IMG/VR virus record: IMGVR_UViG_3300044998_001406
Location: 1 to 36,239 of that record
Reading direction: 5' to 3' (one strand)
From: a virus
Length of the DNA: 36,239 bases
Part shown: one piece after another, positions 1-36,239 of the stretch
Layout: every line of letters starts with the position of its first letter
Position numbering within the stretch: the first letter of the stretch is position 1
The notes under the pieces: model-generated
What the model saw: the letters and a program-made list of their open reading frames with translations, nothing else
What the model was told of the DNA's origin: nothing
The model's database searches: none
Program-made: the position numbers and the translations under genes

Positions 1-322
1 GGCAGCCGGTTCACCCACCGGTTCGGAAGTTGTTGGAACGGGCTCCAATGTTTCGACAGGCTCCGGGTCCACTGGCTCGGCCATCGTGGGCTCGGCAGCC
101 GGTTCAGCCTGGTCGGTCACCGCTTCTGCAGAGTCGATCGATTCAGTGTCGTTGGCAGCCGGTTCACCCACCGGTTCGGAAGTTGTTGGAACGGGCTCCA
201 ATGTTTCGACAGGCTCCGGGTCCACTGGCTCGGCCATCGTGGGCTCGGCAGCCGGTTCAGCCTGGTCGGTCACCGCTGCTGCAGGGTCGATCGATTCAGC
301 GTCGTTGGCAGCCGGTTCGGGG
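1..322. repeat. Tandem 153-bp coding repeat
   Basis: The sequence starting GGCAGCCGGTTCACCCACCG at 1 recurs at 154, and a truncated copy starts at 307, so the period is 153 bp (51 codons). Copies 1 and 2 are almost identical in DNA, differing at a few positions near 124-150 and 277-303, so duplication is recent or homogenised. The array may continue left of the window. Confidence 0.92.
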
Positions 323-543
323 ATTCCCAAACCTTCGCCGAAGTCGTCCTCGGGGGGCTTGCTCGGCGTCGCCTGGGCAACGAGAGTCAGGTCGAGTTCA
401 TCGCACCACTTGTCGCTAGTGAACCTGATCAGATAGCGGTTCCCGTGGTTCCCTTCGGCGCGTGCGACGACCAGTCCGGAACTCTGTGTCTTGATGCTCC
501 GGACTGTGTCTCCAATCTGAAATGTGAACGGCGTACGCGGCAT
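1..543 (-). CDS. Acidic tandem-repeat protein, 5' part only
   Basis: The reading frame opens at an ATG whose complement is at 541-543, preceded by a very strong AGGAGG ribosome site five bases upstream, and stays open to the left edge, so the C-terminus is outside the window. The first ~60 residues (MPRTPFTFQIGDTVRSIKTQ...) look like a small SH3-like beta-barrel, with a GDTV start and a later RYLIRF strand. After a short linker the protein becomes Pro/Glu/Ala/Thr-rich and repeats a 51-residue unit containing EPAAEPTMAEPVDPEPVETL. Low complexity, acidity and exact repeats suggest an extended or spacer region. I do not recognise a family. It lies in the accessory region left of the integrase and is transcribed divergently from the zinc-protein gene at 845. 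Confidence 0.72.
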   Translation of the reverse strand, partial: MPRTPFTFQIGDTVRSIKTQSSGLVVARAEGNHGNRYLIRFTSDKWCDELDLTLVAQATPSKPPEDDFGEGLGIPEPAANDAESIDPAAAVTDQAEPAAEPTMAEPVDPEPVETLEPVPTTSEPVGEPAANDTESIDSAEAVTDQAEPAAEPTMAEPVDPEPVETLEPVPTTSEPVGEPAA

Positions 544-844
544 GATCCCCTCCTGTGGGCTGCTTCAGACTGCGTCGCGGGAAGTCGCGACGTCGGGCGT
601 GAGTCTGGGGTCGCTCCAGCGGGAATTTCTATTGATGCTACGGACCCAATATCCGTAGCGCACGCGTCATTTTCTGAGAGTTTCAGAACCCCTTCATGCT
701 CGGTTGCCGGTACCCGCAAGGGCCGGGAGGCTGTGTTAGGCCTAGGCCAGGCGAACGTGAGGGGGTTCCGGAACTTTCAAGGTGCTCTAGCTGGAGCAGA
801 GCGTTACGACCTGCCATGGAAGGCATTCATGAATGGAGTCCGCC
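544..844. promoter_or_regulatory. Divergent intergenic region
   Basis: About 300 bases separate the minus-strand repeat protein (start 543) from the plus-strand gene at 845, so promoters for both should lie here. I see the AGGAGG ribosome site of the left gene next to its ATG and GGAG at 835-838 for the right gene. I see no convincing -35/-10 pair and no RNA gene. Confidence 0.4.
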
Positions 845-1558
845 ATGTATTCCGATGCCGACCTGACCGAGATTTACTCTTTGATGGCCAACGAGCACGA
901 CTCCGGACGTCCCGAGTGCATCGTTTGCAATAGAGACCCCGGCAAAAGGTACACCATTAAGGCCGAGCTGCTCCCGAAAGGGCTTTTGAATCCCCGGTGG
1001 GCGGAGTCAACAATCACCAAGCAGTTCTGCTCTGAATGCATTGATCGATGGGATCTTTACAACAGGAGCAAACTCACCATTCTCCGCGAACAAGAGCGAA
1101 TGCGGGATCGACATTACGATCGTTATGAAGTCGATCGTCGTGAATTGAATTATCGGCTGGGATTCCTCGCTCCATTCGCTGTCGATATACCCGACTCAAT
1201 GCTAGAGAGAGCGTTGGACAGTTACGGTCACAAAGGCGATTCCCTCTTCGAATGGTTTGAGCGAGATCCCTCTTTCCGCAATCTCGACAAGGCATCACTG
1301 GTTCGCTTCGTCGAGTTCTACGAAGTCTTCAGGAGGCTCAGCGGCCTGGAGGGCCGGTTCTCCAGTCTTCTCAGGGTCCGATGTCGCTGGAAAAGCAAAT
1401 CTGGAGACTTCGAGTCGATTGAACTTCGGCTTCCTGCGCTTCCCGCGGTGGGTCAAGTTGTCGAAGTATCGGGCATTGAATGCTCAGTCTCGCGTGCCGC
1501 GTGGTTCGGCAGGAGGCATGAACTCGACGCCGTTATCGATGTCGAGCCACTCGGATGA
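845..1558 (+). CDS. Unknown protein with two CxxC pairs (putative zinc site)
   Basis: A 237-residue protein of unknown family. ATG 845 is chosen over ATG 833 because GGAG lies six bases before it. The N-terminal half has ECIVC and, about 40 residues on, FCSEC, a plausible four-Cys zinc site. An RxxxxR-rich helical stretch follows (ILREQERMRDRHYDRYEVD), then a helical middle and a beta-rich C-terminal segment with RLPALPAVGQVVEVSGIECS, which may be a small barrel. It heads a rightward cluster with the two proline-rich mini-genes at 1635 and 1760. Its position in the accessory region suggests cargo rather than a core phage function; no function is assigned. Confidence 0.7.
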   Translation: MYSDADLTEIYSLMANEHDSGRPECIVCNRDPGKRYTIKAELLPKGLLNPRWAESTITKQFCSECIDRWDLYNRSKLTILREQERMRDRHYDRYEVDRRELNYRLGFLAPFAVDIPDSMLERALDSYGHKGDSLFEWFERDPSFRNLDKASLVRFVEFYEVFRRLSGLEGRFSSLLRVRCRWKSKSGDFESIELRLPALPAVGQVVEVSGIECSVSRAAWFGRRHELDAVIDVEPLG

Positions 1559-1634
1559 ACTAAGGCCGCGAGTTATCAGATCCCGGAAAGCCCTCTGAAG
1601 GGCAACGTCATCAACCAGAATGTGAGGTGAATTC

Positions 1635-1766
1635 ATGGCAGAGAAACCTAAGCCCCCTCAAGGCCCTAAAGAACGACCTTCAACGACAACGACCAATCAG
1701 GCGAAAAGCCCACAGGTGGAACGACAAGGCAAGCCTCCAGGCAATGAGAGGCCGTCTGATGGCTGA
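1635..1766 (+). CDS. Proline-rich mini-protein (43 aa)
   Basis: An ATG with GAGGTG eight bases upstream opens a 43-residue ORF beginning MAEKPKPPQGPKERPSTTTT and ending in DG before TGA. It is basic and Pro/Lys/Thr-rich with no predicted fold. The next mini-gene starts inside its last codons (ATGGCTGA), a translational-coupling arrangement, and begins with nearly the same peptide (MAEKPKPP), so the two look like tandem duplicates. Its last 70 bases lie antisense to the 3' end of the membrane-protein gene 1697-2461. It could be a chance ORF; the ribosome site and the shared start peptide argue for a real gene. Confidence 0.45.
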   Translation: MAEKPKPPQGPKERPSTTTTNQAKSPQVERQGKPPGNERPSDG

Positions 1767-2461
1767 GAAGCCGAAACCGCCGAAGCCTCCGAAAGAACGG
1801 CCGAAGACGACTGAGAGGATTCAGGAGTCTCAGAAACGGGGCCAGAAGGAGAGGTAGTTTCCTGTCGTTCGCTGAATCGGGGGATCACCATACCAATCAT
1901 CCCGATCAGCAGTGCCACAATCAGCAGAAAACCTGCCCGGGCCACTTCCCTTGCTTTCCAGCGGTTAATGAACTTCTGGTCGTGAGCGGCCTCGTGGAGG
2001 TATTGACTGATGTCGTTCTGCAGATAACCACCGATCGTCCAGCCCGCTGGATTCTTGTCCCATTCATTTTCGTATTTGGCATCATGTGCCTGGGACAGGC
2101 AGGTGTTGATCTGCTGGATGTCGGCTTCAGTGCCGATGTCGCGGGGCAGGAACGCCACCAGGGAAACCATGGTCGACAGGAGCAGGGCCATTCCGGCCAG
2201 GAGGGCACAAGCAATATGGACCTCGATATGACCGCTCACCAGCACACCCAGAAACGATGCTGCGAGGGTAAACAGGGCAGCCGCCTTTGTGTCGAGGGCG
2301 TGGGTGTTGCTCCGCAAACGCTCCCAGTAATCCGTTGCGTAGTCGGCAACGATCATGTTTTCCGGGAGCCCGTTGGCTTCCATTGGCGCTCTTTCAGGTG
2401 GCCTTGGGCATTCGAACCACTCACGCCCCGGGTGTTTGAAAAGAGCATCCAGAATCAGCAT
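1697..2461 (-). CDS. Membrane protein A, Pycsar-TM/SLATT-like
   Basis: A 254-residue protein whose start (MLILDALFKHPGREWFECPR) aligns with that of the neighbouring gene (MFFEALLKHSPKDWVWCPPA); a longer upstream ORF extension is not needed. Residues 1-50 are soluble; helices at ~60-77 and ~84-105 form a hairpin; a helical region (SQYLHEAAHDQKFINRWKA) leads into a third hydrophobic helix at ~176-194; a Ser/Pro-rich tail follows. The LDTKAAALFTLAASFLG signature, then a long loop and a final helix, recalls the DUF5706/Pycsar-TM and SLATT membrane effectors, which act in abortive-infection-type defence. That link comes from pattern memory only. No nucleotide cyclase is adjacent. It follows its paralog in the same direction; codons 202-254 are overlapped antisense by proline-rich ORFs. 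Confidence 0.68.
   Translation of the reverse strand: MLILDALFKHPGREWFECPRPPERAPMEANGLPENMIVADYATDYWERLRSNTHALDTKAAALFTLAASFLGVLVSGHIEVHIACALLAGMALLLSTMVSLVAFLPRDIGTEADIQQINTCLSQAHDAKYENEWDKNPAGWTIGGYLQNDISQYLHEAAHDQKFINRWKAREVARAGFLLIVALLIGMIGMVIPRFSERQETTSPSGPVSETPESSQSSSAVLSEASAVSASQPSDGLSLPGGLPCRSTCGLFA
1760..1857 (+). CDS. Proline-rich mini-protein (32 aa)
   Basis: A 32-residue ORF, MAEKPKPPKPPKERPKTTER followed by a Lys/Arg/Gln-rich end, overlaps the stop of the preceding mini-gene in ATGGCTGA and has GAGAGG upstream. Charge is strongly positive and KPP repeats dominate. It lies entirely antisense to codons 202-234 of the membrane protein 1697-2461, so one of the two reading frames may be fortuitous. 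Its similarity to the 1635 ORF supports it being a duplicate rather than noise. Confidence 0.42.
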
Positions 2462-2566
2462 TGCTTGGTTCTCCGGCTTTTCCCCAGCTGCCGAAGTTGC
2501 GCCTGGAAAAAGGATTCGTAAGCAGAACTTTACCGAAACAGTGGAAGCCCGCGAAAGGACAATGAA

Positions 2567-2755
2567 ATGTACCCCAAGCAGCCTGATGACTCCGAAAAGC
2601 CTCAGCAGCCAGAGCAACCGGAAAAGCCACCCGTCGGGTCGCCTCCCGAGCAACCTAAGCCAGCCCAGCCTCCGGCGCTTCCACCGGCCCCAGAGGGCAG
2701 CATTCCCTTCAAATTCTCGGCAGATGGATTCGGGGGGACGATGAAGCTCGATTGA
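2567..2755 (+). CDS. Proline-rich mini-protein (62 aa)
   Basis: A 62-residue ORF: MYPKQPDDSEKPQQPEQPEK, further KPP/PEQP repeats, then a non-repetitive end (IPFKFSADGFGGTMKLD) that looks like a folded or binding tail. GAAAGGA lies upstream of the ATG. It is antisense to codons ~208-258 of membrane protein B, where that protein's predicted tail turns Gly/Cys-rich, as expected of a shadow of proline codons. So here the mini-gene may be the selected frame and the tail of B a by-product. Confidence 0.45.
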   Translation: MYPKQPDDSEKPQQPEQPEKPPVGSPPEQPKPAQPPALPPAPEGSIPFKFSADGFGGTMKLD

Positions 2756-3378
2756 ACACAAGTCGTCGGAAGAGCTGCTTCCAGACCTCGCTGGTAACGA
2801 CTCCAGGCGATGCCGATGGAACCTATGATTAGGGCCAGGACAATTAAGAACCCGGCTCGATAAAGTTGCCGGGCTTTCCAGTGGATGATGTGCCACTGAA
2901 TGAACGTCAGCTTGTGGTAATACTTTGCCAGGTTCGCATGCAGAGAACCTTTAACTGACCATTCCGCCGCTTGCCAGCTTTCCTTGTATTCTGTGAAGAC
3001 TTTCCGACCGTCCAGCAAGCATTGATTCACGTCTTGCACGCTCGGTTGACGTCCCCCTTGTTTCGGAAAAAAGGAAACGAGTGACGTGATTGAGGCCACG
3101 AGCAGTAATGCTCCGACAACAGCCAGCATCCATTCAGGGGCGGCCACGTTTTCGCTGATCAGGAGTCCCAGAAACGTCGCTGCCAGGCCGAAGGCGATTC
3201 CCGCCTTGTTGTCAATTCCGCTGGTCACTTCAACGGTCCGTTCCCAGAAGTTTTCTCCGTAAGCATGCACAAGTTCAGACTCAGCTGTTGGGAGTCGTTC
3301 GAATTCTGGGGGAGTCGGTGCGGGGGGGCACCACACCCAGTCCTTCGGAGAATGTTTCAGCAGGGCTTCGAAAAACAT
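2602..3378 (-). CDS. Membrane protein B, paralog of A
   Basis: A 258-residue paralog of the 1697-2461 product with the same architecture: N-terminal soluble ~50 residues, GIDNKAGIAFGLAATFLG opening a two-helix hairpin (~60-77 and ~84-105), a helical linker with WHIIHWKARQLYRAG, a third helix at ~176-193, then a Gly/Ser/Cys-rich tail. GAAAGG precedes the ATG. Identity to A is moderate, so the duplication is old. The D-x-KA motif at the start of the first helix is shared with A and is typical of Pycsar-TM/SLATT-like membrane effectors as I remember them. Transcribed leftward with A, probably from the 3379-3640 region. The tail beyond residue 208 is overlapped by the 2567 mini-gene and may have little function. 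Confidence 0.66.
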   Translation of the reverse strand: MFFEALLKHSPKDWVWCPPAPTPPEFERLPTAESELVHAYGENFWERTVEVTSGIDNKAGIAFGLAATFLGLLISENVAAPEWMLAVVGALLLVASITSLVSFFPKQGGRQPSVQDVNQCLLDGRKVFTEYKESWQAAEWSVKGSLHANLAKYYHKLTFIQWHIIHWKARQLYRAGFLIVLALIIGSIGIAWSRYQRGLEAALPTTCVQSSFIVPPNPSAENLKGMLPSGAGGSAGGWAGLGCSGGDPTGGFSGCSGC

Positions 3379-3636
3379 GTCATTGAGCCTTTCGCCGACC
3401 GACGGATCGGCCCGCGCGCTGCCGACGTCGGTTGAGGCCAGACGTTTCCAAATCTAGTGCGGACTTGGCCGAATCAGGGGAGCAGTCTGCGCGGATCCGG
3501 AAATCTCGTGCCCCTGTTCGACGAGAGCACAGATTCCCCGGAATGAGCGGAGCCTGTCAATCCGAACGACTCGCGCGACCCCTGCAGCGGGTCGGACTGA
3601 CTCCCCAGAGGAGCTGACAATTTTTCGCACTCGCAG

Positions 3637-3664
3637 TTGACAGCGGGCGGCGGTCTGCTAGTTT
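3637..3664 (+). promoter_or_regulatory. Sigma70-type promoter candidate
   Basis: TTGACA at 3637-3642, a 16-base spacer, then TAGTTT at 3659-3664. The -35 is perfect and the -10 weak. It points toward the integrase, with a terminator between (3866-3911). Confidence 0.4.
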
Positions 3665-3669
3665 GACCC

Positions 3670-3911
3670 GTGCCAAAACTAACACCGCATCCTGAGACGT
3701 TATCAGGAAACCAACTCTTTCAAGCCTGCAAGCTCGCAGCCTGATTCCGTTGGTCGCGGTAACCTGTGAGTTATTCGACGACCAAGCCCCAGTGCTAGGG
3801 GGAGGCCGGTAAAATGATCAGCCCCTGCGAGAGTTTCCGCGCGTCCTGGCGACCGCGATAACCGAACCCGATCAGCGCCGTTCCCGTTCCGGCGCTGGTC
3901 GGGTCTTTTCT
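3670..3911 (+). ncRNA. Possible untranslated transcript upstream of int
   Basis: The stretch from 3379 to 4059 has no convincing gene. Between the promoter candidate and the strong terminator lie ~240 bases with small hairpins (for example CCTGA/TCAGG around 3690-3708) and no ORF with a ribosome site. This fits a small RNA or an attenuated leader for int. I do not recognise an RNA family. Confidence 0.22.
3866..3911 (+). terminator. Strong intrinsic terminator upstream of integrase
   Basis: A 15-bp stem (3866-3880 with 3890-3904, one G-U pair) and a 9-base loop are followed by TCTTTTCTT. It would stop rightward transcription before the integrase gene, so int would need its own promoter or readthrough. 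Confidence 0.8.
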
Positions 3912-4059
3912 TACAGGCACTGACCTACGCCGGTTCCGGTCGTCGGATGGCTCGCTGATGGAGCGAACCAAGGATGACACATCATGCAGGACTCCCTGCG
4001 CGACGGAGCGTCCCCGAAGGAGCAGCAGGGAATCCTGCCCAGCGCTGGGGGCAACCACG

Positions 4060-5058
4060 ATGATTCAAGCGGTCGACCGATCGAGACTGCGGCTGTACAC
4101 GCCACAACCGGCAGCGGTGATGACGCTCCGGAGCTATTACGAGGGGGTGTTGCTGCCGGAGCTGTACGACTTGTCGAAGCGATCTTTGGAGAGCGACCGG
4201 AACGCTCTGAACACCTGGGAGCGGTTCACCAGCAATCCGGATCTGCAGGGATCGACCGGCGACGAACTCTGTCACGCCGTCATCGCCTTGCGCGATGGCA
4301 TGGCGCATGCCGGATTAGCGCCGGCGACCGTGAACAAAGTGTGGCGGGAAGTGAAAGCGATCTTCGAAGCCGCGAAGCTCGATGGCCTGGTCGAGGCGGT
4401 GCCGGTCATCCGGGAACGACGGCGGGGGAAGATCATCCGTGGGAAGCTGGTCCGGGAGCCCGCGAAGAAACAACGCGAACTGATCAGCGAAGCGGAGCTG
4501 TCCCAGCTTTTCGCTCAGTCTGCGAATGCGACCTACCCTCGCACGCCGCGGGCCCCGGACCTCTGGCGAGTGGCACTGGTGCTGTTCTGGATGTACGGTG
4601 CGAGAACGCGAGATTTCTTCCGGAACCTGCGCTGGGATCATGTCCTGTGGTCTCAGAAGCTGCTGAGGTTTACCGCTCAGAAAACGCAGAAGCTGCAGGG
4701 GTTGCCGATGCCGGACTGGGTCGCGGAGTGGCTCCGCTCGATCCGACCTGTCTCCGGGGGACCGTCCCGCGTGTTTGCGGGGTTCGACACTCCCGGTTCG
4801 TTCCGCCTGGCGAAGCAACGTTGGCGGGAGGGGTATTACACGACCTGGCGGAGGGACATTTCGGAGGGTTTGGAGCGAGTCACGTTCAAGCATTTTCGCG
4901 AACGGATCGTCAGCAGATTCAATGCCGTACATCCGGGGATGGGTCACTGGATGGCCGGTCATTCCATCGGTTCGCTGCAGATGGCGTACGACCAGCCGAC
5001 GGACAAGATTCGCGAACTGATCGAAGCTGTTCCGGTCCCAGCCTGTTTCCGTCGATAG
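4060..5058 (+). CDS. int: Tyrosine-type site-specific integrase
   Basis: A 332-residue tyrosine recombinase that would integrate and excise the phage. The start is ATG 4060 after GGGGG; an in-frame ATG at 3958 would add a low-complexity leader without domain character. Residues ~18-115 form the SAM-like core-binding domain (SYYEGVLLPELYDLSKRSLE). The catalytic domain shows Arg182 in YGARTRDFFRNLRW, Arg280 in FKHFRERIVSR, His301 in MAGHSIGSLQ and the nucleophile Tyr310 in MAYDQP. In the usual HxxR box the first His is replaced by Lys (KHFR), a variation known in the superfamily. Its target is presumably tRNA-Lys, given the tRNA remnant at 35631. A strong terminator lies upstream. Confidence 0.93.
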   Translation: MIQAVDRSRLRLYTPQPAAVMTLRSYYEGVLLPELYDLSKRSLESDRNALNTWERFTSNPDLQGSTGDELCHAVIALRDGMAHAGLAPATVNKVWREVKAIFEAAKLDGLVEAVPVIRERRRGKIIRGKLVREPAKKQRELISEAELSQLFAQSANATYPRTPRAPDLWRVALVLFWMYGARTRDFFRNLRWDHVLWSQKLLRFTAQKTQKLQGLPMPDWVAEWLRSIRPVSGGPSRVFAGFDTPGSFRLAKQRWREGYYTTWRRDISEGLERVTFKHFRERIVSRFNAVHPGMGHWMAGHSIGSLQMAYDQPTDKIRELIEAVPVPACFRR

Positions 5059-5225
5059 CACTCCCGCCGGTCGACGATCCCGGCGACGGTGGATCCCGAC
5101 CGCTCTGGGCCTACCAGCGATTTGATGGCCCAGAATATGCCGGATGGTTTGAGACAGCGGAACTCGCAGCACTGACGGGCGCTGAATGCGGGCATGGGAC
5201 TCGCGCTGGCAGCTCGGTGTTCATC

Positions 5226-5399
5226 ATGGTCCGTCGCGACCTCGGTTCGGGATTCGAGTATCGACTGTGCGGAGTGCACTACAACGCCACTGCTCCCCGA
5301 AACCGCGTGACGCTCCCCTGGCTGATTCTGCTGATCTCGTTTGTGCTGGCAGCATGCACTCTCGGAATCCTCGCACTCAGACTGGGGGTGTACTCGTGA
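5226..5399 (+). CDS. Small single-span membrane protein
   Basis: A 57-residue ORF: a short basic N-terminus, then one hydrophobic helix (LPWLILLISFVLAACTLGIL) and a short end. The start is uncertain: ATG 5226 or GTG 5217 are used here, but the frame stays open and protein-like upstream to a CTG at 5043 just before the int stop (PLWAYQRFDGPEYAGWF...), so a longer form is possible. The next gene's GTG overlaps its stop (GTGA). No family is recognised; a membrane protein between int and early genes could be a superinfection-exclusion factor, which is a guess. Confidence 0.5.
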   Translation: MVRRDLGSGFEYRLCGVHYNATAPRNRVTLPWLILLISFVLAACTLGILALRLGVYS

Positions 5400-5902
5400 A
5401 GACCGGCGGTCAATCGCTCAAGGACAAACGCAAACTGGATCTGCTCGTCGAGTCGTTCAACTCGCGGTTCCCCATCGGTACCCCGGTGGTCGTCACGGAA
5501 GGTGATCAGAGAACTCCGGCGATCGTCGCCTCGGCAGCCACAGTTGTGGAGAGCCCGGGAAAACTCCGGGGAAAGTCGCGGCGCCCGTTCTGCAAATTTA
5601 TCGGGGCCGGGCTGCGGGATCTCACGGTATGTGCCGTGCAGTCTGACCGGGAGCGATTCGACGGCATCACGACGCTTCTGTCGACGCAGATCATCGGCCT
5701 GGCCAATTCGCAGCTGAATGAGTCCGTCGACGTGGTGGCCCGGCTCGCAGTCGAAGCCGGAATTCTGGCAGCGTTTGCCGCCTGCCTGCAGGCATCTCAT
5801 CGAACGAATGCCACGCCAGAACAAGTCAGCTGCATGATCGGCGAGCTGCACCGTTACGCCACACGCAGCCTGCAGCGGGCGACAGCGCAGAACTCTCACT
5901 GA
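5396..5902 (+). CDS. Conserved-looking early protein of unknown function
   Basis: A 168-residue protein. GTG 5396 is chosen because GGGGGTG precedes it and it overlaps the previous stop (GTGA). The N-terminus is basic (KTGGQSLKDKRKLDLLVESF), then a beta-rich segment (FPIGTPVVVTEGDQRTPAIV) that could be a small SH3-like barrel, and a helical C-terminus with ATPEQVSCMIGELHRYATRS. No catalytic motif is seen. It belongs to the tight early operon that follows int. Confidence 0.65.
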   Translation: MKTGGQSLKDKRKLDLLVESFNSRFPIGTPVVVTEGDQRTPAIVASAATVVESPGKLRGKSRRPFCKFIGAGLRDLTVCAVQSDRERFDGITTLLSTQIIGLANSQLNESVDVVARLAVEAGILAAFAACLQASHRTNATPEQVSCMIGELHRYATRSLQRATAQNSH

Positions 5903-5918
5903 ACCATAGGGGGCGGAA

Positions 5919-6479
5919 ATGCTTGCACGAACAATCGGCCAGACAGCCTACGACAGTTACTTCGACGCGGCCGGGGGAAGATCTCTCGCATCCGGTCAAA
6001 CGTTACCGGACTGGGAGAAACTGAACGATGCAACTCGTAATGCCTGGGAAGCGGCGGCGGAAGCGGTCATGCGACGCTTCCCGGTCGCATTAGTCGCGTC
6101 CGACACAGTCTCAGTTCCGTTGCTGTGCGATGCGATCATCGATGCCGTGGCGGTCGCTGAATGGGCATTCGGCCTGGCCGGGCACTTGCTCGAATCAGAT
6201 GCCTTTGCGATCCGCCGAAAAGTCCTCGCGGATTCTCTTCGGGTTGCTCAGCTCTCAGAGGATCCAAGTTCGCGCCGGTTGCGATTGCGGCTGTTTCCAT
6301 CGGAGCAGGCTGCCTGCGACGCCTTTGCAGAAACATTGTGTGAGTCTGGGGAAGCCCAGGAGCTGCCAAGCGGAGAGTATCTCCTCTTCGACGCTGACGA
6401 GTTTCGGGGATCTGCGAGCGAACTGTTCGATCACTACGGAAACGGGGGATTCTGGATCGGGAGCGTCGACGTATGCTGA
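5919..6479 (+). CDS. Early operon protein with YxxY/LPxW N-terminal motif
   Basis: 186 residues, ATG after GGGGGCGG. The first ~50 residues (QTAYDSYFDAAGGRSLASGQ, then LPDWEKLNDATRNAWEAAAE) resemble a short helical module seen at the ends of many small phage and actinobacterial hypothetical proteins, with Y..Y....G...LP.W and a Trp/Ala-rich helix. The C-terminal half is alpha/beta without a clear motif. The next gene's ATG lies inside its last codons (GTATGCTGA), indicating translational coupling. Confidence 0.68.
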   Translation: MLARTIGQTAYDSYFDAAGGRSLASGQTLPDWEKLNDATRNAWEAAAEAVMRRFPVALVASDTVSVPLLCDAIIDAVAVAEWAFGLAGHLLESDAFAIRRKVLADSLRVAQLSEDPSSRRLRLRLFPSEQAACDAFAETLCESGEAQELPSGEYLLFDADEFRGSASELFDHYGNGGFWIGSVDVC

Positions 6480-6907
6480 ATAAAACGAAGTCCAATTCAG
6501 CTAGCAAGGTCCGGGTCACCCAGTCTCGTGATCAATGGTCCAAGCTCTTGGATGCTCTGTCGGGACGTACTTGTCCGATTTTGACGCGAGCGGTCCCGGT
6601 CATCGCTTCCGTCGTCGCCGGAAACTTCGACCACAGATCCGGAGTCTCGCAAAGCGGGGATCTGTGGATCGAATCCAATCTCGACGCCTGGCATTCCCTC
6701 GTGAGTGCTTTGTGTGACATCGGGGTCGAATGTCTGGCAATTCGTAGCAGCCTGTATGCAGTCGAGGCCTTGCAGGACCTTGAACGTAAGGAACGCCTGC
6801 AGCCTCGCAAGCTTTGTTCGTGTCGGCCTGGGGAATGCCTGCAGGTCGTTTCGGTCCATATCGCCTGTCGACGGGCTCTGGAAATGCAAGTCGGGGAAAT
6901 CGAATGA
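6473..6907 (+). CDS. Early operon protein, unknown
   Basis: 144 residues starting at ATG 6473, overlapping the previous stop, and ending in an ATGA overlap with the next gene. A basic Ser/Lys-rich start is followed by a mixed alpha/beta region and a C-terminal part with CSCRPGECLQ, a possible metal or redox Cys cluster. No family is recognised. Overlaps on both sides support a genuine gene in a coupled operon. Confidence 0.62.
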   Translation: MLNKTKSNSASKVRVTQSRDQWSKLLDALSGRTCPILTRAVPVIASVVAGNFDHRSGVSQSGDLWIESNLDAWHSLVSALCDIGVECLAIRSSLYAVEALQDLERKERLQPRKLCSCRPGECLQVVSVHIACRRALEMQVGEIE

Positions 6908-7320
6908 CCAGTGTGAAATTTGAGACATGGGCCATCGTGGAGATCATGGGGCATCAGAAGTATGCGGGATTTTGTACCGAGCAGCCGATCGCCGGTTCGG
7001 CGTTCCTGAGAATCGATGTGCCAGCGGTAGCGGGTGAACCAGCCTTCACAAAACTGTTTGGTGGCAGCGCAGTCTTCTCACTAACTCCTGTGACGGAGGA
7101 CGTGGCCCGGGGGGTGGCTGCTGCTGTGCAGAAGGCTCCCGTCAACACCTGGGATCTACCTGCAGAGTGGCAGGAGAAACTCCGCAGCTCCCGCACTTTG
7201 ACGGTGCTACAGTCCAGAGATGACCTAATTGATGAGAGATACTGCAGGGGCTGCAGTATTCAGCTGTCCCCTTCGAACAGCAGCGGTCTGTGTGCTGATT
7301 GCGAATGTGAAGAGGAGTGA
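6904..7320 (+). CDS. Conserved phage protein (ETWAIVEIMGHxxYAG type) with zinc ribbon
   Basis: 138 residues; ATG 6904 overlaps the preceding stop (ATGA). Residues ~5-85 match a widespread phage/prophage hypothetical family I recognise by its pattern: FETWAIVEIMGHQKYAGFCT, IAGSAFLRIDVPAV, FTKLFGG and SAVFSLTPVTEDVAR. Its function is unknown to me. A C-terminal CRGC...CADCECEE forms a probable zinc ribbon, which may bind nucleic acid. Confidence 0.75.
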   Translation: MTSVKFETWAIVEIMGHQKYAGFCTEQPIAGSAFLRIDVPAVAGEPAFTKLFGGSAVFSLTPVTEDVARGVAAAVQKAPVNTWDLPAEWQEKLRSSRTLTVLQSRDDLIDERYCRGCSIQLSPSNSSGLCADCECEEE

Positions 7321-7364
7321 TCGGAGAGGCTCGCTGTGCCAACCCGCTAAACGGAGCTCGTGTC

Positions 7365-7952
7365 ATGGAAAGACAGAAAGCCGAACGGATCGCCGAAGCA
7401 ATCACCCTCGCGCTCTCCGCAGCTTGCGAACGAATTCAGATCGCCGGAAGCCTCCGGCGCGAATGTCCCGAAGTCGGAGACATCGAAATCGTCTGCATCT
7501 CGAAAGAACGGCCGCGAATCCCTCCCGGCGCGTTGTTTCCTGTCGTTTATCGGGCAGCACTGGAAGTCTCTGAACGGCTGCTGGATTCCCCGAACCTCTC
7601 GAAGGGACCCAAGTGGGGTGAGAAGTTTCGGCAGCTCGTCTACCGAGTTGATACGGCCGATCAGATCACAATCGACCTGTTCATTGTCCAGCCTGACTCC
7701 TGGGGCCCGCAGCTCGCGATCCGTACGGGCCCAGCCGGGTTCTCCAGAGTTCTCGTCTCCCGCGGACTTCCAGCGGGTTACCGCATGGAAGGGGGAGCAA
7801 TTCGAAATCAGCACGGAACGCCGATTCCATTTCCCGATGAACGGCAATTTTTCGAATGGTGCGGCCTTCCGTACTGGCCACCGTCTGAACGATCTGAATA
7901 TCGGATCGTGCAGTTTCTCGATTCTCATTTCTTCCACGCTCAAGGTGTCTGA
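7365..7952 (+). CDS. DNA polymerase beta-like nucleotidyltransferase
   Basis: 195 residues. ATG 7365 has GGAGCT upstream; an in-frame GTG at 7317 (GTGA overlap) would add 16 residues and is the alternative. An N-terminal helical segment precedes IAGSLRRECPEVGDIEIVCI, the GS-xRR...D-x-E signature of the X-family/minimal nucleotidyltransferase fold, with the third acidic residue in ITIDLFIV. The C-terminal part (GLPYWPPSERSE) matches the thumb-like end of phage Pol-beta-like proteins. It lacks the HhH and PHP domains of full-length PolX. Probable role: DNA repair or gap filling, or tRNA/DNA end modification, during phage replication. Confidence 0.82.
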   Translation: MERQKAERIAEAITLALSAACERIQIAGSLRRECPEVGDIEIVCISKERPRIPPGALFPVVYRAALEVSERLLDSPNLSKGPKWGEKFRQLVYRVDTADQITIDLFIVQPDSWGPQLAIRTGPAGFSRVLVSRGLPAGYRMEGGAIRNQHGTPIPFPDERQFFEWCGLPYWPPSERSEYRIVQFLDSHFFHAQGV

Positions 7953-8135
7953 ATGCTCGTGCTATCACGCAAACAAGGTGAGTCCCTCCAAATCGGCGAC
8001 CAGATCACGATCACGATCGTGCGCATGTCGGGAAATTCCGTGCGAGTCGCGATCGAAGCGCCACGCGATGTCAACATCGTGCGGACGGAGCTGATCGAAC
8101 GCGACCAGTCCCCGCGTATCGTCGCGGCTTCCTGA
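7953..8135 (+). CDS. csrA: CsrA carbon storage regulator homolog
   Basis: A 60-residue protein of normal CsrA length. It begins MLVLSRKQGESLQIGDQI and keeps the hallmark strands (ITITIVRMSGNSVRVAIEAP) and the RNA-binding Arg44 region (VNIVRTELIERD). CsrA dimers bind GGA motifs in mRNA leaders and repress or activate translation. AAGGTG lies before the ATG, and the gene starts one base after the upstream stop. The next gene is the replication initiator, and the csrA stop codon is the left arm of a hairpin covering that gene's ribosome site. A phage CsrA could act on its own mRNAs or reprogramme host translation. Confidence 0.95.
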   Translation: MLVLSRKQGESLQIGDQITITIVRMSGNSVRVAIEAPRDVNIVRTELIERDQSPRIVAAS

Positions 8136-8176
8136 TCCCATTCACGGCCGATCAATACCAAAGGAATGGGATCATG
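8133..8176 (+). promoter_or_regulatory. Hairpin over initiator ribosome site (possible CsrA target)
   Basis: TGATCCCATTC (8133-8143) and GAATGGGATCA (8164-8174) are perfect 11-bp complements separated by 20 bases. The left arm begins with the csrA stop codon; the right arm includes part of the AAAGGA ribosome site and the first base of the initiator ATG. GGA at 8163-8165, GGGA at 8168-8171 and GGA at 8176-8178 are candidate CsrA contacts. It could also be a protein operator on DNA. Confidence 0.6.
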
Positions 8177-9343
8177 GAAGAACGACAGAAACGGCAGGAG
8201 TCATTCTGGCTACCGGCTGATGATCGCACGCGTCTGATTAATGCTCTGCTCCTTCCTCGATCCGTACTCGTCGACGAAGGCAAGAGAGGGCACACAGTCA
8301 AGAATATGGTTCTGGTGGCTGTACTGCGCCAGCTGAACGACCGGGGGCAAGGCGATGTCTGGTGCATCGCCTCTGCCGCACGCATCGCAGACGAGATCAA
8401 GTGCAGTGAGAAGACAGTCCGGCGGGCGCTTGCGGCGTTGGAGTCTCTCGGCCTGATCGAGTCTGCTCCCGGGCGGCACGCGAACCACTACCGAATCGAC
8501 TGGAGGGCAATCCGAGCCCGCACGAAATACGCCGGTCACCCGGAAGTAGCCTTACTCACTTCCAGTCCCCAGGGTCCGACTGTCTCGGTTTCGTTGTCCC
8601 CAGGGTCCGACTGTCGTCAAAGTCACTCGGACCTTGGGGACAGTCACTCGGACCTTGGGGACAGTCACTCGGACCTTGGGGACGTCACTCGGACCCTAGG
8701 GTCCACCTACCATGGAGTAATGAATGGAATGAATGAAACTCCATGCATGGAGATTCAGAAGGATGCAGGAACGGGGGCGAGCGCGGGGCGAGTCGGCTGG
8801 ACACTCGCACGCGGAACCACATCTGCCGACCTCCGCGACCCAGAACGCCTCCAAGCACTCTGGCTGCGTGCTGTCCAGCTCCGGAAGCTCCCGGATACGG
8901 ACTACTGGCGGGAAGCGTTCTTCGGCCTGGCTCATTCGCTGGTCCGGCGTCCGGAGCAAATCCGCAGTCCCGTGGGCATGCTCCATCGGAAGCTCGACGA
9001 CGGTGAAGCTGCGGTCCTTAAGCAGGTCACCGATCCTGATCGGGACTGGGCTCGTCAGGCAATCCGCAAGCTCGACGGGCTCGACATGCCGCGAGTCGCA
9101 GATCTCTCGCGGTCAACTGGCTCGACGCCGCAGCCTTGTCAACTCAACCTCGACCACCTGGAGCGGGAAGTCGGTCCGGTCTTGGACCGGCTCGACGTCG
9201 GCACACTCGCAGCTCTCGCTGAACGGGCCGGTCCGTTTGTCGCCTACGCGATTCGGCACGGTCGGACTCGCCAGAGTAAAGCACTGCGCGGCCTTTTACT
9301 CTCTCAGCTCGCGAAGGAACAACAGCTTACGGAGTCATCATGA
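8174..9343 (+). CDS. Replication initiator, winged-helix (lambda O-like organisation)
   Basis: 389 residues. The N-terminal third carries a helix-turn-helix/winged-helix domain (IASAARIADEIKCSEKTVRR, then ALAALESLGLIESAPGRHANHYRID), as in phage replication initiators. The middle (~residues 130-185) is low-complexity because the DNA there is an iteron array: HSDLGD is repeated. The C-terminal half is helical and may recruit a helicase or loader. An origin embedded in the initiator gene is the arrangement of lambda gene O. AAAGGA precedes the ATG but is enclosed in a hairpin with the end of csrA. The next gene overlaps by ATGA. No separate helicase or loader gene is recognised. Confidence 0.8.
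   Translation: MEERQKRQESFWLPADDRTRLINALLLPRSVLVDEGKRGHTVKNMVLVAVLRQLNDRGQGDVWCIASAARIADEIKCSEKTVRRALAALESLGLIESAPGRHANHYRIDWRAIRARTKYAGHPEVALLTSSPQGPTVSVSLSPGSDCRQSHSDLGDSHSDLGDSHSDLGDVTRTLGSTYHGVMNGMNETPCMEIQKDAGTGASAGRVGWTLARGTTSADLRDPERLQALWLRAVQLRKLPDTDYWREAFFGLAHSLVRRPEQIRSPVGMLHRKLDDGEAAVLKQVTDPDRDWARQAIRKLDGLDMPRVADLSRSTGSTPQPCQLNLDHLEREVGPVLDRLDVGTLAALAERAGPFVAYAIRHGRTRQSKALRGLLLSQLAKEQQLTESS
8566..8704. repeat. Iteron array, candidate phage replication origin
   Basis: Three exact copies of GTCACTCGGACCTTGGGGAC lie at 8622-8641, 8643-8662 and 8664-8683, a period of 21. A diverged fourth begins at 8684 and ends in the perfect palindrome GGACCCTAGGGTCC (8691-8704). Two inverted, related copies (GTCCCCAGGGTCCGACTGT) lie at 8565-8583 and 8595-8613. 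Directly repeated and inverted sites inside an initiator gene suggest the initiator's own binding sites. Confidence 0.78.
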
Positions 9344-9606
9344 GCAGCACTTTCCCGGCATTCCAGCAGCCATTGGATGGCGAGCCTGTGCCACAGAGAT
9401 TTGCGTTTCGCGGGCCGCTCGGCAACCGCTGCTATGGTGTGTGCCTGCCACATTGTTACCCAGACGGCAGCGTGACCTGGATGATCAAGATAGATCTCGG
9501 GTTCGCGGGATTCAAAAGCGATCCGTGGGACATCATGCAGGCGATTACCGGGACCAAAGCGGTCGAGTGGATCGACAACGACTACGGCTGGCGGGAGTCG
9601 TTTTGA
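9340..9606 (+). CDS. Small unknown protein (88 aa)
   Basis: ATG 9340 overlaps the initiator stop (ATGA), giving an 88-residue protein with RFAFRGPLGNRCYGVCLPHC, then an alpha/beta part ending DYGWRESF. Paired Cys/His could bind metal. Its stop is overlapped by the TTG start of the methyltransferase remnant (TTGA). No family is recognised; the tight overlaps on both sides support it. Confidence 0.62.
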   Translation: MSSTFPAFQQPLDGEPVPQRFAFRGPLGNRCYGVCLPHCYPDGSVTWMIKIDLGFAGFKSDPWDIMQAITGTKAVEWIDNDYGWRESF

Positions 9607-10245
9607 AAACTCCCCCACAGAACTTCCGGACGGTGTCGAGCTACTTCGGTGGGAAAGGGGGTGTTTGGCGCACGATCGTCAATCATATTCCCCCACATCT
9701 CATTTACGTCGAAGGATTCCTCGGTCACGGCGCTGTTCTGCGGCACAAGCTCCCTCCCGTGCCGGGTCGCGATTTCGAGTCGTCCGAATCAACTCTACAC
9801 AGACCAGCTCAAGGGCTGGTCGGAAGTCCGATTCCAAGCTCAGACCCGCGGCGGTCCATCGATGGAGGTGCTGTGGATGAACTACCCAACGCCGTCGAGC
9901 CTCCATGATTCGCGATTTCTCGGGGCGAACAAACGTCAACGCGAAGTCTACAACCGAAGACGATCGACGCTTCGCCGCCGATGGCAGCGCATGAATCAGG
10001 CAGAGCGGCTCGCATTCCTGGCGGATGTCGTCAGGCTCGCGGCTGCCGACGGCGTCGAGTTCAGCGGCCCACTCGACCTCTTTCGCTTGATCGGACCAGA
10101 AGCCTTTTGCGGCAGGCTCCCTGATCTGCCTTGGCCAAAGTGTCTCGAATGCGGCAAAGGCCTCATGCAATTTGATAGCGGTCTGATCTGCCCGGACGGG
10201 CATGGGAAGGTGATTCGATCCGTTCCTTCACGGCGCGGGCCGTGA
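9603..10245 (+). pseudogene. D12-class adenine methyltransferase with internal deletion
   Basis: Two halves of one N6-adenine DNA methyltransferase lie in different frames. From TTG 9603, VSSYFGGKGGVWRTIVNHIP and LIYVEGFLGHGAVLRHK give the D12/Dam N-terminus and the FxGxG SAM-binding motif. From about 9755 a different frame gives LPCRVAISS, LYTDQLKGW, then VLWMNYPTPSSLHDSRFLGA and RRRW, the C-terminus of the same phage methyltransferase family. The middle with the catalytic DPPY motif (of the order of 100 codons) is absent and the frame changes at the junction (~9755-9770). A four-Cys/His ribbon (CLECGKGLMQFDSGLICPDG) ends the second half. Catalytically dead as written unless the gap is an assembly error. 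Confidence 0.8.
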
Positions 10246-10468
10246 TTAGCAGTCGGGCCTGGAGCGTGTGCTTTCGGCAGGGGCTGTTTTCGGTTTCGGT
10301 CTCGACGGGGGGGGCTTTCGGGTCCTTCCTGAGGGGGGGGAGGGGTTTCCCGACCCCAGCGGAAGCGGACGACTTCCAGGACACACTTTCTTTCCAACCG
10401 GTCGTGCCAATCTGGCGGGTCGTGCGGCCTGACTCGGAAAAATAGGCAACTTCGGGTACGGTCTCAGC
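10246..10468. other. Intergenic region with G-quadruplex-type G runs
   Basis: A 223-base gap between the methyltransferase remnant and the PLD gene. Its plus strand has G8 (10307-10314), GGG (about 10320-10322), G8 (10333-10340) and G4 (10342-10345), which satisfies a four-run quadruplex pattern. No ORF or clear promoter is seen. It may be a replication or transcription pause element, or just a hypermutable tract. Confidence 0.45.
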
Positions 10469-11230
10469 ATGGACCGAGACTCCTCAGAACCCGCAATTAC
10501 CGCCGAATCCCCTGAGTCGCACGAAATGGCGACGGTACCTCGAGGCGGGATTCAGCGGCGCGTAGAAAGCCGGGAAATCCGAAGGGTAATGTCCTGTGAG
10601 ATCGCAGCTGGTGTCGTCGGTCCAGTTGCCCAGGGAATGTCAGTCTTCGCCTTTACGATGGGGCGGTTTGCCCTCGTGGACGTCGTCGATCATCTACTCT
10701 GCACAACCGGTTCAGCAGACGTCGCATTCTTTACCTGGACGATCGGACTTGTCGAAGCCCACTTGCTCGGCACTCTCTTCGAGCGGCATCACGTCCGTTC
10801 CATGCGATTTGTGCTCGATTACAGTTTTTCCGCGAGGGAAGCAGGAGTCTGGGAGATTATGCGTTCCCGATTTGGAGTCGACGCGGTCCGGGTTACGAAA
10901 TGCCATGCAAAGCTCGTACTGATCCGCAACGACAGCTGGAATCTCGTCGTTCGGAGTTCCATGAATCTCAATGACTGCCCCCGTCTGGAGTTCGTCGATA
11001 TTGATGATTCACCCGAATTGTCGGCTTACTGCTGGTCGATCGTGGAAGCCTACTGGTCAAAACAGACGGCAGATGAGGCGGCAGACCTTTCGCCGGCCGA
11101 TCACGTTCGTCGATTCGGTTTGGAGTTGCAGGAGTTCGGCACTCCGACCGATATTGTCGACCAGCGGTTCTACCAGGATGGGCCGGGCGTAACAGACCTC
11201 CGGCGTGTTGGGCGGTCTCGGAGGGCGTGA
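10469..11230 (+). CDS. PLD-like phage protein with a single HKD-type motif
   Basis: 253 residues. The core has FTMGRFALVDVVDHLL, FTWTIGLVEA, then CHAKLVLIRNDSWNLVVRSS and MNLND, the phospholipase D-type H-x-K followed by the S-x-N signature. The usual Asp after HxK is not at the canonical spacing. Similar single-motif proteins are common in Mu-like and other phages and are thought to be DNA-related, since PLD folds include nucleases. The N-terminal ~40 residues are charged and disordered. The gene ends in GTGATGG, overlapping the start of the next gene. Confidence 0.75.
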   Translation: MDRDSSEPAITAESPESHEMATVPRGGIQRRVESREIRRVMSCEIAAGVVGPVAQGMSVFAFTMGRFALVDVVDHLLCTTGSADVAFFTWTIGLVEAHLLGTLFERHHVRSMRFVLDYSFSAREAGVWEIMRSRFGVDAVRVTKCHAKLVLIRNDSWNLVVRSSMNLNDCPRLEFVDIDDSPELSAYCWSIVEAYWSKQTADEAADLSPADHVRRFGLELQEFGTPTDIVDQRFYQDGPGVTDLRRVGRSRRA

Positions 11231-11760
11231 TGGATACAAACGTTTGGAACTACGTCGATTCTTTGTTCGGACACATGACCCGGATCGAATGTGACTGGCT
11301 CGCTTCTCAGGCTGCTAGCGCACAGTGTTGGGTCGAACTCGGTTCATTCTGCGGGCGGTCGCTGGCAGCTGTTGCGTTGCATTTGCCGAGGGGGGCGCGG
11401 CTCGTTTCCGTTGATTGGCAGTCTGGGACGATCCAACGAGCCGGACAGACGCTCTACAGCACAGTCAGGGAGCTGGCGACGATGCGTCCTGACATCGAGT
11501 TCGCCCTGATTCGCGGCGATTCCGCCAGGTCAGCCGAATGGCTGCCAGGAGCCGATGTCGTCTTCGTCGATGCAGACCATGCTCGCGCGGCAGTCGCCAA
11601 GGATATCGCGGCCTGGTACCCGAAGTGTCGTCTGCTCTGCGGTCACGACTTCCCGATGGAAGGTGTTCGCGCTGGCCTCGTCGACTACTTTGGAGAACGT
11701 GCCCCCGTCGCTCCAGTCGCCGGAGCGATCTGGTCAGTCCCCGGCGCGTTGTCGCAGTAG
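11230..11760 (+). CDS. Class I SAM-dependent methyltransferase
   Basis: 176 residues with a Rossmann methyltransferase fold: motif I VELGSFCGRSLAAVA, motif II after RGARLVSVDWQSG, and an acidic strand ADVVFVDADHARAAVAKDIA as in the Methyltransf_24/TylF-type group. ATG 11230 overlaps the PLD stop. It is the last gene of the rightward operon and converges with, overlapping by 27 bases, the sulfotransferase gene. With the sulfotransferase and glycosyltransferase it could modify a surface glycan or small molecule; the substrate cannot be read from sequence. Confidence 0.78.
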   Translation: MDTNVWNYVDSLFGHMTRIECDWLASQAASAQCWVELGSFCGRSLAAVALHLPRGARLVSVDWQSGTIQRAGQTLYSTVRELATMRPDIEFALIRGDSARSAEWLPGADVVFVDADHARAAVAKDIAAWYPKCRLLCGHDFPMEGVRAGLVDYFGERAPVAPVAGAIWSVPGALSQ

Positions 11761-12285
11761 CCTTAGAATGCTTTCGAGTCGCCACGTTCCCGAATTTTCA
11801 TGTGGGAACGGAACATCCGGTGCCGGGAGATTCAGAAAATCGCAGATCGGGCCCCAATGTGGTGCGTCAGTCACGTCCCACAGCAGCACTCGACGGCGGT
11901 ACCTCGCCCGGAATCGCTCGGCTTCAGTGCGCCAGTCCTGCCACTCGCGAGCCCAGCTGGCAGTGTCAATTTCTGTCCACGGATCGCCATCATTACGCAA
12001 CCGATTGTGTAGCACATGGATCACTCGCGAGTTGATCCAGTCGTCTTGAGGGCGAATCGTCTGGATGAACATCGCGTCGCGGAACCCCTCCGCCAAGCGC
12101 CATTGATGCCGGTGCAGTGGTCCGTCGAGAAAGGCGTTGACTCCGCCCGGCCAACGCCATGAGCGTGCAGACAGCTCGTTCGCTTCCGAGTTGTGTCGCG
12201 GTGCCCAGCCCAGTAATTCGAGTGCTCGGCAGATAGACGTTGTGCCGGTCTTGTTCAGTCCGACGCCGAAGATCATCGGCTTCAT
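11734..12285 (-). CDS. Sulfotransferase-family protein
   Basis: 183 residues. The N-terminal GVGLNKTGTTSICRALELLG is the PAPS-binding P-loop of sulfotransferases. A later Trp-rich segment (WAREWQDWRTEAERF) and LLWDVTDAPHWGPICDFLNL match the C-terminal layout of short bacterial sulfotransferase-like proteins. It would transfer sulfate from PAPS to a carbohydrate or other acceptor. Its ATG overlaps the glycosyltransferase stop (ATGA), so the two are translated together. Its 3' end overlaps the convergent methyltransferase gene. Sulfotransferases are unusual phage cargo. Confidence 0.82.
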   Translation of the reverse strand: MKPMIFGVGLNKTGTTSICRALELLGWAPRHNSEANELSARSWRWPGGVNAFLDGPLHRHQWRLAEGFRDAMFIQTIRPQDDWINSRVIHVLHNRLRNDGDPWTEIDTASWAREWQDWRTEAERFRARYRRRVLLWDVTDAPHWGPICDFLNLPAPDVPFPHENSGTWRLESILRLLRQRAGD

Positions 12286-13304
12286 CCGTCATCCTTTCGG
12301 CTTGGAAAGTACGCCTCAACGGCGGCGCGTAGTCCCGGGTTCCGGTCAGTCCATCGCCACAGTCCGGAACTCGGGTCGATCTCAGCATCGCAGTATGGAT
12401 TCCAGTTGAGTTTCTGAATCCAGCTCGACCTGGCGGTGTAGCGGCGGTCTTTCCAGTCTCCGTGCCAGAGATGGTTTAGCACGCCAGGCACAACTCCCAC
12501 AACAGCTCCTGATGTCGCCCGCTTCCATTCGGCATAGGCACTGGCCATCGCCGGTGATTGAGGCGATCGATTCGGCGTTCCACAGAAATGATCACTCATG
12601 AAAGTATCCGCGCCTCCTGTCGGGTCGGCCTCGAAGAGACCAGAGCGCAGTGCGGACTTCCGGGCCGCCCACGCGAATCCCGGATGTCCCCAGTGTCCTG
12701 CACGGGGGTTCAGTCGCAAAGCAGCTGATCCCCAGAAGCGGGTTTCTTCGCGGCCATCGCGGTCTAGCCAGCGAGCGACGTCGAACAGCTGCACGACAGG
12801 CATCGCCCGTAGCGATTCGACCGCTGCCAGGTGCCAGTCGGCGCGTTCGAACAGGACGTCGGCATCAATCCAGGCGACGAACTCCACATTGGTCGGCAAC
12901 TGCGTCCAGAGCAGGTTCAGCAACCGTTCCTTCTGCCAGATCGTGTGATCTCGCCCCGCTCGCACCCAGAGGGAGTCCGGCACAACCGGCTGTTGGTCTC
13001 CAAAAGTGGCCTCGGCGGTGTGCAGCACGATCTCAGACGGCAATGCCTCCCGGAACCTCACGTAGTTGTTCCAGATGCGTTGAGAGCTGACGGGGTTGAA
13101 CAGCGTCGTTAAAACGTGCAGACGATCGTCAGTCCACCTTGCAAGTGGACAACGACCATTATTCAGCAACTCGTCGATTGATCGTGCAGTCGCGCCGCAG
13201 TGGTCACCCTCCCTCGCACAGCATGTGCGACATTTGATCGCGTGTGCCACGGCGCGGCGATCGCCGCGGTACTTTGTCGGCGTCCATGCCGTCTGCGTCG
13301 TCAT
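12282..13304 (-). CDS. Glycosyltransferase-like protein
   Basis: 340 residues; ATG 13304 overlaps the next gene's stop. A Cys-rich start (CRTCCAREGDHC) precedes a GT-A type fold: LHVLTTLFNPVSSQRIWNNY at the N-terminal strand, EFVAWIDADVLFERADWHLA as the DxD-like metal/sugar-nucleotide site, and FAWAARKSAL plus a His-rich end (NHLWHGDWKDRRY). It resembles phage proteins I recall by LHVLT..NP and WIDAD. It would add a sugar to a phage tail component, DNA or host surface. It is downstream of the tail-tip genes and coupled to the sulfotransferase. Confidence 0.78.
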   Translation of the reverse strand: MTTQTAWTPTKYRGDRRAVAHAIKCRTCCAREGDHCGATARSIDELLNNGRCPLARWTDDRLHVLTTLFNPVSSQRIWNNYVRFREALPSEIVLHTAEATFGDQQPVVPDSLWVRAGRDHTIWQKERLLNLLWTQLPTNVEFVAWIDADVLFERADWHLAAVESLRAMPVVQLFDVARWLDRDGREETRFWGSAALRLNPRAGHWGHPGFAWAARKSALRSGLFEADPTGGADTFMSDHFCGTPNRSPQSPAMASAYAEWKRATSGAVVGVVPGVLNHLWHGDWKDRRYTARSSWIQKLNWNPYCDAEIDPSSGLWRWTDRNPGLRAAVEAYFPSRKDDG

Positions 13305-14089
13305 GGCCAGACCGGTTCGAGTGACAGGGTTGGTGGGAAGTCTTGCGCCGCATATACAGCGAGCCCCATGAACCTCCGGAACATGAGTGGCGGTGCGAGT
13401 GGTCCGAAAGCGGTTCTCCGCGGTGTCCCAGGACGATCTGTCCCGAATGGTGAAAAGTAGAATGGCCACGGAATACCAAACGTGAAGCGATCCACGTATT
13501 CCAGGTCAGGGCCGTACCACAGCACCCAAGATAGATCCGCCGGAAACGCCAGCTTGTCCTCTCCGAGGGTCATGTCTTTCCCTGGGGCGATTGATAGATC
13601 GAGGTTCGGCTGGTAGCCGTACACATCAAGGAAAAACAAGAGATCCCCCAAAGCGTCCAAGAGCGCTTCTCGACTGAGGGGGTGTCCTAGAATCATCAGT
13701 TGCGACCAGCGGAATCCGTAGGCCAGGTGCCAACGGGCGAATCTGCCTGGCAGCCATTGTTCCACCGGGTCATCGGGACGCTGTGGCGGCTTTTCAGATC
13801 GCGGAGCGGTCCAGTGTGCAGTTGCCAGCTCTGCGAAACCCGGTGCACAGCGAGCAAAGTCCACCGGCTCATCGTCGGGATACGGTCGCGTGGCTCGGCG
13901 GCGCCGTAGGTAGTGTGTCCCCTCGGCCTCAGGGCATAAATGCACGCCATGCAACAAGTCTGACGGGCCGAATTCACAATGCAGTCGATAAGCTGGTGGA
14001 GCGGCCCATTCATTGAAGCCAGGATGTTTGCGGAGTCGTCCCGGACGGGTCGTTTGTCCGGTGGGCTCTGGCGGATTGAACAGCCACAT
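13301..14089 (-). CDS. Unknown protein downstream of the tail genes
   Basis: 262 residues (MWLFNPPEPTGQTTRPGRLR...). The middle is Trp/Tyr-rich (FRWSQLMILGHPLSREALLD; LEYVDRFTFGIPWPFYFSPF), suggesting a folded alpha/beta protein, but no motif is recognised. It couples to the glycosyltransferase gene by an overlapping ATGA, so a role in the same modification pathway or as a tail accessory is plausible. The start ATG 14089 has only weak ribosome-site support. The 73 bases upstream hold nothing notable. Confidence 0.6.
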   Translation of the reverse strand: MWLFNPPEPTGQTTRPGRLRKHPGFNEWAAPPAYRLHCEFGPSDLLHGVHLCPEAEGTHYLRRRRATRPYPDDEPVDFARCAPGFAELATAHWTAPRSEKPPQRPDDPVEQWLPGRFARWHLAYGFRWSQLMILGHPLSREALLDALGDLLFFLDVYGYQPNLDLSIAPGKDMTLGEDKLAFPADLSWVLWYGPDLEYVDRFTFGIPWPFYFSPFGTDRPGTPRRTAFGPLAPPLMFRRFMGLAVYAAQDFPPTLSLEPVWP

Positions 14090-14162
14090 CTAACCATCCC
14101 GGTGAATTGGTGAGAAATACGCAGGGCCTTCGTCGCGGGTTTCTGCGACGGTTCCTGGTAGA

Positions 14163-14921
14163 TCAGTAGTCGTAGTAGGGGAAGATGCCTTCGTTGGCGT
14201 CGTGAATCGCTCTGATCTCTGCCTCGGTCACACACAATCCGCCGTTCCCGTAGATCCGGGCTCCGACGATGGTGCCTGGCCTGAGTGCTGCGGGTTCAGC
14301 CATCGGCAGTGCCGCCGATACTGTGCGGATCTCTCCAGATTCGATCCACGGATGGCGTTGGCAGACAGCTCGGATGTCTTTCGCCGCGTTGTCTTCTGCA
14401 TCGAGCCCCGATGTGATCAGACGATCGCCGATGCGGGCATGCGGGTGCGGCTTCACGCAAATCTTCCAGCGGAACAGATGCACGTCGTAAACCCTTCCTA
14501 ACCGAACCTCGACCAGGTGACTCGGCCATGGATCATCCGACGCGCGGAGGATCTCCGCCATTTCGTCGGCCGAGGCATTGTACGGAATCGGGTTCGAGCG
14601 AATGTCAGGAGTTGTGTTCGACGGATCCTTCAGGGTCAGGGCGAATGTCGGCGGACTGCCAGCAAACGCCTGCTCGTCAATCCAGCCGATCAGAGCGACA
14701 TCGTACCAGTCCCCCTGAACGTGCCGGAGTGGGAGCGCACGGGCCGTTTCACCGGGCTTGAGTTGATCGAGCAACACCAGCAACTGCGACGTCGCGGCCG
14801 CTGTCGCGTTTTTCGGCGGCTCTGCAGCGGGACGGTCAAGCCGGCCTTGCCGGAAGGCAGTCAGCAACTGGACGAAGTCCGGCCAGTCGTCTGCATGGAT
14901 CGCATAGCGAGTTTCGCCCAT
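14163..14921 (-). CDS. Putative tail-tip accessory protein
   Basis: 252 residues. A short helical start (MGETRYAIHADDWPDFVQLL) is followed by a disordered Pro/Ala linker and a beta-rich domain with KPGETARALPLR, DVALIGWIDEQAFAGSPPTF and a C-terminal barrel-like part (RPGTIVGARIYGNGGLCVTE). It starts inside the stop of the 1186-residue gene (TAATG), so it is translationally coupled to it and likely a structural partner. No named family. Confidence 0.6.
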   Translation of the reverse strand: MGETRYAIHADDWPDFVQLLTAFRQGRLDRPAAEPPKNATAAATSQLLVLLDQLKPGETARALPLRHVQGDWYDVALIGWIDEQAFAGSPPTFALTLKDPSNTTPDIRSNPIPYNASADEMAEILRASDDPWPSHLVEVRLGRVYDVHLFRWKICVKPHPHARIGDRLITSGLDAEDNAAKDIRAVCQRHPWIESGEIRTVSAALPMAEPAALRPGTIVGARIYGNGGLCVTEAEIRAIHDANEGIFPYYDY

Positions 14922-17900
14922 TAGTAGCTCCTGATGTTCAACGTCCCCGCATTCGCGGTTGTGGTAGCGGTGCGGACTGTGCCGGAATAATCAAGAACCG
15001 CTTGACAGTCGACGTTCCCAATCTGTGTTTCTCCGGCATACGCACGCACTTTCCCGACTTTGGTGAATTCCTGGGGCTCCAGCGCGAGCCCCAGCGATCC
15101 AGCCAGGTTGTCGATCTCGCTGGACGCATTCTGGTTCAGCACCAGGACGGCGGGCCCGTCTGCTCCAGATCCCGAGTTCCGAATCACCATGTCGAGCACG
15201 GAATCTTTCGCATCGATCATTAGTAGGGATGACCCCGGTCCATTATCGCCGGCGCCGATGATCAGGTTCCGTTCCGGGCCTGGCGTGTCGAGTCCGAGGG
15301 TCAGGTATCGCGATCCGCTTTCGAATTGCCCCGCTGCGTTCCGCCGTGGTCGTCCGACGGTTCCGGTGAAGCGATTCCAGAACCGCAGGTATTTCGCGAC
15401 CACCACGACCCGAAAACCGGCGTTCTGGAAACTCACCGTTTGCCCGTCGCTGGCCAGCGCTAGCGCGAGCGATTGTCCACAAGCTCGCCGAGTGACCCCG
15501 CGGATCACAAAATCCGTGCTGTAGTCGTAATCCAACGAGTCTCCGCCCACTGTCGCAGGCGAGAGCGCACCGCGCAGCCTCACGATCTGACCCGTCTTGA
15601 AATCACCTCTCAGAAGCAGGGTTGTCCCGAACGCTTCATCGACAATCACGTCCCAGCGATAGCCATAATGCATCCCGCTCGCACCGTTCGAGAACTCAAT
15701 CCCGTCCAGCGAGTCTGGCAATCGCTTGAGACTCCAGTTGTTTGGATCGTTCGCGAAGTTTGGGCCGGCCGGTTCCTGGGTCACTGTGACGGACAGTCGT
15801 CCTTTGTCTGGTGGCATGCGTACGCCGGTGGAGTCGATCAACATCAGCGTGATCGGTTGATTCCCGAGACTACCAACGAACTCGACTAGGATTGACCGGG
15901 GCACCCCAGTGGCATGGATGGTGTCAGGTCCGGTCACCTCTTCCAGGGCCGTTCGCCAAGCCGCGACAGAAGCATGCACGACAATCAACCCTGTCTTGCC
16001 GCCAGCGACAGTGACAGTCACGTTACCACCGTTCGCATTCGGGTCGATCGTGATCGCCTGGCGTTCATTCTGTCCGGTCAGTGGAAGTCGCACTGTCTGC
16101 TGATGAACCGCAATGCCGCCGCGTAAGCCAGACGCATTCACGGCGAGCACTGGTCCGGGGACGCCTGCGAATACTCCCGCGAACTCGAATCGGTAGGGAT
16201 TCGCGATGGTCCCAGTCCCGATCGTCTTCACGTTGGCCGTCCCAACGGTCGACAGTGCTTCGAGAGCTGCATCCACCGTCGCCGCCGATGCTCCTGCAGC
16301 AATCGGATCAGTCGATTCTGCATCGGCCGACAAGAGCAGTGATCCTGAAGTCGCGTTGGTCCCGAGAGTCCAGACATCGTTCCCGATCTCTGCGCCTTGT
16401 TTGACCACGGAGAATACGGTTTCGATATGGCGATGCAGCTGCAACGTCTCTCGTTCCCCGTCCAGACGCACGACCAGAAACCAACTGGATCCGAACTCCA
16501 CCGGATGCCGGACCAGGCTCACCCCGACTCCTGCGAGCGAGGGAATCGACTCGATCGAGGCCAGCAGTGCATCGGGATCGTTCCGGTTGTAGGGCACACC
16601 AAACTCTGCCGGGGAGCCATAGCCAGGCTTCAGTAATGTCTGGTTTAGACCGACTGCCAGCACTTGCACACTTCCAGCCGCTCCACCACCCTCTTGGACT
16701 CTTTCTGCCGTATTCACTCCCCAAGTTGCCAGCGGTTGTGTCGTTCCGGCCAAGTCCCCTTTCCACTTCAGCACGATGCCAGTGCTGATATTCTTGTAAA
16801 CGTCGACGTTCCCCGCGCCGACGCTTGGCAGAGATTCAATTGCCGATTTCAGAGTCGCGACAGCACTCGTGGGATCCAGTGACACAGAATGACCATTGAA
16901 AGAGAACGTAGCGGTCGTCTGCGTCCACACGTACTGGATGTCGGGAGTCGATTCCTCTGATCCATCACAGATTGCCTGCACCGTCGTGTTGAGAGCCAGA
17001 GGGCTCTGCACGGCAGTGAGCGGCGGCTGTGATTGGTTACCGTCTGCATCTGCGAACACAAGCACAGATGCAGCGCCGGACCCGATGTCGTGCCGAATAA
17101 TCCCCGAGAATCGGTCGAGAGCGTTCAGCGCAGTCGCCAATGCATCGTCTGTCAGCTCCACGTCAACTGTCTCTTCGTCTCCCACGACTACGCGGAACGG
17201 TCCGCTCACAGCATAGTTGGTGATGCATTGCACGCAGTTCCGGGCTCCGCCCGTCGCGGACTGCAGAACGATCGAATAGGCGTCCGGAATCGGGTTGTTC
17301 CCCTGATCGGTCACGAGAATCGTCGGATGTACCTGATTTGCTGCGGTCCCTTTCAGCTCGACGAAGTACAGCTGCCAGTCAGGCTGTGCTGACGCGAAAC
17401 TCACGGTGATGGTCGCTCCAGATAGTGGCGGCATCGACAGCAGGGCAGCCTTTACCTTGGTCGCGTTGGGAGACCCGATGACGCTGGCACTGTGAGTTCC
17501 ATAATGCAGACGAATGTTTTCCCGATCGGGGAAGTACAGCAGCTGCAACTCCTCCACGTCGGCGAACGCAGATCGGATTTTGCGCAGGGTGGTCGTGTGA
17601 TTCCCGGCGAGCCCCGAACCGTCGCAGGTTACTGCGACGTTGGATCCAGCAAGTGCTCCGCCGAAGGTCAGCACATATTGACGTTCCGAGTCGCCGGGAG
17701 TGACCGTCACGTCACCGGGCCCTGGGGTGGCGAGACCGGCAATAAGAATCGCCAGCTCTTCGGGAGTAACGTCCCAGTTGATATCGACCAGTGGTTCAGG
17801 GCCGGTACCGAAATCGAATGTCGCGGTCCACTCGCCACCACTGGTCGTTTCAGGCAGGGTGATCGTCGTGATTTGGGCGACGGGTTCTCGGCCTGGTCGG

Positions 17901-18481
17901 ACCCGTCGAACCGTGCAGACCGCACCGGACCCTGCCTCGATGCATTCGGCGAAGTCTTCGCCAGCGCGGCCGGTGATCCGCACAGTCGACTCTCCCGGAT
18001 TGTTCGTGACGGTGATTCCCCGAACGTTCGTCAGCTGGTCATACAATCGCCTGGCGATCTTCGGCAGAGTGTCATCAGATCTGCCGACAGTTTCGATCGT
18101 AGCCAGATCCCCGAGTTTCAGTCGATAGGCAGCGCCGGGGACAACTTGGGTTGGCATCACGTCTACGATCTTAGGCATTTCCGGAGCGTCGCCGCGCCAT
18201 TCGTTCACAGGTGTTTCTATGACGACTTGAAATTCAGTGGCCGTCGTCCCATCGGCATTTGTTGCTGTCAAAGTCGCCGGATGCGTGCCAATGGGCAGCG
18301 GCGTCGTCAACTCCAGACGCCATTCGGGCACGGATAGCGAGAATGCTGAGTGCGGGTAAGTCGTACCGTTGATCGACAGCGAGAGTGAGACGGTATCCTC
18401 TACCGTGAAGGAGCCCCGCAGCACTGGGAGGCGCGTTGCACGGGTTTGGTCTCGAAAGGTTGGGGCCGTGGGCGCTGGCAT
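14921..18481 (-). CDS. Large multi-domain tail protein
   Basis: 1186 residues. The N-terminal ~95 residues form an Ig-like domain (GTHPATLTATNADGTTATEF). Several beta modules of one type follow, each with an ATVDAALEALSTVGTANVKT-like helix, then an FAGxxAGVPGPVLAV-like strand pair (clear copies near residues 215-290, 700-790 and elsewhere). These repeats are common in Planctomycete and phage adhesin-like proteins. The C-terminus includes a beta-helix-like part ending YSGTVRTATTTANAGTLNIR. The position after the tape measure and one 313-residue tail protein suggests a tail-tip, baseplate or receptor-binding protein. AAGG precedes the ATG. Confidence 0.72.
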   Translation of the reverse strand: MPAPTAPTFRDQTRATRLPVLRGSFTVEDTVSLSLSINGTTYPHSAFSLSVPEWRLELTTPLPIGTHPATLTATNADGTTATEFQVVIETPVNEWRGDAPEMPKIVDVMPTQVVPGAAYRLKLGDLATIETVGRSDDTLPKIARRLYDQLTNVRGITVTNNPGESTVRITGRAGEDFAECIEAGSGAVCTVRRVRPGREPVAQITTITLPETTSGGEWTATFDFGTGPEPLVDINWDVTPEELAILIAGLATPGPGDVTVTPGDSERQYVLTFGGALAGSNVAVTCDGSGLAGNHTTTLRKIRSAFADVEELQLLYFPDRENIRLHYGTHSASVIGSPNATKVKAALLSMPPLSGATITVSFASAQPDWQLYFVELKGTAANQVHPTILVTDQGNNPIPDAYSIVLQSATGGARNCVQCITNYAVSGPFRVVVGDEETVDVELTDDALATALNALDRFSGIIRHDIGSGAASVLVFADADGNQSQPPLTAVQSPLALNTTVQAICDGSEESTPDIQYVWTQTTATFSFNGHSVSLDPTSAVATLKSAIESLPSVGAGNVDVYKNISTGIVLKWKGDLAGTTQPLATWGVNTAERVQEGGGAAGSVQVLAVGLNQTLLKPGYGSPAEFGVPYNRNDPDALLASIESIPSLAGVGVSLVRHPVEFGSSWFLVVRLDGERETLQLHRHIETVFSVVKQGAEIGNDVWTLGTNATSGSLLLSADAESTDPIAAGASAATVDAALEALSTVGTANVKTIGTGTIANPYRFEFAGVFAGVPGPVLAVNASGLRGGIAVHQQTVRLPLTGQNERQAITIDPNANGGNVTVTVAGGKTGLIVVHASVAAWRTALEEVTGPDTIHATGVPRSILVEFVGSLGNQPITLMLIDSTGVRMPPDKGRLSVTVTQEPAGPNFANDPNNWSLKRLPDSLDGIEFSNGASGMHYGYRWDVIVDEAFGTTLLLRGDFKTGQIVRLRGALSPATVGGDSLDYDYSTDFVIRGVTRRACGQSLALALASDGQTVSFQNAGFRVVVVAKYLRFWNRFTGTVGRPRRNAAGQFESGSRYLTLGLDTPGPERNLIIGAGDNGPGSSLLMIDAKDSVLDMVIRNSGSGADGPAVLVLNQNASSEIDNLAGSLGLALEPQEFTKVGKVRAYAGETQIGNVDCQAVLDYSGTVRTATTTANAGTLNIRSY

Positions 18482-18487
18482 TTGTGG

Positions 18488-19429
18488 TTACCTTAAAGGG
18501 AGTGCGGCGAACGGCAGCCTCTTCAGCGTCGTCCGTTTCACGGTCACGATATCGGCCGGGTCCAGTGGCCATTTGACTCGTGTGGTGATTGGTTTGCCCG
18601 AACGCAAGGCGGCCATTTCCTGAGCCAAGCTGACGCGCCGGCCATCCTCGTCAATACGCGGGCGCCGGCCATCCTCGTCGAGGAACGCCGGTTCATTTAG
18701 GGGCGTTCCCTGATCGGTCAGGATCGGCATAAGCTCTTTCCGGATTACACCAGAGTTAGAGCGTACAAGGCTGATTTCCTCCAGTCCCCTGTTCAGTAGA
18801 GTTCGCTGCCAACCGTCTTCGTTCAATACGATTCGGAGCCTCAGCTTTCGGTAGTGCGGCGTGCGAGTCCGCACGACAGGCGAAATCGAAGCTCCGACGA
18901 TTTTCAGCGTTCCTGGCGGACACGGGTAACCGTCCAGTCGCACGAAATCGGCGTTGATGGCGCGGGCGTATCGCCCGAACCAGTTCGGCACCTGGGCGAC
19001 ATTCCGAGTCACGTTCGCCTGCCAGAGCCCGAACTCCTCTGTCAGCTCAAGCAGTTGGCCGTTTGTGGCTGTCAGCAAGGCACCAGTGTTCGGATCGTGC
19101 GTGATTGCTTGCACGACTGCGATGTCAGACCAGTCAATCTCCGCAGGCTCCTGCAGCGGATGCTCGGAGGGAGTCTGATTCGAGTAGTCTAGATCCAGCC
19201 ACCAGATGAGTGCGTGCCGTTGCTGACGGAACTCCCTCGACACGATCCTCAGCGAGCTGTCATCAGGATGTGGCTGAAACTCCAGTAGATCTGGACGGAC
19301 AAACGCCAGCTGAGTTTCGACCGAGACGTTGGAGTCCGCCTGGACGATAAAGCGGCGGCGAGTCGTTTTCACGCCGTCGGCGTTCGTTTGGATGCCATCC
19401 TCTCGAATCAGAGCACAGCGAGTGATCAT
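18488..19429 (-). CDS. Distal tail / baseplate-type protein
   Basis: 313 residues with a beta-rich composition (RRFIVQADSNVSVETQLAFV; HYRKLRLRIVLNEDGWQRTL) and no enzymatic motif. Its position directly after the tape measure gene, whose start lies within four bases of it (19426/19429), is where siphoviruses keep the distal tail protein. A tandem peptide duplication EDGRRPRIDEDGRRVSLAQE near the C-terminus is a small internal repeat. Assignment rests on synteny. Confidence 0.6.
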   Translation of the reverse strand: MITRCALIREDGIQTNADGVKTTRRRFIVQADSNVSVETQLAFVRPDLLEFQPHPDDSSLRIVSREFRQQRHALIWWLDLDYSNQTPSEHPLQEPAEIDWSDIAVVQAITHDPNTGALLTATNGQLLELTEEFGLWQANVTRNVAQVPNWFGRYARAINADFVRLDGYPCPPGTLKIVGASISPVVRTRTPHYRKLRLRIVLNEDGWQRTLLNRGLEEISLVRSNSGVIRKELMPILTDQGTPLNEPAFLDEDGRRPRIDEDGRRVSLAQEMAALRSGKPITTRVKWPLDPADIVTVKRTTLKRLPFAALPLR

Positions 19430-21396
19430 GCGACACGCTCCACGGCAAGAGTCGGCGCGTGCTTGAGCCGTCCGTCGATGCTGGCCAACGCATCGGCTTG
19501 TTCTTCGGCTAGTTCTGTTTGCTTCGCCAGTTCAGATTCAATCGTGCGCCCTCCCCTCGTAGCGGCGATTATTGCCCGGAGCGCCTCGACAGACCCCAGC
19601 TCAATAGCGGTGTTATTCGCTTTCGATTCGAAGCTTGCCAGTCCCTGCTGTGCACTGGTGGCAGTCTGGTCGAGTTTTTTCTTTTGCCCCCCCTCGGCAA
19701 TCGCCTTCGTGCGGACGGCGTTGAGCCGCGACTGAACATCGGACATCTTACGAGTGATCTCCGCCTGCTGCTCTGCCGTCCGATTTGCAACTGTGTCGCG
19801 GTCTGTATCAGCGGCCTGCTGAATAGCCTTCAGTGCCGACTGTCGATCAGTTTCGAGCTTGTCGTTTTGAGCTTGCAAAGCCGCCAGACGCTTCGCCAAG
19901 TCACCGGCGCGGCGTTGCTGATCCTCCTGCAATGTCTCGCTGGTCCCTTCGCCAAAGATTCCCAAAGCTTCTCCGGCCTGGGCAATGTAGCTGGCGAGCG
20001 TGTTCTGGACCGACGTGATCAACGGTAGCAGAGCCACTTGCATGCTGTTCCACACCTGCAGCATGTTCGTCGTCATGTTGACCCACGCGGATTCGATCGC
20101 GGCCGTGGCGCTAATCAGCCCCCTAACCATGGTGTCACGAACGGCGTACCAGGTTTCCCGAAGTGGCTTCGACCCGTTCATCCAAATCGACTCAAGCTGC
20201 AACCAGAGTATTTCGGCAGCAGCCGTCATGTCTCCCGATTTCAGCGCTGCGGTGATCGCTTCAAATGTCTCGGATGATTCAGAGCGGATTGTCTCCCAAA
20301 GACCAGAGAAACCTCCCAGCATGCCGGAGATCTGCGGCATGTTCTCACGCACAGCCTGGAACAGCAGGTAGACGCCACCGGCGACCGCTGCAACTGCCAG
20401 CCCAGCCGGGCTAAATGCGAACGCTACAACCCCGGCCAGGGCCGACAATGCTGCCAACGCAGCACTTCCGGCGCCGGCCAGCACACCAAGTCCGACCGAA
20501 GTGCCGTACAGAATCGCTCCCAGCCCGACGAGTGCAGTGCCGGCAAACATGACGCCAGCGGCCACGCCAGCGATCTGGACAATCAACTGGCGGTTCTGTT
20601 CGATCCACGCGGTAGCCTGCGCGAGCAAAGGGGCTGCGGCATCCATGATGGCGGTAATGGCTGGGGCCAGGGCAGCTCCCAGCTTCAGTGTCACCCCTTC
20701 GGCAGTCCGCTTCACTCGATTCAGCGAGTCGTTTAGCTCGGCGGCGGATTTCACATCCTCCTCTGACATCACAAAACCGAGCTTCCGAGCCTCATCGGTC
20801 AGCGCCTTGATTCCGGCACTCCCTCCGTTTAGCAGTGGGAGCAACTCCCGGCCTGATTTTCCGAAGATCGACATTACGAGACTGGCGCGTCTGCCGGGGT
20901 CCTCGATGCTCATCAGGTGGTCGGCGATCTTCGCGAACTGCTCTTCGGAGTTCATTCCAGCAAACTCTTCGGCATGCACCCCCAGCTGACTGAGGACGTC
21001 TGCTGCCCCGCGGCTTCCCTTCTCCAGGGCAGCGTTGAATTTTACCAGGCCGACCAGCCCCTTCTCGACGGAATCGAGACTAGCGCCGCTCTGCTCTGCG
21101 GCGAACCCCAGGGCAGACAACGTGTCCGCGGCGATTCCGGTACGGGCGGACATTTTGTCGAGAGCATCACCAGTGCCGGAAAACTGCAGCACTGCAGCGG
21201 CAATTGGTCCCAAGGTGGCAGCCTGCATCGCTCCACCGGCAATCATGGCAGTCTTGCCGTACGACTTCAGTCCTTTCTGAGCTGACTCGACGAAAGCACG
21301 GAGCTTGGCCTGGGCAGCGTTCAGAGTGCGGGAGAGCTTCTCGTCAATCCCGTACAGCTCGACATATGCTCCACCGGCTCGCAGGTCTTTGCTCAC
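19426..21396 (-). CDS. Tail tape measure protein
   Basis: 656 residues, starting at a GTG that overlaps the previous stop. It sets tail length and passes into the host membrane at injection. A long amphipathic helical N-terminus (LSRTLNAAQAKLRAFVESAQ) leads to a central hydrophobic stretch (MFAGTALVGLGAILYGTSVG and neighbours), followed by Ala-rich coiled coil with heptads (RLAALQAQNDKLETDRQSAL). The conserved-looking block GIAADTLSALGFAAEQSGAS is typical of the family. The length implies a tail of about 100 nm if the usual ~1.5 Å per residue holds. Immediately upstream are the paired chaperone genes, as expected. Confidence 0.9.
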   Translation of the reverse strand: MSKDLRAGGAYVELYGIDEKLSRTLNAAQAKLRAFVESAQKGLKSYGKTAMIAGGAMQAATLGPIAAAVLQFSGTGDALDKMSARTGIAADTLSALGFAAEQSGASLDSVEKGLVGLVKFNAALEKGSRGAADVLSQLGVHAEEFAGMNSEEQFAKIADHLMSIEDPGRRASLVMSIFGKSGRELLPLLNGGSAGIKALTDEARKLGFVMSEEDVKSAAELNDSLNRVKRTAEGVTLKLGAALAPAITAIMDAAAPLLAQATAWIEQNRQLIVQIAGVAAGVMFAGTALVGLGAILYGTSVGLGVLAGAGSAALAALSALAGVVAFAFSPAGLAVAAVAGGVYLLFQAVRENMPQISGMLGGFSGLWETIRSESSETFEAITAALKSGDMTAAAEILWLQLESIWMNGSKPLRETWYAVRDTMVRGLISATAAIESAWVNMTTNMLQVWNSMQVALLPLITSVQNTLASYIAQAGEALGIFGEGTSETLQEDQQRRAGDLAKRLAALQAQNDKLETDRQSALKAIQQAADTDRDTVANRTAEQQAEITRKMSDVQSRLNAVRTKAIAEGGQKKKLDQTATSAQQGLASFESKANNTAIELGSVEALRAIIAATRGGRTIESELAKQTELAEEQADALASIDGRLKHAPTLAVERVA

Positions 21397-21662
21397 GCCA
21401 GGAAGTCCTCCAGCTCGTCTATTGTGTCGATATCCGCCACTGGCTCAGCCAACCGGTACAAGTGGAATGCATCGAGCGGCAGGTCCGGGTGATCGTGAGT
21501 TCTGTGCAGGTGATACTGCTGGTGGAGCAGATGGGCCGTTTTCTCCCAGTCGTAGTCAATCCAGCAGTCCGCCCAGCCGATCATTTCACCCCAAGTGTGA
21601 GGTCCGGGGTCGAGTCGGAGTAAGGCTGCGGCGCGGTGGAGAGCCCGCCAGAAATCGGCGGC
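21393..21662 (-). CDS. Tail assembly chaperone, frameshift-extension (T) reading frame
   Basis: This frame lies -1 relative to the upstream chaperone and overlaps its 3' end. From ~21660 it encodes ADFWRALHRAAALLRLDPGP, HTWGEMIGWADCWIDYDWEK and an acidic end, a pattern seen in tail-chaperone extensions. Because that homology-like part begins before the upstream stop at 21581, the product is probably a G-T fusion made by programmed -1 frameshifting, as in lambda G/GT. No perfect slippery heptamer is visible; CTCAAAG upstream and the CCGCCG run are weak candidates. An ATG at 21584 overlapping the stop (ATGA) could instead start a separate 63-residue protein. Confidence 0.6.
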   Translation of the reverse strand, partial: AADFWRALHRAAALLRLDPGPHTWGEMIGWADCWIDYDWEKTAHLLHQQYHLHRTHDHPDLPLDAFHLYRLAEPVADIDTIDELEDFLA

Positions 21663-22117
21663 GGTAGTTCCGTCGCGGCTTTGAGCGCCTCCCGCACCTG
21701 CTGCACGGCAACCGGAGCCAGCGTCTCCTTGAACGCCTTGATGTTCTCCGACATCGTCTCTTCGTCCAGGTCCTGCACAGCTTTCCACATCGCGATGAAC
21801 CGACGACGTTTCGACGATGGAAAAAAACTCGCGAGTTCCTCCACCAGAGCATCCGTGACAGCGTCAAATACTTCGCCCCGCAAGAGGTCTTTGAGTTCGT
21901 CGAAGTCGCAACCAGTCGCGGCGTGTACGGTTTGCAGCAGCTTCGTCCGATCGTCGACGACCTTTAAGAACCCGTCAAACTTGCCAGCGCCGACTTCCAT
22001 GGCGTCCCAGCCGGTTGCGGCTTCAATCTTCTTTAGCGCGCTGGTGTTCAGGTCCAGCACCAGCGGAGAACCTGACAGAGTTACGGAGTTTCCGTTTCGC
22101 AGTTTAACGTTGGTCAT
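21581..22117 (-). CDS. Tail assembly chaperone (G-like)
   Basis: 178 residues. MTNVKLRNGNSVTLSGSPLV begins a beta strand pair, then LVLDLNTSALKKIEAATGWD and a helical body with FFPSSKRRRFIAMWKAVQDL, ending in a Pro/Ser-rich stretch. Composition and location between the tail tube and tape measure match chaperones that coat the tape measure during tail assembly. The last codons overlap the -1 frame extension. The ~70-base gap upstream of the ATG is unremarkable. Confidence 0.68.
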   Translation of the reverse strand: MTNVKLRNGNSVTLSGSPLVLDLNTSALKKIEAATGWDAMEVGAGKFDGFLKVVDDRTKLLQTVHAATGCDFDELKDLLRGEVFDAVTDALVEELASFFPSSKRRRFIAMWKAVQDLDEETMSENIKAFKETLAPVAVQQVREALKAATELPPPISGGLSTAPQPYSDSTPDLTLGVK

Positions 22118-22186
22118 GGCAAGTGCTCCTGCATTTTGCGGACTGGAGAGGGTGAGTAGCTCGCTCGAGAGACGCCGAATTCAGCG

Positions 22187-22636
22187 TCAAGCAGGTACAG
22201 TCTGGAACACGGGCTTTTCACCTGGAGATTTCGTGAATGCCACCTTGTACTTGTTTGGATCTTTCTCGTTCAGGTCTTCGGTGATTGTCGGGTGCATCGG
22301 GCAGCGGAGATACTTCGTTCCAGCTACCGTGATGTCGCCATACGCGATGGCGATTTCCATCGGTTCGCCCGACTCGTACGAGGCGACAACCGCCAGGTAA
22401 GAGGCGTCGGTCTCCGGAGCTGGTGACACGAATGCCTCCACTTCTACGTCGAACGTCTTTTGCGTCGGCTGTTGATCTTTGAACCCTTCCGAATCCTCGG
22501 CTGAGACATCCGCGAATTCTGATCCGCGATTGACGCCGACCCGCTGGCGCGTCGCCCAGCGGGTCCAGGTGGGAGAAGCCGTCGTGCCAGTGTTGCGGTA
22601 CAGACGGGCTTTTGAACTAAGCCAGCGAAGAGCCAT
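22187..22636 (-). CDS. Major tail tube protein
   Basis: 149 residues with the beta-sandwich pattern of siphovirus tube subunits: MALRWLSSKARLYRNTGTTA, a central TFDVEVEAFVSP with SYLAVVASYESGEPMEIAIA, and the C-terminal GEKPVFQTVPA. It lies between the tail-completion genes and the chaperones, the normal place. No signal or membrane segment. Function assigned by synteny, size and predicted fold; moderately secure. Confidence 0.7.
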   Translation of the reverse strand: MALRWLSSKARLYRNTGTTASPTWTRWATRQRVGVNRGSEFADVSAEDSEGFKDQQPTQKTFDVEVEAFVSPAPETDASYLAVVASYESGEPMEIAIAYGDITVAGTKYLRCPMHPTITEDLNEKDPNKYKVAFTKSPGEKPVFQTVPA

Positions 22637-22661
22637 GGCGTGTCCTTATCGAGAGTGTGGA

Positions 22662-23087
22662 TTAGTGTGAAGCGACCAGATCGGCGAACAGCCCGGGCAG
22701 ATAGGGCATAGCCTCATTCAGCGCCGGGCTCAGGAATGGGAACTTCCGATAAAACGCCCGGCGTCGCCCTTTCGGAGTCCGGATGGTCCACCAGCCTCCG
22801 TGCTCGAGGGCTCCGGCTGTCTGCTCCGTTCCCAGGCTCTTGACCCCGATCGTGGTGACGTACGTTGGTTTATCGAGGTGATACAGCAGGAACCGCTTGA
22901 CCTTTCCCGTTCTGTCCGTCGGTGACTCGCCAGGCTGTGCGTTGCGGTTGCGGCGAACCAGCTTGCGGCGGGCGATTTTCCGTACCAACGCGCCGCCACG
23001 CCCCAGAGCACGTAGCTTGGCCTTGTCGAAGGTCGTTTTCAGCGTAGCTGCTTCGAAGATTGCAGTGACGTGCCCACCCAGTTTCAT
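22662..23087 (-). CDS. HK97 gp10-like tail completion protein
   Basis: 141 residues, strongly basic (VRKIARRKLVRRNRNAQPGE). A helical start (FEAATLKTTFDKAKLRALGR) and a following beta part (RFLLYHLDKPTYVTTIGVKS; ALEHGGWWTIRTPKGRRRAF) match the gp10/minor tail completion type. The end PFLSPALNEAMPYLPGLFAD is a typical closing helix. The ATG overlaps the preceding stop (ATGA). Confidence 0.68.
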   Translation of the reverse strand: MKLGGHVTAIFEAATLKTTFDKAKLRALGRGGALVRKIARRKLVRRNRNAQPGESPTDRTGKVKRFLLYHLDKPTYVTTIGVKSLGTEQTAGALEHGGWWTIRTPKGRRRAFYRKFPFLSPALNEAMPYLPGLFADLVASH

Positions 23088-23557
23088 AATCCCGAACTCC
23101 TCAGTTCGACGGACACGATCGACAAGAACTCGCGAGCTGCGAGCCGCTGCGGGTCGAGTCCGGGGAGCGCGTCGATTTCACCGATGGTCCATCCAGACGG
23201 GGGCTCATAGAAGTTGGCTCCGGAGTCATCCCCCTCGCCTCCCAGCCAGTCCACCACCCGATCTACCAGTTCCCGGAGCGCTGACAGGTCCAGAGTCGGT
23301 TTAGGCCCAATCGCCGTGCCCAGCTTGGCGCGAATGCCGATGCGCACAGCCACGGCATTCTCTCGCCCAGCTTCACCAGACGGGCCCGACGTCCTTCCGA
23401 GCGGCAGCACGTCGCAGAGAATGTTTTCGGCCGTCACTGCTTGGTCTTCGGGTCTTTCCACCACACTCGCGACTAACGATACGCCGAACGCGGCCGCTGA
23501 CTGTTCGGTCAATGCAGCGGCGAGATGTTCGGCGAGTGTTCGGCAGCGAATGGCCAT
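23084..23557 (-). CDS. Tail terminator-like protein
   Basis: 157 residues with an alpha/beta layout: helical MAIRCRTLAEHLAAALTEQS, a strand with VSLVASVVERPEDQ, and VAVRIGIRAKLG, then a long helix ending near ALRELVDRVVDWLGG. It sits between head-tail connector and gp10-like genes, where tail terminator proteins are found. Evidence is mostly positional. Confidence 0.6.
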   Translation of the reverse strand: MAIRCRTLAEHLAAALTEQSAAAFGVSLVASVVERPEDQAVTAENILCDVLPLGRTSGPSGEAGRENAVAVRIGIRAKLGTAIGPKPTLDLSALRELVDRVVDWLGGEGDDSGANFYEPPSGWTIGEIDALPGLDPQRLAAREFLSIVSVELRSSGL

Positions 23558-23560
23558 CGG

Positions 23561-23917
23561 CTACGAGTGCGATTCGAGTTCCTGACAGATCAGGCGGTAT
23601 TCGGTTTCTGTCGAGTCGGTCCAGCGGGCGGCGGGTTCGCCCCCCAGGGACACCAGCTCGTAAGTCGTACCGTTACTGGCCAGGTGAATCCGGTGGCCAG
23701 CGGCGGGTACGCCGGGGAGTCCTTCAGGGCGAGTTTTGAAGTCCACAGTGCGGATCAGCCGACGACGCGCTTCGTCATCTTCGATCCGCTTTACTCCCCG
23801 GCCTTTGCGCACCTCAATGAGCGTTTCGGTGATCCCGTCAGAATAGATCGCTGGCTCTCCTTGCAGGAGATACAGCGTCGGCTTGGCAGCGGCAATCAGA
23901 GTCTTGAACAGCGACAC
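23561..23917 (-). CDS. Head-tail connector protein
   Basis: 118 residues from GTG 23917. The longer upstream frame (to 24145) overlaps the neighbour and reads as low-complexity Arg/Cys-rich sequence, so it is rejected. SLFKTLIAAAKPTLYLLQGE, then a beta-rich core (RIHLASNGTTYELVSLGGEP) ending in a helix TEYRLICQELESHS. A small beta protein in this position is usually a head completion or stopper protein. No diagnostic motif. Confidence 0.55.
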   Translation of the reverse strand: MSLFKTLIAAAKPTLYLLQGEPAIYSDGITETLIEVRKGRGVKRIEDDEARRRLIRTVDFKTRPEGLPGVPAAGHRIHLASNGTTYELVSLGGEPAARWTDSTETEYRLICQELESHS

Positions 23918-23973
23918 AGATCGAACTCCGGCAGGAGCTAGTTGCGGCGTCCGATCTGGTCGCCGAAGACACA

Positions 23974-24375
23974 TCAGAACATGACATCCAGCTGCATGGC
24001 TGCAGCGGAAGCGTTCGCAGCCGCGTTTGTCGTGCATTTGGCGGCTACGAACGGCTTCAGATTGTGCGGCGGGCGGTAACGATACTCGGCTCCCGGTGCT
24101 CCCTCGCCACCCGCTCCAGTTTGCACGCCGATCGTCGCGACCCATTCGAGTGTGTCAGGCGTGTCACCGTGCAGGATGGCGTACACTGCGGTGTTCGCGT
24201 TTGGGAGCTGAGCAGTCGACAGCCCCGGGGCACTGATTCGCAGCTCCAGCGGAGTCAGCAGCGGTTCGCCCACGCTGCCGATCTTGATAGCGTCGGTTTG
24301 TACACTTCCGGCAGCGGCCGGGAGTGCCTTGGATTTGGACAGGTGGGCATCCTGTCGAGTGAAGGCAGGGATCAC
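23974..24375 (-). CDS. Capsid-associated or decoration protein
   Basis: 133 residues beginning MIPAFTRQDAHLSKSKALPA. Ala/Gly-rich with beta stretches (ELRISAPGLSTAQLPNANTA; VYAILHGDTPDTLEWVATIG). Directly downstream of the major capsid gene and separated from it by a strong hairpin, as expected for a decoration or minor capsid protein that needs its own expression level. Family not recognised. Confidence 0.58.
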   Translation of the reverse strand: MIPAFTRQDAHLSKSKALPAAAGSVQTDAIKIGSVGEPLLTPLELRISAPGLSTAQLPNANTAVYAILHGDTPDTLEWVATIGVQTGAGGEGAPGAEYRYRPPHNLKPFVAAKCTTNAAANASAAAMQLDVMF

Positions 24376-24401
24376 AGTGGTTTCCTTCGTTTCGCGGGAA
24401 A

Positions 24402-24425
24402 CGGCGACCGGACACCCGGTCGCCG
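24402..24425 (-). terminator. Hairpin after the major capsid gene
   Basis: A perfect 10-bp GC-rich stem (24402-24411 with 24416-24425) closes a four-base loop. Read on the minus strand it is about 40 bases past the major capsid stop and is followed by GTTTCCC. It may be a partial terminator or RNA-end stabiliser that sets capsid to decoration-protein ratios. The U tract is short. Confidence 0.55.
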
Positions 24426-24465
24426 CAACTGGTCATTCACTCTGTCGGCGCTGGCCGGACAGTCA

Positions 24466-25446
24466 TCAGAACGTCTCGCCCAGAACGATCGAGTCCGTGG
24501 GAACGATCGTGACTCCGTTCGTTTCCTTCGGCAGTTCGGGGTTGGTCACCAATGCCGTGATACGGGACTGGCGGAGGTACTCGATCTGTTGCTTTGGTGC
24601 GAAGAGATGTGTCGGCGTGCGACCTGTCGGGAACTTCACGATCGCCTCAGCGACCATGTTGTCAGTCAGCGTGTGTCCATCCTGATTGGACAGGTTTTCA
24701 ATCCTCAGGACATTCCGGAGATCCCCGACGTACAGGCCCAGATGGCACAGCATCTCCTGGATATACCCGGTCAGAGTCTTGCCGTTATCGCCGGTGATGT
24801 CCCCGATCCTCAGGTCGGACAGGTCGAGCATTCCCCCTTTCCCAAGCAACCACTGAATACGCGGGTCAACGTAGATCAGCCACGCGGAAGTCAGCGAACC
24901 GGCGTCGTCGCCTTCCGCATCAACGGTCATGTCGTCGGCGTTGTAGATCTCAATGAGACCTGGGTGCCCTTTTGGATCACCACCGCGAGTCCCATAGTAG
25001 AACTGCCTGCCGGCCAGTTGCCACGTCGATTCGAGAATCAGGGCAGCCTCATCCGCAATAAACATCGCTGCGCCGTCGCCGTGGCCATCCGCCAGGGCCT
25101 TGTCGCACTCCCAACGGGGGTTGAGTACCTTGCAAGCGAACTCTCGTGTGATGCGTTCGCCTTTCCCTCTGTTCGGTCCTTCGTTGTATCTGCGAAAGCC
25201 GACTGTCGGCAGCGATTTGCGCACCCCGTGCTCATAGGTGGTTCCAGAAATCGGCCGCATCCCGAACAGCCGTAGTTCCGGGGTGGCCTTTGTCGTCTCG
25301 TCGACGATGTCTGCGAGCCCGGTCTTGCTGGTGACAGCGACGTCAATCAGGGTGGGGACTCCTTCTGCCCATTGACGGGAGAATTGAGTCGGTCGAGAGT
25401 AATTGGCCCCCAAGATGTGGGCCATGGCAGCAAACAGAGCGTTCAT
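24466..25446 (-). CDS. Major capsid protein
   Basis: 326 residues. ATG 25446 gives MNALFAAMAHILGANYSRPT. Interior motifs such as LESTWQLAGRQFYYGTRGGD, GHPGLIEIYNADDMTVDAEG and GYIQEMLCHLGLYVGDLRNV followed by RIENLSNQDG resemble phage capsid subunits with the HK97 fold (N-arm, E-loop, P-domain and A-domain); the match is by pattern only. It sits between the protease and the decoration gene, as expected. Self-assembles into the prohead. Confidence 0.8.
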   Translation of the reverse strand: MNALFAAMAHILGANYSRPTQFSRQWAEGVPTLIDVAVTSKTGLADIVDETTKATPELRLFGMRPISGTTYEHGVRKSLPTVGFRRYNEGPNRGKGERITREFACKVLNPRWECDKALADGHGDGAAMFIADEAALILESTWQLAGRQFYYGTRGGDPKGHPGLIEIYNADDMTVDAEGDDAGSLTSAWLIYVDPRIQWLLGKGGMLDLSDLRIGDITGDNGKTLTGYIQEMLCHLGLYVGDLRNVLRIENLSNQDGHTLTDNMVAEAIVKFPTGRTPTHLFAPKQQIEYLRQSRITALVTNPELPKETNGVTIVPTDSIVLGETF

Positions 25447-25508
25447 GTGTGTAGGTCTTTCAGGGGCCGTTGAGTTATCCAGGAACAGTCGCGAGAAACG
25501 GCGGCGGA

Positions 25509-26528
25509 TCAGGCCGATGTCTTCTCACCCTTCAGCTTCGCAACTTGCGTTCGGATCGTGTCGGCAAATCCGGAGTGCACGAGTGGGGGATCATGCGAGC
25601 CGCTTGCCGGGGTGGGCTCGCCGAGCCGCTCGCCGACGGCGGTCAGCCGGTCTTGCAGTTTCTGCTGCTCCTCAGAGGCGGCGGTGAGCGAGTTCGCCAG
25701 GTGATCACAGAACAACTCCAGAGCTTCGCCGTACGTCTTTCCTTCGGAGTGCCACTGTGTTCCCAGTTCCGCGCCGAAGCGGCCAGTGAACCTGATTAAT
25801 TCCTGGCGGATTTCCGCCAGCAGTGCTTCACGGCTAGGTGGGGTTTTGATAGCAGCTGGTTCCGGAGTGAGAGTCGCTTCGGGCATTTCGGCTTTCGTGA
25901 AGATGCGGACGACTCCCGACGGAGCGTCCTGGGAGAGTTGCTGCGCCGCTGACAACTGCGTCGCGGTGCGTGCGTCCATGCCGTGCGGGCAGACAGCCAC
26001 ACCGCGGAGAGTCCATTCCCGCACAATCAGAGCTGGTCCGGCGATCTGTCTGCCGTTCACGGTTGCCGTGAACTTTTCGGGGACTTCTTCGAACAACGCA
26101 TCCCCTCGGAAATCGATGGACGATTCGTAGGGAACCCCCTGCTCGGCAAGCTTCCGCAGGCGGTCGACCCGATCGTTTGCCTGATAGCTCAGCAGTCTTC
26201 CAGCGATCTTCAGTCCTTCCACGTCGACAGTGAACACATCGCCCACGCCGATGATCTCGCCATCATCGTGACAGTAGTCTACTGCGATCGAGTCGCCACG
26301 CTGCATTCCCGCGAAATCGTGATAGATCGCCCCCCAGTACCAGTGCATTACGGGTTCAGCCGTGCGTGCGAGCATCTCAAACGGAACGGCGTATTCGCCC
26401 GACTCCGGGCGATCATCATTTTGTGTGAACTGCATCGGCAAAGCGAAGCGGAATGCTTCTGCCGGAACAGCGAACTCTCCCGGTCCAGTGCGGCATCTGA
26501 ACTGTGCAGCGGTCAGTGGTGCGGGCAT
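25509..26528 (-). CDS. Prohead protease/scaffold-like protein
   Basis: 339 residues from ATG 26528, overlapping or adjoining the portal stop; the longer frame to 26807 is antisense-like in composition and rejected. The N-terminal ~200 residues include AIYHDFAGMQRGDSIAVDYC, VPYESSIDFRGDALFEEVPE and ALIVREWTLRGVAVCPHGMD, a layout like HK97-type (S78-like) prohead proteases with candidate His and Ser residues (YESS). The C-terminal ~130 residues are helical and charged (EEQQKLQDRLTAVGERL), suggesting a fused scaffold. It would cleave or scaffold the capsid during assembly. Confidence 0.72.
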   Translation of the reverse strand: MPAPLTAAQFRCRTGPGEFAVPAEAFRFALPMQFTQNDDRPESGEYAVPFEMLARTAEPVMHWYWGAIYHDFAGMQRGDSIAVDYCHDDGEIIGVGDVFTVDVEGLKIAGRLLSYQANDRVDRLRKLAEQGVPYESSIDFRGDALFEEVPEKFTATVNGRQIAGPALIVREWTLRGVAVCPHGMDARTATQLSAAQQLSQDAPSGVVRIFTKAEMPEATLTPEPAAIKTPPSREALLAEIRQELIRFTGRFGAELGTQWHSEGKTYGEALELFCDHLANSLTAASEEQQKLQDRLTAVGERLGEPTPASGSHDPPLVHSGFADTIRTQVAKLKGEKTSA

Positions 26529-26530
26529 TC

Positions 26531-28006
26531 TCAGTCTTCTCCCTTGCTTTTCTTCTTCTTTGGGCTTTCGGACTTCTCGTCTTTCACTTGAACGACTTGA
26601 GGCACTGGCTGAAAGTTCAGAACAACACCGCGTTCTTCGGCATACTGCAGCAACTCTGCGGTCTGATCGATGTAGCTGAAGGCGTCTCCTTCTTCGCTCC
26701 GCTCCAGCAGTACGTTCTGGATCGAATCGAGCCCGGCGCCGACCGCTCGGATGTCTCCCTCGATCTCGGTGGCACGATCCCACCACGGAATCCCGCGCGG
26801 CACCCACGCGAACTCCAGATCATCGACCGTCCAGCCTCTCGGCAATGTCAACTCTCCTGTCAGCACTCCCCAGCGAGCCGAGAACGCAGTCGCCTCTTTC
26901 AGCGTCTCCTGATTCCCGGCCTGCTTCGCGTTCGCCGACCGTTTGTAGAGCTGCAGTGCTCCGCGTGATCCGTAGAAGTTGGTGAAGTCTTCGCGGAAAA
27001 ACGAATACGGTAGATCGATCGACTTCAGAGCGATCTGGATCGCGGATTCGAGAAAGAGTTGCGCATTCGCCGAGGGGCTGGAACCTTGGATCGACTTGAT
27101 ATCCTCGCCGGGCCTCAGCTCCATCTGCCATGGGCCCGGGCCAAAATCCACCGTCCCCTTGCGGGCTTCTGCTTCGGCAGCTTCTTCGGATTCATCTTCG
27201 TCGGAATCCGGATCTGCGAACTGGTGATTGCCCTGGAAAGGATTAGCGGCAGATCCGTCGTCTTTCTTCGTGATGGCCACCCCCAGCAGAGCTTCCACCT
27301 TCAACTTCAGCAACAGAAAGTCCAGCCCTTCATAGGTGTCTCGCCACGGATTCAGAGCCGTTGTCAACGGGGAAACGCCACGAATTTGATCGGAGTCTGT
27401 CCAGTATGCGTGATGAATAGCATTGTCAGCCCGCAGGATCTTCTGAAACTGATAGACACCCCAACGCCCGCGCCTGTGGATGCTGAACGCGACGGATTCG
27501 TCGTTCGGCCCGAGCTTTACGCCGTTCACGTAGTCCGTTGAATACGGTGAGCGAATCCGGTCGGCTCGAATCAGGTTGATGCGTCCGCCTTTTACCAGCT
27601 CCCACAAGACATCTCCGTCGACGGTCCGACAGAATTCTGAAATCCGAACGAGCCGGGCAAGCGAGTGCCTCTCGGCGGTGTGGCAGCGTTTTCTGTTCGA
27701 CCAGCGTTTGACGAACTGTGTGAACTCCACGTTGAACGACTTGTTCGGCGTCGTTGGGTGGAAGCGGAAGTCAGCAACGAAATCCATGTGCTTCCGGATT
27801 GCCCACGCGGCGACGGCATAGTTCCTGACTGCGTCGCGAGCGGACGTCGAGACGATATCTCGTCCAGACGTCGTCAAGACGCGGTCTTCAGTACGCGTGT
27901 CGATGCGCGGGGCCTGACGGCGCGGAGTCGACTCCGTCGCGTCGTATCCGAAGAGTGCCCGGACGGCGCGGTATGCGTTGCCAGCGATTGACCAACCTGG
28001 TTTCAG
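26531..28006 (-). CDS. Portal protein (lambda B/HK97-like), CTG start
   Basis: The ATG/GTG/TTG rule would start this gene at TTG 27877, but the same frame is open and protein-like upstream: KPGWSIAGNAYRAVRALFGY, the usual portal N-terminus. A CTG at 28006, preceded by TGAGGAA with an 8-base gap and overlapping the gpW-like stop, is the best start, giving 491 residues. The portal hallmark block is LRPGEDIKSIQGSSPSANAQ, PYSFFREDFTNFYGSRGALQ and the following LYKRSANA. It forms the DNA-entry ring and binds the terminase. The Lys-rich end (KKKKSKGED) is typical. Confidence 0.85.
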   Translation of the reverse strand: MKPGWSIAGNAYRAVRALFGYDATESTPRRQAPRIDTRTEDRVLTTSGRDIVSTSARDAVRNYAVAAWAIRKHMDFVADFRFHPTTPNKSFNVEFTQFVKRWSNRKRCHTAERHSLARLVRISEFCRTVDGDVLWELVKGGRINLIRADRIRSPYSTDYVNGVKLGPNDESVAFSIHRRGRWGVYQFQKILRADNAIHHAYWTDSDQIRGVSPLTTALNPWRDTYEGLDFLLLKLKVEALLGVAITKKDDGSAANPFQGNHQFADPDSDEDESEEAAEAEARKGTVDFGPGPWQMELRPGEDIKSIQGSSPSANAQLFLESAIQIALKSIDLPYSFFREDFTNFYGSRGALQLYKRSANAKQAGNQETLKEATAFSARWGVLTGELTLPRGWTVDDLEFAWVPRGIPWWDRATEIEGDIRAVGAGLDSIQNVLLERSEEGDAFSYIDQTAELLQYAEERGVVLNFQPVPQVVQVKDEKSESPKKKKSKGED

Positions 28007-28203
28007 AACGCGTTCCTCAGATCAATCGTACGGACCCGGCGTGATCGATGCGGGTTTAGTTTCGCTCGCAGCTTGCTTAATTCTGCCTGTAGACCCTGGG
28101 TGTCGATCGACACGGTTTCGCCGTCCGTCGTGACCGAAGTCACCCCGGTTTGGAGCACGCCTTCAATCTCGGCGATGCGTTTGCGAATCTGGTCGTCAGT
28201 CAT
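28003..28203 (-). CDS. gpW-like head-tail joining protein
   Basis: A 66-residue protein, MTDDQIRKRIAEIEGVLQTG, a strand pair around TTDGETVSIDTQGLQ, then a helix AELSKLRAKLNPHRSRR. Size, helix-strand-helix order and position just before the portal match lambda gpW. The start is 12 bases from a repeated intergenic motif (28211-28241). It has no obvious ribosome site. Confidence 0.74.
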   Translation of the reverse strand: MTDDQIRKRIAEIEGVLQTGVTSVTTDGETVSIDTQGLQAELSKLRAKLNPHRSRRVRTIDLRNAF

Positions 28204-28210
28204 GTCGACA

Positions 28211-28241
28211 ATTCAGGTGCAGCACCTTCCCGGGAGTCAAG
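28211..28241 (-). promoter_or_regulatory. Spaced repeat motif A (candidate late promoter/operator)
   Basis: On the minus strand, CTTGAC, eight bases, then AGGTGCTGCACCTGAATT, just upstream of the gpW-like gene. The 13-bp palindrome AGGTGCAGCACCT is at 28215-28227. Two more copies lie at 30225-30247 and 35219-35249. Confidence 0.55.
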
Positions 28242-28854
28242 CGGCATCCCCGACGAATAATGGTCCCTCGGCGATCACGGCCCCGGACACTCGCAGGCTC
28301 CACAGCAGTGGAACCCCTCGGGTCGGATTGGCCACCAGTTCCGCAGGCACCGCTAGAGCCCAGCTGGCTCCGTCGCGAGAGATCGGAACGCTGTCACAGA
28401 TCGTCTCTCCGTCGTTCGATTTTGCGTTGAACTCTGCCCCGATCGGGACCTCCAGGGGCAATCCTGATTCGTCGCGAAAATCGAACCAGCGGGTCGTGCC
28501 GCCTTCACCCGTGCGCAGATTAATCGCATTGCGGAGCAGTTTTCGGGAGTCGCGACAGATGGGCTGATTGATCAGGATTGGCGAGAATGGAGACTGCGAG
28601 TGGAACGGTCCAGCGCTGTCTTGCAGAGAGATCCACCCGGAGTCGATCGACATCCCTTCCAACTTGACGTCCCACCGATAAAGGCCAATCAGCGGTTCCG
28701 GGATGATGATGCCATAGCACCCTGGCTCGACGTCTGATTCAGTCAGTTCGACATGATTGTTCAAGGGATGCGCAGCTGGGTGTCGAGTGCGCAATTCGAA
28801 CTCGACCGCGATCAGTCCCGGAATCCCTCGCCAGTAGATGGTTGAATCAGCCAT
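28237..28854 (-). CDS. Structural protein of unknown function
   Basis: 205 residues. Beta-rich (GIPGLIAVEFELRTRHPAAH; CYGIIIPEPLIGLYRWDVKL) with a helical turn and a barrel-like C-terminus. The stop codon TGA is part of motif A. Located between fibre-associated and portal genes; could be a neck or head-fibre component. Start ATG 28854 overlaps the end of the neighbouring gene. No family is recognised. Confidence 0.6.
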   Translation of the reverse strand: MADSTIYWRGIPGLIAVEFELRTRHPAAHPLNNHVELTESDVEPGCYGIIIPEPLIGLYRWDVKLEGMSIDSGWISLQDSAGPFHSQSPFSPILINQPICRDSRKLLRNAINLRTGEGGTTRWFDFRDESGLPLEVPIGAEFNAKSNDGETICDSVPISRDGASWALAVPAELVANPTRGVPLLWSLRVSGAVIAEGPLFVGDAA

Positions 28855-29089
28855 GCGGAGCGGTTCCTCTGCGAATTACGGGCGGTCGATCGGGGTCGAG
28901 GATTCCGGCGGCGACCAGCGCGTCCAGAGCAGCTACGAACTCCGGTTCATCCAAATCGATGGCATCGCCGATGGTGGACAACTCCGCGCGAATCAGCACA
29001 ACAGCGGGATCTTCCGACGTCCAGAACGCTAAGCGTTCCGAGACGCTCATCAGAGAGTTGATCTCATGGGGGCTCTTCTTCAATCCCAT
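28847..29089 (-). CDS. Small acidic structural protein
   Basis: 80 residues, MGLKKSPHEINSLMSVSERL and an acidic helical middle (DLDEPEFVAALDALVAAGI). Start four bases after the fibre stop and overlap with the next gene support translation in the late operon. No motif; may be an accessory or chaperone for the fibre. Confidence 0.58.
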   Translation of the reverse strand: MGLKKSPHEINSLMSVSERLAFWTSEDPAVVLIRAELSTIGDAIDLDEPEFVAALDALVAAGILDPDRPPVIRRGTAPHG

Positions 29090-29092
29090 TGG

Positions 29093-30208
29093 TCACTCCC
29101 AGCGAATGCAAAGTCGTGGAGTCGTCGCCGTAGCTGCTCCCACTGCTGTCAGCGCGCCAACGTTGGGGAGCGTTCCACCAGTCGTTGCCTGGTAAAAATA
29201 CAATGGATCACTGTCGGCCATGTCGTCCAGCCCCAGCTGCTTGCGAGCGATTCCTCCAGCGGATTGACCGTTGTCGGAGCTGATCGCGACTCCTGTAGCG
29301 GCAGTCGTCAGAGCGAGCCAGAACCTTCCGCCAATCGTGCCTGGCGAGATCGTGCCAAACTGGTTGCCAGACGCGGCAGCATTGATCGCAGTGCTGTGCA
29401 GAGGAGCCCCAGTCGGCCGGCCAGCAGAGTCGGCATAGAGGGCAGCATTGATCGTTGCTCCAGTGACCGGGGTGGTGACGTTGACGCCCAGTTTGCACCA
29501 CGGTTTCGGCTTCAGTGTGATCGGAATAAAGTAAACCCGATTGGCAATCAGCGTCACGGTCGATGGGCTGATTCCTGGGTAGGCATGGAACCACAGATTC
29601 GCGGTGTCTCCGACAGAGTCCCCATCAGCTCCCGGTTCTCCGTTGATTCCGTTCGCTCCGGGGGAGCCGGTGATCTCCGAGAGAAGGATCAAATCGGTCC
29701 ATTCAGGATCACCAACGTACCTCGACTGAATCGCCGTATCGCTCTTCCGAAATTCGACCTCGCGACCGTTCAGTCCGTTGGTTCCGTTGGTTCCATTCGT
29801 CCCCGGGGGGCCGGTGATCTCCGAGAGAAGGATCAAATCGGTCCATTCAGGATCACCAACGTACCTCGACTGAATCGCCGTATCGCTCTTCCGAAATTCG
29901 ACCTCGCGACCGTTCAGTCCGTTCGTTCCGTTGGTTCCGTTGGTTCCGTTGGTTCCCGGGGGGCCGGTGATCTCCGAGAGAAGGATCAGATCGGTCCATT
30001 CAGGATCACCAACGTACCTCGACTGAATCGCCGCATCGCTCTTCCGAAATTCGACCTCGCGACCGTTCAGTCCGTTACTTGCCCCTTCACTAGACGCGAA
30101 ATCCAGCGTGAGTACCCTTCCAGATACGTTCGCAACTCGCAGGTACTGCCCTGCGGTCGGGGCAGATCCGAGCAACTTCAGCACGAATGAGGATATCAGG
30201 TTACGCAT
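29093..30208 (-). CDS. Collagen-like tail fibre with repeated module
   Basis: 371 residues. An N-terminal attachment part (MRNLISSFVLKLLGSAPTAG) is followed by three near-identical modules of 48-51 residues, each with GREVEFRKSDTAIQSRYVGD and a Gly-X-Y (GTNGTN/GPPG) collagen-type spacer of variable length, then an independent beta-rich head (residues ~200-371). Collagen repeats are typical of trimeric phage fibres and give length polymorphism. It lies just downstream of the large terminase and motif B. It binds the host surface by inference. Confidence 0.8.
   Translation of the reverse strand: MRNLISSFVLKLLGSAPTAGQYLRVANVSGRVLTLDFASSEGASNGLNGREVEFRKSDAAIQSRYVGDPEWTDLILLSEITGPPGTNGTNGTNGTNGLNGREVEFRKSDTAIQSRYVGDPEWTDLILLSEITGPPGTNGTNGTNGLNGREVEFRKSDTAIQSRYVGDPEWTDLILLSEITGSPGANGINGEPGADGDSVGDTANLWFHAYPGISPSTVTLIANRVYFIPITLKPKPWCKLGVNVTTPVTGATINAALYADSAGRPTGAPLHSTAINAAASGNQFGTISPGTIGGRFWLALTTAATGVAISSDNGQSAGGIARKQLGLDDMADSDPLYFYQATTGGTLPNVGALTAVGAATATTPRLCIRWE
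29666..30090. repeat. Tandem fibre repeats (144 and 153 bp)
   Basis: A ~105-bp block starting GCCGGTGATCTCCGAGAG occurs at about 29666, 29810 and 29963; spacing between copies is 144 and 153 bp, the difference being GGT/TCC (Gly-Thr-Asn) triplet number. Copies are near-identical, which points to recent homogenisation or slippage. Confidence 0.9.
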
Positions 30209-30224
30209 GAGGGCAGCTTCTGCT

Positions 30225-30247
30225 GCAGCACCTGCTTTGGAGTCAAG
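30225..30247 (-). promoter_or_regulatory. Spaced repeat motif B
   Basis: On the minus strand CTTGAC-N8-AGGTGCTGC, with the same 8-base spacing as motif A and motif C. It lies between the large-terminase stop and the fibre ATG (30208). Confidence 0.5.
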
Positions 30248-30253
30248 CTCCGC

Positions 30254-32548
30254 TCAGAGTTGGCGAAACGTGCGTTTGCCGCCTCTTCCTGCTCTCGGTG
30301 TATGCAGGAACTGGGCGCCGACTACAGACGCCGCGACCGCGCAACCCACCAGCGTATCGAAGAAATGGTCTTGGGTTTGGCCAGGCTTCAAGTCCCAGAG
30401 TTCGACCGTTCGCTTTGTACCGGTTTCGGTTTTGCTGAACTGACTAGCCAAGTGTTGTGAATAGAACCGGTGATCGTGTGAGGGGCTACCAGCTTGGTTC
30501 AACGTACCGAACAGACGCCAGGCACCGGCCGCTTCCGGCGGACACAGCAGACGCCGGGCGAGAAACGTCTTCCATCTGTTCGTATCGACCTGGACGTGGC
30601 GGACTGATCTCCCGTGTACCGGAGGGATCGTCCATTCTTGTCCGATGTGTTCGCCGACTTTCGGTTTGCATGCAGAAAGCGGAGTCTGGTCTGGCCCAAT
30701 AATGCGTCCCATTGCGGGCACAAGATCCCCCCGACTGGCGAACTCCTGACACGCTGAGAACACCGTGTCGGTCTTCCAGCGTGCGTCGGCCAGGGCAATC
30801 CGCATTCGCAGCTCAGCTCCATCAGTCCGCAAATACGGCCGGGAGAACAACTCTGCGGCCAGGGCGAGTAATCCAGCCTTCAAGGCACCCTCAACACCCG
30901 CACCGGGGTGCATGCTCTCCAACGTTGGTCGCGCGGTTCGTTCGGTGAAGTAATGTGCAGACTGCTTCGGATACGTTCCGTAGTGGATGACCGCTCCATC
31001 GAATCCCGGCGAGACTGCTGCAATCGTGTAATAAAGCAGGCGTTTGTGGCAGTCGATGTGAGCGACAATATATTGTGCCCATTCAGGAACCTGCAGGTGA
31101 TCGTACCCGCTGACTCGACCGGCCAGCGTGCTAGCGTTCAGTTGATCGTCATCTGCTTCGAGAGCCTTGATCGGGTCGTTCTGATATTCTGCCCAGAACG
31201 ATACCGGATCACGGAAGTACAGATTCATTGAATGTTGCAGTCCGTCGATCTCCCATTTCTGGTGCCGTTCTGGCCAGGCGACTCGCGCTCCCTCCCGCAT
31301 TTCCTCGTAATGTGATCGATAGAAGTGTGTTGCTGGCGACAGAATCTCACCCAATCCGCTCTCGCCTCCATCGTCGTACGATTCGTCGTCATGCTCAGCC
31401 AGACACTGACGGACGATGGTGGCGTACTGCTCCCACAGCTCCATTCTTGCCGGAAAGTCGTACAACATCTGGCAAGTTTCGCCGCGCCACTCAGGGGAGC
31501 GAGAGCGGTCGAGAAACCTCGATGCGACGTCATCTGGACAGATCACGGTGCAGGGCATCAGGACCGAGAGTTGCTCTCCAGGGCCGGGGAGTCCCATCAG
31601 GTCAGCCTTAATGATGCTTTCGCGAGTGTTGTTCTCCTCTTGTGACTTTGCACTGTTTTTTGTCGACGGGTCATCGATCAGGATCAGTGTCGGCCTGATA
31701 ATCTGTTCTGTCGGGACGTGGTAGCGGTTTGCGCCCCGAACCGCTTCCTGGAGTCCAGCAACGACTATCACCGCTCCAGAGGCTGCAGCACCGGGAATGA
31801 CCGGAAAGACGATTTCGTCTCCGGACCAGTTCAGATACGTTGGTTTCCCTTCATAGCGTTGGCCATTTGCTCGTTGAGCAATTCGTTCGAGAGCGCGAAT
31901 CGGAAACACCACTTCCGGAAAGTCGTCGAGCAATCGTGGGTTTGTTTCGATCAGTAGTTTGAGAATGCTGATTGTCGTCGCGGCCTGGTCGGCGTTCGCA
32001 TTCAGCAGCATCTGGAACAGGTGGTGCCCGTAGAATGCAGACCAGAGGACAGCATCCCGACACAAAGTCGTCTTGCCGTTCCCCCGGGGCATCGCGACGG
32101 CCTGCGTCATTCCCACCAGTACTGCTGTCTGAATCTTGGCAATCACTCGTAGGTGATCTGGAGAAAACGCCAGTGGAAAGTGCTTCGGGAAATACAGTTC
32201 ACACCACGCGCGGAGGTTGCGTCGGCAGTGTGTGCGTCGTTCGGGGTCGCGAATTGGGGGCAGCGGTCCCAGCTCTCGACCGACTTCGGCAATCGCCTTT
32301 TCCCGGCGGGCGCTCGATTCTCGTTTCTTCTGGTATCGATCGACTGGCGACGATTTCAGCGGCGGCGGGTCGCCGCCAAGTAGTTCCAAGAGTCGTTCGA
32401 GCCCGGCAGAGTCGAGCCAATCCGGCAGTTCCGACAGAGCAATCTGACCGTTACGAGTGACTTGTTTGAGCCACTCCAGGTCATCATCAGTTTTGGCAAG
32501 TTTCAGCCAGCCGTCGTTGGATCTGCGTTCGGAGTCGTTCGAGTCCAT
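30254..32548 (-). CDS. terL: Terminase large subunit
   Basis: 764 residues from ATG 32548; a TTG at 32572 would add eight. This is the packaging motor. The ATPase domain has AVAMPRGNGKTTLCRDAVLW (Walker A, RGNGKT, about residues 153-165) and IIRPTLILIDDPSTKNS (Walker B, ILIDDP). The C-terminal nuclease-type domain carries acidic residues at AHIDCHKRLL and LPGPGEQ. The length is above the common ~500-650; the N-terminal ~100 residues are an additional helical segment. It overlaps the small subunit by ~60 bases. Confidence 0.9.
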   Translation of the reverse strand: MDSNDSERRSNDGWLKLAKTDDDLEWLKQVTRNGQIALSELPDWLDSAGLERLLELLGGDPPPLKSSPVDRYQKKRESSARREKAIAEVGRELGPLPPIRDPERRTHCRRNLRAWCELYFPKHFPLAFSPDHLRVIAKIQTAVLVGMTQAVAMPRGNGKTTLCRDAVLWSAFYGHHLFQMLLNANADQAATTISILKLLIETNPRLLDDFPEVVFPIRALERIAQRANGQRYEGKPTYLNWSGDEIVFPVIPGAAASGAVIVVAGLQEAVRGANRYHVPTEQIIRPTLILIDDPSTKNSAKSQEENNTRESIIKADLMGLPGPGEQLSVLMPCTVICPDDVASRFLDRSRSPEWRGETCQMLYDFPARMELWEQYATIVRQCLAEHDDESYDDGGESGLGEILSPATHFYRSHYEEMREGARVAWPERHQKWEIDGLQHSMNLYFRDPVSFWAEYQNDPIKALEADDDQLNASTLAGRVSGYDHLQVPEWAQYIVAHIDCHKRLLYYTIAAVSPGFDGAVIHYGTYPKQSAHYFTERTARPTLESMHPGAGVEGALKAGLLALAAELFSRPYLRTDGAELRMRIALADARWKTDTVFSACQEFASRGDLVPAMGRIIGPDQTPLSACKPKVGEHIGQEWTIPPVHGRSVRHVQVDTNRWKTFLARRLLCPPEAAGAWRLFGTLNQAGSPSHDHRFYSQHLASQFSKTETGTKRTVELWDLKPGQTQDHFFDTLVGCAVAASVVGAQFLHTPRAGRGGKRTFRQL

Positions 32549-32873
32549 CGGCGGGCGAGTCCAGGGAGTCAAGGAATCCGAATTTCTGATCCAGTTTCGT
32601 CAGCAGAGCGACTAGCTTGTTCTGCTGAATGGATTCTGGGCTTAGCGTCACCTTCTCCACTTCACCGTCTTTTCCACGGATCTCGGCGGTTTGTCCTTCG
32701 AGATTGATGAAGTCGGTCACCTTGCAGAACTGAGACCACAGCTGGCAATACACCGCAAGGACATGCTGCGCTATTCCAGGTTTCCCACGCTCCAGCAGCT
32801 CTTCGGCCAGCGGCCGCCACCACTGTGCTGCGTCCGGATGCAACCATTTCGGCGGCAATGCAGGATCGACCAT
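32487..32873 (-). CDS. terS: Terminase small subunit (P27-like)
   Basis: 128 residues. ATG 32873 overlaps the stop of the upstream membrane-protein gene (TGATG); a longer frame to 33089 is shadow of that gene. HPDAAQWWRPLAEELLERGK and a helical core with LSPESIQQNKLVALLTKLDQ followed by KFGFLD match the P27/terminase small subunit pattern of DNA recognition and stimulation. Adjacent to the large subunit in the normal order. Confidence 0.72.
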   Translation of the reverse strand: MVDPALPPKWLHPDAAQWWRPLAEELLERGKPGIAQHVLAVYCQLWSQFCKVTDFINLEGQTAEIRGKDGEVEKVTLSPESIQQNKLVALLTKLDQKFGFLDSLDSPADGLERLRTQIQRRLAETCQN

Positions 32874-33136
32874 CAATAGTTCGGGCGAAAGTAGAACGGA
32901 GTCTTCCCGATGCGAAATCCCGGGCTGAATCCACCCTCTGGCTTTGCTTTCAGCCAGAACGGGCTGATGTGTGGGCCTGTCGGCAAATTCCTCGGTGGAA
33001 TCGGCCGGGGTGGAGCCAGCGCTTTTAGGATGCCACGCCCTCCCCAGAAGAGAGCTGTGATCAACGCGAACACGATCACGGAGCCGCACACCGTGCCGAA
33101 AACTGGTGGCCTGACTGGCGGTAGTTGGTCGGTCAT
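32873..33136 (-). CDS. Small membrane protein (87 aa)
   Basis: 87 residues: MTDQLPPVRPPVFGTVCGSV then a hydrophobic helix (SVIVFALITALFWGG), a Pro-rich segment (APPRPIPPRNLPTGPHISPF) and a basic C-terminus. Its ATG overlaps the next gene's stop. Could be a holin or an accessory of lysis or packaging; nothing decisive. Confidence 0.5.
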   Translation of the reverse strand: MTDQLPPVRPPVFGTVCGSVIVFALITALFWGGRGILKALAPPRPIPPRNLPTGPHISPFWLKAKPEGGFSPGFRIGKTPFYFRPNY

Positions 33137-33396
33137 TGTTCTGATTTTCGGGCGGTTACATGCGTCGATGAGACGGCTGACCAGCGATCCAGGCGATCTT
33201 CGATCTTCCGAAGCCGTTCGGCCGTCACACCTTGACGTTCCGCCATCACGGCCTGGCTGGATTCAATGTCGGAGAATCGCGACTCGATCCTTCCCCACAG
33301 TGCGATTGTCGCGAGAGTCAGCGACACGAACGCGCTTAACACGGCAGCTGCCATGTTTGGCGACGCAACCAGAGATCTGCGTTCGGAGTCGTTCAT
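33133..33396 (-). CDS. Small membrane coiled-coil protein
   Basis: From ATG 33396 (ATGA overlap), 87 residues: a short polar start, a hydrophobic helix (AAAVLSAFVSLTLATIALWG), then a helical coiled-coil-like tail (IESRFSDIESSQAVMAERQG). Architecture fits a holin-like or antiholin, but also XhlA-type membrane anchors. A longer 14-residue extension to 33438 is not supported. Confidence 0.55.
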   Translation of the reverse strand: MNDSERRSLVASPNMAAAVLSAFVSLTLATIALWGRIESRFSDIESSQAVMAERQGVTAERLRKIEDRLDRWSAVSSTHVTARKSEQ

Positions 33397-33917
33397 GCAA
33401 TTGATACCTTGACGGGCTTCACAAATTGGATTCCCCACTTCGCCAGCTGTTCCGCCGGAACAATTCCAGCCTTCACTTTTGAGAGCAAGATCTGGGCGTT
33501 TACATCCACGTCGATGCGCAGCACATCGGCCAGCTGTGCTCCATCGAGTGACCCGGCCAGCAATCTTGCAGGATCGATACCGGCACGTGCTGCAAGTTCC
33601 CGGGCAATGGCGGCGCGGCCTGTAGGGTATTCCAGGGCACCTGGAGACAGGCGGGCACTTAACGTCGCCGCGCCCACAGTGATCGAAGGCGCACTCCCAA
33701 ACGTTGCGGAGTGACAGCGTTCAGCGAACTCAACGGCGTTCGACTCTCGTTCCTTGAGTTCCGCTCGCGCGTCGAGCAAATCCTGGAATGTCGAGTCGAA
33801 CACGATCTTGGCGCGGTCATACTCTGCTTGGCGGGGGGCGATGAATCCTCTCAACTCGGAGATTCTCGCCAGGTTCTGCCGTAGTTCGGCTACGCTCCGA
33901 GGTTTTGCGATTGCCAT
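33393..33917 (-). CDS. Gam-like host-nuclease inhibitor
   Basis: 174 residues from ATG 33917. A long helical N-terminus (VAELRQNLARISELRGFIAP; FQDLLDARAELKERESNAVE) then a small beta segment (APSITVGAATLSARLSPGAL) and a C-terminal block VDVNAQILLSKVKAGIVPAE, GIQFVKPVKVSIA. This order and its closing K..ll......G......F resemble Mu Gam-type proteins, which bind DNA ends and block RecBCD-type nucleases. It is in the late/accessory strand rather than the early operon, which is atypical. Confidence is moderate. Confidence 0.5.
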   Translation of the reverse strand: MAIAKPRSVAELRQNLARISELRGFIAPRQAEYDRAKIVFDSTFQDLLDARAELKERESNAVEFAERCHSATFGSAPSITVGAATLSARLSPGALEYPTGRAAIARELAARAGIDPARLLAGSLDGAQLADVLRIDVDVNAQILLSKVKAGIVPAEQLAKWGIQFVKPVKVSIA

Positions 33918-34407
33918 AGAATAAGACTCCAGCACCAACAGAAAAGGTTCCAACAGCGGCCACGACAGGCCAGAATCCGGGAGTCGCGGCCATCGAACCA
34001 GGGCGCGCAGTTCGTGCTTTGTCGGGCGCAGATTCGATGGAAATGTCCCGCGACTCCCGCGGAGCTGCGATGGGAGGTTCTACTTCAGACGCGCCTACTG
34101 GCGGAGCCGTGAAGTTATGTTGTGCGGGCAGCCATTCACCCGGAAGCTGAGCATCATCAAGCTCGTTCTGAATGACGATCGGCGTCTTTGCTTCAATCAC
34201 CATGCCATTCGAGTAGCATTTGATATCGAATGATCCTGCAGTGGCGATTTCTCCGCTCACTCCAATGATGATGGCGGTTGCAGGCTCAAACTCAGTCGCT
34301 TCTCGCAGTACCAGCTTCAGCGGAACCGCGGCCGCCACACGCTTGGGCGAGTGCAAACAGCCGGTACATAAGAGACATGCCAGGCAGGCGATTTGTAGGA
34401 ACTTCAT
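33817..34407 (-). CDS. Unimolecular spanin-like lipoprotein with C-terminal TM
   Basis: 196 residues from ATG 34407 (ATGA overlap). The N-terminus is a lipoprotein signal (MKFLQIACLACLLCTGC) with Cys17 as the lipidated residue. A polar, Pro-rich periplasmic region follows, then a membrane span at ~145-164 (GFWPVVAAVGTFSVGAGVLF) and a basic cytoplasmic end. Lipobox plus C-terminal TM in one protein is the layout of u-spanins such as T1 gp11, which fuse inner and outer membranes at lysis. No sequence identity is claimed. Its 3' end overlaps the Gam-like gene by ~100 bases in another frame. Confidence 0.58.
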   Translation of the reverse strand: MKFLQIACLACLLCTGCLHSPKRVAAAVPLKLVLREATEFEPATAIIIGVSGEIATAGSFDIKCYSNGMVIEAKTPIVIQNELDDAQLPGEWLPAQHNFTAPPVGASEVEPPIAAPRESRDISIESAPDKARTARPGSMAATPGFWPVVAAVGTFSVGAGVLFYGNRKTSERSRTTAEPGENLRVERIHRPPPSRV

Positions 34408-34751
34408 TTTGGCGGGCCTGTCGTTGAAGGTCTTACAGGACGATTCGGGGGAGGAACTGCCCATAATCGTTCATACGCGTCATCAATCGCAGGCAGTGCT
34501 TCTTTGTAGATCCCCTTCGGGATCAGCACGCCATCGAACGGAGCCGGTTCCCCGGCGTGCAACAATGTCTCTTCACCTGGAATCGCCGTCTTCTCGATCC
34601 GAGGGCTTGGACGTCCCAGAGTCCAGTTCAGGGCGCAGCCCGGGAGTGCCGAAACGGTCGCCAGCATGACGGCGACGGCGACCGGCAAACCTTTCAGAGT
34701 CCCCCTGGTCGAGGGCGTCGAAGTGTTCAGCGAGTTCTTGTCCTGGATCAC
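34404..34751 (-). CDS. Small lipoprotein (115 aa)
   Basis: A 115-residue lipoprotein, start GTG 34751 or the ATG at codon 29. Hydrophobic signal (LPVAVAVMLATVSALPGC) with lipobox LPGC at Cys39. The mature part has GEPAPFDGVLIPKGIYKEAL, a pattern I associate with phage outer-membrane lysis proteins (o-spanin-like). Followed directly by the u-spanin-like gene (ATGA overlap). Overlapped in another frame by the 34573 ORF, reminiscent of nested Rz/Rz1. Confidence 0.55.
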   Translation of the reverse strand: MIQDKNSLNTSTPSTRGTLKGLPVAVAVMLATVSALPGCALNWTLGRPSPRIEKTAIPGEETLLHAGEPAPFDGVLIPKGIYKEALPAIDDAYERLWAVPPPNRPVRPSTTGPPK

Positions 34752-34845
34752 GGCGTGGAGTTGTGTTGCTCGCTGATCGCTTCAGCGAAAGAGCCTCGCA
34801 GAGCAAGCGCACCAGCAAAGCCAGTAACTGGAGAAGTGCAACCAT
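34573..34845 (-). CDS. Small overlapping ORF (90 aa), possible Rz-type partner
   Basis: Starts at ATG 34845 inside the TAATG of the holin-like gene stop. MVALLQLLALLVRLLCEALS is a short hydrophobic helix, then a charged Arg/Asp-rich body. About 180 bases of it are in a shifted frame within the lipoprotein gene 34404-34751. Codon content there is probably driven by that gene, so it may stop mattering beyond its first ~30 codons. The start coupling makes translation plausible; otherwise treat as weak. Confidence 0.3.
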   Translation of the reverse strand: MVALLQLLALLVRLLCEALSLKRSASNTTPRRDPGQELAEHFDALDQGDSERFAGRRRRHAGDRFGTPGLRPELDSGTSKPSDREDGDSR

Positions 34846-35102
34846 TAGATTTCGCGGAGAGTGTCGCGGGGCAGCCTGTCGCCGTTTTCGGCGTCTGAGG
34901 CCTCTTTCGGGTTCAGCTTCGATGTGTCCGGCAACGCGCGACGCATGTATGCGGCAGTGATCGCAGCAAAGAGCATCTCTGCTGCGTGCTGTGTTTCGAT
35001 GTTCCCCAGCCACCAACTGCTGATCGTGAATAGCACGAACGCCACGATGCTCAGATAAGTGCGAGAGCCCGACAACGCTTCGTGCGTTCGTTGGATGTTC
35101 AT
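34845..35102 (-). CDS. Small two-helix membrane protein, holin candidate
   Basis: 85 residues from ATG 35102. A short start (MNIQRTHEALSGSRTY) then TM helix LSIVAFVLFTISSWWLG and a second hydrophobic stretch AAEMLFAAITAAYMR, followed by a charged C-terminus (DTSKLNPKEASDAENGDRLP). Two helices in <100 residues at the head of a cluster of lipoprotein genes is the layout of a holin or antiholin. Its upstream neighbour is the 35258 regulator on the other strand; motif C lies between them. Confidence 0.5.
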   Translation of the reverse strand: MNIQRTHEALSGSRTYLSIVAFVLFTISSWWLGNIETQHAAEMLFAAITAAYMRRALPDTSKLNPKEASDAENGDRLPRDTLREI

Positions 35103-35218
35103 GGGTAGCTTGCAGGAATGGGATAGCGCGTAGTGAAACGAAGCCCGTCGGCATCCTTGCCGAAAAGTCGTTGACTTGGTCCGGGTTTTCCTGTGGACCA
35201 CGGGCTGGTAGCTTGCCC

Positions 35219-35249
35219 ATTCAGGTGCAGCACCTACTACAGCGTCAAG
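35219..35249 (-). promoter_or_regulatory. Spaced repeat motif C, between divergent genes
   Basis: Minus-strand CTTGAC-N8-AGGTGCTGCACCTGAAT; palindrome AGGTGCAGCACCT at 35223-35235. It sits 9 bases before the ATG of the regulator-like gene at 35258 and upstream of the lysis genes, so it can affect both. The rest of 35103-35257 shows nothing else clear. Confidence 0.55.
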
Positions 35250-35257
35250 GTGTGTTC

Positions 35258-35605
35258 ATGCAGGAAGCCCGGAAATCACGAAAGTTCCCGCGATCCCGTC
35301 GCGTCTCCATCAGTTTGCGCGATGATCAGCGGTCGGCGGCGATGCGAGTTGCTCGCGCTCTCGACATGCCAGCGGCATTCCTGCTGTTCCTGGCACTTGA
35401 GCAGTTCCTGCTGCAGCTCGATCTTTCGCAACTCGACAAAGTCGCTGCAGAGCTGAGAGAGCGATTCCAACTGGGCGACATGGTGTGCGGAAAGTGTGGT
35501 GCCGCCGTCCGTATTACTCGTGGTGGCTGGAGACACACTCTGCCAGGAGCATGCGGCCATGTCGGGAGCATCGCCCACACAATTCGAGAGATCCGGGCTG
35601 CATAG
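35258..35605 (+). CDS. Ribbon-helix-helix-like regulator with zinc-binding C-terminus
   Basis: 115 residues from ATG 35258 (AAGGTG upstream; the longer frame from 35171 is not supported). RVSISLRDDQRSAAMRVARA then LDMPAAFLLFLALEQF looks like a beta-strand plus two-helix RHH DNA-binding motif. The C-terminus has CGKCGAAVRITRGGWRHTLP and a final Cys/His, a possible zinc ribbon. It is the last prophage gene before the tRNA remnant, and motif C overlaps its leader. It could be the regulator that binds motifs A-C or a directionality factor; both are inferences. Confidence 0.55.
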   Translation: MQEARKSRKFPRSRRVSISLRDDQRSAAMRVARALDMPAAFLLFLALEQFLLQLDLSQLDKVAAELRERFQLGDMVCGKCGAAVRITRGGWRHTLPGACGHVGSIAHTIREIRAA

Positions 35606-35630
35606 CGAGTCAAGCCGGAGTCATTCCTTC

Positions 35631-35677
35631 ACGGACTTTTAATCCGTAGGTCCTGGGTTCGAGTCCCAGCGCCTTCA
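35631..35677 (+). other. tRNA-Lys(UUU) 3' half: candidate attachment site
   Basis: A perfect tRNA 3' moiety: anticodon arm ACGGA-CTTTTAA-TCCGT (35631-35647, anticodon TTT), 5-base variable loop, T arm CTGGG-TTCGAGT-CCCAG (35653-35669), acceptor strand CGCCTTC and discriminator A. The 5' half (GAAGGCG expected) is absent upstream and CCA is not encoded. This is what an integrase crossing over within a tRNA-Lys gene leaves at the distal att site; the host follows. Confidence 0.85.
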
Positions 35678-35687
35678 CTTCTCTTGG

Positions 35688-35906
35688 CTATCCCAGCGTC
35701 GGCAGAAAACCAATCTGCGATAGCTGTATCCGAGGCGCGATGTTGTGAGCTTTTGTGTGGCTCATCAGCCGCCGCTTGAGCCATCTTCGTTGCGAATTAC
35801 GGCCTGACGCAAGGAGCATGCTTGGCATGCCGTGCTGAACCTCAACCTCTTCCAGCTGTACACGATCGGGCGACGGCCCGCTGGCCGCAAAACTGCCTGA
35901 ATTCAC
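35688..35906 (-). CDS. Possible small ORF downstream of lipoprotein
   Basis: Starts at a GTG immediately after the stop of the 35907 lipoprotein and in the same frame, so it could be a continuation after an in-frame stop or a separate 72-residue protein (VNSGSFAASGPSPDRVQLEE...). It has no ribosome site of its own and no recognisable motif. It lies past the att site, in probable host DNA. Confidence 0.25.
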   Translation of the reverse strand: MNSGSFAASGPSPDRVQLEEVEVQHGMPSMLLASGRNSQRRWLKRRLMSHTKAHNIAPRIQLSQIGFLPTLG

Positions 35907-36239
35907 CTACCGCCAGAGCGGGAGATTGGCATCGGTATACACGTCGGACGTATGCACCGTCCGCTGGCCCGCAGGGATTGGCTCTGGAGCACTGGCCCTC
36001 TCTCGAGTTGGAAGAGTGTGGGCCTGATGCAGCACCGGCCGAATCTCACCGCCGGACAACTGCTGGCCGGGATGAGTAGCCTCTTCTCCGGACAACAACA
36101 GCAGTCCCGCGGTGTCCGTCGCGGGTTGAGGCTCCGAGCCATTCACAGCCGAAAAACCTGTGTCTTCGGCAGCGGGAATCCGTAAGCACCCGGAGGCCAC
36201 GGTTAACGTGATCGCAGCAACCAGCATCCTACGCAGCAT
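35907..36239 (-). CDS. Host lipoprotein, possibly starting at the window edge
   Basis: 110 residues, MLRRMLVAAITLTVASGC then a long polar, Glu/Pro/Thr-rich body (SGEEATHPGQQLSGGEIRPV). The lipobox ASGC after a basic and hydrophobic start makes it a lipoprotein. The ATG is the last codon in the window, so a longer N-terminus or a ribosome site cannot be checked. It converges on the prophage end and lies past the tRNA remnant; probably chromosomal. No family is recognised. Confidence 0.6.
   Translation of the reverse strand: MLRRMLVAAITLTVASGCLRIPAAEDTGFSAVNGSEPQPATDTAGLLLLSGEEATHPGQQLSGGEIRPVLHQAHTLPTRERASAPEPIPAGQRTVHTSDVYTDANLPLWR

Follow-up and report, generated by a model that had tools for sequence, protein, structure and literature searches.

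Several plasmids restrict their replication by concealing the start of the initiator gene: in R1, IncB, IncL/M and ColIb-P9 the rep start is sequestered, and translation of a short upstream ORF opens it. These systems have antisense RNA control and, in several of them, a pseudoknot, neither of which was noticed at the locus described here. The closest known system to the one described here is S004-repA of the integrative island SGI1, where an inverted repeat over the S004 stop codon and the Shine-Dalgarno (SD) sequence and start of repA masks repA, and where translation of S004 in cis was found experimentally to be required (PMC7826253). Coupling through RNA unfolding, with spacing for two ribosomes, is described for E. 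coli rpmI-rplT and for the coat and lysis genes of phage MS2 (review PMC12548453). In the CsrA family, RsmA has been proposed to open an SD-trapping hairpin in phz2 (PMC3933668), and CsrA acts via translational coupling on evgL-evgA and iraD (PMC11210196). The csrA gene also occurs on mobile elements: one survey finds it in about 1.2% of phages and, on plasmid pMBA19a, within the replication region, and terms its role there obscure (PMC7366521).

Here, we analyze the junction between a csrA gene and a replication initiator gene in a viral contig of 36,239 nucleotides (IMG/VR record IMGVR_UViG_3300044998_001406, positions 1 to 36,239; hereafter the window), where, judging from computed folds and a modeled ribosome, a hairpin very probably acts as a gate on initiator translation and links it to csrA. 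Coupling of an initiator to an upstream ORF by a start-masking hairpin is already known, and it is the phage csrA setting that is unusual; our search of the open-licence literature returned no description of a translational joint between csrA and an initiator in a phage.

The anatomy is that of SGI1 S004-repA in that an inverted repeat extends across the upstream stop codon and conceals the initiator's SD and start, with a need for translation in cis that we infer here. In SGI1, however, the genes overlap and the upstream one encodes a leader peptide, whereas here a 38-nt gap follows a complete CsrA and the carrier is a phage; the likeness is one of anatomy, and we claim no homology. With the leader-ORF/rep systems of R1, IncB, IncL/M and ColIb-P9 the locus would share a sequestered initiator start opened by upstream translation, and with rpmI-rplT and MS2 coat-lysis an RNA-unfolding type of coupling with room for two ribosomes, although with different genes and structures, the upstream product here being an RNA-binding regulator. 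Its resemblance to phz2, evgL-evgA and iraD lies in the pairing of a CsrA family member with an SD-trapping stem-loop or translational coupling; in those cases binding was probed with gel shifts, footprints or mutants, whereas the predicted closed state here shows no accessible CsrA site. Plasmid pMBA19a likewise carries csrA near replication functions, and the accessible part of the survey of plasmid and phage csrA describes no junction structure or coupling (PMC7366521).

The upstream gene (7953–8135, plus strand) encodes a 60-amino-acid CsrA (Pfam CsrA, E 5e-23; matches to CsrA and RsmE structures in the PDB). Aligned to solved CsrA structures, it retains L4, R6 and R44, which we take to be the known RNA-contact residues of CsrA, and the protein is an ordinary family member that probably binds RNA; because these residues are kept, it could bind GGA sites. 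The downstream gene (8174–9343, plus strand) encodes a 389-amino-acid O-like protein with an N-terminal winged helix (Pfam HTH_36/HTH_11 and PHROG initiator families), its PHROG initiator/O-like matches being confined to the HTH region, and we infer that this gene starts replication. Iteron-like repeats of 20–21 bp within it (8565–8701, plus strand) are the presumed origin. In lambda, the origin is internal to gene O, and the window initiator, which has a winged helix at its N terminus and iterons within its own gene, appears to fit this lambda O-like iteron type. The succession of csrA and an O-like initiator with internal iterons (7953–9343) recalls the cII-O gene order typical of lambdoid phages, with csrA in the position of cII.

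Genes around this pair are packed tightly. The ORF upstream of csrA (7317–7952, plus strand) has a match to the DNA polymerase beta thumb (E 7.7e-7) and no relative that we could find among the viral contigs scanned; its stop abuts the csrA start (TGA-ATG). At the neighboring joints the genes either overlap or abut (GTGA at 7317, TGAATG at 7950, and ATGA at 9340, where the next ORF overlaps the initiator stop), and the csrA-initiator joint is the sole loose one among them. The hairpin sits there.

The csrA stop codon TGA (8133–8135) and the initiator ATG (8174–8176) are 38 nt apart. A sequence-only reading of this DNA had pointed out a perfect 11-bp inverted repeat, TGATCCCATTC at 8133–8143 and GAATGGGATCA at 8164–8174, separated by a 20-nt loop, with the csrA stop in its left arm and the end of the SD and the first base of the ATG in its right arm, and we confirm each of these particulars. 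The stem proves longer than described: when 7953–8400 is folded as RNA, 16 Watson-Crick pairs join 8128–8143 with 8164–8180, pairing probabilities are 0.956–1.0 for the stem pairs sampled, and the single bulge is U8175, the middle base of the initiator AUG. The left arm, CTTCCTGATCCCATTC (8128–8143, with 8133–8143 as its perfect inner part), is made up of the last csrA codons, the stop and 8 nt of spacer. The 20-nt loop (8144–8163) includes AAAG (8160–8163), the first four bases of the initiator SD AAAGGA (8160–8165), which lies 8 nt before the ATG, and the right arm, GAATGGGATCA(U)GGAAG (8164–8180), takes in the last two SD bases (8164–8165), the start codon and the second codon; all of these elements are read on the plus strand. 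In the computed fold, both the SD and the start codon of the initiator are masked by the hairpin. Folding of 8080–8220, the stretch proposed for this purpose in the sequence-only reading, likewise gave a structure more stable than dinucleotide shuffles (z = −3.2).

The predicted burial is deep. Opening the SD-start region of the initiator has a computed cost of 19.2–19.7 kcal/mol, compared with a mean of 9.2 (sd 2.7) kcal/mol over 46 ORF starts of the window, a mechanically called set in which some ORFs are not genes and whose greedy selection omits csrA and the initiator, these two having been computed separately. Spacer shuffles that kept the SD in position gave a cost of 6.7 (sd 2.3) kcal/mol, and none of 1000 matched the observed value. 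Elsewhere in the window, a single start has an opening cost as high as that of the initiator, at 19.5 kcal/mol; it belongs to a doubtful 61-amino-acid ORF on the minus strand (3795–3980), opposite the start region of the ORF at 3984.

An inverted repeat that arose by chance and has no function would sit well with two observations: the window holds two more perfect 11-bp repeats (three with loops of up to 60 nt, against 0.5 expected), and the hairpin is not kept in either of the two relatives, L002 and L013, considered below. We nevertheless regard this reading as very improbable. Of simulated leaders, a fraction of 0.00033 had a perfect 11-bp repeat with its right arm reaching the SD or start, and about 0.015 repeats of this type over an SD or start are expected across the roughly 46 starts of the window, a figure for the inner 11 bp alone that would be lower for 16 bp. 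The shuffling result points the same way, as does the ribosome relief described next, which is the greatest of 95 pairs, and selection would be expected to act against a chance hairpin this strong on an essential start.

In our model the ribosome is a 31-nt block whose bases are kept from pairing, and we moved it along csrA. The initiator start stayed locked, at 17–20 kcal/mol, until the front edge of the modeled ribosome passed about 8130 in the left arm, and as the ribosome neared or reached the csrA stop the opening cost came down to 6.1–6.2 kcal/mol; across folding windows the cost with the ribosome in place was 3.7–6.3 kcal/mol in most and 9.6 kcal/mol in the longest. With the ribosome at the csrA stop its front edge lies at about 8145, well before the SD at 8160, so the ribosome would not cover the start that it has opened. 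The resulting relief, 13.4 kcal/mol, ranked first among 95 codirectional ORF pairs (mean 0.65, sd 2.2; runner-up 7.6 kcal/mol) whose gaps measure 15–70 nt and which have an SD-like motif. The pairs come from the window itself, from phages related to it and from viral contigs that carry csrA; some of them are mechanical ORFs, and the ranking is a yardstick rather than a p-value.

These modeled energies suggest a hairpin that works in cis as a translational-coupling lock and is opened by csrA translation, which we consider the likely explanation. On free mRNA, the 16-bp stem would hide the SD and start codon and hardly any initiator would be translated. A ribosome translating csrA to its stop would cover and unwind the left arm, exposing the start site, on which a second ribosome would load or the first would re-initiate. 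Initiator synthesis would thus track csrA translation on the same mRNA, and the arrangement may serve to set initiator dose and timing inside a tightly linked early operon. Such coupling requires only a ribosome at the csrA stop, and therefore CsrA protein would not be needed as operator. The 38-nt gap, which is above the typical length for efficient coupling, counts against this explanation; a spacing of +52 nt is known for the coupled rpmI-rplT pair (review PMC12548453). The equally costly start of the doubtful 61-amino-acid ORF also speaks against it, as do two findings in the relatives below, the missing hairpin of L013 and the non-significant sequestration in L002.

Searches of viral contigs, genome contigs, and phage and plasmid collections yielded further csrA-initiator pairs only in L002 and L013. 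The viral contigs were queried with the initiator, csrA, the upstream ORF, the terminase, an alignment of the window and L013 initiators, and the L013 and L002 initiators; no close homologue was found in them or in the phage or plasmid collections, and the terminase relatives of the window were mostly short fragments without csrA. L013 is a true relative, with matching terminase, portal, protease-region and several tail-region genes. Its csrA is joined by an ATGA overlap to an initiator 26% identical to that of the window, and its initiator start has no hairpin and an opening cost of 8.5 kcal/mol. In L002, where the first 48 residues of CsrA show 67% identity, csrA precedes, by a 27-nt gap, an initiator with a GTG start. 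That start is moderately structured (15.5 against 11.8 ± 3.1 kcal/mol for shuffled leaders, not significant), and the structure relieved by the ribosome is weaker, the relief at the csrA stop amounting to 3.4 kcal/mol (rank 5 of 95).

Both the window and L002 initiators match PHROG initiation families; the L013 initiator has no PHROG initiation match and was identified as such by its resemblance to the window protein. Mid-gene repeats of about 20–22 bp are present in all three, after the winged helix where one is recognized (window 8565–8701; L002 3573–3691; L013 3252–3391). The repeat units are unrelated in sequence among the three csrA-linked initiators, and the arrays stand mid-gene as in lambda O. 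The conserved feature therefore appears, from gene order and repeats, to be csrA directly before an iteron-bearing initiator and not the hairpin, the joint being built differently in each phage. In all three, csrA is probably coupled to the iteron initiator.

A different kind of explanation gives the stem a role in ribosome termination or mRNA stability, insulating against re-initiation or protecting the mRNA, with its overlap of the initiator start being non-regulatory. Stable structures after stop codons are widespread and are enriched at gaps of at least 25 nt (PMC7518266). Those known structures, however, lie downstream of the stop, whereas the stem described here covers the final codons of csrA along with their stop and reaches precisely to the initiator start site, and as an insulator it would silence the initiator. 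Given also that the csrA-initiator pair is an outlier among the 95 comparable pairs, we judge this account to be decidedly unlikely.

The hairpin region matched no Rfam family; elsewhere in the window Rfam reports a tRNA at 35611–35677 (31.6 bits) where ARAGORN reports none. An intrinsic terminator was considered and rejected, as no T run follows the stem on either strand, and a promoter was rejected as well, there being no promoter-like sequence at the site. The arms could instead act in DNA, as an operator or a cruciform with inverted half-sites 31 bp apart that is bound, for example, by the initiator for autorepression. Inverted half-sites near initiator genes are common in iteron plasmids, and GGGATCA is found also in the L013 iterons. 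The arms are nonetheless unlike the iterons of the window phage (7 of 11 matches, against a random mean of 6.9), further copies do not exceed chance (14 against 11.7 expected), promoter-like and terminator-like sites are absent at the hairpin, and the arm ends coincide with translation signals, all of which leaves a DNA-level element with hardly any likelihood in our estimation.

Which agent would work the lock is where our analysis parts from the sequence-only reading, which had proposed that the phage's own CsrA opens or closes initiator translation. The gating of the initiator and its link to csrA are borne out by the fold and the modeled ribosome relief; CsrA protein as the operator gained no support, since the GGA motifs are buried and L013 has neither a GGA nor a hairpin at its joint. 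The three GGA motifs that it named do occur (8163, 8169 and 8176), but each is at least partly within the stem instead of in an exposed loop, with probabilities of being unpaired in the closed hairpin of 2e-4, 1e-9 and 4e-6, respectively. CsrA prefers GGA in single strands or loops. By computation, the closed hairpin has no accessible GGA (ANGGA) site, and the motifs become accessible solely once it is opened. Because they are buried, CsrA would not readily open the lock, and after opening could only block the SD.

Several observations are still in keeping with a switch in which phage CsrA acts at the GGAs of the SD and start, beside or in place of opening by the ribosome. The phage CsrA is intact, with its RNA-contact residues kept, and two ANGGA motifs lie at −13 and 0, where 0.25 are expected per 80 nt. 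Once the modeled ribosome stands on the csrA stop, freeing GGA 8163 and GGA 8176 costs just 0.5 kcal/mol, and their 13-nt spacing is one that a CsrA dimer might bridge. The precedents of RsmA on phz2 (PMC3933668) and CsrA on evgL-evgA and iraD (PMC11210196) make a CsrA layer conceivable. Against such a switch, GGA 8163 is the SD itself and GGA 8176 is ATG-GAA, so these motifs need no special explanation and their presence is nearly automatic. An exact CsrA consensus site is absent from the window, near matches to it are not enriched (11 against 24.7 expected), and the leader of the phage csrA lacks ANGGA.

The relatives also bear on the question. The sequence-only reading had said that homologues lacking the complementarity or the GGA motifs would refute its switch. 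L013 is such a homologue, its csrA overlapping the initiator with no hairpin and no GGA from −60 to +20; L002 has GGAs at its SD, both phages being distant from that of the window. We consider a CsrA-operated switch unlikely on this evidence. Because L013 is distant, a lineage-specific CsrA layer may lie on top of the coupling. One such arrangement, to which we would give a shade less credence than to the CsrA-operated switch, is a self-limiting pulse of initiator, in which csrA translation opens the start and exposes two GGAs, and accumulating CsrA dimers then repress it.

Beyond the three initiator-linked genes, many viral csrA genes directly precede a gene for DNA replication or nucleotide metabolism, several with overlapping ends. 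The genes that follow encode a processivity factor, SSB, a 5'-3' exonuclease, a Sak4-like ATPase, a PolB-type exonuclease, a dNMP phosphatase and GTP cyclohydrolase; these loci (L008/L009, L041, L042, L045/L046, L003, L015, L043, L016, L011 and L026/L028/L029) were picked by eye and are a lead rather than a count, and the neighbor genes of L009, L028, L029, L042 and L045 were judged by sequence likeness only. In L012, a 436-kb viral contig, csrA is followed (about 3190–3270) by a long, nearly uninterrupted hairpin of terminator-type appearance, the region folding at −54 kcal/mol.

Plasmids and an integrative island are already known to couple an initiator to an upstream ORF through a hairpin gate, and the phage csrA case would extend the scheme to phages. 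If true, the gating of an initiator by csrA suggests one job for phage-borne csrA.
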